Assembly (NCBI GenBank): GCA_947631575.1
Contig: CANRLW010000008.1
Span: 1 to 62,476 of the forward strand
DNA from: an uncultured Clostridia bacterium
GTDB taxonomy: Bacteria > Bacillota > Clostridia > Oscillospirales > Ruminococcaceae
Reading direction: 5' to 3'
DNA: 62,476 nt
How positions within the stretch are numbered: position 1 is the first letter of the stretch; the number at the start of each line of letters is the position of its first letter. The translations under genes and the position numbers were made by a program. A model generated the notes under the pieces. It ran no database searches. It saw only the letters and a program-made list of their open reading frames with translations, and was not told where the DNA came from. Shown here piece after piece: positions 1-62,476 of the stretch.

Positions 1-77
1 TTTTCCTGAGCCAACAGCGCAAGATTTTCGTATATGTCGCCGTAGTCCTCGCCCTTTACTGTTTTTCGTTTAGCCAT
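1..77 (-). CDS. nusA: NusA N-terminus (partial, runs off the left edge)
   Basis: Only the first 25 or so codons are inside the window. The ATG (75-77, minus strand) follows a GGAGG that overlaps the 3' end of rimP, and the two genes are 6 nt apart. The start reads MAKRKTVKGEDYGDIYENLA followed by LLAQE, which fits the opening helix of NusA (F/Y-E-A/N-L-A-L-L-x-x-E). NusA is the transcription elongation and termination factor normally encoded directly after rimP. The call rests mainly on rimP-nusA synteny plus this short match; the rest of the protein cannot be seen. Confidence 0.65.
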   Translation of the reverse strand, partial: MAKRKTVKGEDYGDIYENLALLAQE

Positions 78-83
78 TTTCCG

Positions 84-590
84 TTATACCTCCGTCATTA
101 TTTCATCAAAATCATCAAAATCGTCATAATTCATCGAAGAAATTTCCGAGAGCAAAAGCTCTGTTTCTCCAAATTCCCCCGAAACGCTTACTTTCTCACC
201 GTCAAAGCCTTTAAGAACACATTTTACGTCCTTTGCTTTTAACTCTTCTGAAAGTTTATATGTCTTCAGCTTTATCCTTTTTCCGACAGAAACGTATATC
301 TGGTCTATACGTCTTATCGGACGTTCAAGCCCTGCCGAACCTACCTCGAGGTAGTCTATCTTTTCCACGAACGGCTGTTTGTCAACTTCCGCGTTTATTA
401 GTCCGTCTATGCTCTCACAGTCGTCTATAGAAATGCCCTCGGGCTTATCTATAAGTATCCTCAGATACCAACTCGCGCCCTCCTTTATGAAAACAACGTC
501 CCACAAAGAATACCCGTGTCCCTCGACTATGGGCCTTACGACTTTTTCCGCCGCCGTTTCTACCTGATTGAAACCTTTGGCAAAACCCAA
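84..590 (-). CDS. rimP: Ribosome maturation factor RimP
   Basis: RimP is a cytoplasmic protein needed for late maturation of the 30S subunit. The protein of about 168 residues has the N-terminal alpha/beta domain (VVRPIVEGHGYSLWDVVF, ILIDKPEGISIDDCESI, DYLEVGSAGLERPI) and a C-terminal SH3-like barrel ending in an acidic tail. I place the start at a TTG (588-590) because a strong AGGAGG (598-603) lies 7 nt upstream. A longer reading from position 674 would begin upstream of the predicted promoter and lacks a ribosome site. nusA follows 6 nt downstream. A CAGGCTGT-type hairpin (611-630) lies in the 5' leader just before the ribosome site. Confidence 0.93.
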   Translation of the reverse strand: MGFAKGFNQVETAAEKVVRPIVEGHGYSLWDVVFIKEGASWYLRILIDKPEGISIDDCESIDGLINAEVDKQPFVEKIDYLEVGSAGLERPIRRIDQIYVSVGKRIKLKTYKLSEELKAKDVKCVLKGFDGEKVSVSGEFGETELLLSEISSMNYDDFDDFDEIMTEV

Positions 591-610
591 AAAACTACCT
601 CCTCTTTTTC

Positions 611-630
611 CAGGCTGTCGATAAAGCCTG
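611..630. repeat. Short CAGGCTGT-family palindrome in the rimP leader
   Basis: CAGGCTgtcgataAAGCCTG forms a 6-7 bp hairpin about 8 nt upstream of the rimP Shine-Dalgarno sequence and downstream of its promoter. The same core (CAGRCTGTNNATAAAG) recurs at 5766, 18783, 19172, 21402, 43497 and 47968. Confidence 0.7.
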
Positions 631-645
631 TGATTTGCTTTTATT

Positions 646-674
646 ATTTTATGCACATACGGCTCAGTTCGCAA
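646..674 (-). promoter_or_regulatory. Predicted sigma-A promoter of rimP-nusA
   Basis: On the minus strand TTGCGA (669-674) is followed after 17 bp by TAAAAT (646-651). Together with the terminator just upstream (687-720), it makes rimP-nusA a transcription unit separate from the ribosomal protein operon. Confidence 0.65.
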
Positions 675-686
675 TAAAATGCCGTT

Positions 687-720
687 TCAAAAAGCCGCCG
701 CTCGGATCTCTCCGAGCGGT
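687..720 (-). terminator. Intrinsic terminator after rplA
   Basis: On the minus strand CCGCTCGGA-GAGA-TCCGAGCGG (9-bp perfect stem) is followed by CGGCTTTTTG. It lies 25 nt past the rplA stop codon. Confidence 0.9.
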
Positions 721-745
721 GATAATTATGCGCAATAATCCCCCG

Positions 746-1438
746 TCACACACCAAAACGCAAGGTGTTAACCCTGACGCCGGGGCCCATGGTCGAGGAT
801 ACAGTACAGCTCTTTATATACTGTCCCTTTGCCGCAGCGGGCTTAGCCTTTACAACTGCCTCCATAAGCGCGTCAAAGTTTTCCTCCAGCTTTTCTATGC
901 CAAAGGATGCTTTTCCTATGGGGCAGTGAATGATGTTGGACTTATCAAGGCGGTATTCGATCTTACCTGCCTTTGCCTCCTGAACAGCCTTTCCAACGTC
1001 GGGCGTAACTGTTCCTGCCTTGGGGTTAGGCATAAGTCCTCTCGGACCGAGTACCTTACCGAGACGTCCTACGACACCCATCATATCGGGTGTAGCTATA
1101 ACTACCTCGAAATCCATCCAGCCGCCCTGGATCTTTGCGACTGTTTCATTATCAGCGATATAATCAGCTCCCGCAGCCTTTGCGTCAGCCTCTTTCTCGG
1201 GCTTGCAGAATACGAGAGTTCTTATGGTCTTACCTGTTCCGTTGGGAAGTACGACCGCGCCGCGTACCTGCTGGTCAGCGTGCTTTGAGTCTACGCCCAG
1301 ACGAATATGAAGTTCGACAGTTTCGTCAAACTTTGCCTTTGCTGTCTTGCAGACAAGGTCAAGAGCCTCCTGTGACTCGTAAACCTTTGCGGAATCTATG
1401 AGCTTTGCGCTCTCAACATACTTTTTTCCGTGTTTCAT
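746..1438 (-). CDS. rplA: 50S ribosomal protein L1
   Basis: L1 forms the mobile stalk that interacts with E-site tRNA, and in many bacteria it represses its own operon. The 230-residue length is typical. The L1 signature [17 protein letters not shown] is intact in the middle of the protein, and the C-terminus carries the expected [20 protein letters not shown] block. It follows rplK by 72 nt and is the last gene of the operon. A terminator lies directly downstream, so rplJ-rplL, which often follow, are not in this unit. Confidence 0.98.
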
Positions 1439-1510
1439 CTAATAATCCTCCTTGTGGTTATCGGCGATTTTCGCCGCATTAGCGGAATTTATATCCTCCC
1501 ACTTATTTTA

Positions 1511-1936
1511 TCAGTCAACTACCTCTACGCCCATCGAACGGCAAGTTCCCGCGATCATTGACATAGCAGCCTCAACGCTTGCCGCGTTAAGGTCGGGCAT
1601 CTTTGTCTCGGCGATTTCCTTGAGCTGTGCCTTTGTGATCTTTGCGACCTTTGTCTTATTCGGAACTCCCGAACCGCTCTCGATCTTGCAAGCCTTCTTT
1701 ATAAGTACGCTCGCAGGGGGAGTCTTGGTAATAAAACTAAAACTTCTGTCAGCGTAAACCGTTATAACGACAGGGATTATAAGTCCTGCCTGAGCCTTTG
1801 TACGCTCGTTGAATTCCTTTGTAAACGCCATAATATTAACGCCGTGCTGTCCGAGTGCCGGACCTACAGGCGGAGCCGGCGTAGCCTTGCCGGCAGGGAT
1901 CTGAAGTTTAATAAAACCTGTAACCTTCTGTGCCAT
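1511..1936 (-). CDS. rplK: 50S ribosomal protein L11
   Basis: L11 binds the GTPase-associated centre of 23S rRNA together with L10/L12. The protein has 141 residues, the standard length. The N-terminal proline-rich switch ([16 protein letters not shown]) and the C-terminal rRNA-binding domain (CRSMGVEV) are both present. A GGAGGATAATTGCA ribosome site precedes the ATG. It sits between nusG and rplA, the usual order. Confidence 0.98.
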
Positions 1937-1986
1937 TGCAATTATCCTCCGTAAATTTTTCTGAAAAACGTCCTCGAATTATTCGC

Positions 1987-2547
1987 TCAAGCCTTCTTGA
2001 CCGCGGAAAATTCGATCGTCGCGGGAATTATCCCGCCCATCATATTGACGAGATTTACGACAAGCGTCTTATTTTCCTCGTCAACCTCAGCGACAGTTCC
2101 TGTAAAGTCTACAAATATGCCGCCCGTAATAACTACTTCGTCGCCGACCTTGAACGCGGGCGCTGAATTGTCCGAGCTGTTGTATCTGCCCTGCTCCAGC
2201 GCCATTGCCTCGCTTTCGCTGAGCGGAGTAGGCTTGGACTCGGGACCGACAAACCCCGTCACGCCTCTTGTGTTCCTACAGATATACCACGTTTCGTTTG
2301 TTTCAACCATCTTAACAAAAACGTAGCCGGGATAAACCTTTTCTTCAACTTCTACTTGCTTTTTAACGGTTACCCCGTTTTCCTTTACTTCCTTTTCGAC
2401 CGTCTTTTTGGTCATCGGAATAGTGACATCTTCTATAAGATGCCCCAAATTGCGGTTGTCAACAAGTGTCCTAATATCATCGGCAACTTTTTTCTCATAT
2501 CCCGAATAGGTGTGAAGAATATACCATTTTGCTTCTGAATCAGCCAT
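1987..2547 (-). CDS. nusG: Transcription termination/antitermination factor NusG
   Basis: NusG binds RNA polymerase and couples transcription with translation or Rho. The 186-residue protein has the NGN domain (KWYILHTYSGYEKKVADDI; YPGYVFVKM; NTRGVTGFVG) and a C-terminal KOW domain (VGDEVVITGGIFVDFTGTV). The usual mFGR-type strand of the KOW domain reads NMMGGIIPA here, a mild departure. It follows secE by 18 nt. Confidence 0.97.
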   Translation of the reverse strand: MADSEAKWYILHTYSGYEKKVADDIRTLVDNRNLGHLIEDVTIPMTKKTVEKEVKENGVTVKKQVEVEEKVYPGYVFVKMVETNETWYICRNTRGVTGFVGPESKPTPLSESEAMALEQGRYNSSDNSAPAFKVGDEVVITGGIFVDFTGTVAEVDEENKTLVVNLVNMMGGIIPATIEFSAVKKA

Positions 2548-2565
2548 ATTAACCCCCGTAAATCG

Positions 2566-2865
2566 TCAGAACAGCAAGTTGTTCAAAAGACCGAACAGCG
2601 AATCCACGCCGAAAACCAATACTCCCGCAATAAGGCATACTATCACGACAACTATTGTATTACGTGTCGTTTCCTTCGGACCGGGCCAGACGACCTTTTT
2701 AAATTCCGCTTTTGCGTCCTTAAAAAACTTTATCGGGCCTTTCTTTGCCTTTTTGTTCTTGTCCGCTTTTTTGGAACTTTTCTTATCGTCCGTTTTTGCT
2801 TTCTTTGCAGACTGGTCTTCTTCACTTTCGGGAGAGTTTTTCTCAAGCTCTAAATCGTTTGCCAT
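2566..2865 (-). CDS. secE: Preprotein translocase subunit SecE
   Basis: SecE is the essential clamp of the SecYEG channel. The 99-residue protein has about 50 Lys/Glu/Ser-rich residues, then the amphipathic family motif (KAEFKKVVWPGPKETTRNT) and one C-terminal membrane helix (VVVIVCLIAGVLVFGVDSLF). It lies between rpmG and nusG with a good GGGAGGATTTT ribosome site. The charged N-terminal extension is common in Clostridia that have a single-span SecE. Confidence 0.96.
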   Translation of the reverse strand: MANDLELEKNSPESEEDQSAKKAKTDDKKSSKKADKNKKAKKGPIKFFKDAKAEFKKVVWPGPKETTRNTIVVVIVCLIAGVLVFGVDSLFGLLNNLLF

Positions 2866-2881
2866 AAAATCCTCCCTCTTG

Positions 2882-3031
2882 TCACTTTGTTTCTTTGTGA
2901 AGAGTGTGTTTCTTGCAGAATCTGCAATACTTCGTCATTTCGAGCCTGTCAGGGTCGTTTTTCTTGTTCTTCATGGTGTTGTAATTGCGCTGTTTGCACT
3001 CTGTACACGCCAGTGTAATTTTTACTCTCAC
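2882..3031 (-). CDS. rpmG: 50S ribosomal protein L33
   Basis: This small gene encodes 49 residues from a GTG start (3029-3031), preceded by TAGGAGGTGCCGAAA. The sequence starts [17 protein letters not shown] and ends [15 protein letters not shown]. Four cysteines (C9, C12, C36, C39) form the zinc-binding ribbon of the Cys-containing L33 paralogue. It is the first gene of the rpmG-secE-nusG-rplK-rplA operon and lies 16 nt upstream of secE, as in Bacillus. Confidence 0.96.
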
Positions 3032-3096
3032 TTTCGGCACCTCCTAATTTTTTCTGAGCCTCCCTCACGCGGTCTTCGCATTGCTGCGGGCTTTGC

Positions 3097-3190
3097 GAGA
3101 AACTCCGCGCCTGCCTTTCGGCAGCGTTTCTCGGGAAATTTTTCCGTACAAAAAATTGCACAAAAAAATATACCCCATTCGAGGTATATT
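3097..3190 (-). promoter_or_regulatory. Structured 5' leader of the rpmG operon
   Basis: The 150-nt leader contains a long hairpin: GAGAAAC (3097-3103) pairs with GTTTCTC (3126-3132), with inner CTGCC/GGCAG. A palindrome, AATATACC...GGTATATT (3167-3190), spans the predicted transcription start. They could be an autoregulatory structure and an operator; no known family motif is recognised. Confidence 0.45.
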
Positions 3191-3191
3191 T

Positions 3192-3220
3192 ATTTTACCA
3201 CATTATTTTGTATTTGTCAA
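3192..3220 (-). promoter_or_regulatory. Predicted promoter of rpmG-secE-nusG-rplK-rplA
   Basis: TTGACA (3215-3220), 17 bp spacer and TAAAAT (3192-3197) on the minus strand, about 160 bp upstream of rpmG. Confidence 0.85.
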
Positions 3221-3262
3221 GCACTTTTTTATATTTTTTTGTATTTTTCTTTACAGCTCGAT

Positions 3263-3841
3263 TTATGACAGCATAGCGTCAGCTATAAGCGTTCCGTTCG
3301 GGTGTACTATGATGTAAATGTATCCGCTTTCAGTCTTTCCCTTTACTGCTCCTGCGGCGCTTGCCTGCTGGTCGGGATAGAACGCGCCCTCGTTTCTTAC
3401 ATATTCAAAATAATCGTCCATTGCGCTCTGGATAGCTTGTGCTTTATCCGCCTTCGGCTTTACCAGAAGTATTTTATAAAGCTGAGCGCTAATCGTGTTT
3501 GACATCAGGCAGAAGTCCTCGCAATCTGCGAGGACTATTTCTTCATTGAACAGAGCGTTTACATAATTCTGTTCTGACACAGTTTCCATGCTCGGCCATT
3601 CGTCTGCGTTCAATGCCTTGTCAGCCATCTTTTCGGCTGTAGAACCCGACGCCGAACTATCCGAGGGCTGAGAGCTGTCAGAACCTGACGAGCTCTGCGA
3701 TCCGCTCGAACTAGATGATGAGATAGCTGAGCTCTGTGAGCTGCTCTGCGAAGTGCCCGATGAATTTTCCATATTATTTCTGCATCCGCTAAGTGTTACC
3801 ATGGCGGCGGCGCAGATCATTGCAACAAATATTTTTCTCAT
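3263..3841 (-). CDS. Ser-rich lipoprotein with a DUF4358-type domain
   Basis: The start at 3841 (MRKIFVAMICAAAMVTLSGC) has AAAGGAG 7-8 nt upstream. It gives a lipoprotein signal peptide with lipobox LSGC at residues 17-20, so the 192-residue product is predicted to be membrane-anchored on the outer face. After the lipid-modified cysteine comes a Ser/Gln/Gly linker of about 45 residues. The C-terminal domain (EEIVLADCEDFCLMSN...) resembles DUF4358, a family of unknown function common in Clostridia. It stands between sigH and the rpmG operon, a place with no such gene in Bacillus. The domain name is from memory of the family. Confidence 0.7.
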   Translation of the reverse strand: MRKIFVAMICAAAMVTLSGCRNNMENSSGTSQSSSQSSAISSSSSSGSQSSSGSDSSQPSDSSASGSTAEKMADKALNADEWPSMETVSEQNYVNALFNEEIVLADCEDFCLMSNTISAQLYKILLVKPKADKAQAIQSAMDDYFEYVRNEGAFYPDQQASAAGAVKGKTESGYIYIIVHPNGTLIADAMLS

Positions 3842-3933
3842 ACTGTTACTCCTTTCATTTTGTCGTTTGTATTGTTTGCCGTTTTCACTATTATATACGT
3901 TTTTATTATTCGTTACGATTTTGAAATATACAC

Positions 3934-3962
3934 CAAAAAACAGCCGCAAACCGCGGCTGTTT
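3934..3962 (-). terminator. Terminator after the zinc-ribbon gene
   Basis: AACAGCCGC/GCGGCTGTT stem, with a T-run on the minus-strand side (GCTGTTTTTTGG). It lies between the zinc-ribbon gene and the lipoprotein gene. Confidence 0.75.
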
Positions 3963-4080
3963 GGATTTAATGCTCTTAGGAAAGACGCCCATCATGGTGG
4001 ATCAAAAAATGTATAACCTGTACAACACCGGTACAACCTGTTCAACCGTTTGAATGCTTCCCGCGCGCATTATCCGGCGA

Positions 4081-4356
4081 TCACTCGCCTTTCTGCTTTG
4101 CGAAACACTCGCTGCACAGAACAGGTCTGTCACCCTTCGGCTCAAACGGAACGCGAGCTACTCCGCCGCATACAGCACAAGTTGCCTCATAAAAAGTTCT
4201 CGCGCCTCTGCCTGCGTTCTTTCTCGCATCGCGGCAAGCCTTGCATCTCTGCGGCTCGTTTTCAAAGCCCTTTTCTGCGTAAAATTCCTGTTCGCCCGCG
4301 GTGAACACGAAATCAGCGCCGCAGTCTTTGCACTTCAGTGTCTTGTCAGTGTACAT
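4081..4356 (-). CDS. Zinc-ribbon protein with CxxC pairs
   Basis: A 91-residue cytoplasmic protein with three pairs of cysteines plus one extra CxxC: CKDCGADF near residue 9, RCKACRDARK near 38, CAVCGG near 60 and CSECF near 81. This is the layout of the small CxxC-x17-CxxC zinc-ribbon family found in Clostridia. Its function is unknown; nucleic-acid binding is a guess from the basic middle part (RDARKNAGRGART). It lies between sigH and the DUF4358 lipoprotein and has its own downstream terminator. Confidence 0.75.
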   Translation of the reverse strand: MYTDKTLKCKDCGADFVFTAGEQEFYAEKGFENEPQRCKACRDARKNAGRGARTFYEATCAVCGGVARVPFEPKGDRPVLCSECFAKQKGE

Positions 4357-4464
4357 AGATTTACCCCTTAAAATAAATAATAATGTTAGCCCTCATCGGA
4401 TTTTACCGACATCTCAGCGCAAAGAATATTTGCACAGCGCTTTTTTTAAGCTATTCGGGACATA

Positions 4465-5016
4465 TTAACCCTTATAAATTGCGCGGAGCTTTTTCCTCGC
4501 CCGAGCCAGAGCATTGTCTACAGACTTTTTATCCACGCCAAGCTTTTCTGCGAGCTCGTCATAAGAAAGCCCCATAACAACGCCTTTTATGCACTTATAC
4601 TCAAGCTCCGACAGCTCTTTTTCGATGGTACGTATCATATCATCGTTGTTTTCCCTCTGGATGATCTCTTCTTCGGGAGTAGGCTTAAAATCTGCGACCG
4701 TATTTAGTTCTTCTTCGCGGGCAAGTCGTTTTGCACGGTTTACAGAACGCTTTACAGTATTTTTAAGCCTGTTTTCAATGCACACCGCCGCATAAGCCGA
4801 GAACTCGCCTTTTTCTTCGTCGTAGTTCTTTACGGCGCTCATAAGCCCTTCCATTCCGTCGGACACAAGCTCTTCATAATCGGCGTATTCCGAATACTTT
4901 TTCGCAAGGGCAAAAACAAGCTTTATATGCCTCGAGATGATCTCCGCGGCGTATCCGCCGTCCGAACGATTTCGGTCGATAAGCTCTTTATCGCTCAGCA
5001 TTGAATTATCTTCCAA
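4465..5016 (-). CDS. sigH: RNA polymerase sigma factor, SigH-like
   Basis: A sigma-70 family factor of about 183 residues with region 2 (ISRHIKLVFALAKKYSEY; YEELVSDGMEGLMSAVKNYD; FSAYAAVCIENRLKNTVKR) and region 4 (LSYDELAEKLGVDKKSVDNA). The DxKSVDNALxRxxKKL ending is typical of sporulation sigma-H. Position supports this: sigH lies upstream of rpmG-secE-nusG in Bacillus. I choose a TTG start at 5016 because AGGAG lies 7 nt upstream and because the predicted transcription start (about 5034) falls inside the longer reading from 5037. The two small genes between sigH and rpmG are an insertion relative to Bacillus. Confidence 0.85.
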   Translation of the reverse strand: MEDNSMLSDKELIDRNRSDGGYAAEIISRHIKLVFALAKKYSEYADYEELVSDGMEGLMSAVKNYDEEKGEFSAYAAVCIENRLKNTVKRSVNRAKRLAREEELNTVADFKPTPEEEIIQRENNDDMIRTIEKELSELEYKCIKGVVMGLSYDELAEKLGVDKKSVDNALARARKKLRAIYKG

Positions 5017-5040
5017 TGTTATGCTCCTATCGTTCAATAC

Positions 5041-5069
5041 ATTTTATCATAACTTATACTTTTTGTCAA
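5041..5069 (-). promoter_or_regulatory. Predicted promoter of sigH
   Basis: TTGACA (5064-5069), 17 bp and TAAAAT (5041-5046) on the minus strand. The short leader of about 18 nt decides between the alternative sigH starts. Confidence 0.85.
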
Positions 5070-5140
5070 CAATTTCTTTTCACATTTATCAAAAAATCGA
5101 CATATTAGCGAAAATTTTCAAAAAAAATTAGGCATTTTAA

Positions 5141-5686
5141 CTATGTTCTATACTTTGTTCTTCCCGACTTGAAGATATTCCCGCCTACGCAGTCTATAGC
5201 TACTATCAGAGGAAAATTCTCGAATTTCAGGCGCTTTACGCTTTCACAGCCCAGGTCCTCAAAAGCAATTACTTCACACTCTGTTATGCACTTACAAGCG
5301 AGCGCGCCAGCGCCTCCTACTGCACAAAAATAAACCGCGCCGTTTCTTTGTATAGCGTCGCATACGGATTCGTTTCTTTCGCCTTTTCCTATCATTGCCG
5401 AAAGCCCAAGATCAAGAAATCTCGGCGAATATACGTCCATTCTGCCCGAAGTCGTAGGTCCGCACGAGCCTATTACCATTCCCTCTCGCGCGGCTGTAGG
5501 TCCTGCATAATATATTGCCGCACCCGAAAGCTCATACGGGAGCTTTCCGCCCTCGTCCAGCAGCGCGTTTATTCTCTTATGCGCAGCGTCGCGCGAAGTA
5601 TAGACAACGCCCGACAAAAGCACCCTGTCGCCGGCGCGCAGAGTTTTTGCTTTCTCTTTAAGCTCGGCAGTATTCATATCTATCAT
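5141..5686 (-). CDS. Class I fumarate hydratase / tartrate dehydratase beta subunit (orphan)
   Basis: The protein matches the C-terminal (beta) half of oxygen-sensitive iron-sulfur fumarases: LRAGDRVLLSGVVYTSRDAA near the start, then YYAGPTAAREGMVIGSCGPT, TSGRMD, MIGKGE and VGGAGAL. Its 181 residues are full length for a separate beta subunit. These enzymes work as alpha/beta pairs, with the [4Fe-4S] cysteines in alpha. No alpha gene lies next to it or anywhere in this window, so alpha is either elsewhere or absent. It could act on fumarate, L-tartrate or a related hydroxyacid; the sequence does not say which. Confidence 0.88.
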   Translation of the reverse strand: MIDMNTAELKEKAKTLRAGDRVLLSGVVYTSRDAAHKRINALLDEGGKLPYELSGAAIYYAGPTAAREGMVIGSCGPTTSGRMDVYSPRFLDLGLSAMIGKGERNESVCDAIQRNGAVYFCAVGGAGALACKCITECEVIAFEDLGCESVKRLKFENFPLIVAIDCVGGNIFKSGRTKYRT

Positions 5687-5765
5687 AAACTTTACCTTAT
5701 CTAAAAAATGTTTTAATAAATAAATCGGGAATAATTCTCCGAAAAGTCAAATTCCCGACTTATAT

Positions 5766-5821
5766 CAGGCTGTCGATAAAACCCATTGAAAAGTGCATCA
5801 GCGGTTCTTTTCGACAGCCTG
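5766..5821. repeat. CAGGCTGT-family inverted repeat (56 bp)
   Basis: Begins CAGGCTGTCGATAAAAC and ends CGACAGCCTG, so the terminal 10 bp are perfect inverted repeats. It lies between the DivIVA-like gene and the fumarase beta gene, both on the minus strand. Confidence 0.75.
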
Positions 5822-5859
5822 AGATCTGACTTTATTTACAAACTGTAATAAAATTCCGA

Positions 5860-7224
5860 TCAGAAACTTCCGAAAATATCCGAACTCATGTCATCATCGT
5901 CGCCGGAATCGCTCATATCCATATCGCCAAGGCTCCAGATATCGTTGTCAGAGCTTTGTTTATCATCGCTGCCCGAAGAAACAGGCGTTTCATCAGACGA
6001 GCCGTCTTGTTTTTCAAGCGCGTCAAGCTCGCTCTGAAGGCTTGACCAATCGTCGCCGGACGCCGCCTCTGCAACGTCAGCCGTTTTCTCCTCAAACTCT
6101 GACGAACCTCCTCCGAACGTAGCCTCCGCCTGTTCGAGAAGTTTCTGCATCTCGTCCATCTCGCTGCTCTGTCCGAAACCTGAGATTGATACGTCATCAG
6201 CCTCTACAGTGTCCGCAAGATCCGCCGACAGGTCGCTGTTCATTTCATCCGATGTTTCGGCTTTTACTCCAGAGAACATATCGTCGCCAAGGTCAAGATC
6301 GAACGCACTTTCTTTCTGCTCTCCTGCGTCTTCAGATGAAATATCGGTGTCAAGCCCTAATGACATTTCAGCTCCTGAGCTGCCGGCATTTATATCGGTG
6401 AAACCAAATCCCATATCGATTTCATCGCTGCCCATACTGCCGTTCATATCGCTGTCATCGGCATTTCCGCCCGACATACTTGCGATAAGGTCATTTATAT
6501 CGTCCATTGCGCTCGAAACATCGCTGTCGCCGCCGAAGTCACTACCGCTTGTTTCGGGGACATCAGCCGACGGAGCCGTAAAGTCCGAAAAGTCGGGCAT
6601 TTCAAAAGAAACCTCGCTCTGACCCTCGGAAATTTCCGAGGCGCTGTCCATAAGCTCTTTGCATCCTGCATTTACACTATTTGCAAATTCGCGCAATTTT
6701 GCCATAAATCCACTGAGATCTACGCTTTTTTCTGCGCCGCCAGCGCTCCCCATAATTTCGGACGCGGTCTTTTTTGCCTTTTCAACGACTTCTGCCGCCG
6801 TCTTATTTGCCTTTGCAACAGTTTCCTTAGCTGTCTTTTCGGCATCCTCGATTATCTCTGACGCGCGCTTTCTCGCGGCAGAAGTGCCGTCGGACTTTCC
6901 GGCAGGAATATTAACCGAAACACCCGCGTTTTTGAGTTTTCTTTTCAGCTCGTCTACCTGATCAATAAGTTCCTCGGAATTTTTACGTTCCGCCTTGACC
7001 TGAGCCTCAAGCTGATCTATCCTTTCCTTTGAGGCAAATTCGATCTGCTTGATCTTCTCGTCACTTCCGTCAACTACTTTTTTAACAGATTCGTATTTCT
7101 TCTCGATCTCTTTCTTTTCCGTTTCAAGCTCGCTCATACGCTTGCTTAGACTGGCTATGTACTCGTTGACCTCCTGCTTATTAAAACCCATCGGGCTTGT
7201 ACCAAAGCCTTTACCTGCTGGCAT
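5860..7224 (-). CDS. DivIVA-like coiled-coil protein with a long acidic tail
   Basis: The first 25 residues (GFGTSPMGFNKQEVNEYIAS) resemble the membrane-binding start of DivIVA/GpsB proteins. A coiled coil follows to about residue 105 and then an Ala/Lys helix (ETVAKANKTAAEVVEKAKKT) to about 155. From about 185 to 454 the protein is very acidic and Ser/Asp/Met-rich, without a recognised fold (DDINDLIASMSG, DEMQKLLEQAEATFGGG). DivIVA proteins sort to curved membrane and organise division and pole growth; that role here is an inference from the N-terminus only. It has its own promoter, divergent from ireB. Confidence 0.6.
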   Translation of the reverse strand: MPAGKGFGTSPMGFNKQEVNEYIASLSKRMSELETEKKEIEKKYESVKKVVDGSDEKIKQIEFASKERIDQLEAQVKAERKNSEELIDQVDELKRKLKNAGVSVNIPAGKSDGTSAARKRASEIIEDAEKTAKETVAKANKTAAEVVEKAKKTASEIMGSAGGAEKSVDLSGFMAKLREFANSVNAGCKELMDSASEISEGQSEVSFEMPDFSDFTAPSADVPETSGSDFGGDSDVSSAMDDINDLIASMSGGNADDSDMNGSMGSDEIDMGFGFTDINAGSSGAEMSLGLDTDISSEDAGEQKESAFDLDLGDDMFSGVKAETSDEMNSDLSADLADTVEADDVSISGFGQSSEMDEMQKLLEQAEATFGGGSSEFEEKTADVAEAASGDDWSSLQSELDALEKQDGSSDETPVSSGSDDKQSSDNDIWSLGDMDMSDSGDDDDMSSDIFGSF

Positions 7225-7288
7225 TGTGAATTTCTCCCCTCAAAAAATTTAGACAGCGATAGGAAATCCTATTTTCCGCTTTCAATCT

Positions 7289-7317
7289 ATTATAACACAA
7301 ATTTTCAAGATATACAA
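7289..7317 (-). promoter_or_regulatory. Predicted promoter of the DivIVA-like gene
   Basis: TTGTAT (7312-7317), 17 bp and TATAAT (7289-7294) on the minus strand. Confidence 0.7.
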
Positions 7318-7449
7318 GTGTTTTAGCAAATTTTATAAATATGTATATTTTCTTTAACTATTTTTGTGGAAAACCACTAATGTTTTTTTAATAAATTTGT
7401 GCTAATCATAGATTTTAACAGTTTGTATAATCAAAAATAATAAATGAGG

Positions 7450-7478
7450 TTGTTTTTTCGGCGAAAAAAGTGTATAAT
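7450..7478 (+). promoter_or_regulatory. Predicted promoter of ireB
   Basis: TTGTTT (7450-7455), 17 bp and TATAAT (7473-7478), 36 nt upstream of the ireB ATG. Confidence 0.7.
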
Positions 7479-7514
7479 AAGCTTATGAAATAAACAAAGA
7501 AAGGATATGATAAA

Positions 7515-7760
7515 ATGAAAGATAAAACGGTTACATTTTCGGTGCATGAGGACAGAGAAAACGAAATGAAAGAAATTCTTATGACCGTATATGATGCGCT
7601 GAAACAAAAAGGCTACAATCCCATAAACCAGCTTGTAGGCTATATCCTTTCGGAAGATCCTACATATATCACTACGTTCAACAACGCGCGGGGTCTTATA
7701 CGCCACATTGACCGCGACGAGCTTTTACAGGTGATAGTTAAATCTTATCTGTCCGAATGA
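7515..7760 (+). CDS. ireB: IreB family regulatory phosphoprotein (UPF0297)
   Basis: An 81-residue cytoplasmic protein matching the UPF0297/YrzL family over its full length: [38 protein letters not shown], then [20 protein letters not shown]. In Enterococcus faecalis IreB is phosphorylated by the PASTA kinase IreK and lowers cephalosporin resistance. In many Firmicutes the gene precedes ruvX (yqgF) and a DUF1292 gene. Here it is alone, with a terminator directly after it. Confidence 0.93.
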
Positions 7761-7771
7761 CATAACTTTTC

Positions 7772-7804
7772 AAAACTCCGCCGATCGGCGGAGTTTTTAT
7801 TTTT
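7772..7804 (+). terminator. Intrinsic terminator of ireB
   Basis: AACTCCGCCGATCGGCGGAGTT, perfect palindrome (7774-7795), followed by TTTATTTTT. Confidence 0.93.
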
Positions 7805-7850
7805 CTGTAAATTTTTTACAAGAATAATCAGCCCGATAACACCAAAAAAT

Positions 7851-7875
7851 AAACTTGCGGCAAGACCGCAAGTTT
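7851..7875 (+). promoter_or_regulatory. Hairpin in the leader of the DUF1540 gene
   Basis: AAACTTGCGG/CCGCAAGTTT, a 10-bp perfect stem with a 5-nt loop, ends 27 nt before the DUF1540 ATG and has no T-run. It could stabilise the message or attenuate it. Confidence 0.45.
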
Positions 7876-7902
7876 ACCACTTTGTGTTTAAGGAGAATTA
7901 TT

Positions 7903-8079
7903 ATGGGAACGGAATATGCAAACAAGCACATCGGCTGTACTATCCACAACTGTGAACACCACTGCTGCTGTGACGACTACTGCTCGCTCGATAAGATCGA
8001 AGTAGGTACTCACGAGGCTAACCCCACTGTTGTTCAATGCACCGACTGTCTTTCCTTCAAGGCTAAGCCCGGAGTTTAA
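7903..8079 (+). CDS. Small DUF1540 domain protein
   Basis: A 58-residue protein with AAGGAG 7-8 nt before its ATG. It has the DUF1540 cysteine layout: CTIHNCEHHCCCDDYCSLDK, then IEVGTHEA and QCTDCLSF. The family is small, Cys-rich, probably metal-binding, and frequent in spore-formers; no function is established. An upstream start at 7855 would read through the leader hairpin and has no ribosome site. A terminator follows at 8147. Confidence 0.85.
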   Translation: MGTEYANKHIGCTIHNCEHHCCCDDYCSLDKIEVGTHEANPTVVQCTDCLSFKAKPGV

Positions 8080-8146
8080 GCTCCGTTGTTTTGCGGGCAA
8101 AACGTGCAATATGCAAGAATGTTTTGTCTCGGAAATATTTATGAAA

Positions 8147-8175
8147 AATGCTCCCGCTGTATTTGCGGGAGCAAT
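8147..8175. terminator. Bidirectional terminator
   Basis: GCTCCCGC (8150-8157) and GCGGGAGC (8165-8172), with AATTCTT on the plus side and ATTTTTC on the minus side. It serves the DUF1540 gene and the convergent membrane-protein gene. Confidence 0.85.
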
Positions 8176-8188
8176 TCTTATGCGCGTT

Positions 8189-8605
8189 TCAGTGCTTTGC
8201 CCTTGATTTTCTGTTAAAAATCTTCAAGGTGAAATGTACGAATATTCCTGCCAAAAACAATGCCACGCCCATAAAAAGATATACATATATAAGATCGTTT
8301 ACTGTTCCGTATATTTCAAGAACGCCTTCGAAAATACAACCGACCGTAATAGTCGCTACTCCGGAATTATAGAGGTTATAGGCGACCTTATGCGGCTTTT
8401 GAGCTCCGACTACAGCCGCGATAATGTTCGGCATTAATCCGCATATAAGAGGTATGCCGAAAGCATATACCATATAATAAGAAATTACACCGTGACTGAA
8501 TATTTCATAAACACCGCCGAAAAAAGCCGTAAACGAAGTTATAACGGCATATGCAAGGGCTGTTTTTGCCGCAGGCTTTGAAAACTTATCTGTCGATGTA
8601 GACAA
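8189..8605 (-). CDS. Small four-helix membrane protein, unknown family
   Basis: A 138-residue hydrophobic protein with four predicted membrane segments: about residues 14-36 (ALAYAVITSFTAFFGGVY), 43-65 (YYMVYAFGIPLICGLM), 82-102 (GVATITVGCIFEGVLEIY) and 107-127 (LIYVYLFMGVALFLAGIFVH). It ends in a basic tail, KIFNRKSRAKH. The start is a TTG that overlaps the end of the phosphodiester glycosidase gene by 20 nt, which suggests translational coupling and a joint role at the envelope. I do not recognise the family. Confidence 0.7.
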   Translation of the reverse strand: MSTSTDKFSKPAAKTALAYAVITSFTAFFGGVYEIFSHGVISYYMVYAFGIPLICGLMPNIIAAVVGAQKPHKVAYNLYNSGVATITVGCIFEGVLEIYGTVNDLIYVYLFMGVALFLAGIFVHFTLKIFNRKSRAKH

Positions 8606-9560
8606 TGTCGCTTATTCCCCTTTCTTTTATTACGTCGCCGTGAGAGGTAGGCTTGTTTACTATTCGTCCGTTGAATATCATTGTTGAAGAACCGCCGCCG
8701 TCAAGATTATATCCCGTCTTAACGCCGAGGTCTATCATTATCCCCGCGAGCTGGAACAGCGAAAGTCCCGCGCTCTCATTGGTGCGTCCGTCGGATACGA
8801 TAAAGACATAGTGCAGATCGTCTATAATTCCTATAGCGGTTCGGGGATTGCTCACACTATGAGCGTAAACTTCATCGTTCTTATCTACAGACGGCTCTCC
8901 GTTTTCGACGAGCGCCGGTCCAAATGTAAACACCTGCCATGCTCCCTCGTCGTAAAGCTCCTGCGCGGTAACATCTTTTTCCTTTATTATTTTGAAAGAT
9001 CCGTCGGGATAAACTACAAGATCCTCCTGGCTGTTGGAAAATCTCTTTTCCTGATAAAGTATTCCGTTTCTTATTACATAACCGCCGCTGCGTATACCGT
9101 AATAATCGCCGTTTACAGCAAAGATCGCGTTTGCGCTCTTGGCTATCTCCGATGTATACTGAATCACGTTATGCCCGAATTTGCCTTTTGCGAATGCGGT
9201 TTTCAGATATTCCGCCGACGACAACTGCACGTCCGCAATATAACATTCTGTATCGTATATCCTGCTTTGTGTTATATTTATCATTATATTATCGTCAATA
9301 TAGCTGTTCTCGGTTATAATTGGTTCCATGGGCTCGGGCGGCAGCTCGGGCTGACTGCTCTCAGAGTTTTCGCTGTCAAACCGAGGTTCCGAGTCGGAAA
9401 TATGCTCTGTAATTGACGAGCTTGGTCTGAAAGAAACACTGTCAGTCGGAACATCAGACACGCGTTCAATAACAAACGTATCTAGTGCAATATACGTGGT
9501 AAACGCCGTAAGGACAACGCTGTAAGCAATGCACCACCAATGTTTTCTGAAAAAATTCAT
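8586..9560 (-). CDS. Phosphodiester glycosidase family protein (NAGPA/DUF2233)
   Basis: A 324-residue exported protein with an N-terminal membrane anchor (WWCIAYSVVLTAFTTYIAL), a Ser/Pro/Glu linker (to about residue 85) and a C-terminal NAGPA domain. Family motifs are present: FAVNGDYYGIRSGGYVIRNG, SNPRTAIG, VSDGRT and the hallmark NLDGGGSSTM. Homologues hydrolyse sugar phosphodiesters and are often linked to wall or exopolysaccharide metabolism, including EpsL-like proteins. The substrate here is unknown. It is co-transcribed with the small membrane protein that overlaps its 3' end. Confidence 0.88.
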   Translation of the reverse strand: MNFFRKHWWCIAYSVVLTAFTTYIALDTFVIERVSDVPTDSVSFRPSSSITEHISDSEPRFDSENSESSQPELPPEPMEPIITENSYIDDNIMINITQSRIYDTECYIADVQLSSAEYLKTAFAKGKFGHNVIQYTSEIAKSANAIFAVNGDYYGIRSGGYVIRNGILYQEKRFSNSQEDLVVYPDGSFKIIKEKDVTAQELYDEGAWQVFTFGPALVENGEPSVDKNDEVYAHSVSNPRTAIGIIDDLHYVFIVSDGRTNESAGLSLFQLAGIMIDLGVKTGYNLDGGGSSTMIFNGRIVNKPTSHGDVIKERGISDIVYIDR

Positions 9561-9612
9561 AAATATATTTCTCCGTAATTTACAAATTCAAATCTATCAA
9601 AAATACACAGTC

Positions 9613-9641
9613 ATTATAACACACTTTTTTGTATTTGTCTA
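9613..9641 (-). promoter_or_regulatory. Predicted promoter of the phosphodiester glycosidase gene
   Basis: TAGACA (9636-9641), 17 bp and TATAAT (9613-9618) on the minus strand. Confidence 0.75.
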
Positions 9642-9670
9642 CAATTTTCGCAAAAATTTCATAAAAGTAA

Positions 9671-9699
9671 AAACAGCGCGGGAAAATTCCGCGCTGTTT
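9671..9699 (-). terminator. Terminator of the first M23 peptidase gene
   Basis: AACAGCGCGG/CCGCGCTGTT stem. The minus strand continues into a T-rich run (GCGCTGTTTTTACTTTTAT). It lies 17 nt past the stop codon. Confidence 0.85.
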
Positions 9700-9715
9700 A
9701 CTGATATTCCACTTA

Positions 9716-11092
9716 TCAATAGTATGTGTACTCATAATTGAACGGATTTACCGCAACGCCGTTTACACGAACCTCAAAATGAAGATGATAGCCCGTACTC
9801 CAGCCCGTCGTTCCGACATTTCCGATAACATCGCCCTGCTTTACCTGCTGACCCTTTGTAACGTTTACTTTCTGACAATGAGCGTACATGGTCGAGATCC
9901 CGCCGCCGTGGTCGATTATTATGTAGTTTCCGTAACCGCCGCCGCAGCCGCAGCTATATTGCTTTCCGTAATTGTGAGGGCAGCCCGTGTATACCGTGAT
10001 GACCGTTCCGGACTGAACGGCGCGTATTTCCGCTCCCGCTATAGAACTTGTAGATCCGACTATGTCAAGTCCTCTGTGCTGCCCGTTTCTCCATGCGTCA
10101 TATCCGAAGTATGTGGAAATTCTCTTATACTTAGAACTTACGGGCCAGATAAAACCATCCGCCGAATAATTCGGCTGTCCGTTGTTTTTCTCCTGTTCCT
10201 GTCTGATAAGTTCTTCTAACTCTTTATTGAGTTGGTCCATTTTCTTTATGGACTCTTTTTCGTCATACTGGAGAGCGCTGACCCTGTCCATAAGCTCTTT
10301 GTTTTGCTGCGCCAGGCTCTGAAGATATGCCTTCTGCTGCGCGGCGTAGCTGTCAAGCTCGGCTTTAGAGCTTTTCAGAGCAGCCATATCTTCTTCAAGT
10401 TTGGCTTTTTCTTCCGAAAGCTCGGCTTTTTCCTGCTCGAGTTTATTTATATCTTCTTTCAGGTCTTCTATAAGCTTTTCCTGATCTTTTATATCCGCAA
10501 GCAGCTTTTTCATAAAGTTCAGGTTTTGTGTGCTTATGTTCTCTATTACGTCAGAATATACGAAATAATCGTACCAGTCGTCCGAGCCGCTGAGTATCGG
10601 GATAGTATCCGAAACATCGTTCATATACATTGCTCTCGCAAGCTCACCAAAGCGTTTGAGATTTTCCTTGTTCTTTGCCTCAAGCTCCGATATGTAAGCT
10701 TTTTTGTTTGATATGTCTATCTCTCTGTCCCGGACTTCGTTTTCAACGTTTTCTATCTCTATCTGCTTATCGTCAATGCTTTGCTTTTGTGCAAGTATAA
10801 GTTCCCCATATTTTTCAATTTCGAGATTTACGCCGTCTATATGCTCGTTTATCAGCTTTATCGATGCCTTGTTCTCGTTTATATCCCCGTTAAGTCCGTC
10901 TATCTGCTTTTTGCGTGTTTCGTTTTCCTTTTTTATTTTATCTATCTGAGCCTGCAAGTCGTCAATGCTCGTACTACCCGAAACGCTGTTTTCATTCAGA
11001 AAAGCAACATTCGGCAAAGTCAGCGCCACGACTGCCGCGCAAAACGCCGAACATATTTTCACACCTAACGGCACATGCCTTTTATTTGACAT
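9716..11092 (-). CDS. Exported coiled-coil M23 endopeptidase (PcsB/EnvC type), paralogue 1
   Basis: The 458-residue protein has a signal peptide (VKICSAFCAAVVALTLPNVAF), a long coiled coil (about 40-290) and a C-terminal M23 domain (about 330-455). The zinc ligands are present: HRGLD, then HLHFEV. The arrangement is that of PcsB/CwlO/EnvC hydrolases, which are controlled by FtsEX through the coiled coil and cut peptidoglycan at division. A Cys-containing insert (YTGCPHNYGKQYSCGCGGG) lies inside the peptidase domain. The paralogue at 17287-18654 shares this insert and an almost identical block in the coiled coil (NDVSDTIPILSGSDDWYDYF). Confidence 0.92.
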   Translation of the reverse strand: MSNKRHVPLGVKICSAFCAAVVALTLPNVAFLNENSVSGSTSIDDLQAQIDKIKKENETRKKQIDGLNGDINENKASIKLINEHIDGVNLEIEKYGELILAQKQSIDDKQIEIENVENEVRDREIDISNKKAYISELEAKNKENLKRFGELARAMYMNDVSDTIPILSGSDDWYDYFVYSDVIENISTQNLNFMKKLLADIKDQEKLIEDLKEDINKLEQEKAELSEEKAKLEEDMAALKSSKAELDSYAAQQKAYLQSLAQQNKELMDRVSALQYDEKESIKKMDQLNKELEELIRQEQEKNNGQPNYSADGFIWPVSSKYKRISTYFGYDAWRNGQHRGLDIVGSTSSIAGAEIRAVQSGTVITVYTGCPHNYGKQYSCGCGGGYGNYIIIDHGGGISTMYAHCQKVNVTKGQQVKQGDVIGNVGTTGWSTGYHLHFEVRVNGVAVNPFNYEYTYY

Positions 11093-11151
11093 ACATTTTC
11101 CCCCTTCGCCTGAATTGAGTAATGTCCTCCCAAAATACTCAATATATGTTT

Positions 11152-11180
11152 ATTATACAATATTCAACATAAATTGTCAA
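11152..11180 (-). promoter_or_regulatory. Predicted promoter of M23 paralogue 1
   Basis: TTGACA (11175-11180), 17 bp and TATAAT (11152-11157) on the minus strand. The rest of the 381-bp divergent spacer to gdhA is AT-rich and holds a small palindrome, TGAAAT-TTAT-ATTTCA (11255-11270). Confidence 0.88.
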
Positions 11181-11382
11181 GGTTTGTTTGTATGAAAAGT
11201 ATATGAAATTTTTTTCGGCAAAAAAATGCAAAACTTGCATAGCTTGCACCAAAATGAAATTTATATTTCACGGTCGGCAATCAAAAACAGCGGGTTTTTG
11301 TAGAAGATGAATAAATTTTAAAAAATAAATTGTCGCAATGCACAAAATCTCAAAGTGATTTTGAAAAAAATTAAAAAAATTC

Positions 11383-11411
11383 TTGCAAATTCAGGTATAG
11401 TGGTGTATAAT
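11383..11411 (+). promoter_or_regulatory. Predicted promoter of gdhA
   Basis: TTGCAA (11383-11388), 17 bp and TATAAT (11406-11411), 63 nt before the ATG. Confidence 0.85.
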
Positions 11412-11456
11412 TAAAAAGCGAGTTAATTTATTTAACAAGTCAATTTTTTATTTTAA

Positions 11457-12827
<1,371 letters not shown>

Positions 12828-12845
12828 GAATTGCTCATTAAATCG

Positions 12846-12880
12846 CAAAAAAGCGGAGAGTTTTTCTCTCCGCTTTTTTA
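12846..12880. terminator. Terminator shared by gdhA and the RHH gene
   Basis: AAGCGGAGAG-TTTTT-CTCTCCGCTT with A- and T-runs on both sides, so it can act in both directions. Confidence 0.92.
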
Positions 12881-12882
12881 TT

Positions 12883-13083
12883 TTATCTTGAGTTGTCTTT
12901 GGCTTTACTGTTTTTGCTCTGATTAGGCGTTATTGCATCGGAACTTTGCACATAGTTCTTTACATATTCTTTAAGAATATACTCTATCTGCTTGTTTTTA
13001 CTTCTGCCCTCTTCGCGAGCGATTTGTATAAGCATATCGTTTAATGTTTCGTCAATACGCAGATTAAAAAATACAGTACTCAT
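12883..13083 (-). CDS. Ribbon-helix-helix DNA-binding protein (Arc/CopG-like)
   Basis: A 66-residue protein whose first 50 residues fit the RHH fold: a beta strand (STVFFNLRIDETL), helix A (NDMLIQIAREEG), a turn (RSKN) and helix B (KQIEYILKEYVKNYV). The tail is polar and probably disordered. Such proteins bind DNA as dimers and are often antitoxins, but no toxin gene is adjacent. Two AGTAC-containing sites lie upstream in the 90 bp before the ATG (near 13104 and 13143) and could be operators; this is a guess. Confidence 0.8.
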   Translation of the reverse strand: MSTVFFNLRIDETLNDMLIQIAREEGRSKNKQIEYILKEYVKNYVQSSDAITPNQSKNSKAKDNSR

Positions 13084-13159
13084 TTCACACCACCCCCATA
13101 CTTAAATAGTACACAAAACTGTGCAATTTTTCTAGCTTTATTTTAGTACTATTTTGGTA

Positions 13160-13187
13160 TTGACAGAGAATTTTTTTATGATAAAAT
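13160..13187 (+). promoter_or_regulatory. Predicted promoter ahead of the gene remnant
   Basis: TTGACA (13160-13165), 16 bp and TAAAAT (13182-13187). Confidence 0.65.
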
Positions 13188-13439
13188 AATATTATCCTCA
13201 AATTTAACAGTAACTATATACGAGGATATACTTTAGGTTATCGCACGTTCATCGGATACAACTATTATGTATTGTACGGCTATAAAGATATTGACGCAAT
13301 GGTAAATGATACCATAACCAAAAACGTTGACAAGTATACGTATGAAAACACCGTAAAGGACACCGAGCCTTCTGCTCCCGCAGATTCGGAGCCTGACTCT
13401 TCAGAGGATTCGTCAGAGAATACTTCATCGGTTGCTTGA
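13185..13439 (+). pseudogene. 3' remnant of an exported-type protein gene
   Basis: An open frame of 84 codons ends at the TGA 13437-13439. From 13236 it reads GYRTFIGYNYYVLYGYKDID, and it ends in an acidic Ser-rich tail, like the exported proteins elsewhere in the window. There is no ATG or GTG near the GAGGA at 13222; the first ATG (13299) would leave only 46 residues. A promoter precedes it and a hairpin follows, so transcription may persist. A truncated gene is the simplest reading; a non-standard start cannot be excluded. Confidence 0.5.
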
Positions 13440-13469
13440 TTTAACAAGTTAAAATTTAATAGGACCTGT

Positions 13470-13502
13470 CGGACTTAAACTTGATCATTAGTTTAAGTCC
13501 GA
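13470..13502 (+). terminator. Hairpin after the gene remnant
   Basis: TCGGACTTAAACT pairs with AGTTTAAGTCCGA (13-bp stem, short loop), but no good T-run follows. Confidence 0.6.
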
Positions 13503-13590
13503 TTTGCTTTGCAGCGGTCGAAAACGTTTAATGGGTTTTGCTTTGAGCTAACGCCTTGAAATCATTTTTTCACTTTATGGCGAAAATATC

Positions 13591-13619
13591 TTGACAAAAA
13601 AATAAGAATTTGATATAAT
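13591..13619 (+). promoter_or_regulatory. Predicted promoter of ilvB-ilvN-ilvC
   Basis: TTGACA (13591-13596), 17 bp and TATAAT (13614-13619). The leader is only about 60 nt, too short for a T-box or a leader-peptide attenuator. Confidence 0.9.
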
Positions 13620-13683
13620 TAAAAGAACGTTAAAAATTGTTTTTTAAAGAAAAATATTCAAAAAGAATTCTGGAGTGTGGACA

Positions 13684-15324
13684 ATGCAGAGAATGACCGT
13701 TGCGAAAGCAATGACTGAGTGTCTTAAAGCCGAGGGAATAACGGATATTTTCGGTTATCCCGGCGCGGCTATATGCCCGTTTTATGACGAGCTTTATAAA
13801 TCGGGGATAAATCATATTCTGGTGCGCCACGAGGTGAACGCGGGTCACTCCGCGTCGGGCTATGCGAGAATAACGGGCAAGCCCGCGGTATGCGTCGCGA
13901 CAAGCGGACCTGGCGCGCTCAACCTTATAACCGCCATAGCTACGGCGTATATGGATTCCGTTCCGATGATAATTATCACGGGGCAGGTAAACTCCGACCA
14001 GATAGGGCGCGACGTTTTTCAGGAGGCCGACATCACCGGCTCTGCCGAGCCTTTTGTAAAGCACAGCTACCTTCTGAAAAGACCCGAAGATACCGCAGAG
14101 GTATTTAAAAAAGCGTTTTATATCGCGGGCTCGGGCAGACGCGGTCCTGTACTGATAGATGTTCCGTGCGACGTTCAGAAAGCGGAAATTGACTTTGAAT
14201 ACCCCGAAAGCGTAGACATAAGAAGTTACCGTCCGAGTTCAAAGGGCAACGGCTATCAGATAAAGCGCGCGGCGGTTACTATTCTTGAATCCAAAAAGCC
14301 GCTCATAATCGCTGGAGGCGGCCTGTTTTCGGGAAATGCAGCGGAGCTTATGAGAGAGCTTTCTGAAAAGCTCGACATTCCCGTTATCTCGACGCTTATG
14401 GGACTTGGGGCTATGCCTACAGACAATGATCGTTATTTCGGTATGCTCGGTATGCATGGCTGTGAGAGCGCAAAGTGCGCGGTAAACAACTGCGACACGC
14501 TTATTCTGCTCGGCGCAAGACTGAGCGACAGAACGTCCGCTCCAATAATGCTCAAAAAAGACCTTACGGTCATTCATATTGATATTGACCCCGCGGAGAT
14601 AGGAAAAAGCGTTGCGGCTAATATCCCTATCGTAGGCGATATAAGCATAGTTCTGGGACAACTTCTTGAGCAGCTTAACAACACCGTTTCCGAAAACGCC
14701 GTTACAAATCATGACGAATGGAAAGCTATGCTTTCGCAGAGCCGTGTTGACAAAGGTATAAAGCAAGTGGAAAAGGGTTTTGTAAACCCGAAGTGGTTTA
14801 TCCGTGAGCTTAACAACTATCTCCCTAACCGCTCCATAGTCGTTGCGGACGTTGGCGAAAACCAGTTCTGGACGGCGCTCAATATTGAGCTTAAAAACGG
14901 GCGCTTTCTTACTTCGGGCGGAATGGGAACAATGGGCTATTCCCTGCCTGCGGCTATCGGAGCAAAGACAGCTGAGCCTAATGCCGAAGTTATCGCGGTA
15001 TGCGGCGACGGCTCTTTCCAGATGGAAATGCCCGAGCTCGCGACCTGCGTTCAGCATAACATCGCGGTAAAGGTAATAGTTATGAGAAACAAGTATCTCG
15101 GAATGGTAAGAGAATTTCAGACCAACCATTATGGAAACAGGCTTTATGCAGTTTCACTTGACGGAAGTCCGAGCTATACGAAAATCGCCGATTCATACGG
15201 CATAGAGAATATGCTAGTAGACAGCGAGGAGAGCGCAAAAGAGGGCATAAAGCGTCTTACGGAAAGCAAAAAGCCGTTTTTGCTTGAAGTTGCCGTTCCC
15301 GAAATGCTCGAAACCATACTTTAA
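13684..15324 (+). CDS. ilvB: Acetolactate synthase, large catalytic subunit
   Basis: First step of valine/leucine/isoleucine synthesis: condenses two pyruvates, or pyruvate and 2-oxobutyrate, using thiamine diphosphate. The chosen ATG at 13684 (MQRMTVAKAMTECLKAEG) has GGAG 8 nt upstream; the reading from 13675 begins inside that ribosome site. The 546-residue protein has the catalytic Glu motif RHEVNAGHSASGYAR, the FAD-like central domain and the TPP/Mg motif GDGSFQMEMPELATC with MRNKYLGMVREFQ. It is followed 12 nt later by ilvN. Confidence 0.96.
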   Translation: MQRMTVAKAMTECLKAEGITDIFGYPGAAICPFYDELYKSGINHILVRHEVNAGHSASGYARITGKPAVCVATSGPGALNLITAIATAYMDSVPMIIITGQVNSDQIGRDVFQEADITGSAEPFVKHSYLLKRPEDTAEVFKKAFYIAGSGRRGPVLIDVPCDVQKAEIDFEYPESVDIRSYRPSSKGNGYQIKRAAVTILESKKPLIIAGGGLFSGNAAELMRELSEKLDIPVISTLMGLGAMPTDNDRYFGMLGMHGCESAKCAVNNCDTLILLGARLSDRTSAPIMLKKDLTVIHIDIDPAEIGKSVAANIPIVGDISIVLGQLLEQLNNTVSENAVTNHDEWKAMLSQSRVDKGIKQVEKGFVNPKWFIRELNNYLPNRSIVVADVGENQFWTALNIELKNGRFLTSGGMGTMGYSLPAAIGAKTAEPNAEVIAVCGDGSFQMEMPELATCVQHNIAVKVIVMRNKYLGMVREFQTNHYGNRLYAVSLDGSPSYTKIADSYGIENMLVDSEESAKEGIKRLTESKKPFLLEVAVPEMLETIL

Positions 15325-15336
15325 CGGAGGCAGAAC

Positions 15337-15834
15337 ATGAAACATACTATTTCCGTTCTGGTCGAAAATCACGCGGGCGTTCTCGCGAGAGTTGCGGGAC
15401 TTTTTGCCCGCAGAGGATTTAATATAGACAGTCTTGCCGTAGGAGTTACGGACGATGTAAACATTTCGAGAATTACGATTGTTGCGGACGGCAGCGATTA
15501 TACTCTTGAACAGATAGAAAAGCAGCTCAACAAGCTCATTGACGTTATAAAAGTAAAGACGCTCGCGCCCGAAAATATGGTGTCAAGGGAGCTTATACTG
15601 ATAAAGGTGAGCTGTTCTCCAAAGCAAAGACCCGAAATAATAAGCATCTGCGAGCTTGCTCACGGCAAAATATCGGATATTTCCGCAAATTCAATAACCA
15701 TTGAGATATCCGACAGCTCAAATGCACTGAACAATTTTGAAGAACTGCTGCGTCCCTACGGCATAAAAGAAATAGTCCGCACGGGAACTATAGCAATACA
15801 GAAAGGCGAGGCGGCTGTTTCTGTCAGAAACTGA
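15337..15834 (+). CDS. ilvN: Acetolactate synthase, small regulatory subunit
   Basis: A 165-residue protein with an N-terminal ACT domain (ISVLVENHAGVLARVAGLFA, RRGFNIDSLAVG) that normally binds valine for feedback inhibition, and the conserved C-terminal half. It partners the ilvB product encoded immediately upstream. The GGAGGCAGAAC ribosome site is good. Confidence 0.96.
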   Translation: MKHTISVLVENHAGVLARVAGLFARRGFNIDSLAVGVTDDVNISRITIVADGSDYTLEQIEKQLNKLIDVIKVKTLAPENMVSRELILIKVSCSPKQRPEIISICELAHGKISDISANSITIEISDSSNALNNFEELLRPYGIKEIVRTGTIAIQKGEAAVSVRN

Positions 15835-15874
15835 TGTGTCAACAACGCTTAAAGGCGCTAAAATAATATTTTAA

Positions 15875-16909
<1,035 letters not shown>

Positions 16910-16941
16910 TTGTCTAATCAGCTAATGCACACATAATTTTA

Positions 16942-16974
16942 AACGCCGCCCGTTATAATTTAACGGACGGCGTT
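16942..16974 (+). terminator. Hairpin after ilvC
   Basis: AACGCCGCCCGTT pairs with AACGGACGGCGTT. The stem is strong but the following sequence is TGTTGG, not a full T-run. Confidence 0.7.
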
Positions 16975-16981
16975 GTTGGTA

Positions 16982-17030
16982 GTTGACAGTGTACAGTGTA
17001 CGCATTATCCGCCTTCGGCGGATAACGCTT
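16982..17030. repeat. Repeat module: GTTGACAGT unit plus GCATTATCCGCC palindrome
   Basis: GTTGACAGTGTACAGTGTAC is followed by GCATTATCCGCC-TTC-GGCGGATAACGC. The first unit recurs at 34334, 34537 and 60028; the palindrome recurs at 18857. The 377-bp spacer between ilvC and the M23 gene holds this, the next repeat and nothing that looks like a gene. Confidence 0.75.
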
Positions 17031-17078
17031 TATGCAGGAATAGCCGAAAAGCTGTCCGCTTTATCACTATAACAAAGC

Positions 17079-17210
17079 TCTTGCTTTCCCCACACCCTTT
17101 AGCGCCTTTTTGCCGATTGCAGGGACTCCGTACCCGCGCCCCTGCCAGAGAGGAAACTTTTTTGCAAAAAAAATTTCCTCTCTGGACTCTCCTTCAAAAA
17201 ACTTTCGTGC
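17079..17210. repeat. 132-bp repeat with 17-bp hairpin, copy 1
   Basis: From CTCTTGCTTTCCCC to ACTTTCGTGC. It contains GAGAGGAAACTTTTTT facing AATTTCCTCTC. A close copy in the same orientation lies at 60470-60601. Each copy ends about 77 bp from the stop codon of a minus-strand gene. Confidence 0.85.
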
Positions 17211-17286
17211 CGCGCCTTACGGCGCGGTCGAATAATCGAAATGTTATTCGTCTTTCGTCAAAGTTACGACAGATCATTCATAATCT

Positions 17287-18654
17287 TCAATAAACATCGT
17301 GGTACGTATACTTCAACGGGTCAACTCTTACTCCGTTTTCGCGCACTTCAAAATGCAAATGCTCGCCCTGCGACCAACCCGTTGTTCCTACTATAGCAAT
17401 AACATCGCTTTTTGACACCGTTTGCCCGACGCTTACGAAAATTTTCCGGCAATGAGCGTAAAGCGTGGAGATCCCGCCGCCATGGTCTATAACAACATAA
17501 TTTCCCCAGCCGCCTCCACAGCCGCAGCTATAATTTTTCCCGTAATCATGCGGACAGCCCGTGTAAACTTTTATGACCTTTCCAGACTGAACGGCGTAAA
17601 TGTTCCTGCTTGAAATCGAAACTCCCGTTCCGACAATATCTATGCCGCCGTGATTTCTTCCGCCAAAAGCCGTATCCCAGCCGAAATATGTAGTAAGCCT
17701 GTGAAATTCGGGGTCAAGCGGCCACCTGAAATCGCTGCTGTGGTCCTCGGTACTTCCCTGTCCGCTTTGCTGTAACTTTTTTATCTCTTCCTGCAACTGT
17801 CTGTCATACTCTTCTATCTCTTTGTTTGTTTTGTTAATATCGTAGTTCAGACCGTCTACTTTGTCCTTCAATTTATTGTTATCCACAACTAAGCTGTAAA
17901 GATAATTCTTCTGCTCTGCGGCGTAGTCGTCGAGCCTTTTTCGCTCGTCTTTCAGCTCGGACATTTCTTTGTCGAGCTGCTCTTTTTGCTGCTGAAGGCT
18001 CTGCTTGTCCTGTTCAAGCTGCTGTTTTTCGCTTTCAAGGTCTTTTATCATACGATTGCAGCTTTCAATTGACGCTGTAAGCCTTTTCATAAACTCAAGG
18101 CTCTGCTCGCTTATGTTTTTAATGACATCTGAATAAACAAAATAATCATACCAATCGTCCGAACCGCTGAGTATCGGGACAGTGTCCGAAACATCATTCA
18201 TATACATTGCTCTCGCAAGCTTGCCGAAACGTTTCAGATTTTCTTTATTTTTCTCCTGAAGTTCGGAGATCTCGGAATTTTTGTCCTCTATTTCAATTTC
18301 TTTATCCGCAATAGCTTTTTCTGAGGTTTCTATCTCGGCTTTTTTTGAGTCTATCTCGTCCTGCTTTGCGATAATAAGCTGACCGCATTTTGTTATCTCG
18401 TCGTTTATGCTGTCTATTTGTTCGTTTATAAGCTCAATAAGTTTATCGTTGTCGCTCATCTCGCTCTTATATTTTTCAATAAGCTGTTTTCTCTGTTCGT
18501 TCTCTTTTCTCTTGGCGTCTATCTGCGACTGAAGTCCCTCGACTGAAGAGCTGTCGGCTCTTGACAGCGGAACTACCGCTAGCACAGCCGTCAGAAAGAC
18601 AGCACACACTTTCTTTAATAATGACGTTTTTCTCCCCATACAGATCCTCCCCAA
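17287..18654 (-). CDS. Exported coiled-coil M23 endopeptidase (PcsB/EnvC type), paralogue 2
   Basis: A 455-residue relative of the product of 9716-11092: signal peptide (LKKVCAVFLTAVLAVVPLS), coiled coil (about 35-290) and C-terminal M23 domain with HGGID and HLHFEV as zinc-site motifs. The coiled-coil block NDVSDTVPILSGSDDWYDYF and the Cys insert YTGCPHDYGKNYSCGCGGG are nearly the same as in paralogue 1, while the rest of the coiled coil has diverged. It is a single-gene unit with its own TTGACA/TATAAT promoter, lying between two repeat-rich spacers. Confidence 0.92.
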   Translation of the reverse strand: MGRICMGRKTSLLKKVCAVFLTAVLAVVPLSRADSSSVEGLQSQIDAKRKENEQRKQLIEKYKSEMSDNDKLIELINEQIDSINDEITKCGQLIIAKQDEIDSKKAEIETSEKAIADKEIEIEDKNSEISELQEKNKENLKRFGKLARAMYMNDVSDTVPILSGSDDWYDYFVYSDVIKNISEQSLEFMKRLTASIESCNRMIKDLESEKQQLEQDKQSLQQQKEQLDKEMSELKDERKRLDDYAAEQKNYLYSLVVDNNKLKDKVDGLNYDINKTNKEIEEYDRQLQEEIKKLQQSGQGSTEDHSSDFRWPLDPEFHRLTTYFGWDTAFGGRNHGGIDIVGTGVSISSRNIYAVQSGKVIKVYTGCPHDYGKNYSCGCGGGWGNYVVIDHGGGISTLYAHCRKIFVSVGQTVSKSDVIAIVGTTGWSQGEHLHFEVRENGVRVDPLKYTYHDVY

Positions 18655-18701
18655 AACAAATCAGACAAAACGCATTTTACAGCCCTTACTTCTTATGTTT
18701 T

Positions 18702-18730
18702 ATTATATCATTTTCGACAATAATTGTCAA
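18702..18730 (-). promoter_or_regulatory. Predicted promoter of M23 paralogue 2
   Basis: TTGACA (18725-18730), 17 bp and TATAAT (18702-18707) on the minus strand. Confidence 0.88.
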
Positions 18731-18782
18731 GGAAAAATTGGCAAAAGCCAAAAAAGGGTGAAAAACCTTTTTCAAAAGGTTT

Positions 18783-18800
18783 CAGGCTGTATATAAAGCC
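18783..18800. repeat. Short CAGGCTGT-family element
   Basis: CAGGCTGTATATAAAGCC, followed by TTTTTA. An AACCTTTTT/AAAAGGTT hairpin lies directly before it (about 18762-18781). Confidence 0.6.
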
Positions 18801-18810
18801 TTTTTACCCA

Positions 18811-18886
18811 AACATCAAAAATCTTTATCTCCAAAACATCCTTTGATTTCTTACAGCGTTATCCGCCATATGGCGGATAATGCGCT
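18811..18886. repeat. Repeat modules shared with 60390 and 17002
   Basis: 18811-18854 (AACATCAAAAATCTTTATCT onward) matches 60390-60433. GCGTTATCCGCC-ATAT-GGCGGATAATGC (18857-18884) is the same palindrome as at 17002. Confidence 0.7.
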
Positions 18887-18911
18887 TACATCTCATTTCT
18901 AACATTTAAAA

Positions 18912-19021
18912 GGGCGAGGCGCGGGGCGCGCCAGCGCCCCACTATCTCCCCCTTCCCCATTGGGGAAGGGGCAGGGGGATAGGGCGAGTAAGTGTAATTT
19001 AGAAAAACAACGTTTGAAAAG
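18912..19021. repeat. GC-rich 110-bp repeat, copy 1
   Basis: From GGCGAGGCGCGGGGCGCGCC to CGTTTGAAAAG. It includes the hairpin CCCCTTCCCCATTGGGGAAGGGG. An inverted copy lies at 59917-60025. The 656-bp spacer 18655-19310 contains only repeats and two promoters. Confidence 0.8.
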
Positions 19022-19130
19022 AACCATATATAGGTTTTTCCCCTTTCAAACTTTTTCGTCAATATTTCAAAATAGCTGCTACTATAATAGTTTGTTATTG
19101 TTTACAACCACCGAAAATAAAAAAATCCAC

Positions 19131-19159
19131 TTGATTTAATAGACTAAGTGTGTTAAAAT
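19131..19159 (+). promoter_or_regulatory. Predicted promoter of the LytTR two-component genes
   Basis: TTGATT (19131-19136), 17 bp and TAAAAT (19154-19159). The transcript would carry the whole 105-bp repeat 19172-19276 in its leader. Confidence 0.65.
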
Positions 19160-19171
19160 AAACGCGTAAAG

Positions 19172-19276
19172 CAGACTGTAGATAAAGCCCCATCTGCTGT
19201 GTCAGCGGCACTACGGCAGGCACAAAGCCTAGCCGTAGCACCGTTTCCTTGCATCTGGGACTTTCTCTACAGTCTG
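19172..19276. repeat. 105-bp inverted-terminal element, copy 1
   Basis: Begins CAGACTGTAGATAAAGCCCC and ends GGGACTTTCTCTACAGTCTG. An inner stem pairs CTACGGC with GCCGTAG. AAAG directly flanks both ends and may be a target duplication. The interior matches the reverse complement of 47968-48072, which is also exactly 105 bp. Confidence 0.88.
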
Positions 19277-19310
19277 AAAGTCAAATCATTACCCGAAAGG
19301 AGTGCCGAAT

Positions 19311-20054
19311 ATGCATCATATCGCCGTTTGTGATGACGAAGAAATTTGGGTCAAAAGCACCACCAAACAGCTCGACGATTATTTTACAATGCACAACGAG
19401 ATACCCGTAAAAATACACTCTTTTCAGAATGGGCTTGAACTTCTCGAAAAAGCAAACGGAATTGATTTCGACCTGTATATAATAGACGTTCTTATGCCTG
19501 CAATAAAAGGCATTGACTTAGGTCGAAAGCTCCGTGACAACTCCAAGGACGGAATGATAATCTACCTCACTTCTTCAAAGGATTTTGCTCTTGAGGCATA
19601 TGACGTACAGCCGTTTCACTACCTCATAAAGCCCCTCGAAAAGGACAAGCTGTTCTCAACGCTCGACAGGGCGTTTGACATTATCAAAAATAGGAAGAAC
19701 AGCTCTATCGTCGTAAAAACAAAAGACGGCATTTTGTCGCTTGCGTTCGACGATATCATTTATGTTGAATATGCGAACCGAATTTGTAAATATCATCTTA
19801 GGGACGGGCAGACTGTCTCACTAAGCCGTCAAAGGCAGTCTTTTGCGGAAATAAGCTCGCCACTTCTTGAAGACGACAGGTTCAGCCGCTGCGGAGCAAG
19901 CCTCGTTGTAAATCTTTATTATGTCAATGCCATAAACAAAGATCAGCTCTATTTCAAGGACAACCCCGAACCGCTGTTTCTGCCGAAAAAATCGGGAACT
20001 CCGCTTTTGTCGGCGTGGCTCGACTATTGGATGAAGGGAGAGAAACACCAATGA
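19311..20054 (+). CDS. LytTR-family response regulator (AgrA/ComE-like)
   Basis: A 247-residue regulator with a receiver domain (D8, D9, phospho-acceptor D59 in DLYIIDVLMP, K near 109 in YLIKPLEK) and a C-terminal LytTR DNA-binding domain (IVVKTKDGILSLAFDDIIYV onward, with VNLYYVNAI). The ATG at 19311 is set by AAAGGAG 8 nt upstream. It overlaps the kinase gene by ATGA, so the two are translationally coupled. The pilus operon starts about 250 bp after the kinase and carries a LytTR-like site, which makes it the likely target. Confidence 0.93.
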   Translation: MHHIAVCDDEEIWVKSTTKQLDDYFTMHNEIPVKIHSFQNGLELLEKANGIDFDLYIIDVLMPAIKGIDLGRKLRDNSKDGMIIYLTSSKDFALEAYDVQPFHYLIKPLEKDKLFSTLDRAFDIIKNRKNSSIVVKTKDGILSLAFDDIIYVEYANRICKYHLRDGQTVSLSRQRQSFAEISSPLLEDDRFSRCGASLVVNLYYVNAINKDQLYFKDNPEPLFLPKKSGTPLLSAWLDYWMKGEKHQ

Positions 20055-21355
20055 GCGAGGTTTTCAGGATCTCTTCGGGAATATGGTCTACAATACACAT
20101 TGTTATCCTGTTTATACTTTCCTCTTTCCCTAAGCTCTATTCCAAAAAGTCGGTAGCCGTTCTGTGCGGGATAATGGTTTTTATTATTGCGGCGAACATC
20201 ATGCTCTTTTTAAATCTCGGGCAAGACGGTTTTGGAAAGATAATATTGATTTCGGTTACATTTCCGTTTTTTATCGCCGCGCTTATTCTTTCAAAGAAAC
20301 GCGATACGCAGTTTGTCTTTACGTTCTGCCTTGTAAACACGGTTTCGACGGCAATTATTGTGCTTTCTCTTATCTTCAATTATTACATTTCACCGAAAAC
20401 AAACCTCTTTATGTTTATATCGAGGATAGCGGGATTTCTGCTTATTGAAATAGGGGTAATTAAAAGGCTACGCAGGCAGTATTTCGAGATACAGGAAAGC
20501 GTAAAAAAGGGCTGGGGAATATTTACCATGACAGCCGCGGCGTCCCTTGTTATAATGATAGCTTTGTCTACGTTTCCTTCGGTCATTTCAGAGCGACCCG
20601 ACGATATGCCCATGCTTATAACGCTTATCATTCTTATGCTGCTGATGTATCTGATGATTTTCCAGACACTAAGCAGGCAGAAAGATCTTAACGAAATCGA
20701 GCGTGAAAACGAGCTATGGCAGATAGAACTCACGCAGATGCAGCGGCGTATACGCCAGATGAACGAGGCGAACGAACAGATAAAAATAGCCCGCCACGAC
20801 ATGAGGCACAGGCTTTCGGGAATAGACGTTATGCTCAAAAAAGGCGAGATAAACGAGGCGGAAGAATACATAGCCTCGTCGCTCAAAACGCTTGAATACA
20901 GCGGCGAGAAGTTGTATTGCAAAAACGCGGTGCTTGACGCAATATTCAGCTATTATTTTTCACTTGCAAAAGATGCGGATATAGAAGTAGTACACGACCT
21001 GAATATTTCTGACGAACTTCCCGTTAAAGCGTCGGAGCTTTCGGTAGTTGTGGCGAATGCTCTTGAAAATGCAATTCACGCCTGTGAAACAATAAATGTT
21101 GACAACAGGATAATACGTTGTCGCTGTATTGAAACTCCGCAATTTATGCTACAGGTCAGCAACCCTTATTCAAATGAAATAAAGACGGACGAAAACGGCA
21201 TTCCCATTGGCGCTGACGGAAACCACGGCATCGGAACGCGCTCGATACTTGCATTTTGCGAAAAATACGGCGCTCAGGTAAACTACAAGATAGGAAAAGA
21301 CATCTTTTCAATAAGAATCGTAATTCAAAAACTCCCCCCCCCCGAAGATTTCTAA
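20051..21355 (+). CDS. GHKL-type sensor histidine kinase (AgrC-like)
   Basis: A 434-residue membrane kinase with about six N-terminal membrane helices (residues about 10-215), a coiled linker (LNEIERENELWQIELTQMQR), the phospho-acceptor motif IARHDMRHRLSGID (H249) and a GHKL ATPase domain (NALENAIHAC; GNHGIGTRSILAFCEKYGA). This is the architecture of peptide-sensing AgrC-type kinases. No agrB/agrD-like gene lies nearby, so the signal is unknown. The gene ends in a run of ten C residues (21334-21343) encoding PPP three residues before the last Phe. Confidence 0.93.
   Translation: MSEVFRISSGIWSTIHIVILFILSSFPKLYSKKSVAVLCGIMVFIIAANIMLFLNLGQDGFGKIILISVTFPFFIAALILSKKRDTQFVFTFCLVNTVSTAIIVLSLIFNYYISPKTNLFMFISRIAGFLLIEIGVIKRLRRQYFEIQESVKKGWGIFTMTAAASLVIMIALSTFPSVISERPDDMPMLITLIILMLLMYLMIFQTLSRQKDLNEIERENELWQIELTQMQRRIRQMNEANEQIKIARHDMRHRLSGIDVMLKKGEINEAEEYIASSLKTLEYSGEKLYCKNAVLDAIFSYYFSLAKDADIEVVHDLNISDELPVKASELSVVVANALENAIHACETINVDNRIIRCRCIETPQFMLQVSNPYSNEIKTDENGIPIGADGNHGIGTRSILAFCEKYGAQVNYKIGKDIFSIRIVIQKLPPPEDF
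21334..21343 (+). repeat. C10 homopolymer at the end of the kinase gene
   Basis: Ten consecutive C residues inside the coding sequence. One extra C would shift translation into an open frame running to 21456 and add about 38 residues. Confidence 0.9.
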
Positions 21356-21401
21356 CTAAAATTCAACCGATTTTATTCTTTATCGGTTTATATAATGATC
21401 G

Positions 21402-21455
21402 CAGGCTGTTGATAAATACCCTTGTTTTGGCAGACAGGGTTTTATCGACAGCCTG
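21402..21455. repeat. CAGGCTGT-family inverted repeat (54 bp)
   Basis: Begins CAGGCTGTTGATAAATACCC and ends with its near-perfect complement, GGGTTTTATCGACAGCCTG. It lies between the kinase stop and the pilus promoter and could also end the kinase transcript. Confidence 0.8.
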
Positions 21456-21476
21456 ATTTTTTACAAAAAAATTTTT

Positions 21477-21512
21477 GACTAATTTGGTGAAAAATTCGAC
21501 CAATTTGGTGAA
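21477..21512 (+). promoter_or_regulatory. Candidate LytTR operator: two direct repeats, 21-bp period
   Basis: GACTAATTTGGTGAA (21477-21491) and GACCAATTTGGTGAA (21498-21512) differ at one base and start 21 bp apart, two helical turns. Site 2 ends 5 bp before the -35 region. LytTR regulators typically bind two direct repeats with this spacing, just upstream of a weak -35 box. Confidence 0.65.
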
Positions 21513-21517
21513 TTGTC

Positions 21518-21546
21518 TTTAAAAATTAAAGAAACTGTGGTATAAT
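21518..21546 (+). promoter_or_regulatory. Predicted activator-dependent promoter of the pilus operon
   Basis: TTTAAA (21518-21523, poor -35), 17 bp and TATAAT (21541-21546). Confidence 0.7.
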
Positions 21547-21606
21547 GGCAAAAGAATTTTTGAGTTGCCGCCTGTCAGCTAGTGCGGCTTGTCGGAGGAA
21601 AACGAT

Positions 21607-24600
21607 ATGCAGAACCGAAATAACGCATCAAATAAAAAACTGCATAGCCAAAGGACTCTGTGGCAAAGAATACTTGCCTCGGTGCTTTGCGTTTGTCTTG
21701 TCGTTCCTATGTTGAATGGCGTTGATCTCACATGGAAAATGCAATCGAAGTCGAATATAGCATCCGCGGCTACAGCGGCAGAGGAAAAGAAAGAGCGCGA
21801 AGAAGAATACGCGAAGAAATTTGATTTGAATAATCTTCTTTGGAGCGGCGCTACCACGGCAAACGGAAACATAAACTATGGCAATTCTATGAGGACTTAT
21901 CTTGACTGGCGTACAGGATCGAATGCAGGAATGAACCAAAGGAATTATATCCATGTTTTCGCTTTTGAAGGCGATACTATCTGTTTCGGTTCAAATGTTT
22001 TTAACTCCACGCTGAACGAATCCGGATTAGCGGCAGCTACCGCTGCTGAAAAGCAAGATATACATAATCGTTTTGGCGATGAGAACGCGACCATAGATAT
22101 TGTGCTTATTGATCTTCAAGGAAACCGCATACCTTTTGATGTAGTTCAAAACGGCGTAGGTCATATTCCAAACGTACAGACTGAAGTTCTTGCGAAAACC
22201 ATGGAGAGCATGGCGGGAAATAGCGGAAAAAACAAAAGCGGCACAGAATTTACTTATACTCCCCTTACCTATAAAGTAAAGGAAACAGGCGTTTATACAT
22301 TTGAATTTCATTCCTATGATAACTCCGGAACTTCCGGTGTCACTATAAAAAATGATACGGTTGAAACAGTTTCGGGAGTTAATGTTGGAAACACATTTTA
22401 CGATTTTTATACAAGTGTTAAAAATAATAAAACTAACACATATTATACTCCAACTGATAACGAACATGGCGGTTTGGTCGCAGCGTGGGATATAAGCGTT
22501 TTTAATGAAATGGATCAGAAAGAAACAGGCAGAGTTTATGCCGATTATCTTTCTTTACAGCAAAACGGCAACTCTACAATAGAAACTTATTATGTACTGA
22601 CTACAGACAGTTATATCTATAGGTGGGATTGGAAAGGAAATGCTCCTTATACATACTATTTCTTTACGGATAACCGCGGTCTTATTGACAATGTTACGGG
22701 CAATACTATTTACAAATCCGCAAAAGGTTATACTAACAACGGAGAAGATTATACAAAATTCGGAGCGGAATATAAATATCCTACAAGTATAAATACGGAA
22801 ACTTCTAAAACTTTTTCCATATTCTTTGAAATGCCGAACCCCGACCTCGAGGGGCATATGTATTCAAAGGCTCTCCAGCCCGACCCGGCAGAGGATATAA
22901 AGTTTATTGATATGGTTTCTATACCGGATACTGCTAATCCGGGCGAATATGTTGATGTACCCGGCGCTTATAAAGGGGCGGGCGGATATTTCTCGTTTAA
23001 AACAGGAGAGGCAACTACAGCCACGCTGACGCTCGATTTCACAAAGCTTAAAGACGAAAAAGGAAATCCTGTAAGCGTAAGCTATGCTCCCGTAAGTATT
23101 TCAAGATCGGTAACGCCTCATTCCATAAACTATTTTTACTGGGACGGAAAAGACGGAAACGGAGTAGTTATACCCGCGGGAAAATACAACATAACAGATC
23201 TGATTACTATCACCACTAAAGCGGGAGAGATACATTTCCCCGTAAACGATTTGGAAAATGCTGTAAACGGTTTTACCTTTACACGTGTTAGCCACATCTA
23301 TGACAAAAGCGGAAAACAATTAGACACGCCCGGCTCTATCCTTGACGCAACAAAGAGCGTAATTTATTATGACGATTCCGCTATTTATTACGGAGAAAAA
23401 ATAGGAAATACAGATAATACAGAAGAAATTGTAAGATCAGATGATACAAAAGCTGAGAACACTCAAACTTTACGTGAAAAATTCCCGGATAGAATAGTAG
23501 AAAACGACGGCACGGGAAAATCATATTTTCGCTACTATAATATGTCCGACGAAATTTCAACATCAAAGTGTCATACAGGTTATATTAAAGGCAACGAATA
23601 TGAAATTAGAAAAGCCTGCGCGGATTATGTAGGCGGTATTACTGCACTTAATGACGGAGTTACGACCACTACTACTGCCGATAAGTTTATACGCATAGGC
23701 GACCATAGCCATACCACAAACCAAATTGAGTATTATAAGGACGGGAAATTCCTCAAAGAGGGTGAATTTGAAGATCAGATGGCGATGATAAACTATCTTG
23801 ACAGCTCACTTCACCCTGTAGGAATAACCAATGCGGGAACAGGTATGAGTACAAGCGACTACGGACTTGTAAACTACTGGACATTTATTCCCTCTCAGCC
23901 CGCAAAGTTTAATTCCGAAGTCGGAACTATAGACATAGTAGAGGGAGATTCTTTCAATCTTTATTGTCAGGTATTCTTTGACAACGACAAAGACGGAATT
24001 TATGACCAGATGAAAGACGAGGACACGCTCCTTTCAGGCGTAACTCTCAGACTTTACCGCAAAACAAAGGACACGACCAGACAGGCAGACAAAACATACT
24101 ATACAACAAAACCACAAAGTACCCTTGTCAATGCTAAGGATAAAATCACACCTCCATTTAATACTTTAATTCCATATGAGGGAAACACTCCCCAAGCAGA
24201 CGGAGCTTTTGAGCTATACCGCGAGGCAGTTACCACTGTAGGCGGATATGTGTTCAGTAATATTCCATATGAAGACGGAGACGTTTTCGCATTTGAAGTT
24301 GTACGTCCGAATGACAGTTATATTCTGACTTCTGGACAGCAACAAGGTAAAAGACCTACAAATCTGACTTCCGGTCATATCATAGGAAACAACTATGTTC
24401 TTTATAACTTTGACTCAAAAGCTTTCGGAACGGAAGTTCAGGTTATAACCGTAGGCAAAGAAGAAAATCAAATTAACCCGAAATTGAAAAGCGACGGTAA
24501 GAGCGACAACGACACCCGCACCATATCGGCTATCGACGTAGGCTATAACTATACTACATACAAGACCGTAACTCTTCAGAAGACATGGGAAACAGCGAAT

Positions 24601-27600
24601 CCGACTGACGAAACGCCCGTGCCCGTGTTTGAGCTTAGCTATGTAGACAACGAAAATAAAACTCATGTCTACGAGGAAAGACCCCTCGCAAAGATAGACA
24701 AGCTTTCATATTCCTATCCCCTGCTTTCAAACTCCATAGACGGGAAACTGATAAACGACTGGTATGTTTCGGCGGAATACTATATAATAGATGACGTGCT
24801 GTATAAGCAGAAGTTTGAATATTCGCCCGAGGCTAAAGATTATTCGAGCTTTGTAGGAAAGTGCTATCAGAAAACACTTGAGGATACAAACGAGGACAGC
24901 GTAATAGACCAGTTTGACATTCCCGACACAAACGGCGACGGAGTGAACGACTGGAGCGACCTCGCAGAAACTACCGGTTGGACAGAATCGACTGATTCGA
25001 AATATCACGCGGTTCTTGACAGAATACTTGGCACGCAGGAAATAAACATAAGCATAACGAACTCGCAAAAGCCGGGTATTATAGAAGTGTTGAAATACAC
25101 GGGAGCATTAGAGGACAACAATCTTCTTCAAGGCGCGACGTTCCGTGTATATACAAACAGCGACACCGAAGATCCACTAACGCTTAAAGATGTTCAAGAT
25201 AAAATCGACGGAGGAACAACCGAAGATCTGCAATGGCTTGCCGATCGTCAGGTAGGAAGTTCCACGACAAGAACAAACGGGCGCGTTACCTTTGCGGGAC
25301 TTGACCCGACAAAGCACTATATAGTGCGCGAGATGTACGCCCCCGCGGGCTACAGATTTATGGAGGCTCTCTATATAGTTCACCCGCACGACTGTACAAC
25401 ACATACGTTAGCCGCAGACGCAAGCGAAGTTGAAACCGAAAAATGGAACATGCAGAACTTCTTCTTCGAGGAAAACGGTTATGTTCTGGCAGAAATTGCT
25501 AATATCCCCGCAAACGGAGATATGGCGATAAGAAAACAGATAGTCGGGCGCGCCTGGAACAATCTGGACAGTTTCTCTTTTGATCTTGCGTTTTGGAACG
25601 AAAGCGGCAGTAAGCTTAGCTTTTCAAGCGGTACTTATAACTATCCCGGAGCTATCGAGATATCGGAAGAAGAATACATGCGCTTTACTACAGCGGGTCA
25701 AGATTCACAGCTATTAGAAGACCTTCAAAAGTTTATCGATGCGATAAATAACAGCGAAAATGATATAGTAGTAAACTATCAGAGCGAATTTGCTAAAAAT
25801 GTTATTTCAATAAACGGCACAAAGGATATTGAAGAATCGCTCGTAGACACAAAACAGTCGGTTTCGCTCGTTGTAAATGATGATGACAGAGATGAAGACG
25901 GAGAGCTCAAAGAAACAGAACCCAAAGACGCTATTCTTAATACTTCACAGAATACAAGTGAACCTACATCGCAACAGGCAGTAAACCATCACTTCTTCCC
26001 TGCTGCGGGAACGTATACGTTTACGATAAGGGAAAATGTGGGCGATCAAGGAACAATGAGATATACGGGGCGCGTTTATACGCTCGAGGTAGAAGTAACG
26101 AGAATGCCCGACAAGGGTATTACTGAAGGCTCAACGTTGACTAAAGATAACTCTTATCTTAGAGCGGAAGTAACACAGATCTATTATCAGGATCCGACAC
26201 CAGACAGCACAGGATACCCCAACGGTTACAGTGCGAAACAGATCTACGCGGGCGTTGCTCCTACATTTACAAACGAGTATTATGTACAGCCCGCTAAGCA
26301 AACCACGAGCTACTCCATTCAAAAACTGTTCAGCGGAAGAATGAACAGCGAAGGAAACCCGCTGACAGAATGGCTTGATAAAGATGAATTTACAATCAGG
26401 ATAGAGGGCGAGGACGACATAACAAAAGCAGCTCTCGCAAACGGAAACATCTTTATAGGCGGTCTGAATGAGACAGTTTCTTACAGTGAAACAAAGACGC
26501 TTGTCTTTACGAAAGACGGAGTTTTTGTCAACAAAAACGGCGAGCTTAAAAAGGTAGCCGAAAATCACTCATTCGCGTTTGACGAGCTGGATTTCCGAAA
26601 CCTTGCGTTCCCTGTTGAATGGGTGTTCTCAGTAACCAAAGGCTCGTATAATGAGGGCGACGTTGTTCCGAAGAGCGAGAATGAAAATGAAAATGTAGTT
26701 CTTTATCTTGACGAGGAAACAGCCAGCAAATATGACTTATCTGCCGGAAACTACTTTGTCAAAAATGCAAGTGCTGAATTAAAAGCAGAAAATCTTTATC
26801 CCGTAATTTCGCGGACGCAGGACATTGTTTATACTCTGATAATAAGCGAAGAAGACGGCAAATTACCGGGCATTACTTATGACCCGAAAAAGTATAAAAT
26901 GGTCATTACTCTTAAAAATGCCCTCGTTGTCAGCACTTCTACAGGACTTGCAGATGCAGTTACAGACGGCATAATTGACGAGATCGAGATAAAACTTTTT
27001 TCTGTAGACGGCACAACAGAAAAACAACAGGCATACTGCAAGACTGACCAGCATGTTGTGACAACATATGCAGAATGGAGCTCTCCTCAAACATACTCTT
27101 TCGGAAGTGTGCTTGACAACAAAAACGAGCTTACTTATGGTGTTTACTACGTCAATTCCAAAGGAGAAATAAGAGAGCCGGAAAAAATCGGATCGGGCTA
27201 TAGAGTGTACATTGACGGCAGAGAATACGAAATAACCGCAGATAACTTCGAAACATATATTAAGGATTACGGAGTTACTTTCATAATCAAACGCGAGGAA
27301 CATTCCGCCACGGAAACCCACGCAATGCCGTTTAACAACTCCTACACGGAAACCGCTACATGGACGCCGAAGATCTCAAAAACGATAAACGGAAGAAGTT
27401 GGCTTAGTACCGACAGCTTTACGTTCACCATAGCAGCAACTTCTTGGCCCGGAAGTCCAAACGTAGCACACAAGCCTACTATCACTAATGATACAATTGA
27501 TATCACAAATTCTGATCTGACAAAACAGACAGCCGAGGCTACGATGTCGGACATAAAGTTCAATGCTCCGGGACAATATACGTTTACGGTAAGCGAAAGT

Positions 27601-28878
27601 TCGATGACAGCAACAGGCGGTATAAGCATAAATTACGGAAAAGTAGAGCTTACTGTTACTGTAGCAAGCAACAACGATGGTACTTTGTCAGTCACAGAAG
27701 TCAAGGCTACAGACCCGACCGCAACCGGCGGAACCGATATAACAAGTCCTTTTATAGACGGTACTCCGGAAAATGTAGTTCTAAAATTTGTAAACACCTA
27801 CAGCGAAACGGGAACATTCCAACTTTACCTCACAAAGACGCTTAAAGGAAGAGAATGGACGGACGAAGAATTTACCTTTATCATTACTCCTGATGCGGCT
27901 ACTTTGGCGGCAATAGACAAAGGAGAGTTAGTTCTTGATCCCAAGATTTGGAAACGAAATACTGACGGAAAAACTTATACCGTGACTATTAATAATGATA
28001 ACTCCACGGACGTTACGGAAGAACTAAAAACTACGCCTTGGACAACAAGAAAACTTGATTTGGGAGAGCTTGTAGTAACCACTCCCAGACCGGCAAGCGA
28101 GGCATACAAGTTTACAATTAAGGAAGAAGAAAGCGAAAATCTTGCTTGCGTTCAGCCGAACATTGACCTAAATATAACCGCAACTTCTGACGGAAATAGC
28201 GCCGGTGTTCTTACGTTTACGGCAACATATGCTATTGTAGATTCTGACACGACTATTAAAACCACAGACGGTAGCATTACACTTCCGTTCACCAACGCGG
28301 ACACAAGGCTTGGAACAATAACAGTGACTAAGGTCGTTAGAGATCAGCCCGCGGACGAAAGGTTCACATTTACGCTGACATTGACAGCGCCAACAGAGAA
28401 CAATCTTCTTTTAGTGATTGATGAGCTTAATATTACTATTAGCGGCGGTGAAATCACGAAAGGATTTGACACAAGCACCACCGACGGAACTTATACGATG
28501 ACGTTTGAATTAAAGCACAACGGAAATCTTTTAATCGAGAATGTTCCTTATGGTACTGAATACAAGGTGACGGAAGACGTTCCTGACAAATTCCACCTAC
28601 AGGAAGTCAAGGACAAAGACAACAAAGCTCTTACGTTGTTGCCTGACGGAAATGGAGTAAACGGCGAAGTAACGACCGAAAACAACAATATTGTTCTTGA
28701 GTTTGTAAACTCGCGGTTCTATGATATGCCGTTTACGGGCGGAGCGGGCGTTCACCCATGGGTAATACTCGGAATAATGCTTATGGTTCTCCCGCCGACT
28801 ATCTATCTGTTTTACAGGAAAAAGCGAAAACTCGCAGAGGGTTCGCACGGTCCTTTAAAAAATAGTAAAATCAAATGA
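21607..28878 (+). CDS. Giant LPXTG-type pilus tip/adhesin protein
   Basis: A 2423-residue surface protein; the ATG at 21607 is set by GGAGG 8-9 nt upstream. Signal peptide: LWQRILASVLCVCLVVPML. Residues about 40-750 form a large unrecognised domain, probably adhesive. Then come an SdrD-B-like module with a calcium-type loop (FFDNDKDGIYDQ, about 790), a CnaB-like module (about 985), a SpaA-like module with E-box YIVREMYAPAGY (about 1155-1290), and four or five FctA/CnaB-type modules to about 2370. The sorting signal is MPFTG (2374-2378), a membrane helix and KKRK, with M in place of L. It is first in the operon and resembles tip adhesins of Spa-type pili. Confidence 0.85.
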   Translation: MQNRNNASNKKLHSQRTLWQRILASVLCVCLVVPMLNGVDLTWKMQSKSNIASAATAAEEKKEREEEYAKKFDLNNLLWSGATTANGNINYGNSMRTYLDWRTGSNAGMNQRNYIHVFAFEGDTICFGSNVFNSTLNESGLAAATAAEKQDIHNRFGDENATIDIVLIDLQGNRIPFDVVQNGVGHIPNVQTEVLAKTMESMAGNSGKNKSGTEFTYTPLTYKVKETGVYTFEFHSYDNSGTSGVTIKNDTVETVSGVNVGNTFYDFYTSVKNNKTNTYYTPTDNEHGGLVAAWDISVFNEMDQKETGRVYADYLSLQQNGNSTIETYYVLTTDSYIYRWDWKGNAPYTYYFFTDNRGLIDNVTGNTIYKSAKGYTNNGEDYTKFGAEYKYPTSINTETSKTFSIFFEMPNPDLEGHMYSKALQPDPAEDIKFIDMVSIPDTANPGEYVDVPGAYKGAGGYFSFKTGEATTATLTLDFTKLKDEKGNPVSVSYAPVSISRSVTPHSINYFYWDGKDGNGVVIPAGKYNITDLITITTKAGEIHFPVNDLENAVNGFTFTRVSHIYDKSGKQLDTPGSILDATKSVIYYDDSAIYYGEKIGNTDNTEEIVRSDDTKAENTQTLREKFPDRIVENDGTGKSYFRYYNMSDEISTSKCHTGYIKGNEYEIRKACADYVGGITALNDGVTTTTTADKFIRIGDHSHTTNQIEYYKDGKFLKEGEFEDQMAMINYLDSSLHPVGITNAGTGMSTSDYGLVNYWTFIPSQPAKFNSEVGTIDIVEGDSFNLYCQVFFDNDKDGIYDQMKDEDTLLSGVTLRLYRKTKDTTRQADKTYYTTKPQSTLVNAKDKITPPFNTLIPYEGNTPQADGAFELYREAVTTVGGYVFSNIPYEDGDVFAFEVVRPNDSYILTSGQQQGKRPTNLTSGHIIGNNYVLYNFDSKAFGTEVQVITVGKEENQINPKLKSDGKSDNDTRTISAIDVGYNYTTYKTVTLQKTWETANPTDETPVPVFELSYVDNENKTHVYEERPLAKIDKLSYSYPLLSNSIDGKLINDWYVSAEYYIIDDVLYKQKFEYSPEAKDYSSFVGKCYQKTLEDTNEDSVIDQFDIPDTNGDGVNDWSDLAETTGWTESTDSKYHAVLDRILGTQEINISITNSQKPGIIEVLKYTGALEDNNLLQGATFRVYTNSDTEDPLTLKDVQDKIDGGTTEDLQWLADRQVGSSTTRTNGRVTFAGLDPTKHYIVREMYAPAGYRFMEALYIVHPHDCTTHTLAADASEVETEKWNMQNFFFEENGYVLAEIANIPANGDMAIRKQIVGRAWNNLDSFSFDLAFWNESGSKLSFSSGTYNYPGAIEISEEEYMRFTTAGQDSQLLEDLQKFIDAINNSENDIVVNYQSEFAKNVISINGTKDIEESLVDTKQSVSLVVNDDDRDEDGELKETEPKDAILNTSQNTSEPTSQQAVNHHFFPAAGTYTFTIRENVGDQGTMRYTGRVYTLEVEVTRMPDKGITEGSTLTKDNSYLRAEVTQIYYQDPTPDSTGYPNGYSAKQIYAGVAPTFTNEYYVQPAKQTTSYSIQKLFSGRMNSEGNPLTEWLDKDEFTIRIEGEDDITKAALANGNIFIGGLNETVSYSETKTLVFTKDGVFVNKNGELKKVAENHSFAFDELDFRNLAFPVEWVFSVTKGSYNEGDVVPKSENENENVVLYLDEETASKYDLSAGNYFVKNASAELKAENLYPVISRTQDIVYTLIISEEDGKLPGITYDPKKYKMVITLKNALVVSTSTGLADAVTDGIIDEIEIKLFSVDGTTEKQQAYCKTDQHVVTTYAEWSSPQTYSFGSVLDNKNELTYGVYYVNSKGEIREPEKIGSGYRVYIDGREYEITADNFETYIKDYGVTFIIKREEHSATETHAMPFNNSYTETATWTPKISKTINGRSWLSTDSFTFTIAATSWPGSPNVAHKPTITNDTIDITNSDLTKQTAEATMSDIKFNAPGQYTFTVSESSMTATGGISINYGKVELTVTVASNNDGTLSVTEVKATDPTATGGTDITSPFIDGTPENVVLKFVNTYSETGTFQLYLTKTLKGREWTDEEFTFIITPDAATLAAIDKGELVLDPKIWKRNTDGKTYTVTINNDNSTDVTEELKTTPWTTRKLDLGELVVTTPRPASEAYKFTIKEEESENLACVQPNIDLNITATSDGNSAGVLTFTATYAIVDSDTTIKTTDGSITLPFTNADTRLGTITVTKVVRDQPADERFTFTLTLTAPTENNLLLVIDELNITISGGEITKGFDTSTTDGTYTMTFELKHNGNLLIENVPYGTEYKVTEDVPDKFHLQEVKDKDNKALTLLPDGNGVNGEVTTENNNIVLEFVNSRFYDMPFTGGAGVHPWVILGIMLMVLPPTIYLFYRKKRKLAEGSHGPLKNSKIK

Positions 28879-28898
28879 TTTGAAGGAAGGAGTTTTTT

Positions 28899-30887
28899 AT
28901 GAATACTTCAACAAAACATTTTTTACCTAGGATAATAAGCGCAGTAATTGCGGTGCTGCTGGCGCTTACGGTGGCTGTGCCAGCGATGGGGGCGACTTCT
29001 ACGCCTTTGCCAACGTCTGACAACCTTACGATAACCATTCATAACAATACGGGTCTGCCTGTTATGAAAGAGGATATGTTTGCTGTATATCAACTTTTCA
29101 CGGGCGTTGTCAGTGACGTACATAAATCAGAAGATGATGCTGAATGGAACGATACATGGGAAGATTACACCCTTGCAGATATTGAATGGGGTGCAAGCCT
29201 TAAAGACGGTTATGGAACTTTGCTTACAACTCTTAAAGATGATTTAGATGAAACAGACTATCCTTGGGCTTTCCATGAAAAAACAAATGTATTTGCAAGT
29301 GTAAATACTGCGGCTGAATTGGCAAACGTTCTTGCAGAATATGGCACTACCACAGAATTTATGCAGGGATTTGCTAAAATTCTTAAAACAACAAAAGGCA
29401 TTTTAACTCCGCTTAAAAAAGACACTGATTACACAGAAAAATTAACTTCAGCCGCAGATGCTGCTAATGATACACTTTCTTACAAAGTAAATGCTCCCGG
29501 CTATTATATGTTTGCAGAGCCGAAAAAACATGAGGCTGATGATGACGCTGAATCCGAATATATCATAGCTGTTCTCGGAAGTCAGTCAATCTATCTGAAG
29601 GCATCTATACCTACCGTTGAAAAATGGATAAATAAAGCTGAAGAAACTAAAGGAACATCTGCGGATATTACCGATACGATAAAGTTTGTTATTAAAGGTA
29701 CGCTGCCTAAAAACTATGGCGACTTCTTTGAAGGCTATGAGTATATATTCCATGATTATCTTTCTGACGCTTTCACAATGACTACGGATAAAGCTAAAAT
29801 AGTTGTTACTATTAAAACGGGCGCAGATACATTTATACTTACAAGTGATCAGTTTACTTGGAAAGATAAAAAAAGCGGGGATATTCCTGATATAGACTGT
29901 TCTCAAGAATTTCTTATCGGAATCTCGGAAGGAAGATCTGACGGATCAACTTACTGCAACTTAAAGAAACTGGAAGGTCAAGGAGATACAGAAGGTAATG
30001 AAATCAAAATAGACTCGTCTTCAATAATTACAGTAGAATATGAAGTGACCCTTAACGAAAATGCAAAAATGGGCGAAGACGGCAGAAATAAAAGTAGCGT
30101 TATTCTCCAGTATTCAAACGATCCTAACGCCGAACTGAATAACACAAATAAGACCAAAGAGAGCGATGTATATGTATATACTTATGGTCTTGATTTGACA
30201 AAAGTCGGCAGCGACAGCGCTCATGAAAAAGGACTTGGCGGAGCAAGCTTTGTACTCAAAAACAATGATGGTACTAAATACGCTCAATTTGAGGATCAAG
30301 AAATTGATGGCGTTACATATCGCCGCTTTAATGGTTGGGTAGATTCTTCAACCGTTGAGGCTTTGATCACGACTTATAATAACGCAAAAGATGCTTATGA
30401 CAAGGCTCCAAACGATAGCGCTACGGCTGCGAAAGAAGAACTTGAAAATGCAGTAAAGGCAATGGAAGGCTATCTGCTTACATCAGCTGATTCTACCGGT
30501 AAGATCTATGTAAAAGGCATTGACGACGATACATATTCTCTTGTCGAAGTTATAACTCCTGCGGGTTATAATACAATGACTGACTTTAAATTTACAATTA
30601 CCGAAAAAATAACTGAAACAAACGGACAGCTTACAGAATTTACATACCAGTCCGATACAACCATTGATGAAAAGATATATAGTTCTACAAGTGAATCAGG
30701 TATATTTAATTCCGGTCTTATCCCCGATAAATTGACAAACATAAAAGCTCCCCTCCTTCCCTTTACGGGCGGTATAGGAACAGTTATATTCTATGTTCTC
30801 GGCGGAGCGCTTGTTGCGGGAGCTATAGTGTACATCGTTATTATCGCTAAAAAGCGCAGAAAAGAAACAGAAAACTCTGATAAATGA
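28899..30887 (+). CDS. Major pilin, LPXTG-anchored, isopeptide-forming
   Basis: A 662-residue pilin with signal peptide (IISAVIAVLLALTVAVPAMGA), an N-terminal domain (NLTITIHNNTGLP), a middle domain opening PTVEKWINKAEETKGTSADI, a SpaA/CnaB-like domain (YGLDLTKVGSD...GLGGASFVL) with E-box YSLVEVITPAGYN, and sorting signal LPFTG (620-624) before a membrane helix and a basic tail. This is the layout of SpaA/FimA-type shaft pilins polymerised by class C sortases. The ribosome site (GGAAGGAG) is the strongest in the operon, in line with a high demand for shaft subunits. The polymerising lysine could not be assigned. Confidence 0.92.
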   Translation: MNTSTKHFLPRIISAVIAVLLALTVAVPAMGATSTPLPTSDNLTITIHNNTGLPVMKEDMFAVYQLFTGVVSDVHKSEDDAEWNDTWEDYTLADIEWGASLKDGYGTLLTTLKDDLDETDYPWAFHEKTNVFASVNTAAELANVLAEYGTTTEFMQGFAKILKTTKGILTPLKKDTDYTEKLTSAADAANDTLSYKVNAPGYYMFAEPKKHEADDDAESEYIIAVLGSQSIYLKASIPTVEKWINKAEETKGTSADITDTIKFVIKGTLPKNYGDFFEGYEYIFHDYLSDAFTMTTDKAKIVVTIKTGADTFILTSDQFTWKDKKSGDIPDIDCSQEFLIGISEGRSDGSTYCNLKKLEGQGDTEGNEIKIDSSSIITVEYEVTLNENAKMGEDGRNKSSVILQYSNDPNAELNNTNKTKESDVYVYTYGLDLTKVGSDSAHEKGLGGASFVLKNNDGTKYAQFEDQEIDGVTYRRFNGWVDSSTVEALITTYNNAKDAYDKAPNDSATAAKEELENAVKAMEGYLLTSADSTGKIYVKGIDDDTYSLVEVITPAGYNTMTDFKFTITEKITETNGQLTEFTYQSDTTIDEKIYSSTSESGIFNSGLIPDKLTNIKAPLLPFTGGIGTVIFYVLGGALVAGAIVYIVIIAKKRRKETENSDK

Positions 30888-30913
30888 TCTGCGTGGTCTG
30901 GGCGGCAGATCGC
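30888..30913 (+). promoter_or_regulatory. Hairpin between major pilin and first sortase
   Basis: GATCTGC/GCAGATC starts directly at the pilin stop. An overlapping alternative pairs GCGTG with CACGC (30921 region). No T-run, so it may be a processing site or a partial attenuator that lowers sortase expression relative to pilin. Confidence 0.5.
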
Positions 30914-30943
30914 CGTCCCGCACGCGGAGTTATGTAGAAACAT

Positions 30944-31810
30944 ATGGGAAAAACCGCAAAACCGAAAAGTAAAAAACATACCGCGGTTTCAGCCGTAATT
31001 CTGACGCTTGTTCTTCTTACGGGCATTGCGCTGCTGCTGTATCCGACTGTAGCGGATTATATAAATTCTCTCGACTACAGAAAGGATATCGAAAAGTATC
31101 AGGACGACGTTAAAAAACTTGACGACACGACAAGGCAGAATATGCTCAAAGAATCGGAAGAATGGAACATAAGGCTTGCCGAAAAATCGGAGTTTATGGG
31201 TCTGCTCACAAGCAAGGAACACACGACCTATAACAGCCTTTTAGACCCTTCGGGTACGGGTATTATAGGTTATATAGAAATTGAAAAGCTGAAAATTTAC
31301 CTTCCTATCTACCACGGAACGGAAGAACCTGTTCTTCAGAGCGGCATAGGACACCTTGAAGGCTCGTCGCTCCCCATAGGCGGAAAAGGAACTCATTCGC
31401 TTTTGTCGGGGCACAGCGGTCTTCCCTCCTCAAAGCTGTTCAGCAACATAGACCAGCTTGAAAAGGGAGATACGTTTGTTATTCATGTTCTCGGAGAAGT
31501 ATTGACATACAGAGTTGAAAGCTCGGTGGTAGTACTTCCCGAAGTTGCCGAAAAGCAGGAGTTTTATCCCGACCGCGATATTTGCACGCTTATGACCTGC
31601 ACGCCATATGGAGTGAATACACACCGACTTCTTGTGCAGGGAGTGAGGGTGGAAAGCGTTGCGGAGGAAAAGCCCGAAATGCCCGTTGAAGAAGTAATTC
31701 CCGAAGAAGAAATGCCCGTTATTCTATGGGTGGCAATTTTCGGTATTTCCGCGGTAATTATTGCCGTGGTGATAATTCTTCTTGTACGGCACAAAAAGCG
31801 GCAGAAATGA
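30944..31810 (+). CDS. Class C (pilus) sortase 1
   Basis: A 288-residue membrane transpeptidase with an N-terminal helix (SAVILTLVLLTGIALLLYPT) and a C-terminal helix (ILWVAIFGISAVIIAVVIIL). The catalytic residues are in SGHSGLPSS (His), TLMTCTPYGVNTHRL (Cys, Arg). The lid region before the core reads LLDPSGTGIIGYI, with the class C DP-type start. It should join pilin subunits by their threonine to a lysine of the next one. Only a weak ribosome site is visible. Confidence 0.94.
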   Translation: MGKTAKPKSKKHTAVSAVILTLVLLTGIALLLYPTVADYINSLDYRKDIEKYQDDVKKLDDTTRQNMLKESEEWNIRLAEKSEFMGLLTSKEHTTYNSLLDPSGTGIIGYIEIEKLKIYLPIYHGTEEPVLQSGIGHLEGSSLPIGGKGTHSLLSGHSGLPSSKLFSNIDQLEKGDTFVIHVLGEVLTYRVESSVVVLPEVAEKQEFYPDRDICTLMTCTPYGVNTHRLLVQGVRVESVAEEKPEMPVEEVIPEEEMPVILWVAIFGISAVIIAVVIILLVRHKKRQK

Positions 31811-31817
31811 GGCGGAA

Positions 31818-32693
31818 ATGAAAAAAGAAAGATCAAATTCGCCACTTCCGATTATAATAATCGTTGTCATGATGGTCACGGGTCTTGGCTTGTTGCTTTA
31901 TCCGACAATTGCCGACATGATAAACGATTCTCAGAATCAAAAGGCAATCTCCGAATATAAGGACAATATAGAGTCGCTCGGAGAAAGCGAATATCAGAAG
32001 ATACTCGAATCAATAAACGACTACAACAAAGACCGCGCGGAGCATACGCCTTATCTTACAAAGCTTACAGCCGAAGAAAGATCCGTTTATGAAAGCCTTT
32101 TGAATGACGGCGGAAACGGTCTTATAGGATATATCGAAGTTGAAAAATCGAACGTATATCTCGGCATTTACCACGGCACAGACGAAAGCGTTTTACAGAC
32201 GGGGGTAGGTCATCTCGAATCATCAAGCCTGCCCGCAAAGGGAGAAAGCGTTCACGTTATGCTTACGGGACACAGCGGACTTCCGTCGGCGCGTCTGTTT
32301 ACCGACCTTGACAAACTGAAACCGGGCGATAATTTTACCCTGCACATACTTAATGAAACGCTGGTTTATGAAGTTCAGAGTGTAAAGAGAGTGCTCCCCG
32401 AAGAGCTTGAAACTCTAAAGATAGAAGAAGGTCAGGAGCTATGCACTCTTATAACCTGCACTCCATACGGCGTAAATACTCACAGGCTTACGGTCACGGG
32501 GAAAAGAATTGACGCTCCCGAAAAAACCGAGGACCTCTCCCCTGCCGAGCAGGCGATAACTTCTACCTGGAACAGGTGGTTCGTATTCCTGCCTGCGGCG
32601 ATATTTATACTGATAACAGCGGGCGTTATTATACTGCTGTATTTCAGAAACAAAAAGAAGAAAACCCCTTCTGATAAGGAGGATAATAAATGA
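31818..32693 (+). CDS. Class C (pilus) sortase 2
   Basis: A 291-residue paralogue of sortase 1 with the same layout: N-terminal helix (IIIIVVMMVTGLGLLLYPT), core with TGHSGLPSARLF and TLITCTPYGVNTHRLTV, and a C-terminal helix and basic tail. In the lid position it has LLNDGGNGLIGYI, so the DP of sortase 1 is missing. The ATG at 31818 has GAGGCGGAA just before it; a longer reading starts inside sortase 1. It overlaps the minor pilin gene by ATGA. Two class C enzymes suggest division of labour, for example one for the tip and one for the shaft. Confidence 0.94.
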   Translation: MKKERSNSPLPIIIIVVMMVTGLGLLLYPTIADMINDSQNQKAISEYKDNIESLGESEYQKILESINDYNKDRAEHTPYLTKLTAEERSVYESLLNDGGNGLIGYIEVEKSNVYLGIYHGTDESVLQTGVGHLESSSLPAKGESVHVMLTGHSGLPSARLFTDLDKLKPGDNFTLHILNETLVYEVQSVKRVLPEELETLKIEEGQELCTLITCTPYGVNTHRLTVTGKRIDAPEKTEDLSPAEQAITSTWNRWFVFLPAAIFILITAGVIILLYFRNKKKKTPSDKEDNK

Positions 32694-33616
32694 AAAAACG
32701 CCTCATATCCATATTATTATGCATGACATTATTTTTAATAAACATCGTTCCGACATCTGCTGAAACTGTCGGGAGGATATATGTTATGCTCAAATATGAA
32801 GATATGCCTGTAGCAGGAGCGTCTTTTCAGATCTATAAAGCCGCAGAAATGACCGAGGACAGCATGACACTCACCGAGCAATTTTCGGGTTATCGCGTCA
32901 GCATGGCGCAAGACCCGAACAGTGACGAATGGAAAGCGCTCGCTTTTACGCTTGCGGCGTATGCGGCGACTGATAAATTAGAGCCTTTTGATGAACAACA
33001 GACGGACGAAAGCGGTATGCTGTGTTTTGACGGACTTTCGGACGGTGTTTACCTTGTAACGGGTTCACCCGTTATTCAAGATGACCTGCTGATACTGCCA
33101 CAAGCGGTGTTGGTGACTGTTCCGTATTCAAATGATACAGGTGAAACCGATTATGATGTAGTCGCTTTGCCTAAATACATATCGCGCGATTTAAATGGCG
33201 GCGTTTTGGAAAGACGCGTGCTGAAAATTTGGGACGATGAAAACAATATACAAAGCCGCCCGCAGGAAATAACCGTTCAGCTTTTCTGCGACGGTGAAGT
33301 TTATGACGAGCAAGTTCTGAATGAAGAATGCGGCTGGGGATATACCTGGACAGGTCTTGACCCGGCGCATAACTGGAATATAACGGAAAAGGAAGTTCCC
33401 GATGATTATACCGTAAAGATAATGCAGCAAGGCACGACCTTTACCATTACAAACACAAACGACACCCCTGCTCCCCCGCCGACAAAACCCGATGATCCCG
33501 ATCTTCCGTACACGGGAATGTTATGGCTGCCTGTTCCGATACTTATAGCTTTTGGCGCGGTAACGCTGTTTGTCGGAATAATGCTTTTTATCAAGAAAGA
33601 AGATATAGATGAGTAA
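32690..33616 (+). CDS. Minor (probably basal) pilin, LPXTG-anchored
   Basis: A 308-residue exported protein with signal peptide (LISILLCMTLFLINIVPTSA), a first domain (GRIYVMLKYEDMPVAGASFQ; GLSDGVYLVTG), a CnaB domain (VLKIWDDENN...QSRPQEITVQLF, ending TITNT), a Pro-rich stretch (DTPAPPPTKPDDPD) and the sorting signal LPYTG (272-276) with a membrane helix. A small size and a Pro-rich tail before LPXTG are features of pilus base subunits such as SpaB/FctB. It overlaps both neighbouring genes. Confidence 0.85.
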   Translation: MKKRLISILLCMTLFLINIVPTSAETVGRIYVMLKYEDMPVAGASFQIYKAAEMTEDSMTLTEQFSGYRVSMAQDPNSDEWKALAFTLAAYAATDKLEPFDEQQTDESGMLCFDGLSDGVYLVTGSPVIQDDLLILPQAVLVTVPYSNDTGETDYDVVALPKYISRDLNGGVLERRVLKIWDDENNIQSRPQEITVQLFCDGEVYDEQVLNEECGWGYTWTGLDPAHNWNITEKEVPDDYTVKIMQQGTTFTITNTNDTPAPPPTKPDDPDLPYTGMLWLPVPILIAFGAVTLFVGIMLFIKKEDIDE

Positions 33617-34232
33617 ACGCAGAAAACTCGGCATTGTTTTTATACTGATCGGAATCGTATTTATTCTCTGTGCGGTGGGACTTGTTATTTACAACATATG
33701 GGACGACAACAGAGCGCAGGAGTCTGTAAAGAGCGTGCTAGAAGAACTAAAACTTCCCGAAAAGACTGTTGAGGCAGAAGATAAAATAAGCGACGATCCG
33801 GAAGTGACGATTCCCGACTATCTGCTTGACCCAAACCGCGAAATGCCGACAATAACTGTAGACGGTTACAAATACATAGGAAAGGTAACTGTTCCCTCGA
33901 TAGAGCTTGAACTGCCCGTTATGGACAAATGGGATTATGTACGGCTAAGAAAAGCGCCATGTCGGTATTCCGGCTCGGTGTATCTGAATAACCTGATAAT
34001 CTGTGCGCACAATTACGCATCTGTTTTTGGTAGGCTCAAAAATCTTTCGGCAGGAGACCTTGTTATATTTACCGACGCAGAAGGCAATGTATTCAGATAT
34101 GAAGTAGAGCAGCTCGAAACCCTTTCGCCAAGCCAAGTTAAGGATATGAAAAGCGGCGACTGGGATCTTACGCTGTTTACCTGTACGGTCGGAGCGCTAA
34201 AGCGTGTAGCGGTCAGATGTGAAAGAATTTAG
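33609..34232 (+). CDS. Third sortase of the pilus operon
   Basis: A 207-residue sortase with one N-terminal helix (LGIVFILIGIVFILCAVGLVIY) and no C-terminal helix. His lies in IICAHNYASVFGRL; Cys and Arg are in LTLFTCTVGALKRVAVRCER. The loop after the catalytic Cys and the short length set it apart from the class C pair. It may be the anchoring enzyme that attaches finished pili to peptidoglycan. The class is uncertain (B-, D- or E-like). It overlaps the minor pilin gene by 8 nt and closes the operon. Confidence 0.88.
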   Translation: MSKRRKLGIVFILIGIVFILCAVGLVIYNIWDDNRAQESVKSVLEELKLPEKTVEAEDKISDDPEVTIPDYLLDPNREMPTITVDGYKYIGKVTVPSIELELPVMDKWDYVRLRKAPCRYSGSVYLNNLIICAHNYASVFGRLKNLSAGDLVIFTDAEGNVFRYEVEQLETLSPSQVKDMKSGDWDLTLFTCTVGALKRVAVRCERI

Positions 34233-34258
34233 GACGGTAGTTATAATTTTTTAAATAA

Positions 34259-34326
34259 AGCCCTTGACAAACCGATTTTTCTATGATATAATATTATCGT
34301 TGGTTTTTCGGTATAAGTCAAGGGCT
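34259..34326. repeat. Inverted repeat enclosing a promoter
   Basis: AGCCCTTGAC (34259-34268) and GTCAAGGGCT (34317-34326) are perfect complements; ACCGA (34272) and TCGGT (34308) extend the stem. The structure lies 27 bp past the last sortase and may also end the pilus transcript. Confidence 0.75.
34264..34292 (+). promoter_or_regulatory. Predicted strong promoter before the tRNA-like array
   Basis: TTGACA (34264-34269), 17 bp and TATAAT (34287-34292), both consensus hexamers. No protein gene follows until 35742, so it drives the tRNA region. Confidence 0.85.
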
Positions 34327-34333
34327 GTTGCCA

Positions 34334-34459
34334 GTTGACAGTATACAGTGTACGCATTATGCGTTTCGCGCCAAACGCTGTGTTCAGTAGAAAGTAAGCC
34401 GAAACAATTTGATATGTTGTTATAGCTCATTTGAGTTATCACTGAAAACAATTTAATAT
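34334..34459. repeat. First spacer unit of the tandem array
   Basis: Starts GTTGACAGTATACAGTGTAC and then holds AAGTAAGCCGAAACAATTTG and ATAGCTCATTTGAGTTATCA before AACAATTTAATAT. It is repeated with few changes at 34537-34638. Confidence 0.75.
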
Positions 34460-34530
34460 GCTGGTGTAGCTCAGTCGCGTAGACGTATCAAGCAGAGCTT
34501 GATACTGATCATTCGTAATGCGCAGGCAGG
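34460..34530 (+). pseudogene. Degenerate tRNA-Thr copy 1
   Basis: Keeps the 5' acceptor strand and D-arm (GCTGGTGTAGCTCAGTC) and ATTCGTAATGCGCAGG of the anticodon arm. A palindromic insert, GTATCAAGCAGAGCTTGATAC, interrupts it. The T-arm and 3' acceptor strand are missing, so no mature tRNA can form. Confidence 0.8.
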
Positions 34531-34638
34531 TTGGCAGTTGACAGTATACAGTGTAAAGTGTACAGTAGGAAGTAAGCCGAAACAATTTGATATGTTATTA
34601 TAGCTCATTTGAGTTATCACTGAAAACAATTTAATATG

Positions 34639-34706
34639 CTGGTGTAGCTCAGTCACGTAGACGTATCAAGCAGAGCTTTATACTGCGCATTCGTAATGCG
34701 TAGGTC
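34639..34706 (+). pseudogene. Degenerate tRNA-Thr copy 2
   Basis: Same structure as copy 1, 179 bp further on. The insert reads GTATCAAGCAGAGCTTTATAC and the anticodon-arm remnant GCGCATTCGTAATGCG is intact. It continues into GTGTGATGTTAATAAGGAGA instead of a T-arm. Confidence 0.8.
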
Positions 34707-34829
34707 GTGTGATGTTAATAAGGAGATACGGTAGCAGGTTGCGGTCTTGCAATTTTTTACGGTTCAACAACACAGGTTTTTATTCAGCGTTACCAAATGG
34801 CAGCTTCGGTTGCCGAAACAATTTAATAC

Positions 34830-34898
34830 GCTGGTGTAGCTCAGTCGTGTAGACGTATCAAGCAGAGCTTGATACTGCGCATTAGTAATGCGCAGGTC
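34830..34898 (+). pseudogene. Degenerate tRNA-Thr copy 3
   Basis: 191 bp after copy 2. The anticodon loop reads TTAGTAA instead of TTCGTAA, and the same palindromic insert is present. The 122-bp spacer after it (GTGTGATGTCTATAAGGAGA...) is a near copy of the spacer after copy 2. Confidence 0.8.
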
Positions 34899-35020
34899 GT
34901 GTGATGTCTATAAGGAGATATGGCAGCGGTTGCGGTCTTGCAAATTTTTACGGTTCATTAACACGGGTTTTTGTTCAGCGTTCCCAAATGGTAATTTCGG
35001 TTGCCAAAACAATTTAATAT

Positions 35021-35096
35021 GCTGGTGTAGCTCAGTCGGTAGAGCAGCGCATTCGTAATGCGCAGGTCGGGGGTTCGAGTCCGTTCACCAGCTCCA
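35021..35096 (+). tRNA. tRNA-Thr (anticodon CGT)
   Basis: 76 nt with encoded CCA. Acceptor GCTGGTG/CACCAGC, D-arm GCTC..GAGC, anticodon arm GCGCA-TTCGTAA-TGCGC and T-loop TTCGAGT. The T-stem GGGGG/CCGTT is weak: two G-U pairs and one G-G mismatch. It is the last and only complete unit of the tandem array and is read from the same strand as the pilus operon. Confidence 0.9.
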
Positions 35097-35300
35097 ACTA
35101 ACGTTGACAAAAAAGATATTATGCCCGCAAACGGATAATGTGTTGAGTTATTTGCGGGCATAAATCTTTCGAAAATCCGGAATGCGACTCCACAGATATT
35201 TTTGACACGAAAATGGCAGGGTCAAACAAGTTCTACCCGCGAACCCCTCCCCTACAAAATTTCTTCGGTTGAAATCATGCAGTTTGCACATATTTAAGTC

Positions 35301-35350
35301 TGTAAATTACCTTTCGAATTAAGTGAAAGGCAGTTTACAGGCTTTTTTTG
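35301..35350 (+). terminator. Terminator 1 downstream of the tRNA
   Basis: CTGTAAATTACCTTTC pairs with GAAAGGCAGTTTACAG (one mismatch), followed by GCTTTTTTT. It probably ends the tRNA transcript. Confidence 0.88.
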
Positions 35351-35490
35351 TTTTTCACATAATTCTGTCAACATATACCTTTTAGATATACGGTTACCAT
35401 GATATGTCAGGGGAGCAGTTTTACTTATTCAAATGAAAGTGAATTTGAAAATGAAAATGCGTTTTACAATTCATTTAGTTAGGTTATTAA

Positions 35491-35533
35491 AATAAGAGGT
35501 CAGAATTTTAGTCCTGACCTCTTATTCTTTTTA
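35491..35533 (+). terminator. Terminator 2 in a gene-free stretch
   Basis: AATAAGAGGTCAG and CTGACCTCTTATT form a perfect 13-bp stem followed by CTTTTTAT. No gene stands between it and terminator 1. Confidence 0.85.
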
Positions 35534-35586
35534 TACGTTACATTTTGCGAACACTGAAACTTGTCAAGCACTGTAGGCACACAAAA

Positions 35587-35630
35587 CAGGCACTCGGAGT
35601 TATTTTGAGTGCCTGATTTAAATTTTTTTT
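35587..35630 (+). terminator. Terminator 3 in a gene-free stretch
   Basis: CAGGCACTC/GAGTGCCTG with ATTTAAATTTTTTTT after it, only 54 bp after terminator 2. Confidence 0.8.
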
Positions 35631-35741
35631 AAAAATTTTCTAAACCGAAAAAATTATTTCTGGTAATTTATGGAGAATAATGTTATAATTACGGTAATGG
35701 TTGATAATACATCAGCCAAATAAAATTTTTTGCGAGGAAAA

Positions 35742-35939
35742 ATGTGGAAAATCATTGAAACAGAAATTACACTGGACGGAAAGTCGATAAAAACCTACGG
35801 CATTGGAAATAAAACAGTAGAAATTAACGATATTTCAACTTACAAAAGTGAAGTTGAAAAGTTCGTTGAATTACTTAACAAGCTGAATGTTTCCGAGATA
35901 CATGCATATGATCTGATAAGTGATTTTATTGAACGGTAA
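35742..35939 (+). CDS. Small DUF6514-like protein
   Basis: A 65-residue cytoplasmic protein. The ATG at 35742 follows GAGGAAA. It reads WKIIETEITLDGKSIKTYGI, then NDISTYKSEVEKFVELLN, then LNVSEIHAYDLISDFIER. The pattern YGI ... DIS ... L(L)N ... H-x-x-D-x-I-x-DF resembles DUF6514, a family of unknown function in Clostridia. A TATAAT-like box lies near 35690 but no good -35 is visible. A hairpin follows at 35981. Confidence 0.6.
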   Translation: MWKIIETEITLDGKSIKTYGIGNKTVEINDISTYKSEVEKFVELLNKLNVSEIHAYDLISDFIER

Positions 35940-35980
35940 AATCCGCAAAAATCCCTTGTCTAAGTGCAAGCATTATGCAG

Positions 35981-36010
35981 GATCGGGAGAGCTTTAGCTC
36001 TCCCGATCTT
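35981..36010 (+). terminator. Hairpin after the DUF6514-like gene
   Basis: GATCGGGAGAGC-TTTA-GCTCTCCCGATC, perfect 12-bp stem, followed by TTATTA. Confidence 0.8.
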
Positions 36011-36024
36011 ATTACATTGCGGGT

Positions 36025-36230
36025 CGAAGATGTTGCCAAAATGTTTGTAAAATCAATAGCGGAATGTTTCTAAAATGCTTGATAAAATGTTAGTGTAATA
36101 TAGGCTGAAAATTTGTAAAATGCTTAGTGAAAGGTTTGTGTAATGTATGGTGGAAGTTTTACAAAATGTCCGGCAGAAGGTTGGTGTAATGAATGGTGAA
36201 TTGTTTTAAAGTGCTTGGCGAAGTATTATT
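36025..36230. repeat. Degenerate tandem repeat, period about 23 bp
   Basis: Eight to nine units aligned on TGTAATGTATGGTGGAAGTT and relatives (for example TAAAATGCTTAGTGAAAGGT at 36117). Alternate units start TAAAATG and TGTAATG, so there may be a 46-bp higher-order unit. It lies between convergent genes in a 373-bp spacer with no reading frame of note. Confidence 0.8.
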
Positions 36231-36312
36231 GATTTTATGATGTGATAAATTACCCGCGCAATGTTCGTAAATATTAAATGAGCATTATATCATCAGCAAT
36301 GCCGCGTATGCT

Positions 36313-37410
36313 CTATGACAAAAAATCAACGTTTGTTTCGTATTCGCCGGAAGAATTGATTTCGGAATTGTTTTCGGGAACATTCTCGGAATGGCTTGTA
36401 ATGAAAATATCACCGCTGTTATTTTGTACTTTAATGAGATTTGACGAATAATTGTTTCCGATACTGTAATAACCGCTTTCGATTATCTTTGTTTGTGTGG
36501 TGTCGGTATTTACGTATATTGTTCCCGATTGAAACTCGGCGTATAATCCCGCAGAAGTCTGAGGCGGGAGGATGAGATCAAACGTTCCGTCAGCTTTGTT
36601 TATGTCTATATAGCTGAAACTGTCAAAAGACATTTTCGCGGTGCCGCTGTCTATCTTTGCTGTTCCCGTTCCTATAAGTCCGCTTATATCGGCAGAGCCC
36701 GAACCTAAGTCAAGTTCACAGCTTTTTGCATGGACATTTTCAAACGTTGCTTTTCCCGAGCCTGTTTTCAGCTTTATGCTTTCGGGTTCGAAATTATTGT
36801 TGCCTATAAAAGACAGTCTGCCAGAACAGAGCGTTATGTCGCTGCTTTGAGCGTTTATGCCGGTCATATTTACAATTCCCGAACCCTGCTCCAAAACGAG
36901 CTTATTATAATCCTTATCGGGAATAGATATTATAACAGTGCTTTTAAGATAGGGGCTGAAAACGTCGTCAGTCCATTGTATACGATCTTCATTTCCCGGG
37001 GCAAACGAAATGTTAGAAGGGTGTATCTCTATAGTGGTTTCGTTATCCTCCTCGGAAAGATAGACCTGTATACCTCTCAGAGGATCGTCATTCTTTACAC
37101 TGACCGTTGCCATATCATCATTAGTACAGTTTATAACGGCGTTTATTCCCGAAAATTTAAATTTAATGCTGCCATAAACGTTTACATGTTCTTCACTGAG
37201 AGCCTCGCCGTTTAATACCATGTATTGCTTATTCGGAATAAAAACTTCCGAGCTGTCGGTATAAGAGCTGCCTTCATATATCGGTACATTGTTATAACTA
37301 TACTGTGGAATCTTGTCACCGAGAATAAGCTGGAGTACCCCCGCTATTATTAGACTTCCGATACATATCGGTATCAGAAACATCAGCATTCTTTTTAGCA
37401 TATCTTTCAC
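36313..37410 (-). CDS. Membrane-anchored DUF4097 beta-repeat protein
   Basis: A 365-residue protein with an N-terminal membrane helix (MLMFLIPICIGSLIIAGVL) and a long extracytoplasmic beta-rich part with short repeated strands (SGIVNMTGINAQSSDITLCS; LKTGSGKATFENVHAKSCEL; LGSGSADISGL). This is the pattern of DUF4097 putative adhesin domains, which commonly follow PadR and HAAS genes. It starts 1 nt after the HAAS stop codon, so the three genes form one operon. Confidence 0.85.
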   Translation of the reverse strand: MKDMLKRMLMFLIPICIGSLIIAGVLQLILGDKIPQYSYNNVPIYEGSSYTDSSEVFIPNKQYMVLNGEALSEEHVNVYGSIKFKFSGINAVINCTNDDMATVSVKNDDPLRGIQVYLSEEDNETTIEIHPSNISFAPGNEDRIQWTDDVFSPYLKSTVIISIPDKDYNKLVLEQGSGIVNMTGINAQSSDITLCSGRLSFIGNNNFEPESIKLKTGSGKATFENVHAKSCELDLGSGSADISGLIGTGTAKIDSGTAKMSFDSFSYIDINKADGTFDLILPPQTSAGLYAEFQSGTIYVNTDTTQTKIIESGYYSIGNNYSSNLIKVQNNSGDIFITSHSENVPENNSEINSSGEYETNVDFLS

Positions 37411-37411
37411 C

Positions 37412-38473
37412 TCACAGATCGTAAATTGCTTTCAAATTCATTTCTACTATAAACTTTATCAGGCTTATAACAGGTTTTACAAGCATTATGCCGACTACCG
37501 AAATTATTACTCCGAATGTGCAATAGCCTATTCCCAGGAAAAAGGTAACGGCCTCATAAAGATGCATGTATTCCAGACTGATATGAAAAACGGCAGGCAA
37601 ACCCACGGCAATAAAGAAAGCTACTCCGCCTATTATCGCCAGTATTACCAGAAAAATTATCAGCAGCAAAAGCCAGCTCCACAAAAACACATCGAGCAAT
37701 ACCGCCATGACAAACTTTTTAGTTTTAAAATTCGGTTTCAGGTTTTTTATATCGACATACTTAAAACCGCCCTTTGAACTTTTCGCTCCGGGCTGACCTG
37801 CGGGAATAGTTCCCCTTCGCTCGTGGTTTGAATTTTGTCGAAAACCGTCGTTCGGATGAGGTACGCCTTTCACGGCATTTGCAACATTCTCTCCCGCGCT
37901 CTTGACCGCTTTTTTAACGCCGCTGTTTTCAATGGCGTCGGCTATGGCGCTGCCGGCTGCTTTGGCTGCGTTTGCGATAGCGTTCCCAGCGTTTGAAAAT
38001 GCCTCGCCAACGTTTGCTTTTGAGCCTTGATTTCCCGACTGTGAGTTTTGGGCGTTGTCAGAAGTGCCGTTATTGCCCGTGGCTCTGTGGGGATCTGAAG
38101 AAGAACTTTGCGGATATATTTCCTCCGAAAAATGCTCGGGGGTATACTCTATCATGTTTTCGTTTCTTTTATCCTTTATCAGCGACAAGTCCGCTGGTAC
38201 GCTCTGACCGGGCTTTGTAAGGCTTATCTTTCGCTCAACATCACGCGCGACCATGCTGTTTATTCTTGAGCTCTGGAGATCGAGGTAATTTCTCGCTATC
38301 TCCTTTACATCGCCAAGCCTTTCCGCCGCCTCGCTTTCGGAAACTCCCTCTTCTTCGCACTCGGCAAAATGCTCCTCGAAATCTATCCTTATATCTTCCG
38401 TAAGATTTATGCCTATACGCTCAAGCTCATATTTCAGGCTGTCGAAAAACTCAGCCTTCGTCTTTGCTATCAT
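37412..38473 (-). CDS. HAAS (DUF1700) domain membrane protein
   Basis: The first 60 residues match the HAAS domain (KAEFFDSLKYELERIGIN; IRIDFEEHFAECEEEGVSES; EAAERLGDVKEIARNYL). A long polar linker follows, with an Ala-rich stretch (NAIANAAKAAGSAIADAIEN, about 165-205). The C-terminal third has two or three membrane helices. HAAS proteins are partners of PadR regulators and sensors of envelope state, by inference. I place the start at 38473 (ATG) with AAGGGG 9 nt upstream. It overlaps padR by 23 nt. Confidence 0.87.
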   Translation of the reverse strand: MIAKTKAEFFDSLKYELERIGINLTEDIRIDFEEHFAECEEEGVSESEAAERLGDVKEIARNYLDLQSSRINSMVARDVERKISLTKPGQSVPADLSLIKDKRNENMIEYTPEHFSEEIYPQSSSSDPHRATGNNGTSDNAQNSQSGNQGSKANVGEAFSNAGNAIANAAKAAGSAIADAIENSGVKKAVKSAGENVANAVKGVPHPNDGFRQNSNHERRGTIPAGQPGAKSSKGGFKYVDIKNLKPNFKTKKFVMAVLLDVFLWSWLLLLIIFLVILAIIGGVAFFIAVGLPAVFHISLEYMHLYEAVTFFLGIGYCTFGVIISVVGIMLVKPVISLIKFIVEMNLKAIYDL

Positions 38474-38789
38474 TTTCAAATTCCCCTTTCAGCAGCTTGT
38501 TTATACTTTCCTCAAATTCATTCCACTCGGCTGTAAGCCGCGAAAGCTCTGCCTTTCCCTCTTCGGTTATTTTATAATACTTTCTGGGCGGACCTTCGGG
38601 AGATTCGACTATATAACTGTCTATAAGGTTTCCGTCTCTTAATCTTTTCATAAGGGGATATATTGTTCCCTCTGTTATTTCCATACATGCGGAGATCCTG
38701 TTTACTATCTCATATCCGTAACAATCGCCGCTGTTTATGACAGACAGCGCGCACATTTCTAGTGTTCCCCGTTTCATCTGTGAATTCAT
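38451..38789 (-). CDS. PadR-family transcriptional regulator
   Basis: A 112-residue winged-helix repressor of the short PadR subfamily: LEMCALSVINSGDCYGYEIV (helix 1-2), EGTIYPLMKRLRDGNLI (recognition helix), PRKYYKITEEGK (wing) and a short dimerisation helix. It is first in an operon with HAAS and DUF4097 genes, the classical arrangement. A perfect 16-bp palindrome covers the -35 box of its promoter, which points to autorepression. The inducer is unknown. Confidence 0.94.
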   Translation of the reverse strand: MNSQMKRGTLEMCALSVINSGDCYGYEIVNRISACMEITEGTIYPLMKRLRDGNLIDSYIVESPEGPPRKYYKITEEGKAELSRLTAEWNEFEESINKLLKGEFENDSKDEG

Positions 38790-38821
38790 ATTTTCACCTC
38801 AATGTCTTTCTCCGTAGTTTT

Positions 38822-38855
38822 ATTATATCACAAGGTATCGTATATTGCAATATAC
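38822..38855 (-). promoter_or_regulatory. padR promoter with overlapping palindromic operator
   Basis: TTGCAA (38845-38850), 17 bp and TATAAT (38822-38827) on the minus strand. The -35 lies in the centre of GTATATTGCAATATAC (38840-38855), a perfect palindrome. Confidence 0.82.
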
Positions 38856-38862
38856 CGAACGC

Positions 38863-38889
38863 ACAAAAAACCGCCGATTTTTCAGCGGT
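38863..38889 (-). terminator. Terminator of the CNNM operon
   Basis: On the minus strand ACCGC-TGAAAAATCG-GCGGT is followed by TTTTTG. It lies about 60 nt past the stop at 38952. Confidence 0.75.
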
Positions 38890-38951
38890 AATTTGTACAT
38901 TTAAAACAAATTATTGTAAAATCATATCGAAAATGCTTTTATATTGCGGCT

Positions 38952-40217
38952 TTATTCTTCATCTTCCTTTTTAATAAGCTGTATCTTTACTTTATTTACC
39001 CTAAGGTCTGCCGCGTCTAAAACCGTAACGATAAAATTTTCTCCCTCGAAAACATCTCCGTTTTGGGGAATACTTCCGAAAAGCTCCAAGACCCAACCCG
39101 CAACAGTATGCGCCTCGCACTCAATAGAAATGTCCGAGCCGAGACCGCTGAAATATCTTCTGAGGCTGTTTAGCGAAACATCGCCGTATGCCTCGAACTC
39201 TGTTTCGGAAAGAGAAGTTATGGGACTTGTCACCTCGTCGCTCTCGTCATATATCTCGCCAACAAGCTCTTCTAAAAGGTCTTCCATTGTGACGATGCCG
39301 AGCGTTCCGCCGTGCTGGTCGAGGACAACGCTCATATGGCACTTTTTCTTCTGCATTGTCCTCATTACTTCCGATATTTTCAGAAGATGCGGAAAATAAA
39401 TGGTTTCCTGTGTAAGGTCGCGTACCGTCAGATCGTTTCCCTTTTCCTCATATGCCCTTATAAAATCCTTTTCGTTTATGACGCCTATTATGTTATCAAG
39501 CGTCTTGTCGTAAACGGGCATACGCGAATACTGCTCGCTAAGGAATTTCTCGCGGATATCGTCTGCGTCTTCTCCAACTTCTACCGCGACTATCCTAACG
39601 CGGGGAGTTATTATTTCATCTACAGTTATTTCGTCAAACTCAAGTGCCGAACGCACAAGATTTCTTTCCTGCTGCTCAAGTACGCCCTCATCTTCTATCT
39701 CGTCGATTATGGACATAAGCTCCTCTTCGGTAAAGCTTACGGAGTCGTTACTTCCGAACAGCTTTGAAACGCCCTTTTTGAGCAACATGAACAATAGCGA
39801 AAAGGGAGTAAGTATTATCATAAGGAACGATATGACCGCAGAAACTCCTATAGTAACGCTCTCAGCGTGTTCCTTTGCGAGACTTTTGGGCGTGACTTCT
39901 CCGAAGATAAGGACGATTATTGTTGTAGCAATCGTTGAAACAAGAGAGCCGTATTGTTCTCCGACAAGCGCGATACAAACTATAGTAGCTATAGACGAGC
40001 AGGCGATATTTACGATATTGTTTCCTATGAGGATAGTTGTCAGAGCCTTATCGTATTTGTTAAGAATATTGAGCGCGCGTTTTGCGCCTCTGCTCCCGCC
40101 GTCAGCCATACTTTTAAGGCGTATGCGGTTCACGCTGGAAATAGCCGTTTCGGACGCTGAAAAAAACGCCGAAAACGCTATCATTGAAACTATTATAATT
40201 ATATTAGTAACGCTCAT
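38952..40217 (-). CDS. CNNM/CBS/CorC_HlyC membrane protein (hemolysin-related)
   Basis: A 421-residue protein with an N-terminal CNNM (DUF21) membrane domain (INIIIVS-type first helix; SASETAISSVNRIRLKSMAD; ILIGNNIVNIACSSIATI), two CBS domains (ITPRVRIVAVEVGEDADDIR; YFPHLLKISEVMRTM) and a C-terminal CorC_HlyC domain (EFEAYGDVSLNSLRRYF). Members are linked to magnesium or other cation transport; the 'hemolysin' name is historical. It is the last gene of a five-gene minus-strand operon and overlaps the Cof gene by 4 nt. Confidence 0.93.
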   Translation of the reverse strand: MSVTNIIIIVSMIAFSAFFSASETAISSVNRIRLKSMADGGSRGAKRALNILNKYDKALTTILIGNNIVNIACSSIATIVCIALVGEQYGSLVSTIATTIIVLIFGEVTPKSLAKEHAESVTIGVSAVISFLMIILTPFSLLFMLLKKGVSKLFGSNDSVSFTEEELMSIIDEIEDEGVLEQQERNLVRSALEFDEITVDEIITPRVRIVAVEVGEDADDIREKFLSEQYSRMPVYDKTLDNIIGVINEKDFIRAYEEKGNDLTVRDLTQETIYFPHLLKISEVMRTMQKKKCHMSVVLDQHGGTLGIVTMEDLLEELVGEIYDESDEVTSPITSLSETEFEAYGDVSLNSLRRYFSGLGSDISIECEAHTVAGWVLELFGSIPQNGDVFEGENFIVTVLDAADLRVNKVKIQLIKKEDEE

Positions 40218-41029
40218 ATATTCCTCAATTTTTCACTTTCTCCGAAAACAAATTCTCTTATGCACTTTGTTACTCCCCCGCTGTTGTTGTCGGGGGCAAT
40301 ATAACGACACAGCCTTTTTACATCATCGCTGCCGTTCTCCATACAAAAGCTATGTTCTGCCGCGCGGAGCATATCCGCGTCATTGTAATAATCGCCGAAC
40401 GCCATCGTTTCATGCGGCGTTATCCCAAAGCGCTCCTGCAAAGACCTTAGAGCCTGTCCTTTGCTTATGCCGCCCGCCATAACGTCCATCCATTCTTTTC
40501 CCGATGCCTGGACATTGAGGCTCTTGCCAAATATTCCGTCTATTATCGGCTTTCCGTGTTCCACCGAGCCGAGCCTGTCCATAACGGCGAGCTTATAGAT
40601 CTCTCCCTTTACATTTCTTAGATCGTCTATGGGCATATTCTGTTTATAAAAAAGCGCGACGTCTTTTGCGAAATCACTGTCGCGGTTATCAAAAAACACG
40701 CCCTCTGAAGTGCATACTACAAACTCAAACCCGCCTATTGTCCCGCATTTATCCAAAAGCTCATTATAGAGTTTTCTTCCTAAAGGAAATATCCTGTCGG
40801 GCTTTCCGTTTATGTATGTACAAGCGCCGTTGTCGCAGATAAACGCCATATTGCTGCGGTATTTTTCGGGAAACAGATGTTCCGCCGCAGAATATGTTCT
40901 TCCGCTTGCGGCAACAAAAATAATGCCTCTTTTTGAAAGCTCGTCAAGCACGTCAAAGAGATCTGCGGGAAGTCGCTTTTTATCGTCTAAAAGCGTTCCG
41001 TCTAGGTCTGACGCAATAAGCCTAATCAT
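40214..41029 (-). CDS. Cof-type HAD-IIB phosphatase
   Basis: A 271-residue cytoplasmic phosphatase. HAD motif I is ASDLDGTLLDDKKRLP, motif II lies in VAASGRT, motif III (Lys) in GISKGQALRSL and motif IV in MAFGDYYNDADML. The cap is of the C2B type. Such enzymes remove phosphate from sugar phosphates or flavin precursors; the substrate cannot be read from the sequence. It lies 18 nt after the DRE-TIM-like gene. Confidence 0.93.
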   Translation of the reverse strand: MIRLIASDLDGTLLDDKKRLPADLFDVLDELSKRGIIFVAASGRTYSAAEHLFPEKYRSNMAFICDNGACTYINGKPDRIFPLGRKLYNELLDKCGTIGGFEFVVCTSEGVFFDNRDSDFAKDVALFYKQNMPIDDLRNVKGEIYKLAVMDRLGSVEHGKPIIDGIFGKSLNVQASGKEWMDVMAGGISKGQALRSLQERFGITPHETMAFGDYYNDADMLRAAEHSFCMENGSDDVKRLCRYIAPDNNSGGVTKCIREFVFGESEKLRNI

Positions 41030-41047
41030 CTCTGTCCTTTCATTTTC

Positions 41048-42007
41048 TTAGTTTTTTAGCCCTTTATGTTTGCCGTACAATACGCTGTCGCTGCATAGAT
41101 CTATATCGAAATATTTTACCGCGTCAATGAGTGCGTCTGAAGTTTCTTCGTCAAGTTCAGTTTTCGACATCATTTTTTCAAGCGCGCTTTTGTATTCAAC
41201 GTTACGTTGTTCCAACGGCATAAAATCAGGCATAAGCGGAACTATTTCTCCGGTGTCTGCATTTACCGACGTACTTATGCTACGGTATGGTACATTTATT
41301 TCCCGTGGACTTCCTTCTTCCTCACGGAAAATATTGTCGGAATAAATTGCCGCGCCTATAAGCCCCATTAGGTCAAACTTGTCGAGGCGTATTCTGTATA
41401 CCCCCATAAGCGTCATTATATACTCTCTGAGTTGAGCAAATCGGCTTGTCCGCGGCACTGTAAAAGAAATGCAGTCTGCACCCGAAAAAGTAAGTTTTAA
41501 AGCGCAATCGAGCGCAGTCTTATGAGAATTTATGGGACAGAAATCCACCGGTATAGGTATGGTATTTCTGATCTTTGCCACAAATCGCCTCATTTCGCCC
41601 AAAGTCATATATCCAAAATCGTCACAGAAACGTACTGCCGTTATCCTGCCGCAAAGCCGCGACTGAGCAAATCCGAGCATTTGTCTGTATGCCCTTTCAA
41701 CAAAAGGCATTTCAAGCATAATGGGAATATCGGGTCTTATGTTTTTGAAAAGATCCGAATATCTTATAAGCGCATAATTTAACTTATATTTTTTTATAAT
41801 ATCAACATCATCGGGACTTGTTATCCTGTAAATATACCCTATGCCTTTCGGGAGCTTTCTCAGCTTTTGCAGGATCTTTTGATCTATCTCGACATATCTT
41901 ACACCCGCCGACGCGAGCGATTTTATGTATTTGTATATATCGACCGCCTTTGCGTCCGAAAGTAACTCTCCCGCGCAAAGACTTATGTCTGTCAGAACTG
42001 TCTTCAT
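41048..42007 (-). CDS. Degenerate DRE-TIM (HMGL-like) barrel protein
   Basis: The 319-residue protein opens TDISLCAGELLSDAKAVDIY and then SAGVRYVEID, in the place where homocitrate/isopropylmalate synthases have the D-R-E catalytic start. Later CDDFGYMTLGEMRRFVAKIR and SGADCISFTV fit the barrel strands and the AGAD motif. The DRE triad and the His-x-His metal site (here FCPINSHKTALDCA) are not recognisable. It is probably no longer a normal Claisen condenser. Known: family fold and usual residues. Inferred: loss of activity. It is co-transcribed with an NlpC/P60 protein that also lacks catalytic residues. Confidence 0.5.
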   Translation of the reverse strand: MKTVLTDISLCAGELLSDAKAVDIYKYIKSLASAGVRYVEIDQKILQKLRKLPKGIGYIYRITSPDDVDIIKKYKLNYALIRYSDLFKNIRPDIPIMLEMPFVERAYRQMLGFAQSRLCGRITAVRFCDDFGYMTLGEMRRFVAKIRNTIPIPVDFCPINSHKTALDCALKLTFSGADCISFTVPRTSRFAQLREYIMTLMGVYRIRLDKFDLMGLIGAAIYSDNIFREEEGSPREINVPYRSISTSVNADTGEIVPLMPDFMPLEQRNVEYKSALEKMMSKTELDEETSDALIDAVKYFDIDLCSDSVLYGKHKGLKN

Positions 42008-42022
42008 TTTCTTCTCCGAATA

Positions 42023-42787
42023 TCAGCTTATTCCTACACCCGAAACAAAGTGCGTTTTATAATAATTGTTTGTTATATTGACCTCTACAACTCCTTCAAA
42101 TGACGATGCCACAAGGCAACCTATCATTTTTCCGTCGCCGGAATAAAATCCCGCGAAATTAGGACTGCCGCCTATGTCGTTAGAAAAGAAAACAAGATCT
42201 CCCTCTTTAAGTTCGTCATACTCGCGTATAACGCCCATTTTCGCTTGAAGAGCAATATCTCTCGGGCAGGAGGCAAATCCGCTTTCGCGCATTACATAGT
42301 AGATAAATCCCGAACTGTCAAATCCATCGGGATCAATGCCCCCGTCTTTAAACGGCGTTCCTATAAGCTGTCTTGCATTTTCAACTATCTTCTGTGCAAG
42401 AGAAAGATCGACACTTCCCGCAGAAGAGCTTTGAGGAGCGGAGCTGCTCTGAACAGAGCTTTGCGGTCTGCTCTGAGAGGAACTTTGAGTAGAAGAGCTG
42501 CTCTGCGATGAGCTTTGAGGGGTGCTCTGTGATGAGCTTTCGGGAGTTGAAGAAGATACAGAACTCGGTCGGCTTTCCTGTGAAGAACTGCCAAGAGATG
42601 AGCTGCTTTGGGGTGAATTATCGGAAGATGAACCGATATCTACCGAAGGCACTGAATTTCCGCTGTCGGATGTGCCGCTGTTATTGAAAAGACTGAGCGC
42701 TATCACAAAGAAAATGACCGCTATAACTACAAAGATGATCGCTGCGATTATTAAAATGTTGTTCTGATTTGTTTTTTTGTTTTTCAT
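42023..42787 (-). CDS. Membrane-anchored NlpC/P60-like protein, probably inactive
   Basis: A 254-residue protein with one membrane helix (ILIIAAIIFVVIAVIFFVIA), a Ser/Gln/Pro linker (about 38-125) and an NlpC/P60 domain (about 128-254). The fold is clear from ARQLIGTPFKDGGIDPDGFD and the later GDLVFFSND. The catalytic Cys of the FDCSGF motif is Ser (GFDSSGF), and the HVGIY position reads FAGFY, without the His. The third polar site reads LVASS. The domain may bind wall peptides without cutting them. It stands in an operon with two HAD phosphatases and the DRE-TIM-like gene. Confidence 0.82.
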   Translation of the reverse strand: MKNKKTNQNNILIIAAIIFVVIAVIFFVIALSLFNNSGTSDSGNSVPSVDIGSSSDNSPQSSSSLGSSSQESRPSSVSSSTPESSSQSTPQSSSQSSSSTQSSSQSRPQSSVQSSSAPQSSSAGSVDLSLAQKIVENARQLIGTPFKDGGIDPDGFDSSGFIYYVMRESGFASCPRDIALQAKMGVIREYDELKEGDLVFFSNDIGGSPNFAGFYSGDGKMIGCLVASSFEGVVEVNITNNYYKTHFVSGVGIS

Positions 42788-42823
42788 TTTTTAATACCTC
42801 GGTTTTTGTTATGCTACATTTGT

Positions 42824-43480
42824 TTATGTATCAAGATCTTTTATAATTCCGATAACCTCAGAAAGGCTGTCGGCTTTTGCATATATAAGGTGCATAAGTT
42901 CAGCGTCAGGCTCGGAAAGATCCGGGATCATTATAGTCTTAAATCCCGCAGCAGCTGCCGACTTTATTCCGTTTGGAGAATCTTCCAAAGCTATGCAGTC
43001 GCCTGGTTTCAAGCCTAACTTTTCTGCACAGTAAAGATAAATATCGGGCTCGGGCTTTCCCTTTTTAACATGTGCCGCACAAACAATGTCTGTAAAAAAG
43101 CCGTATATTCCCGCTCTTTTAAGATAATCTGCCGCTCGGTCAATATCCGTCGCCGTACAGACAGCCGCGGGTATCCCGCTTTCACGCAGAAACTCCAGCA
43201 GCTCTGTTGCTCCCTTTTTAAGCTCTAAAGGATTTTCCGAAAGATATCCGCTCATAAGTTCCATTCTGCGCGAGCGTATTTTCAGATAGTCAAAGTCTTC
43301 GCCGAACGTTTCTTTTAATAGAGGTATCGCAAAGTTTCTATGAAGTGAACGCAGACTCAGAGCGGTTTCTCTTGTCATAGGAAAGCCCGCCTCGTTTGCC
43401 GCCTGTATCCAGAATTTTATCAAAAGCTTTTCGGTATCGAGCAAAAGCCCGTCCATATCAAAAACTACTGCTTTGACCAT
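42824..43480 (-). CDS. HAD phosphatase, beta-phosphoglucomutase-like
   Basis: A 218-residue subfamily IA HAD protein: motif I VFDMDGLLLDTE, motif II VCTATD, motif III Lys in KKGKPEPDIYL and motif IV ALEDSPNGIKSAAAAG. The helical cap follows motif I. Likely a sugar-phosphate phosphatase or mutase. It is the first gene of the five-gene operon, whose leader carries a CAGGCTGT-family hairpin. Confidence 0.93.
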   Translation of the reverse strand: MVKAVVFDMDGLLLDTEKLLIKFWIQAANEAGFPMTRETALSLRSLHRNFAIPLLKETFGEDFDYLKIRSRRMELMSGYLSENPLELKKGATELLEFLRESGIPAAVCTATDIDRAADYLKRAGIYGFFTDIVCAAHVKKGKPEPDIYLYCAEKLGLKPGDCIALEDSPNGIKSAAAAGFKTIMIPDLSEPDAELMHLIYAKADSLSEVIGIIKDLDT

Positions 43481-43491
43481 AAATACTCCCG

Positions 43492-43527
43492 AAAGTCAGG
43501 CTGTCAATAAAGCCGAGGTCTGACTTT
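43492..43527 (-). repeat. CAGGCTGT-family element in the HAD operon leader
   Basis: CAGGCTGTCAATAAAGCC lies inside a larger stem, AAAGTCAG/CTGACTTT, between the promoter and the first gene of the operon. Confidence 0.65.
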
Positions 43528-43580
43528 TTATACAGTATGTACACTTATTTATCATGCACTTTATCACTTACACATTTTTC

Positions 43581-43609
43581 ATTATATCACTATCTCGCCC
43601 GAATGTCAA
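43581..43609 (-). promoter_or_regulatory. Predicted promoter of the five-gene HAD-NlpC-TIM-Cof-CNNM operon
   Basis: TTGACA (43604-43609), 17 bp and TATAAT (43581-43586) on the minus strand. Confidence 0.88.
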
Positions 43610-43658
43610 CAAATCATAAAATTTTATTTTATTTATTTAAAAAAATTCGGAAAAATAC

Positions 43659-43687
43659 TTGAAATTTCTGTAAAGATGTGTTATAAT
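43659..43687 (+). promoter_or_regulatory. Predicted promoter of secG
   Basis: TTGAAA (43659-43664), 17 bp and TATAAT (43682-43687). Confidence 0.85.
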
Positions 43688-43741
43688 ATCCTAGTATTGC
43701 ATAACAACAAAACAAAGTTTGTCTGGAGGAAATTCATAAAA

Positions 43742-44245
43742 ATGGGAATATTTGAAATAATCAGTGCGATAGTACTTATAATCGCGTGTGTATTTATAGT
43801 CGTCGTGGTCCTTTTAAAGGATACAAAAACGCAGATGTCGCAGACTATTTCGGGAACATCGAGCGACACGTTCTATCAGAAAAACGCAGGCAGGACAAAA
43901 GAGGCCATATTGAACAAAGCGACGATCGTTGCAGTTATAATTTTCTTCGTCATGGCTATAGCGGTAAATGTCATAAACGTTTACTTCGGAGCATCTAAGG
44001 GCAGCTCAAGCAGCACGCCAAGTTCAAGCCAGGCAGCTGTTTCATCTTCTTCAAGCTCTTCAAGCTCATCAAGCTCTTCGGGGTCGGCAAGTTCATCAAG
44101 TTCTTCGGGCTCGGCGAGTTCAACAAGCTCTTCCGGGTCGGAAAGTTCTTCGAGTGTTTCTGACAGTTCAAGCTCCTCGGCTAGCGAAAGCACTGAAAGC
44201 AGCTCGGCAAGCACTGAAAGCAGCACGGAAAGCTCAGCAAGCTAA
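43742..44245 (+). CDS. secG: SecG with a long Ser-rich C-terminal tail
   Basis: The first 80 residues are a normal SecG, the third subunit of the SecYEG channel: helix 1 (IISAVIVLIIACVFIVVVVL-type), a KDTKTQMSQTISGTSSDTF loop and helix 2 (ATIVAVIIFFVMAIAVNVIN). SecG usually ends soon after helix 2. Here about 85 residues follow, almost all Ser with some Ala, Gly, Glu and Thr. By SecG topology (both ends outside) the tail would be extracellular. The start is the ATG 12 nt after GGAGG. rnr follows, the usual secG-rnr order. Confidence 0.9.
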   Translation: MGIFEIISAIVLIIACVFIVVVVLLKDTKTQMSQTISGTSSDTFYQKNAGRTKEAILNKATIVAVIIFFVMAIAVNVINVYFGASKGSSSSTPSSSQAAVSSSSSSSSSSSSSGSASSSSSSGSASSTSSSGSESSSSVSDSSSSSASESTESSSASTESSTESSAS

Positions 44246-44253
44246 TGATTTTT

Positions 44254-44290
44254 ACGGACAGGCTGTGAGGGTCTGTCCGTTTGATTTTTT
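44254..44290 (+). terminator. Terminator of secG
   Basis: ACGGACAG/CTGTCCGT stem followed by TTGATTTTTT. rnr begins 21 nt further on and may depend on read-through. Confidence 0.8.
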
Positions 44291-44310
44291 AAGATATCAG
44301 AGGTGACGGC

Positions 44311-46548
44311 ATGAACAGGATAAAGATAGATGTGATGTGTGCGCTGTGCAAAAGCGAAAAAGGACTTTCGGAAAAGGAGCTTATAAAAAAGCTCGGTATT
44401 CCGAAAAAGTCCGCAAAAAAGCTGGAGCAGACGCTGAACGAAATGAAAAAACACAGCGACATTACAGGCAAAAAAGGCGTTTGGAAAATAAAAGACCCCG
44501 AAAATTATTTCAGCGCAATTGTCACAAGCGTAAACACAAGGTCGGGATTTATTGCGAAAATTGACGACGCTGAAACTGACAGCGCCGAAGAAAACAATGA
44601 ATTTTTCGTGCGCGGAAGGGATCTGTGCGGGGCGATTCCGGGAGATAAGGTGCTGGCGAGGAAAATTGCCGATGCAAGCTTTGACAGAAGTGCAGAGGCG
44701 GTCGTTCTGAGCGTTATAGAAGAAAGCGACAGGCTTTTGACGGGGATAGTCGTTGCAGAAGGAAACAAACTTATGGTAATGCCCGACAAGCTCTGCGACG
44801 CTCCCTTGTTCATCGCAAAGGTCGACTCAAAGCCGCTGGCAATAGGCGACAAGGTGGCATTTTCAATAAAAAAGCGCGGCGAGAGGCATTTTGACCACAC
44901 GGTTGAAATTAAAGAGAGCTTTGGTTCTTCTGAGGACGCAAAATCGAGCGCAAAGGCATATATGCTCGTAAACGGGCTGCATACCGAATTCCCCGAAGAA
45001 GTCCTCGCCGAGGCGCAGAAAATTGACACAGACGAACCCGACGCCGACGAAACGGAGCGCAGGCTCGACCTTCGCGGAGAGCCTATATTTACTATTGACG
45101 GGGCTGACACAAAGGATATAGACGACGCGGTTTCAATTAAAAAAACCAACTTTGGCTACAAGCTCGGCGTACATATTGCAGACGTTTCTTATTATGTGAA
45201 AAAAGGCTCGGCTATCGACAAAGAGGCGTTTTTAAGGGGAACGTCGATATACTATGCGGATAAAGTTGTGCCGATGCTGCCAAAGGAGCTTTCAAACGGG
45301 ATATGCTCGCTTAATCCGAATGTAGACAGGCTTGCGTTTTCATGTCTTATGGAAATTTCCGAAAAGGGAGAGCTGCTTTCTTATAGATTTGAAAAGACTG
45401 TTATCAGGAGCCGCGTAAAGGGCGTTTACTCGGAAGTGAACAAGATAATTGACGGAACGGCGGACGATGAAATTAAAGCAAAATACGAGCGCGTTTTAGA
45501 CCGAATTCCCGCTATGAAAGAGCTTTCGGATATACTGATAAAGAACCGCATTGCCCGTGGCGCGCCCGAAATAGACACTCCCGAACCGAAAATAATCACG
45601 AACGAAAACGGAGTATGCATTGATGTAAAACCAAGAGAACGCGGCATAGCAGAGGGCATTATAGAAGAATTTATGCTGATGGCGAACAAGTCCGCCGCCT
45701 CGCTCGCAATGCGCGAGAATATGCCGTTTGTCTACCGCGTACACGAATCTCCGACAACGGAAAAGCTGATTGCGCTCGGAGAAACACTCACCGCGCTTAA
45801 TGCGGGCTTTGAAGGCATAGGCGAAAGGACGACGGTGGCTGACCTTGCGAAGATAATCAGAGACAGCAGAGACACTGACAAATACACTGTTATAAACCGC
45901 ATCGTGCTTAGAACGATGATGAAGGCGAAATATTCGGAAGAGCCGCTCGGACATTATGGCCTGGTAATGCCCGAATATGCGCACTTTACTTCTCCTATAA
46001 GGCGTTATGCCGACCTTTCGATACACAGAATTCTGACGGACTATGTTTACGCACTGAGCAATGAAAAGCTGAAGAAAAAATACGATAACTTCGCCCGCGA
46101 GGCGGCTTTGCAGGCGAGCCTCACAGAGCTTTCAGCAGTAAAATGCGAGCGCGAATGTGAAAACTTCTACATGGCGGAATATATGAAAAAGCATATAGGA
46201 GAAGAATTTGACGGCTTTATTTCAGGCGTTACGCCAAGCGGGATATATGTCGAGCTCCCGAGCACTATTGAGGGAATGGTGTCGGTAAATGCCCTTCCCG
46301 CGGGAGAATACGAAGTGAGCAACGGCGTTATTCTGACGGGCGCGGCGGACGGCACGATATTTACCGTAGGCGACAGGATACGCGTTAAATGCGTTTCGGC
46401 AAATGTAAACGGCGGGTTTATTGACTTTGAGATCATAAAACACGAAAGGTCGGATAAGCCGTCTGCTAAGTCAACCGATAATCCCGAAAAGCAAAACAAA
46501 CCGAAAAAAGCGCCGTCAAAGACAGCGAAAAAACCAAAAGCGGAATAA
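44311..46548 (+). CDS. rnr: Ribonuclease R
   Basis: A 745-residue 3'-5' exoribonuclease that degrades structured RNA and helps tmRNA quality control. In order: N-terminal winged helix (VMCALCKSEKGLSEKELIKK), cold-shock domains, the RNB catalytic domain with acidic site IDGADTKDIDDAVS, and a C-terminal S1 domain (FDGFISGVTPSGIYVELP). It ends in a Lys-rich tail (KPKKAPSKTAKKPKAE-like). The ribosome site is AGAGGTGACGGC. smpB, which often follows, is absent here. Confidence 0.96.
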   Translation: MNRIKIDVMCALCKSEKGLSEKELIKKLGIPKKSAKKLEQTLNEMKKHSDITGKKGVWKIKDPENYFSAIVTSVNTRSGFIAKIDDAETDSAEENNEFFVRGRDLCGAIPGDKVLARKIADASFDRSAEAVVLSVIEESDRLLTGIVVAEGNKLMVMPDKLCDAPLFIAKVDSKPLAIGDKVAFSIKKRGERHFDHTVEIKESFGSSEDAKSSAKAYMLVNGLHTEFPEEVLAEAQKIDTDEPDADETERRLDLRGEPIFTIDGADTKDIDDAVSIKKTNFGYKLGVHIADVSYYVKKGSAIDKEAFLRGTSIYYADKVVPMLPKELSNGICSLNPNVDRLAFSCLMEISEKGELLSYRFEKTVIRSRVKGVYSEVNKIIDGTADDEIKAKYERVLDRIPAMKELSDILIKNRIARGAPEIDTPEPKIITNENGVCIDVKPRERGIAEGIIEEFMLMANKSAASLAMRENMPFVYRVHESPTTEKLIALGETLTALNAGFEGIGERTTVADLAKIIRDSRDTDKYTVINRIVLRTMMKAKYSEEPLGHYGLVMPEYAHFTSPIRRYADLSIHRILTDYVYALSNEKLKKKYDNFAREAALQASLTELSAVKCERECENFYMAEYMKKHIGEEFDGFISGVTPSGIYVELPSTIEGMVSVNALPAGEYEVSNGVILTGAADGTIFTVGDRIRVKCVSANVNGGFIDFEIIKHERSDKPSAKSTDNPEKQNKPKKAPSKTAKKPKAE

Positions 46549-46601
46549 CAATACATTGCGGCGTTGTTTGTAAAGTTTAGCTTTATTTTTCGCTTATTCG
46601 G

Positions 46602-46638
46602 CGCAATTCGCGCTTTTTCGGAAAATTGCGTCTTTTTT
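46602..46638 (+). terminator. Terminator of rnr
   Basis: CGCAATT (46602-46608) and AATTGCG (46624-46630), followed by TCTTTTTT. The 312-bp gap between rnr and ddl holds only this, the ddl promoter and the ddl leader. Confidence 0.75.
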
Positions 46639-46683
46639 CGGAAACTTACGGTATTATTTTTGTAAATATAGGCAAATTACCTA

Positions 46684-46712
46684 TTGAAATTATGCCGGAA
46701 ATGTGATAGAAT
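46684..46712 (+). promoter_or_regulatory. Predicted promoter of ddl
   Basis: TTGAAA (46684-46689), 17 bp and TAGAAT (46707-46712). The leader is about 140 nt long, with a small hairpin (GTAATTTGAG/CTCAATTAC) at its 5' end. Confidence 0.72.
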
Positions 46713-46860
46713 GTAATTTGAGTCGATATGCTCAATTACTATTTAACAACAGGGTGATACTAAAAAGCGCGGCTTTTGGAAGGGCTTTTATGTGTATTTC
46801 CCAAAATTTGGTTTTTTGGCAGGGGTCGCGTTGGCAACTGTCAAAGAAAGGCAGTAATTT

Positions 46861-47928
46861 ATGGCTAAGATCAAAGTCGCTGTTCTGTTCGGCGGTGCCT
46901 CGAGCGAACATGATATTTCGCTCATTTCGGCGCACACGGTGCTTTCAAATATCCCGAAGGACAAATATGACGTGTTCTGTATAGGAATTACAAAAAAAGG
47001 ACACTGGCTCTATTATCCCGGAGAATATGACGATATAAAAACGGGAAAATGGGAATATAACACCGACTGTTGTACGGCTGTTCTAAGTCCCGACGCACTC
47101 CACAGAGGATTTATTGTTATGGGGAGCGACGGCGCGTTTTTGAGAAAGGCTGACGTTATATTCCCGGTACTTCACGGAATGAACGGCGAGGACGGGTCTA
47201 TACAAGGATTATGTCACCTCGCGGGACTGCCGTGCGTGGGGTGTGATATGACAAGCTCGGCGGCGTGCATGGATAAGACCGTTACGCATAAGATACTTGA
47301 ATTTGCGGGAATAAGAACAGCGCCGTTTATCGAACTTCGCCGTTTCTCTCTTAAAAACACCGACGGCATAATTGAAGATGTGAAAACAAAACTTGGTTTT
47401 CCCGTATATGTAAAGCCTGCGTGCGCGGGATCTTCAGTCGGAGTTTCGAGAGCGGAAAACGCAGACGAGCTCAGAGCCGCGATAAAGATAGCTTTTGCTC
47501 ATGGCGAAAAGGTACTTGTGGAAAAGGAAATTATAGGAAAAGAAGTTGAATGCGCGGTGCTTGGAAACGGAAACGACGTTATTGCGTCCGTTCCGGGGCA
47601 GATAACTCCCGCGGAAAAATTCTACGACTATGACGCAAAATATAAGCTCGGAACTTCCGTTCTGGATATCCCCGCGAAAATCAGCGAGCAGGAAATGAAC
47701 GAACTTCGCGAAACAGCAAAGAAAGCCTACATAGCCTGTGCTTGTTCGGGAATGGCGAGAGTGGATTTCTTCGTCTGCGAGGACGGGCTTGTACTAAACG
47801 AGATAAATACTATCCCCGGCTTTACATCTATAAGTATGTATCCGAAACTTATGGAAAATATGGGTATTCCGATTGGCGCTCTTATTGACAAGCTCATACA
47901 GCTCGCATTTTGCAGCGACAATAACTGA
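46861..47928 (+). CDS. ddl: D-alanine--D-alanine ligase
   Basis: Makes the D-Ala-D-Ala dipeptide for peptidoglycan precursors, using ATP. The 355-residue ATP-grasp protein has the N-terminal motif LFGGASSEHDISLISA, HGMNGEDGSIQGL, the ATP-grasp loop KPACAGSSVGVSRA, and NEINTIPGFTSISMYPKL with the metal ligands. The omega-loop reads KFYDYDAKY, the form found in D-Ala-D-Ala enzymes rather than in VanA-type D-lactate ligases. It has its own promoter. Confidence 0.96.
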   Translation: MAKIKVAVLFGGASSEHDISLISAHTVLSNIPKDKYDVFCIGITKKGHWLYYPGEYDDIKTGKWEYNTDCCTAVLSPDALHRGFIVMGSDGAFLRKADVIFPVLHGMNGEDGSIQGLCHLAGLPCVGCDMTSSAACMDKTVTHKILEFAGIRTAPFIELRRFSLKNTDGIIEDVKTKLGFPVYVKPACAGSSVGVSRAENADELRAAIKIAFAHGEKVLVEKEIIGKEVECAVLGNGNDVIASVPGQITPAEKFYDYDAKYKLGTSVLDIPAKISEQEMNELRETAKKAYIACACSGMARVDFFVCEDGLVLNEINTIPGFTSISMYPKLMENMGIPIGALIDKLIQLAFCSDNN

Positions 47929-47967
47929 TATTAAAACGAAGGACCGACTGTATAAAAAGTCAACTTT

Positions 47968-48072
47968 CAGACTGTATAGAAAGCCCCAAATGCTAGAAAG
48001 CGTCACTGCAACTAGCCTTTGTGGCTGTTGCAGTGACGCTGACGCCGCAGGTGGGGCTTTATATACAGTCTG
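47968..48072. repeat. 105-bp inverted-terminal element, copy 2
   Basis: Begins CAGACTGTATAGAAAGCCCC and ends GGGGCTTTATATACAGTCTG. An inner perfect stem pairs GCGTCACTGCAAC with GTTGCAGTGACGC. It is the reverse-oriented counterpart of 19172-19276, lies between ddl and the DUF1934 gene, and reaches to 16 nt before the latter's start. Confidence 0.9.
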
Positions 48073-48087
48073 AGAGGACGTGTAAAA

Positions 48088-48501
48088 TTGGACAATTGCT
48101 CTATAACACTCAACATAAAACAGACTGCGGAAGGATTTACGGACGAGTCCGAGCTTTATACAAAAGGCGAGTTCAGGCTGCACAAGGGCGCATATTATAT
48201 CGACTATGACGAGAGCGAGGCTACCGGATATGACGGAAGTCATGTTCAGCTTATGGTTGATAAAGACCTTGTGACAATGACAAGAACAGGCACGTCGTTT
48301 TCAAACCTCGTTTTCCAGGACAACACGCGCCACTTCTGCCACTACGGAACGGAGTTCGGCGACTGTATGGTCGGGATAACGACGCAGTTTATTGACAGAA
48401 AGCTAAACGAAAACGGCGGAAGAGTACACCTTAAATACTCTGTCGATATTAACGGCGGGCTTATGTCCGAAAATGAAATTACGATAAAGATAAAAATGTG
48501 A
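48088..48501 (+). CDS. DUF1934 (YwiB-like) beta-barrel protein
   Basis: A 137-residue protein of the DUF1934/YwiB family (calycin-like barrel): ITLNIKQTAEG at the start, then GAYYIDYDESEATGYDGSHV, MTRTGTSFSNLVFQ, FGDCMVGI and LKYSVDINGGLMSENEITIK. The function is unknown. It lies 10 nt upstream of argS, as ywiB does in Bacillus. The start is a TTG with AGAGGACG upstream; the ribosome site begins inside the end of the 105-bp repeat. Confidence 0.9.
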   Translation: MDNCSITLNIKQTAEGFTDESELYTKGEFRLHKGAYYIDYDESEATGYDGSHVQLMVDKDLVTMTRTGTSFSNLVFQDNTRHFCHYGTEFGDCMVGITTQFIDRKLNENGGRVHLKYSVDINGGLMSENEITIKIKM

Positions 48502-48511
48502 GGACGAAATA

Positions 48512-50302
48512 ATGTACTATAATGCGGTAAACGAAGTAAAAAACGAAATAAAGGAAATAATAATGAACGCTCTCGGAAAGCTGACGGCTGAAGGCGAGAT
48601 ACCGTCCGAGCCACTTCCGGCGTTTTCCGTTACGATACCCGCCGACAGCGCTCACGGCGATTTTTCGGCAAACACCGCGCTTGTTGCGGCAAAGGTGCTG
48701 AAGACAAATCCCCGTGCGCTCGGAGAAAAGATATGCAAAGAAATTGACCTTACGGGTACGCTTTTTGATAAAGTTGAACTCGCGGGAGCGGGATTTCTTA
48801 ATTTCTTTTTGGGAGAGCATTTCTTTTCTTCGGTCGTTGAAAATGTTCTAGACCTTAAAGAGGACTACGGAAAGACAGACCTCGGCGCAGGAAAGCGCGT
48901 TCTGGTCGAATTTGTTTCGGCAAACCCCACTGGACCTATGCACATAGGAAATGCCAGAGGCGGAGCTATAGGCGACTGTCTTGCATCGCTTTTACAGACA
49001 GCAGGATATAAAGCCGACCGCGAGTTTTACATAAACGACGCGGGAAACCAGGTGGCAAAGTTCGGAAAATCGCTCGATCTGCGCTATCTCCAGCTTTGCA
49101 AGGACGAGGGACAGAAAATTATCGGGGAATGTAAAGACGACCTCGAAAAGCTGTGCGACGTTATTTACGAAAAGACAGTAACCGATACGGAAGAATGTCA
49201 AGCAGACAAGAACGACCCGTTCTATATGCCCGAGGACGTTTATCTTGGCAGGGATATAATTGAACACGCGAAGAACTTTTATGACATAAACGGCGCGGCA
49301 TTTATTGATAAAAGCGAGGACGAACGCAGAAAAGCGCTCGTGGACTATGCGTTGCCGCTGAATGAAAAGCGGCTCGAAACCGACCTTTTAAAGTACCGCA
49401 TTAAATACGACAACTGGTTTAAAGAAAGCTCTCTGCACGAAAGCGGAGCGGTAAAGGACGTTATAGAACACCTCAAAGCGGGCGGGCATACCTATGAAAA
49501 AGACGGGGCGCTGTGGCTGAATGCAGAGGCTCTCGGCGGCGAACAGGACTTCGTGCTTGTGCGCTCAAACGGTTTTCCGACTTATATCGTGCCGGATATA
49601 GCGTATCACTACAACAAGCTCGTTACAAGAAACTATGACACGGCTATAGACGTTTTGGGAGCGGACCACCACGGATATGTAAAGAGAATGAGAGTTTGCC
49701 TTAAAGCAATGGGCATAGACGAGAAAAGGCTGGACGTTGTTATTTGTCAGATGGTAATGCTCGTAAGGGACGGAAAGCCCACAAAGCTCTCAAAGCGTTC
49801 GGGAAAAGCTATTACGCTCGCTACGCTTTTGGACGAAGTGCCGATAGACAACGCGAGATTTTTCTTTAATCTCCGCGCCGCGGACACTCATCTTGATTTT
49901 GACCTTGATCTGGCGGTAGAAGAAAGCGCGAAAAACCCCGTATTCTATGTTCAGTATGCCCACGCGAGAATATGCAGGCTGTTGGGTAAAATGGCGGACG
50001 ACGGCATAAGCTATAAGGGCGAGCCTGTTTCATACGAAACCGAAGAAGAAAAGGCTCTTATAAGGAAAATTGCCGAATATCCCGAGCTTATAAACGAGGC
50101 CGCGCGCGAATATTCTCCCTTTAAGCTCACAAAATATGTATACGAGCTTGCGCAGATATTCCACAAATTCTACGATAGTTGTGATATAAAGGCAGCGGAA
50201 AACAGCGTAAAGCTGTCGAGACTCGCACTCTGCGAGGTTTCGAGGATAGTAATCAAAAACATTCTTTCACTGCTGAAAATAGACGCTCCCGAAAAAATGT
50301 GA
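48512..50302 (+). CDS. argS: Arginyl-tRNA synthetase
   Basis: A 596-residue class I synthetase that charges tRNA-Arg. It has the N-terminal Add1 domain, the HIGH-type signature (NPTGPMHIGNARGGAIGDCL), the KMSKS-type loop (KPTKLSKRSGKAITL) and the C-terminal DALR anticodon-binding domain (YVQYAHARICRLL). The ribosome site GAGGACG stands 7-8 nt before the ATG. It follows the DUF1934 gene. Confidence 0.97.
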   Translation: MYYNAVNEVKNEIKEIIMNALGKLTAEGEIPSEPLPAFSVTIPADSAHGDFSANTALVAAKVLKTNPRALGEKICKEIDLTGTLFDKVELAGAGFLNFFLGEHFFSSVVENVLDLKEDYGKTDLGAGKRVLVEFVSANPTGPMHIGNARGGAIGDCLASLLQTAGYKADREFYINDAGNQVAKFGKSLDLRYLQLCKDEGQKIIGECKDDLEKLCDVIYEKTVTDTEECQADKNDPFYMPEDVYLGRDIIEHAKNFYDINGAAFIDKSEDERRKALVDYALPLNEKRLETDLLKYRIKYDNWFKESSLHESGAVKDVIEHLKAGGHTYEKDGALWLNAEALGGEQDFVLVRSNGFPTYIVPDIAYHYNKLVTRNYDTAIDVLGADHHGYVKRMRVCLKAMGIDEKRLDVVICQMVMLVRDGKPTKLSKRSGKAITLATLLDEVPIDNARFFFNLRAADTHLDFDLDLAVEESAKNPVFYVQYAHARICRLLGKMADDGISYKGEPVSYETEEEKALIRKIAEYPELINEAAREYSPFKLTKYVYELAQIFHKFYDSCDIKAAENSVKLSRLALCEVSRIVIKNILSLLKIDAPEKM

Positions 50303-50347
50303 TCTTAATTTTTAAAAACTCTTGCTATCAAAATCGAGGAACTATAA

Positions 50348-52819
50348 ATGTACAGTAAAGAAAAAAGCTACTATAAAAAATCATTCTTTGTCGCGCTTAT
50401 AATGGCGGCAGTTATGTTCCTGCCGTTTCTTATAATTGACGGCGGTTATTTCCTGTATTACGGCGACTATAATTCACAGCAGATCCCATTTTTCAAGCAC
50501 TGTATAGAAATGGTACAAAACGGAACTCTCGGCTGGGACTGGGGCACGGACCTCGGCGCAAACTTCTTCGGGAGCTATACCTACTATACCCTTGGAAGTC
50601 CTTTTTTCTGGTTTATGTGCCTTTTCCCCGCGTCTGTTTCGCAGTTTCTTATGGCGCCGCTTTTGTGCGTCAAAATTGCGCTCTTTTCCCTGTTTGGGTT
50701 TATGTACATAAGGCGATTTGTAACTAAACCCCAGTCGGCTCTCATAGGCGGGATACTTTATGCGTTTTCAAGCTTTAATATCTACAATATTTTCTTTCAG
50801 TTTCAGGACGCAATAATATGGTTTCCGCTGCTGCTTATTTGCCTGGAAGAGGCGGTCATAAACAAGCGCAGAGGCGTCTTTGCTCTGGCAATGGCAATAA
50901 ACGCCCTCGCAAACTACTTTTTCTTTATAGGCGAATGCGTCTTTCTCGTCATATATTTCTTTGCAAGGGTATATATGGACGAACGTTTCCGCATAAATTT
51001 AAAAGGATTTTTCTGCCTTGCGTTTGAATGTATAGCGGGAGTTTTGATAGCAGGGATCTTGTTTCTTCCGTCAATATATCAGGTATTGGACGTTCCGCGC
51101 TCGACAAATATCCTCTCGGGCTGGAACTTTGTATTCTTCTCAAATAAGCAGCGCTATGGGCTGCTTATAGAAAGCATGTTCTTCCCGCCCGAAGTACCCG
51201 CAAGGAACAATATGTTCACCGAGGCAAATGCGAAATGGTCGAGCGTTGCGCTCTATCTGCCGCTGTTTTCAATGGCGGGCGTAATTGCGTTTTTAAAGGG
51301 CGCAAAGGGACACTGGGCGAGGGTCGTTCTGGTGATATGCCTTATTATGGCGTTTATCCCGGGCTTTAACGCCGCATTTACCATGCTGAACGATAATTAC
51401 TACACACGCTGGTTCTATATGCCCGAGCTTATATGCTGTCTGGCTACGGCATATGCACTGGAGCATGAGGAGTTTGACCTTGATTTTGGGCGGAAGGTCT
51501 GCCTGGGAACAGTTATATTGGTATCGGCAATTGCTCTGCTATCTCCGTTTGAAATGACGAAAGAAATAGACGGCGAAGAAGTAAAGAGCATTGTCCCGAG
51601 ATTTATGCTGGAAAAAACAAAATCGAGCGATCCTGTGGTTGACGGAACGGTCTATTTACAGATCGTTATAGCTATAGCTATGCTGATAACCTTAAACATT
51701 ATCCTAAGCAAAAGAAACAAGCCGAACTTCAATAAGTTTATGAAACGCGCGACCTGCGCGACAATAGGCTGTTCAATGGTTTTGAGCTGGTATTTTATAG
51801 CCTTGGGGCATTATTTCAGAAATACGCCGGATTATAATACCGCGCTTTATGCAAAATTTGATATAGACGACGACAGCTTTTACCGCATAGAGGGCGTAAA
51901 CGAAACGAACAACTTCGCTATGTTTTCAAACAACGGTACTCTCAAAAGCTTTACGAGCATTATTCCCGGTTCGACATTTGAGCTTTATGACACTCTCGGC
52001 ATTTCAAGAAGTGTAAACTCCGCGCCAAACAACACCTGCTATGGTTTCAGAGCGCTTGCGAGAGTAAAATATATAATGATAAGAAAAAGCGTCAGCGAAA
52101 GTGACCGCAAAAAATTGCTCGGTCAATATCAGATATATGACTATCTCGAAACCCAGGGGGATTTTGATATTTACGCGACAGATCTTTGTCTGCCTATGGG
52201 ATTTGCATATGACACATATTTCCCGATAGACAAAGTGAAGAAAGCCACAAAGGCAGACAATCTTATGGTAAGGTCGGTTTTCCTCACTGAAGAACAAATC
52301 GAAAAGTATTCGGATATTCTCGAAAAGGACACAACTAATTCAAACACGGCGTTTGTAAAGTTCAGGGTCGATGCAAAAGAAAAACAGAAAAACGGCGTAG
52401 AAGAATTTGAAGTTACAAAGAGCGGATTTACCTCGAAAACAAACTATGACAGCGAAAAGCTTGTTTGTTTTACAGTTCCCTACTGCACGGGCTGGAGCTG
52501 TAAGATAAACGGCGAAGAAACAGAGGTAGATAAAATAAACGGCGGATTTATAGGCATACGCGTTCCAAAGGGAGAATGCAATATAGAATTCACCTATGAA
52601 ACTCCGGGTCTGAGATACGGCATTTATGCGACGATAATAGGAGCTGTACTTCTCATTATTTATGTTCTGGCACTTCGTCGTTTTTCAAAAGAAAAGCCCA
52701 ACAGGTATGCTCATCTTTATGAATATGAACAATCAGAAAGCATAGCGGCGCACAATGCCTATATAAACAGTATTCTGAAAAACGGCGAAAACGCAGATAT
52801 TGACAAGAAGGACGAATGA
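50348..52819 (+). CDS. YfhO-family polytopic membrane protein
   Basis: An 823-residue protein with about 12 membrane helices in its first 480 residues, an extracytoplasmic domain (about 490-750) and one more helix near the end (YGIYATIIGAVLLIIYVLAL). The family motif near the N-terminus (YYGDYNSQQIPFFKH; GWDWGTDLGANFFGSYTYY) is clear. In Bacillus and Staphylococcus YfhO-type proteins take part in glycosylation of lipoteichoic acid. Whether this one does so is an inference. It is followed 1 nt later by the NUDIX gene. Confidence 0.9.
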   Translation: MYSKEKSYYKKSFFVALIMAAVMFLPFLIIDGGYFLYYGDYNSQQIPFFKHCIEMVQNGTLGWDWGTDLGANFFGSYTYYTLGSPFFWFMCLFPASVSQFLMAPLLCVKIALFSLFGFMYIRRFVTKPQSALIGGILYAFSSFNIYNIFFQFQDAIIWFPLLLICLEEAVINKRRGVFALAMAINALANYFFFIGECVFLVIYFFARVYMDERFRINLKGFFCLAFECIAGVLIAGILFLPSIYQVLDVPRSTNILSGWNFVFFSNKQRYGLLIESMFFPPEVPARNNMFTEANAKWSSVALYLPLFSMAGVIAFLKGAKGHWARVVLVICLIMAFIPGFNAAFTMLNDNYYTRWFYMPELICCLATAYALEHEEFDLDFGRKVCLGTVILVSAIALLSPFEMTKEIDGEEVKSIVPRFMLEKTKSSDPVVDGTVYLQIVIAIAMLITLNIILSKRNKPNFNKFMKRATCATIGCSMVLSWYFIALGHYFRNTPDYNTALYAKFDIDDDSFYRIEGVNETNNFAMFSNNGTLKSFTSIIPGSTFELYDTLGISRSVNSAPNNTCYGFRALARVKYIMIRKSVSESDRKKLLGQYQIYDYLETQGDFDIYATDLCLPMGFAYDTYFPIDKVKKATKADNLMVRSVFLTEEQIEKYSDILEKDTTNSNTAFVKFRVDAKEKQKNGVEEFEVTKSGFTSKTNYDSEKLVCFTVPYCTGWSCKINGEETEVDKINGGFIGIRVPKGECNIEFTYETPGLRYGIYATIIGAVLLIIYVLALRRFSKEKPNRYAHLYEYEQSESIAAHNAYINSILKNGENADIDKKDE

Positions 52820-52820
52820 T

Positions 52821-53357
52821 ATGCATCTTGAAGAAAAAACGCTTTCGAGCGAAAAAATCTTTGACGGAAAAGTAGTTAAACTTTTTGTGGACAATGCTGA
52901 GCTTGAAAACGGTGAAACCGTTATAAGAGAGGTAATAAAGCACCCGGGAGGAGTGTGCGTTGTTCCTCTCGACAAAGACGGAAACGTTATTTTTGTAAGG
53001 CAGTTCAGATATCCCCACCACAAAGCGATACTTGAAATTCCCGCGGGGAAGCTCGAATACGGCGAAAGCCACTATGACTGCGGTTTAAGAGAGCTTAAAG
53101 AAGAAACGGGCTGCACCTGCGAAAAGTATGATTATCTGGGGTTGCTCTTCCCAACTCCCGCTTATGACAGTGAAGTCATTCATATGTATCTCGCGCGGGG
53201 GCTTTCCGAGGGAAACAAAAAACTGGACGAGGACGAGTTTCTTGATACAGAAAAAATACCGCTTGAAAAAGCGGCTGAAATGGTAATGAACAACGAGATA
53301 GAGGACGCAAAAACTCAGATCGCTATCCTGAAAACCGTTATGCTTTTAAAGAAATAA
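52821..53357 (+). CDS. NUDIX hydrolase (ADP-ribose pyrophosphatase type)
   Basis: A 178-residue enzyme. The Nudix box is complete: GKLEYGESHYDCGLRELKEE followed by TGCTC. The protein has the layout of ADP-ribose diphosphatases (early VRQFRYPHHKAILEIPAGK, later LLFPTPAYDSEVIHMYLARG). The ATG at 52821 has AAGGA about 8 nt upstream; the longer reading from 52800 starts inside the YfhO gene. Substrate choice is by family resemblance. Confidence 0.92.
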   Translation: MHLEEKTLSSEKIFDGKVVKLFVDNAELENGETVIREVIKHPGGVCVVPLDKDGNVIFVRQFRYPHHKAILEIPAGKLEYGESHYDCGLRELKEETGCTCEKYDYLGLLFPTPAYDSEVIHMYLARGLSEGNKKLDEDEFLDTEKIPLEKAAEMVMNNEIEDAKTQIAILKTVMLLKK

Positions 53358-53376
53358 TAAGGCGGCGGGATTTCTC

Positions 53377-53634
53377 TCACTGAATATAATTCTCATAAGC
53401 TCTGACTATCTTTTCTTCAAGCTCGTCGCGGACTTCGGAAGAGATAGGGTGGATTATGTCGCGGAAAACACCGTTGTCCTCGCGGCGGGAGGGCATTGCT
53501 ACAAAAAGCCGCTCGTCGCCCTGAACAAGCTTTATATCGTGGATAGCAATTGCATTGTCGATAGTTATCGACACAACGGCGCGTAGCCTACCCTCGTGCA
53601 TTGTTTTTCTGATCTTGATGTCGCTTATTTCCAT
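53377..53634 (-). CDS. spoVG: SpoVG regulator
   Basis: An 85-residue protein that matches SpoVG along its length (MEISDIKIRKTMHEGRLRAV; RLFVAMPSRR; FRDIIHPISSEVRDELEEKI). SpoVG is a site-specific RNA/DNA-binding regulator, involved in sporulation and capsule or virulence control in different Firmicutes. It is divergent from murC; a TATAAT-like box lies upstream near 53690. A sigma-H type promoter was looked for but not convincingly found. Confidence 0.96.
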   Translation of the reverse strand: MEISDIKIRKTMHEGRLRAVVSITIDNAIAIHDIKLVQGDERLFVAMPSRREDNGVFRDIIHPISSEVRDELEEKIVRAYENYIQ

Positions 53635-53747
53635 AAAAAGAGCCTCCGTTTTGATTTATCACGGGAATTATTGTTAGAAAAAAGCGGCGAATTATACATA
53701 ATTTATGTCGGGCATTATTTCCCGATATTACAAAGGAGCTGTTTAGT

Positions 53748-55127
53748 TTGGAAAATTTTCTCACGGGTAAAAAGCATATCCATTTTATAGGCATAGGCGG
53801 CAGCGGAATGTACCCGCTCGCGCAGATACTTCACACAAAGGGTTATTATTTGACCGGCTCGGACAACAACGAGACCTCTACGCTTGACGCCGTAAGGAAA
53901 ATGGGAATACCGGTATATATGGGGCAGGCGGCGGAGAATATCGGCGACGCGGACTGTATAGTATATTCGGCGGCAATTATGGACGACAATCCCGAGCTGA
54001 TAGCTGCAAGAGAATCAGAAAAACGCGGAGTAAAGCTTGCGGAAAGGAGCGAACTTCTGGGGCTTGTGACGGCGCAATTTAACAAAGCTTTCTGCGTTGC
54101 GGGTACTCACGGGAAAACGACCGTTACTTCTATGCTTATGATGATACTGCTGGCGGAAAAAGTTGATCCGTCGGCTGTTATCGGCGGGAAATTAAAGGCG
54201 ATAGGCGGCAGCGGCAGAGCGGGAAATTCGGAATATATGGTATGCGAGGCGTGTGAATTTAAGGACACGTTTTTACACCTATTTCCGAACATTTCCGTTA
54301 TTCTTAATATCGACCACGACCACCTCGATTATTTTAAGACAATGGACAATCTCAAGCACAGCTTTTCAAAATTCTGCGAGCTTACGACAGACTTTATTAT
54401 TGCAAACGGTGACGATGAAAACACAATGGAGGCCGTTAAAAACGCAAACACAAAAGTAAAGGTCGTTACTTTCGGAAAGACAGACAAATGTGACTTCTAT
54501 CCCTATCATATAAAGCAGATCTCGGATTTTTCATGGGAATTTACGCTTATGAGCAGGCTCGAACAGCTTTGCAGAATAGTTGTAAACGTTCCCGGAATAC
54601 ACAATGTTTATAACGCCGTTGCGGCTGCTGCTGCGGCATTTACGGCGGGAATTTCCATACCCGCGATAAAGCAGGGACTTGCGGACTTTTCGGGAGCGCA
54701 GAGGCGGTTTGAAAAGCTCGCGGAAATAAAGGGCGTTACGTTTGTGGACGACTATGGACATCACCCCGCGGAAATTGCCGCAACACTAAAAACGGCAAAG
54801 GACATGACCTTTCAGAGAGTGTGGGTTGTACACCAGCCTTTCACCTATTCGAGGACGGCTATGCTCCTCGACGAATTTGCAGACGCGCTGTCTATTGCAG
54901 ACAAGGTGGTACTGACGGAAATAATGGGCGGCAGGGAGAAAAACACCTACAACATTTATGCGAAAGACCTTGCCGAAAAAATAGACGGCTGCGTTTGGTT
55001 TCCGACATTTGAGGAAACAGCGCGGTATGTTGTAGATAACGTTGAATACGGGGATCTTGTCATAACGACGGGCTGCGGCGATGTAAACAAGGTAGCCGAT
55101 ATGATGATAGAAATGATGAAGGCTTGA
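53748..55127 (+). CDS. murC: UDP-N-acetylmuramate--L-alanine ligase
   Basis: Adds L-Ala to UDP-MurNAc, the first amino acid of the peptidoglycan stem. The 459-residue protein has the UDP-binding loop FIGIGGSGMYPLAQIL, the ATP motif AGTHGKTTVTSML, HDHLDYF-type metal residues and DDYGHHPAEIAATL in the C-terminal domain. The start is TTG, supported by AAAGGAG 9 nt upstream. pepV follows after 3 nt. Confidence 0.97.
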   Translation: MENFLTGKKHIHFIGIGGSGMYPLAQILHTKGYYLTGSDNNETSTLDAVRKMGIPVYMGQAAENIGDADCIVYSAAIMDDNPELIAARESEKRGVKLAERSELLGLVTAQFNKAFCVAGTHGKTTVTSMLMMILLAEKVDPSAVIGGKLKAIGGSGRAGNSEYMVCEACEFKDTFLHLFPNISVILNIDHDHLDYFKTMDNLKHSFSKFCELTTDFIIANGDDENTMEAVKNANTKVKVVTFGKTDKCDFYPYHIKQISDFSWEFTLMSRLEQLCRIVVNVPGIHNVYNAVAAAAAAFTAGISIPAIKQGLADFSGAQRRFEKLAEIKGVTFVDDYGHHPAEIAATLKTAKDMTFQRVWVVHQPFTYSRTAMLLDEFADALSIADKVVLTEIMGGREKNTYNIYAKDLAEKIDGCVWFPTFEETARYVVDNVEYGDLVITTGCGDVNKVADMMIEMMKA

Positions 55128-55130
55128 AAA

Positions 55131-56489
55131 ATGGACGAAATCAAAGACTATATCTACAGTAAAAAAGACGAGATAATAGACGCACTTTCGGAGCTTATAA
55201 AGATACCGAGCGTTATGGGAGAGCCGACAGAGGACGCGCCGTTTGGAAAAGAGCCGAAAAACGCGCTTTTGAAAATGGCAGAGCTTTGCGAAAAGAGCGG
55301 GCTTTCGGTAACGAACTATGAAAACGCCGTTATCTGCGCGGACTTGTACCCCGAAAAGGGACTTGAACTCGGCATTTTATGCCACCTTGACGTTGTGCCC
55401 GTAAACAAGGACAACTGGAAGACTGATCCTTTTGAAGTTTGCGAAAAGGACGGCGTGCTTTTCGGGAGAGGAACGATAGACGACAAGGGTCCTGCCGTTG
55501 CGGCGCTGTATGCGGTGAAATGCATAAAAGACTTGAATATCCCGCTGAATAAAGGTGTAAGGCTGATTTTCGGAACAAACGAAGAAAACGGCTCGGAGGA
55601 TCTTGAAATATACAAAAAGCACGACAAATTCCCGCCGAAAGTTTTTACGCCAGACGGGAGCTTTCCCGTTATAAACATTGAAAAGGGCATGATGCGCTCG
55701 AATTTTTCGGGAGTTATAAGCTCTGAAAAGCTGGTCAGCTTTGAGGGCGGAAAGATACCGAACGCCGTTCCCGACAGGGCGAGGGCGGTATTAAAAAACA
55801 TTGAGCAGGAAAAAATACTATCCGAAATAAAGCGCGACAATTCGGGCGCGGAGTTCTTTTCAGAACAAAAAGGAGAGCTTACCGAAATAGTCTGCAAGGG
55901 ACGCCCGGCTCACGCGTCCACTCCCGAAACGGGTATAAACGCCGTAACTGCGCTTATTTCGCTTATAAACAGGCTCGAACCCGTGCTTAAAGGACTTGAA
56001 GACATTCTTCCGTTCGGCGAAACGGACGGCGGCTCTATGGGGCTTTCTTGCAAGGACGAAAGCGGCGCGCTGACATGCGTTTTCAGCATTTTCAACGTTT
56101 TGGACGGAAAGTGCTCGGGAACGATCGACGTGAGATTTCCCGTGTGCAAGAATCTTGCGTTTATTGAAGAACAGGAGCGCAAGGCGCTTTACAAAGCGGG
56201 ATTTACGTTTAATGACTATCTCGGCGATGAGCCACATATTGTTTCAAAGGACAGCGATTTTGTAAAGCAACTTCTCAAAGTTTACGAGGAAAACGAGGGC
56301 GAAAAGGGCTATTGCGTGGCGATAGGCGGCGGGACTTATGTCCACAACATCGAGGGCGGCGTTGCGTTTGGCGCGGAGCGCGGAGATACCGACTATAACA
56401 TGCACGGCGACAATGAGTGTATAACCAAAGACGAGCTGCTCAAAGACGCGGTGTTGTTTGCTAAGGCAATTGAGAATGTGTTGAATTAG
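55131..56489 (+). CDS. pepV: M20-family dipeptidase PepV
   Basis: A 452-residue zinc metallopeptidase of the PepV/Sapep type. Metal-site motifs: ILCHLDVVPV, LFGRGTIDDKGPAVAAL, GTNEENGSED and, near the end, HGDNECI. The lid domain lies between about residues 180 and 380. It removes N-terminal residues from dipeptides and may recycle wall or food peptides. It is coupled to murC. Confidence 0.94.
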   Translation: MDEIKDYIYSKKDEIIDALSELIKIPSVMGEPTEDAPFGKEPKNALLKMAELCEKSGLSVTNYENAVICADLYPEKGLELGILCHLDVVPVNKDNWKTDPFEVCEKDGVLFGRGTIDDKGPAVAALYAVKCIKDLNIPLNKGVRLIFGTNEENGSEDLEIYKKHDKFPPKVFTPDGSFPVINIEKGMMRSNFSGVISSEKLVSFEGGKIPNAVPDRARAVLKNIEQEKILSEIKRDNSGAEFFSEQKGELTEIVCKGRPAHASTPETGINAVTALISLINRLEPVLKGLEDILPFGETDGGSMGLSCKDESGALTCVFSIFNVLDGKCSGTIDVRFPVCKNLAFIEEQERKALYKAGFTFNDYLGDEPHIVSKDSDFVKQLLKVYEENEGEKGYCVAIGGGTYVHNIEGGVAFGAERGDTDYNMHGDNECITKDELLKDAVLFAKAIENVLN

Positions 56490-56507
56490 AATTTTTTATA
56501 CAAGCCG

Positions 56508-56541
56508 AAATCCCCCACAAAAATGTGGGGGATTTGTTTTG
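56508..56541. terminator. Bidirectional terminator between pepV and the FtsK-like gene
   Basis: AAATCCCCCAC-AAAAAT-GTGGGGGATTT, 11-bp perfect stem, with T-rich sequence on both strands. Confidence 0.92.
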
Positions 56542-56550
56542 TTTTTATAA

Positions 56551-59500
56551 CTAAATCTTATAAGGAACAGCCGTATACTCTTCGCCGTCTGTGCTTATCC
56601 TGAACGCATTGTTCATAAGGCAGCAATCGCAGCTTTGGAGCAGTTTTTCAGATTCCGACTCGGGACACGGGAACACCGCTTTGTGTCTGAACAGCGACAG
56701 GAATCCCGCCTGCATCTGGCTTACGCTCGTGCATACAAACATAACGCGAAGTCCGTTCTTTGCTCCCTTTACAAGCAACTTTTTAAGATCCGCCGCGGCG
56801 TTCTGGTCTTCGGCGTGGAGCGCCGCCATAAGCACGTCTCCGCCAAGTATAACCAGAAGTTCGTTTGTAGCATTGTCCGCAAGCTCTTTTATGCGGTCGC
56901 TTTCGCTTACCTTAACATCATTAAGCATACCGCTCGCATAAAGCTCGGAATAAATGGGGTCGTCTTTTGCCGCAATTATTTCCGCAGGAACGCCCTGCTC
57001 TTCGAGAGATTTAAGCGCCGCCGCAACGGTCATTGCCGCAGGCTTTGCATATCCCTTTGGCGCAAGCTCCAGAACGTTTTCTCCATAGCCCGCGCGAAGT
57101 ATCATAGGAGCGTTTGCCGCCACTTTGTTCGGCTCTCCCAAAAACAGCATGAGCTCGTTGTTTTCTTTCTGAGAAATAAGCTCAGAACGTGCAGAGCTGC
57201 GGTTGCCGAACGGAATTGAAACTCTCCTGTCAGCTATAAGCGAACGCTTTCCGAGATAATTTTCGGGGTTGTCGTCATACTCGTATGACAAAATGTAATT
57301 CTTCGGCTCTCCCTGTGTGGGAACATTTATTCTTACCGCAACGTTACTTCCCGAAACAAGTACAAACCTGTCGTGGATTATTCCCGCCTTATAGCCGAAC
57401 AGCGTTTCGAGCGCCTTTTCTTTTCCGGGTATCGCAGCGGCGCTCTTTATGCCGTTTACAAACACATCGGGAGCTTTTCCGTTTTCGGAGAACGTACTTC
57501 CTACAAGCACAATGTTTATTCCGTAATCAGCGCAGTTTTTAAACAGGCTTTCAAGCGAACGTCTGAGATCTCTGCCCAAGTACTTCGGAACACGGTCGAT
57601 AGACCTTAAGAAATCTGCAAAGTCGCTTATTACCACAACTGCCCTCGGAAGATAAACATCGGCGGGTACGTCGCTGAAATCTGCATAATTCTTTTCACTG
57701 AACAGCTCGGCACGCGATGCTTTTTCTTTTACAAGAATCTCGATAAGGTCCGCGGCTGTTTCGTCGTTTTCATCGGAAACTGCGTATTTTATATGCGGAC
57801 ATTCGGGGTCAATAAGGCTGATAATACTTCCGTCATTGTCAAACAGCCAAAGCTCCGCGCTGTCGGGGTGGGTCTTTGAAATGATTTGGTCAATGACTGC
57901 CTTTACTATCTTTGTTTTATCTTCGCCGTTCTTTCCGCAGATGTATGAAACGTTTCCGCTTATATCAAGACCCTTTTCGTCCGCCCCGAGAACGATCTTC
58001 GGAACAACGCGCAAGCCCTTGTTGCTCTCTTTCTTAGGCTCTTCGGGTTTTGCCTCTTCAACAGGCGGCTGCTTTTCCTCTGTGGTTGTAGGCTCAACAG
58101 GCTGTACAGGTTGTGCAGGTTGAACGGGTGGTTCAACTTCGGTGGGTTGTACCGGTTGTACGGGCTGTACGGGCTCAACTTCAATGGGTTGAACAGGCTG
58201 TACGGGTTCAACTTCAGTGGGCTGCACAGGTTGTGCAGGCTGAACAGCAGGCTGTGGAGCGGGTTCAACTGTAGGTGCGGCAGGCTGAACAGGTTGAACA
58301 GGCTGTGCCATAGGGGCGGGCTGTACAACAGGCTGAACGGTCGGTGCAACAGGTTGAACTGTAGGCGTTGTCTGCGGAGCAGGCTTAGCGACAGCCGCCA
58401 TTCTGCGCTGTTCAACATAAGTTCTGCGAATGTTGTCGGGAATATCCGTAGGCTTTGAATACCAGAAAAGGCTCTCGCGGGTATTGTCGATATAAAAACT
58501 TCCGTTTCTGCTGCGGATAGTCTGACCTATGCTCCTAAGCTCTGTAACAGCGTCGGTATCGGGAGTTGTGCCGTTATGTATAACTACAAGCAAAACTCCG
58601 TTCTGTTTTGCGTCTCTCGCAAGCTCGAGGACTTGTGTGGAAAACTCGGGGCTGAAATCCTCCGGGAAACCGCGAAGGACAATAACCCTTGTAACGCAAT
58701 CGGGCGTAGGCTTTTCTTTTATCTGCGAATAAAGCTCTGCCATTTTGCTGTTTGATTCTATGGGCGACTGGGGAGCTACTATAAACGAATTTATGCCCCT
58801 TGCAAACATCGACATAATTCCGAGATTTTCTACAGAATTCGGAGTATCGTCGAAATACACCATGTCGGTTATATTCTGTCCGCAATACTTTATAAAATTG
58901 AGCAGCAGTCTTTCCACGCCGCCCATAAGATAAGCCTGGTTTCTGTCGTCATATTCGAGCATAAGGACGCTGCCTTCCTGAGTTGAAACTCCGAAAGGTG
59001 CGCCGATAGTTCTCGAGGCGGCATTATATTCTCCGCCTGAAACAGTCGTCAGATCCTGTTCTACCTCCATAGGCACGGAAAAACGTATCCTGCGCTGACC
59101 TATGGAGATCTTGCTCTTGTCTATGAGATTTACGGTGCTCTGGCTGTTGAAAGCAGACTTATCGAACGCAAGCAACTGGAGATAGCGCTTGAACTCCTCG
59201 GAAAGGACATATGCATGAAGATCTTTATCGTGCTTTTCTTTTCTGCCCTCAAGCGCCGCAACGTCGCTGTCATACTGGCGTTTCGCCTGGACCTTACTGC
59301 CCTCTATGAGCTTTCTGGTACGCTCCATTTCGGCCTCGTAAAACAGCTTTTGCCCCGACGCCTTTGTATAGAGCGACTCAGCGTTCGGGTCGTTATGCGA
59401 ATCGAGCTTTATGGTCTGACGTATACTTTCGAGAGAACCCTCGGACGTTTCAAACGGCATCTGCGCCTCTTCAAGGTCGGTCGCGTGTTCGCGGGCATAT

Positions 59501-59688
59501 TGCATATACTCGGAAACTTTTCTGATCTTGGCGCGTATCTCCTCAAGCTTTCTGTTCAGATCCTCGTCAGATGATTTGCAATAATCATTATATTCCTTTA
59601 AGGCTTTATCAATATCGCTGTTGATATTCTTTTCTTCCTGAGCCAACTCCGCAAATTTACTAAGCATTTCACTAATCAAATCAGCCAT
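56551..59688 (-). CDS. Large FtsK/EccC-like protein with degraded ATPase motifs
   Basis: A 1045-residue soluble protein. The first about 170 residues are coiled coil. A first globular part (about 190-420) ends in a Walker-B-like strand (TRVIVLRGFPEDF). A Pro/Val/Gln linker (PVQPVQP repeats, about 440-560) follows. The second part has a P-loop-like CGKNGEDKTK (about 584) and RAVVVISDFADF (about 685), aligned with FtsK motifs GxxGxGK[ST] and VVxIDEFADL but lacking the key Gly and acidic pair. The third part (about 830-1030) repeats the pattern without a P-loop. This resembles the three-module ATPases of type VII secretion, but no WXG100 or other ESX gene is present. Function unknown. Confidence 0.6.
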   Translation of the reverse strand: MADLISEMLSKFAELAQEEKNINSDIDKALKEYNDYCKSSDEDLNRKLEEIRAKIRKVSEYMQYAREHATDLEEAQMPFETSEGSLESIRQTIKLDSHNDPNAESLYTKASGQKLFYEAEMERTRKLIEGSKVQAKRQYDSDVAALEGRKEKHDKDLHAYVLSEEFKRYLQLLAFDKSAFNSQSTVNLIDKSKISIGQRRIRFSVPMEVEQDLTTVSGGEYNAASRTIGAPFGVSTQEGSVLMLEYDDRNQAYLMGGVERLLLNFIKYCGQNITDMVYFDDTPNSVENLGIMSMFARGINSFIVAPQSPIESNSKMAELYSQIKEKPTPDCVTRVIVLRGFPEDFSPEFSTQVLELARDAKQNGVLLVVIHNGTTPDTDAVTELRSIGQTIRSRNGSFYIDNTRESLFWYSKPTDIPDNIRRTYVEQRRMAAVAKPAPQTTPTVQPVAPTVQPVVQPAPMAQPVQPVQPAAPTVEPAPQPAVQPAQPVQPTEVEPVQPVQPIEVEPVQPVQPVQPTEVEPPVQPAQPVQPVEPTTTEEKQPPVEEAKPEEPKKESNKGLRVVPKIVLGADEKGLDISGNVSYICGKNGEDKTKIVKAVIDQIISKTHPDSAELWLFDNDGSIISLIDPECPHIKYAVSDENDETAADLIEILVKEKASRAELFSEKNYADFSDVPADVYLPRAVVVISDFADFLRSIDRVPKYLGRDLRRSLESLFKNCADYGINIVLVGSTFSENGKAPDVFVNGIKSAAAIPGKEKALETLFGYKAGIIHDRFVLVSGSNVAVRINVPTQGEPKNYILSYEYDDNPENYLGKRSLIADRRVSIPFGNRSSARSELISQKENNELMLFLGEPNKVAANAPMILRAGYGENVLELAPKGYAKPAAMTVAAALKSLEEQGVPAEIIAAKDDPIYSELYASGMLNDVKVSESDRIKELADNATNELLVILGGDVLMAALHAEDQNAAADLKKLLVKGAKNGLRVMFVCTSVSQMQAGFLSLFRHKAVFPCPESESEKLLQSCDCCLMNNAFRISTDGEEYTAVPYKI

Positions 59689-59739
59689 AAACTCAATTCT
59701 CCTTATTTTTTATCCGCAGACATACCACGGCTTATATTG

Positions 59740-59768
59740 ATTATACAATAAAATTTCCTCTGTGTCAA
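59740..59768 (-). promoter_or_regulatory. Predicted promoter of the FtsK/EccC-like gene
   Basis: TTGACA (59763-59768), 17 bp and TATAAT (59740-59745) on the minus strand. Confidence 0.9.
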
Positions 59769-59916
59769 TATCTTTTATCAATTTTGTACAATTTTTGATA
59801 ATTTATGAAATAAAATCTGTTTCGTTGCTTGCGTCACGACAGGAGGGTAAACTTATTCAAAAAAATAAAACCGCACCTTGTGGCGCGGACAGCTTGTAAA
59901 ATAACCTATTTGTTGT

Positions 59917-60025
59917 TTTTTCAAACGGTATTTTTCTAAATAACGTTTACTCGCCCTAACCCCCTACCCCCTTCCCCGAAGGGGAAGGGGGTAAATTGCG
60001 GGGCGCTGGCGCGCCCCGCACCCCG
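59917..60025. repeat. GC-rich 110-bp repeat, copy 2 (inverted)
   Basis: From TTTTTCAAACGG to GCGGGGCGCTGGCGCGCCCC and CACCCCGC. It is the reverse complement of 18912-19021, with a CCCCTTCCCC/GGGGAAGGGG hairpin at the centre. Confidence 0.82.
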
Positions 60026-60027
60026 CT

Positions 60028-60055
60028 GTTGACAGTATACAGTCTACAGGGTACA
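60028..60055. repeat. GTTGACAGT unit, distant copy
   Basis: GTTGACAGTATACAGTCTAC followed by AGGGTACAGTATTCAGTAACAGCCGAAA-type sequence, as at 34334 and 34537. Confidence 0.72.
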
Positions 60056-60469
60056 GTATTCAGTAACAGCCGAAAAGCAATACGCTCATTTACCAATGTT
60101 GAAAACCTTTAACGTTTTTATTCCCCCGCTCCAAAGTGGTTTCACTATTTGGGTTGTTCCCCGCTCAACACCTCTCCTAGCATTGCCTTTTAAAAGCACG
60201 GCTTTGAAAAGGCAATGCGGGGAAAACCCCTGCTAGAGGTTAGAAATTAGAGGTAAGAGGTAAGAATTTTGAGGAGATTTTGAGATTAAAAGCTTTTTGA
60301 TTATCAAAAGAAGAAACCGGAGGCTAGAATTTGTTTTGAGCGGAAAACAACTTTCCCTCTTAAACTCTAGCCTCCAGCCTCTTTCTCTGAACACCAAAAA
60401 ACTTTATCTCCAAAACTACCTTTGACTTCTTACCTCTTACATCTTTCTTCTTACCTCTAGAAGGGAAAA
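60056..60469. other. Gene-free repeat island upstream of the transketolase 3' end
   Basis: No credible reading frame. It holds a long hairpin (GCATTGCCTTTT/AAAAGGCAATGC, 60180-60219), many AGAGGTAAGA- and CTAGCCTC-like short repeats (60235-60345, 60367-60380, 60440-60460, 60656-60690) and, at 60390-60433, a copy of the module found at 18811-18854. Confidence 0.7.
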
Positions 60470-60601
60470 CTCTTGTTTTCCCCGCACCCTTTAGCGCTAA
60501 CTTGCGTTTGTGGGGACTCCGTCCCCGCGCCCCTGCCAGAGAGGAAACTTTTTTGACAAAAAAGTTTCCTCTCTGGACTCTCCTTCAAAAAACTTTCGTG
60601 C
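60470..60601. repeat. 132-bp repeat with 17-bp hairpin, copy 2
   Basis: From CTCTTGTTTTCCCC to ACTTTCGTGC, same orientation as 17079-17210. The perfect stem AGAGAGGAAACTTTTTT / AAAAAAGTTTCCTCTCT has a 3-nt loop here. Confidence 0.87.
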
Positions 60602-60678
60602 GCCCGCCCGTTTAGTTGCTGAAAATTTGAATAGTGGCTCGCCGCTCAAAACTTATTCTAGCCTCTTGACTCTAGCGT

Positions 60679-61623
60679 CTAGCCTCTAGCAACGTTCGCC
60701 TTTACAACGTTTACTATATTCTCCGCCGAAAGCCCGAACTCCTTTAACAGCACCTTCGCAGGTCCGCTATGTCCGAACACGTCGTTTATTCCGATCTTTA
60801 TCACCGGCACGGGATATTCTTCAAGAACAACATCTCCTACTGCCGAGCCGAGACCGCCTATAACGCTATGCTCTTCGACCGTTATTATCTTTCCCGTTTC
60901 CCTTGCGGCTTTTATGATTATATCGCGGTCAATGGGCTTTATAGTGTGGATATTGATAACGCGCGCGTCTATGCCCATTTCTTTAAGAGCCTGTGCCGCG
61001 TCCATTGCCTCAGCCACCATAAGTCCGCTCGCAATTATGGTTATATCCTTTCCGTCCTTTACCGTAATGCCTTTTCCAAGCTCAAACTTATAATCGGAAG
61101 TATTGAACATCGGAACGGCAAGTCTTCCAAATCTCAGATATGTCGGACCTTTGAAATCAGCCATAGCAAGTACAGCCGCTTTCGCCTCATAATAATCCGC
61201 GGGAACTATGACCGTCATATTCGGGAGCGCTCTCATAATTGCCACGTCCTCGCAGCACTGATGTGTAGCGCCGTCCTCGCCTACGGAAATGCCGCCGTGC
61301 GTCGCGCCTATCTTTACATTTACGCGGGGATATGCGATCGAATTTCTGATTATCTCAAATGCTCTTCCCGCCGCGAACATTGCAAATGAGCTTGCAAACA
61401 CAAGCCTTCCGGTCGATGCAAGCCCCGACGCAACGCCCATCATATTCTGCTCGGAAATTCCGCAATTGAAATGCTTTTCGGGATAAGCCTTTTTAAACAC
61501 AGAGGTCTTTGTCGCAGCGGACAAATCCGCATCAAGAACGAGCAGATCGGGACGAATTTCCGCCAGCTCGCAAAGTCCGTCGCCATAGCCCTCGCGCGTC
61601 GCGCGTCTAGTTACTTCTGCCAT
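60679..61623 (-). CDS. Transketolase, C-terminal subunit
   Basis: The pyrimidine-binding and C-terminal half of a split transketolase, 314 residues: LVLDADLSAATKTSVFKKAY, HFNCGISEQNMMGVASGLA (catalytic Glu), ATHGGISVGEDGATHQ and GLGSAVGDVVLEEYPVP. With the N-terminal subunit it forms the non-oxidative pentose phosphate enzyme, using thiamine diphosphate; DXS-like use cannot be fully excluded. The start codon overlaps the stop of the N-terminal gene by 1 nt. Confidence 0.93.
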   Translation of the reverse strand: MAEVTRRATREGYGDGLCELAEIRPDLLVLDADLSAATKTSVFKKAYPEKHFNCGISEQNMMGVASGLASTGRLVFASSFAMFAAGRAFEIIRNSIAYPRVNVKIGATHGGISVGEDGATHQCCEDVAIMRALPNMTVIVPADYYEAKAAVLAMADFKGPTYLRFGRLAVPMFNTSDYKFELGKGITVKDGKDITIIASGLMVAEAMDAAQALKEMGIDARVINIHTIKPIDRDIIIKAARETGKIITVEEHSVIGGLGSAVGDVVLEEYPVPVIKIGINDVFGHSGPAKVLLKEFGLSAENIVNVVKANVARG

Positions 61624-62474
61624 TATTCAACGCCCCCTTCAAGCTCTTCAAGATGTTCGCGAAGTTGTTTTATTGCACGCTGATAGTCCTCTTCGCCCGG
61701 AGCTTTTCCGTGCCACTCAACGGCGTTCTCCATATAATCGACGCCCTTTCCCTTTGTCGTTTTCAGAATAATGAGCGTCGGCTTTTCAACAACTCTCTCC
61801 GCTGCGTCAAACGCCTTTTCCATTTGTGAAAAGTCGTGTCCGTTTATTGTAATCACATTCCAGCCGAATGCCTCGAATTTTTCGTCTATGGGATAAGGCG
61901 ACATGACCTCGCTAAGTTTTCCGTCGATCTGAAGTCCGTTGTTGTCGAGTATCGCAACGAGATTATCAAGCTTATAATGAGAGGCGAACATTGCGGCCTC
62001 CCATACCATGCCCTCCTGAATTTCTCCGTCGCCTAAAATGGTGTACACCTTATAGCTGTCGCAGGATATTTTTCCCGCGAGCGCCATTCCGCAAGCCTGA
62101 GAAAATCCCTGACCGAGCGAGCCTGTGCTAGCGTCAATTCCCGGAACTTTGTTGCAGTCAGGATGTCCCTCCAGCATAGAACCGCTCTGGCGCAATGTTT
62201 TCAGCGTTTCAAACGGGAAAAATCCTCTAAGCGCCAAAGCCGCATAAAGCGCGGGCGCGGAATGTCCCTTTGACAAGACCATTCTGTCACGCGAAGGGCT
62301 ATCAGGGTCGTTGGGGTCGACATTAAGGCGGTGTTTATACAGATAAGCCAGCACGTCCGCTATAGACAGCGCGCCGCCGGGGTGTCCGCACTTTGCGTTA
62401 TAGACGCCCTCGATTATGCCTATTCGTATTTTTGCCGCGTCAATTTCAAGCTCCCTTACAAGTTTTTTGTCCAT
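61623..62474 (-). CDS. Transketolase, N-terminal subunit
   Basis: The TPP-diphosphate-binding half, 283 residues from an ATG at 62472-62474, so close to the window edge that the ribosome site is not visible. Motifs: GHPGGALSIADVLAYLY, LSKGHSAPALYAALALRG, GSLGQGFSQACGMALAGK and the metal motif GDGEIQEGMVWEAAMFA with DNNGLQIDG. The split two-gene form is typical of Clostridia and archaea. It is coupled to the C-terminal subunit gene. Confidence 0.94.
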   Translation of the reverse strand: MDKKLVRELEIDAAKIRIGIIEGVYNAKCGHPGGALSIADVLAYLYKHRLNVDPNDPDSPSRDRMVLSKGHSAPALYAALALRGFFPFETLKTLRQSGSMLEGHPDCNKVPGIDASTGSLGQGFSQACGMALAGKISCDSYKVYTILGDGEIQEGMVWEAAMFASHYKLDNLVAILDNNGLQIDGKLSEVMSPYPIDEKFEAFGWNVITINGHDFSQMEKAFDAAERVVEKPTLIILKTTKGKGVDYMENAVEWHGKAPGEEDYQRAIKQLREHLEELEGGVE

Positions 62475-62476
62475 AT

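Follow-up and report, generated by a model that had tools for sequence, protein, structure and literature searches.

The only tRNA gene in the window (the whole stretch of DNA that was analysed, 62,476 nucleotides), tRNA-Thr(CGT) at 35021-35096 as called by ARAGORN and Rfam, is preceded by three partial copies starting at 34460, 34638 and 34830. With a probability of about one half, we read this array as a family of RNA elements that derive from tRNA-Thr, stand in tandem in the leader of the tRNA-Thr(CGU) gene, are maintained by selection and would act at the level of RNA. Comparison across species suggests that the units are structured, tRNA-derived RNA with a job of their own, and not genetic debris. 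The preliminary description had offered three readings, namely tRNA-like regulatory RNA, scars of repeated integration at a tRNA gene, and decoys for tRNA enzymes; the first fits best, since units occur in many species and the spacer, the hairpins and the anticodon arm are kept.

Anatomy of the array

The elements of the array and its flanks are the following:

34264..34292, + strand: promoter TTGACA-17-TATAAT, the sole 12/12 match here, taken to drive both the array and the tRNA
34327..34352, + strand: dispersed repeat (AGTTGACAGTATACAGTGTA; AGTTGACAGTATACAGTGTACAG), with a second copy from 34530 to about 34555-34575
34460..34527, + strand: head of unit 1, form A, tRNA-Thr 5' half with broken anticodon stem
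34485..34505, + strand: form A hairpin of unit 1, 9 bp stem and 3-nt loop
34528..34637, + strand: spacer of unit 1, dispersed repeat plus a copy of the leader stretch 34380-34459
34638..34705, + strand: head of unit 2, form A
34663..34683, + strand: form A hairpin of unit 2, with one mismatch
34703..34829, + strand: conserved spacer of unit 2, 135.8 bits to model R1, by construction (in its building set)
34704..34732, + strand: P2 hairpin GUCGUGU/AURCGGY of unit 2, at the place of the T arm, pairing across 21 units
34734..34758, + strand: weak terminator-like hairpin and U run of unit 2, -5.3 kcal/mol
34799..34814, + strand: H6 hairpin GGCAGC-UUCG-GUUGCC of unit 2, before the next 5' half
34830..34897, + strand: head of unit 3, form A, anticodon AGU
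34855..34875, + strand: form A hairpin of unit 3
34895..35020, + strand: conserved spacer of unit 3, 135.3 bits to model R1, by construction (in its building set)
34896..34924, + strand: P2 hairpin of unit 3
34990..35005, + strand: H6 hairpin of unit 3, ahead of the intact tRNA
35021..35096, + strand: intact tRNA-Thr, anticodon CGU, CCA encoded (ARAGORN, Rfam)
35119..35163, + strand: inverted repeat past the tRNA, 13 bp arms, without a U run, a possible transcript end

The preliminary description had recognised the four units and the strong promoter upstream, which is indeed a 12/12 match, but it placed the second unit at 34639 instead of 34638, so that its spacings of 179, 191 and 191 become 178, 192 and 191. 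The palindromic insert that it took to be identical in all three partial units is present three times; the 21-nt sequence is exact in units 1 and 3 and carries one mismatch in unit 2, and it is not a clean insertion, since it stands in place of the D stem's 3' strand (where the normal sequence reads GTCGGTAGAGCA, the units have GTCRYGTAGAC followed by the hairpin and T). The palindrome occurred in 0 of 100 window shuffles, and nothing within 3 mismatches of it was found elsewhere in the 1.88 Mb assembly. The 5' half is retained in these units as had been stated, but the anticodon arm is altered in each of them: the stem is broken in unit 1 and contains a G-U pair in unit 2, and the anticodon of unit 3 is AGT in place of CGT. 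Likewise, the repetition of the spacers holds for spacers 2 and 3, which are 90% alike over 111 nt and form one family, but not for spacer 1, which differs from both and contains the dispersed repeat.

The tRNA model RF00005 describes a whole cloverleaf, T arm and 3' strand of the acceptor included, and the partial units of the window appear in neither the ARAGORN nor the cmscan output, even at E up to 1; a search of the own genome for the tRNA family gave 31 matches, with just 35021 in the window. Over the array, no Rfam family besides tRNA, the T-box riboswitch included, reached the gathering threshold, and the sole extra match at E up to 1 was a sub-threshold CRISPR-repeat match on the opposite strand in the leader. 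When unit 1 was compared with the own genome, at least 56 matches were obtained, most of them to the dispersed repeat; AGTTGACAGTATACAGTGTACAG recurs at about 50 other places in the genome among the matches listed and is possibly a small mobile or palindromic repeat. A sortase/pilin-type cluster at 21589-34232, with a 2429-aa ORF, Cna_B/SpaA pilin-like proteins and sortases, ends just before the array.

Distribution among related genomes

Relatives were searched in 61 genomes (the own genome and 60 others) and in 43 genomes of the genus. The array is not a local accident and is more than a local oddity. Fourteen of the 43 genomes carry units where tRNA-Thr(CGU) is encoded (G000, G004, G006, G008, G013, G020, G028, G029, G032, G033, G034, G036, G064 and G065), two of which, G013 and G065, hold remnants; decayed units or remnants were also seen in G036 and on contig L120. 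Twelve genomes of the 43 have the tRNA without any unit (G001, G002, G014, G015, G017, G018, G025, G027, G031, G062, G063 and G066), and 17 were left unclassed, most of them judged by match lists alone (no full-length tRNA-Thr(CGU) match) and three, G005, G022 and G035, having a contig that stops inside the gene or a unit. The units are thus dispensable, because 12 of the 26 classed genus genomes carry the tRNA without them. Copy number runs from one to six units; the relatives whose titles were checked are metagenome assemblies, and several contigs end within arrays. In all 11 loci that reach far enough, the gene after the units is tRNA-Thr.

Beyond the genus set, the exact pattern of the spacer start was found in 10 contigs of an 84,980-species collection, all from metagenome assemblies assigned to uncultured Clostridia, Oscillospiraceae and, in one case (L120), Erysipelotrichaceae; viral contigs gave no exact match to this pattern or to that of the palindrome. 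A covariance model of the spacer matched 13 of the 43 genus genomes, three of 396 genomes in a family sample, all of this genus, and two of 394 in an order sample, namely the own genome and G387, the latter two scans being even samples with strict filters and few candidates scored per genome, which may miss weak or diverged relatives. G387 belongs to another genus of the same family and has one unit ahead of its tRNA-Thr(CGU).

Several loci have peculiarities of their own. In G028 (L142:787-979) the tRNA-Thr(CGU) behind the unit belongs to another sequence family, which looks like a replacement of the original tRNA. The array of G029 (L070:1012-1627, and L071) encloses a glyoxalase-family ORF and a DUF3795 ORF between promoter and tRNA, and G013 holds sequence near-identical to this insert. 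On L120, from 730 onward, an ORF read by eye as DNA cytosine methyltransferase-like lies directly 3' of the tRNA, which suggests an island on the 3' side. Separate tRNA-Thr 3' halves that begin at the anticodon loop, like attachment traces of integrative elements, occur on L110 (G018:C111) and L111 (G015:C1). Finally, G008 possesses a tRNA-Thr-like gene of full length (G008:C51:14334-14432, equal to L082:435-533, minus strand) that combines a form B hairpin and an anticodon loop of 8 nt with an intact T arm and acceptor; ARAGORN does not call it. ORFs that by eye resemble type I restriction genes end beside it, and no normal tRNA-Thr(CGU) was found in this assembly.

Architecture of the units

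A unit comprises tRNA base 1 to about 49, followed in the full form by a spacer of ~125-140 nt. Heads occur in three forms: N has a normal D arm, A is the form found in the window with the hairpin GTATCAAGC-AGA-GCTTGATAC, and B carries GGGATATGC-TTC-GCAAATCCC or variants of it. Forms A and B have flanking changes in common and follow the same plan of 9 bp and a 3-nt loop, but differ in sequence. Taken by themselves, the heads do not have unusual folding energies (z of -0.4, -0.4 and -1.5, against -3.2 for the intact tRNA).

In most units the spacer starts with GGTCGTGTG-N6-AYAARGAGAYRCGG. Its P2 stem pairs GUCGUGU with AYRCGRY; 98.6% of 147 cells are paired in the 21 units that have letters on both sides, and all changes that keep a pair are one-sided. 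Past P2 come a weak hairpin with a U run, then H5 (GAUGAACG../CGUUCAUC), which is present in 10 of 18 aligned units and includes two pairs scored as changed in both strands, and then H6, placed directly before an AU-rich linker and the next 5' half. A different spacer, containing the dispersed repeat, is found in unit 1 of G000, G004 and G008 and in unit 2 of G033.

Two further features were considered and given up. Pairing of the first 13 nt of the unit with the spacer (P1) is common to many units, but shuffled spacers achieve it as well (fractions 0.18 to 0.81), and in unit 1 of G020, in G029 and in G032 a change disrupts a P1 pair but leaves the P2 pair intact; P1 is retained just as an alternative fold. 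A small protein behind an AAGGAG motif was dismissed on the grounds that the alignment has no common start codon and that the spacers are unlike by a gap of 10 columns.

Possible recombination, neutral duplication or constraint

In G006 the spacers of unit 2 and unit 4 are 99% identical below unlike heads (forms A and N, respectively), and some spacer pairs from different species (up to 0.93) are closer than many pairs within one genome; heads and spacers therefore seem to have recombined, and head forms appear to have been exchanged between units. The main rival to selection takes such recombination as the whole explanation: leader and tRNA 5' half would have been duplicated once, and recombination would have multiplied and homogenised the copies without any function. 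In the window itself, the 147-nt stretch 34380-34526 recurs at 34558-34704 with 95% identity. The unlike heads on like spacers in G006, the higher mean spacer identity within genomes (0.81) than between them (0.73), the copy number of 1 to 6 with units missing from nearly half of the classed genomes (12/26), and the remnants or decayed units in G013, G065, G036 and L120 likewise agree with a neutral repeat family. We nevertheless consider it unlikely on balance, in view of the rates at which the locus has diverged.

Six species with usable units and a syntenic divergent upstream gene, read as signal-peptidase-like without a family search, provided 15 species pairs for a comparison of rates. 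The upstream gene is 47-71% identical in amino acids, and its third codon positions agree at 29-43%, where about 25% is random. Once the bases in common with the tRNA are removed, the spacer core is 67-89% identical (15 pairs, 26-54 columns, one unit per species, with strongly diverged spacers, that is G028 and decayed units, left out) and 69-89% identical when the other G020 unit is substituted. As the spacer is conserved at this level where third codon positions are near random, the units look selected and not decaying; such conservation would be hard to explain without constraint, and homogenisation within one genome cannot hold separate species together. Transfer of the whole locus could be a source of the likeness, but synteny speaks against it. 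Along these lines, the genus comparison argues against the outcome that the preliminary description had set against its proposal, decay of the copies without conservation of insert or anticodon stem, although the copies in the own genome do show some decay.

The anticodon arm is also kept. G35-U36 of the anticodon is present in 31 of 31 units with a recognisable arm, and the exact arm in 24 of these, none of them from the window; the census takes in recognisable arms only, after removal of nine chance matches of a permissive pattern, full-length tRNAs and the decayed G036 unit, while the decayed L120 unit and the G013 and G065 remnants did not match the pattern, and the unit at a contig end in G032 may be the actual tRNA gene. 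Gene conversion from the genuine tRNA might suffice to keep most of these arms intact. In G028, however, the unit retains its own A27-U43 pair beside a different tRNA-Thr with an unrelated anticodon stem (the genome is 76% complete), which argues for more than gene conversion behind the conservation of the arm, and the retention of a unit next to a different tRNA-Thr also speaks against neutral duplication.

Two-sided covariation, on the other hand, is thin, and for the spacer it is unproven by shuffles. The full-unit alignment A2 contains 7 two-sided pairs, a number reached by 9 of 500 shuffles, and 5 of the 7 fall in the head hairpin that distinguishes A from B. Compared with shuffles, four measures for the full unit were reached by 0, 9, 0 and 1 of 500 and a fifth by 174 of 500, a result of which the A-versus-B hairpin carries much, related sequences being able to beat shuffles without structure. 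The 3 two-sided pairs of the spacer alignment A4 were reached by 109 of 500 shuffles (56 to 109 of 500 across measures), the value observed for P2 alone was reached by 500 of 500, and RNAalifold returned no two-sided pair.

Transcription and proposed mode of action

A 12/12 promoter lies ahead of the first unit in 15 of 16 loci, the contig of L120 starting inside the promoter region. The last spacer has no promoter match of at least 10/12 in the 11 loci that reach the tRNA; the spacers with the dispersed repeat in G000, G004 and G033 do have 10/12 matches. With a full promoter upstream and none in the last spacer, tRNA-Thr is therefore probably made from one transcript running through the array.

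It can be rationalized that each unit of such a transcript would contribute a tRNA 5' half, consisting of the acceptor 5' strand, the D arm or its replacement hairpin and the anticodon arm, together with a spacer that has hairpins of its own. P2 would stand in the place of the T arm. H6 and the AU-rich linker ahead of each 5' half resemble a processing module and may mark a site where the precursor is cut. Recombination between the direct repeats would let the units multiply, get lost and swap heads. If transcribed, the units would present additional Thr anticodon arms and might be bound by a protein that reads the anticodon arm of tRNA-Thr; threonyl-tRNA synthetase (ThrRS) is a candidate, and its binding is a guess by analogy. 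Carried further, the units could represent a novel RNA class, in which a tRNA precursor carries the anticodon arm of its own tRNA in tandem copies within its leader; by way of these, the synthetase or some other protein that reads tRNA would be titrated or would exert feedback on expression of the tRNA gene, a proposal that we regard as speculative and rather doubtful.

The position of the units between promoter and tRNA would also suit attenuation in cis, in which every unit would terminate weakly and conditionally and so set how much transcription reads through into tRNA-Thr. A U run is preceded by a weak hairpin in the 18 aligned spacers, and in unit 2 of G004 one pair of this hairpin is changed on both sides; but the hairpin amounts to just -1.6 to -5.3 kcal/mol, G008 and G034 have an interrupted U run, and a terminator scan of the array in the window gave 1 site against a shuffle mean of 0.9, so that we hold attenuation to be improbable.

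The well-kept anticodon arm could alternatively serve as a decoy, diverting an anticodon nuclease, or integrases with the anticodon loop of tRNA-Thr as their target, a reading which overlaps with that of a tRNA-like regulatory RNA. The 3' halves of G015 and G018, which start at the anticodon loop and resemble attachment sites, and the form B head joined to an intact 3' half near putative type I restriction genes in G008 are compatible with this. The decoy reading leaves the conserved spacer unexplained, no nuclease or integrase is among the seven scanned window proteins beside the array, and we judge it decidedly improbable.

Transfer RNA genes are common insertion sites, and in the genus tRNA-Thr has traces on its 3' side, in G015 and G018; scars of repeated integration of mobile elements would nevertheless be expected to show the tRNA 3' end duplicated at the distal end of an integrase-encoding element, and the proposal is very improbable here, as the copies lie upstream and consist of 5' halves that share a single junction and come with a conserved spacer, the spacers (at most about 140 nt) are too short for an integrase, the seven scanned proteins include none, the one long insert scanned (G029) encodes the two ORFs named above, and no exact match to viral contigs was obtained.

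Relation to known systems and implications

The reading preferred here, selected tRNA-derived RNA elements in a tRNA leader, has partial parallels. The rtT repeats of the tyrT tRNA operon of E. coli are tandem repeats of ~178 bp, each with a piece of the tRNA gene, which are cotranscribed and give a small RNA. The direct repeats of the present array also contain part of the adjacent tRNA gene each, and they stand behind a single strong promoter, which makes their cotranscription probable; in contrast, rtT repeats lie downstream of the tRNA and contain its 3' end only, whereas the units are upstream 5' halves with the anticodon arm. A spacer RNA from a tRNA precursor with a regulatory role is 3'ETS-leuZ, a sponge for small RNAs, but it contains no tRNA copy and is not repeated.

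In the leader of E. coli thrS, mimics of the CGU anticodon arm are reported to be bound by ThrRS in its own mRNA (PMC7373986). Stem-loops in the form of the tRNA-Thr anticodon arm are likewise found in the units, with G35-U36 in every recognisable arm and exact arms in most, though not in the three of the window. The thrS operator precedes the thrS coding region and acts on translation (PMC7373986), whereas the units precede a tRNA gene, tRNA-Thr following in each of the 11 loci that extend to it. The pseudo-tRNA tRNA-Other of B. cereus is a single copy with a Trp anticodon beside a genomic island and has been suggested to belong to a larger RNA with a regulatory role (PMC3399842); the units differ in forming a tandem array in the leader of their parent tRNA. 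A literature search of titles and abstract openings, which covered few subscription papers, recognised no such array among the hits listed; this is not proof of absence.

With its natural series of loci that have no unit, one unit, up to six, or remnants, the tRNA-Thr(CGU) gene of these uncultured gut bacteria seems to have yielded a separate structured RNA at its own locus. Should feedback or titration through a tRNA-reading protein hold true, the three exchanging head forms would represent a tRNA mimic that evolves in a cassette-like manner. Provided that the units are transcribed, they would constitute a rare bacterial case of a tRNA-derived RNA array under selection, and the sensing of a tRNA precursor by a synthetase would become a testable question.
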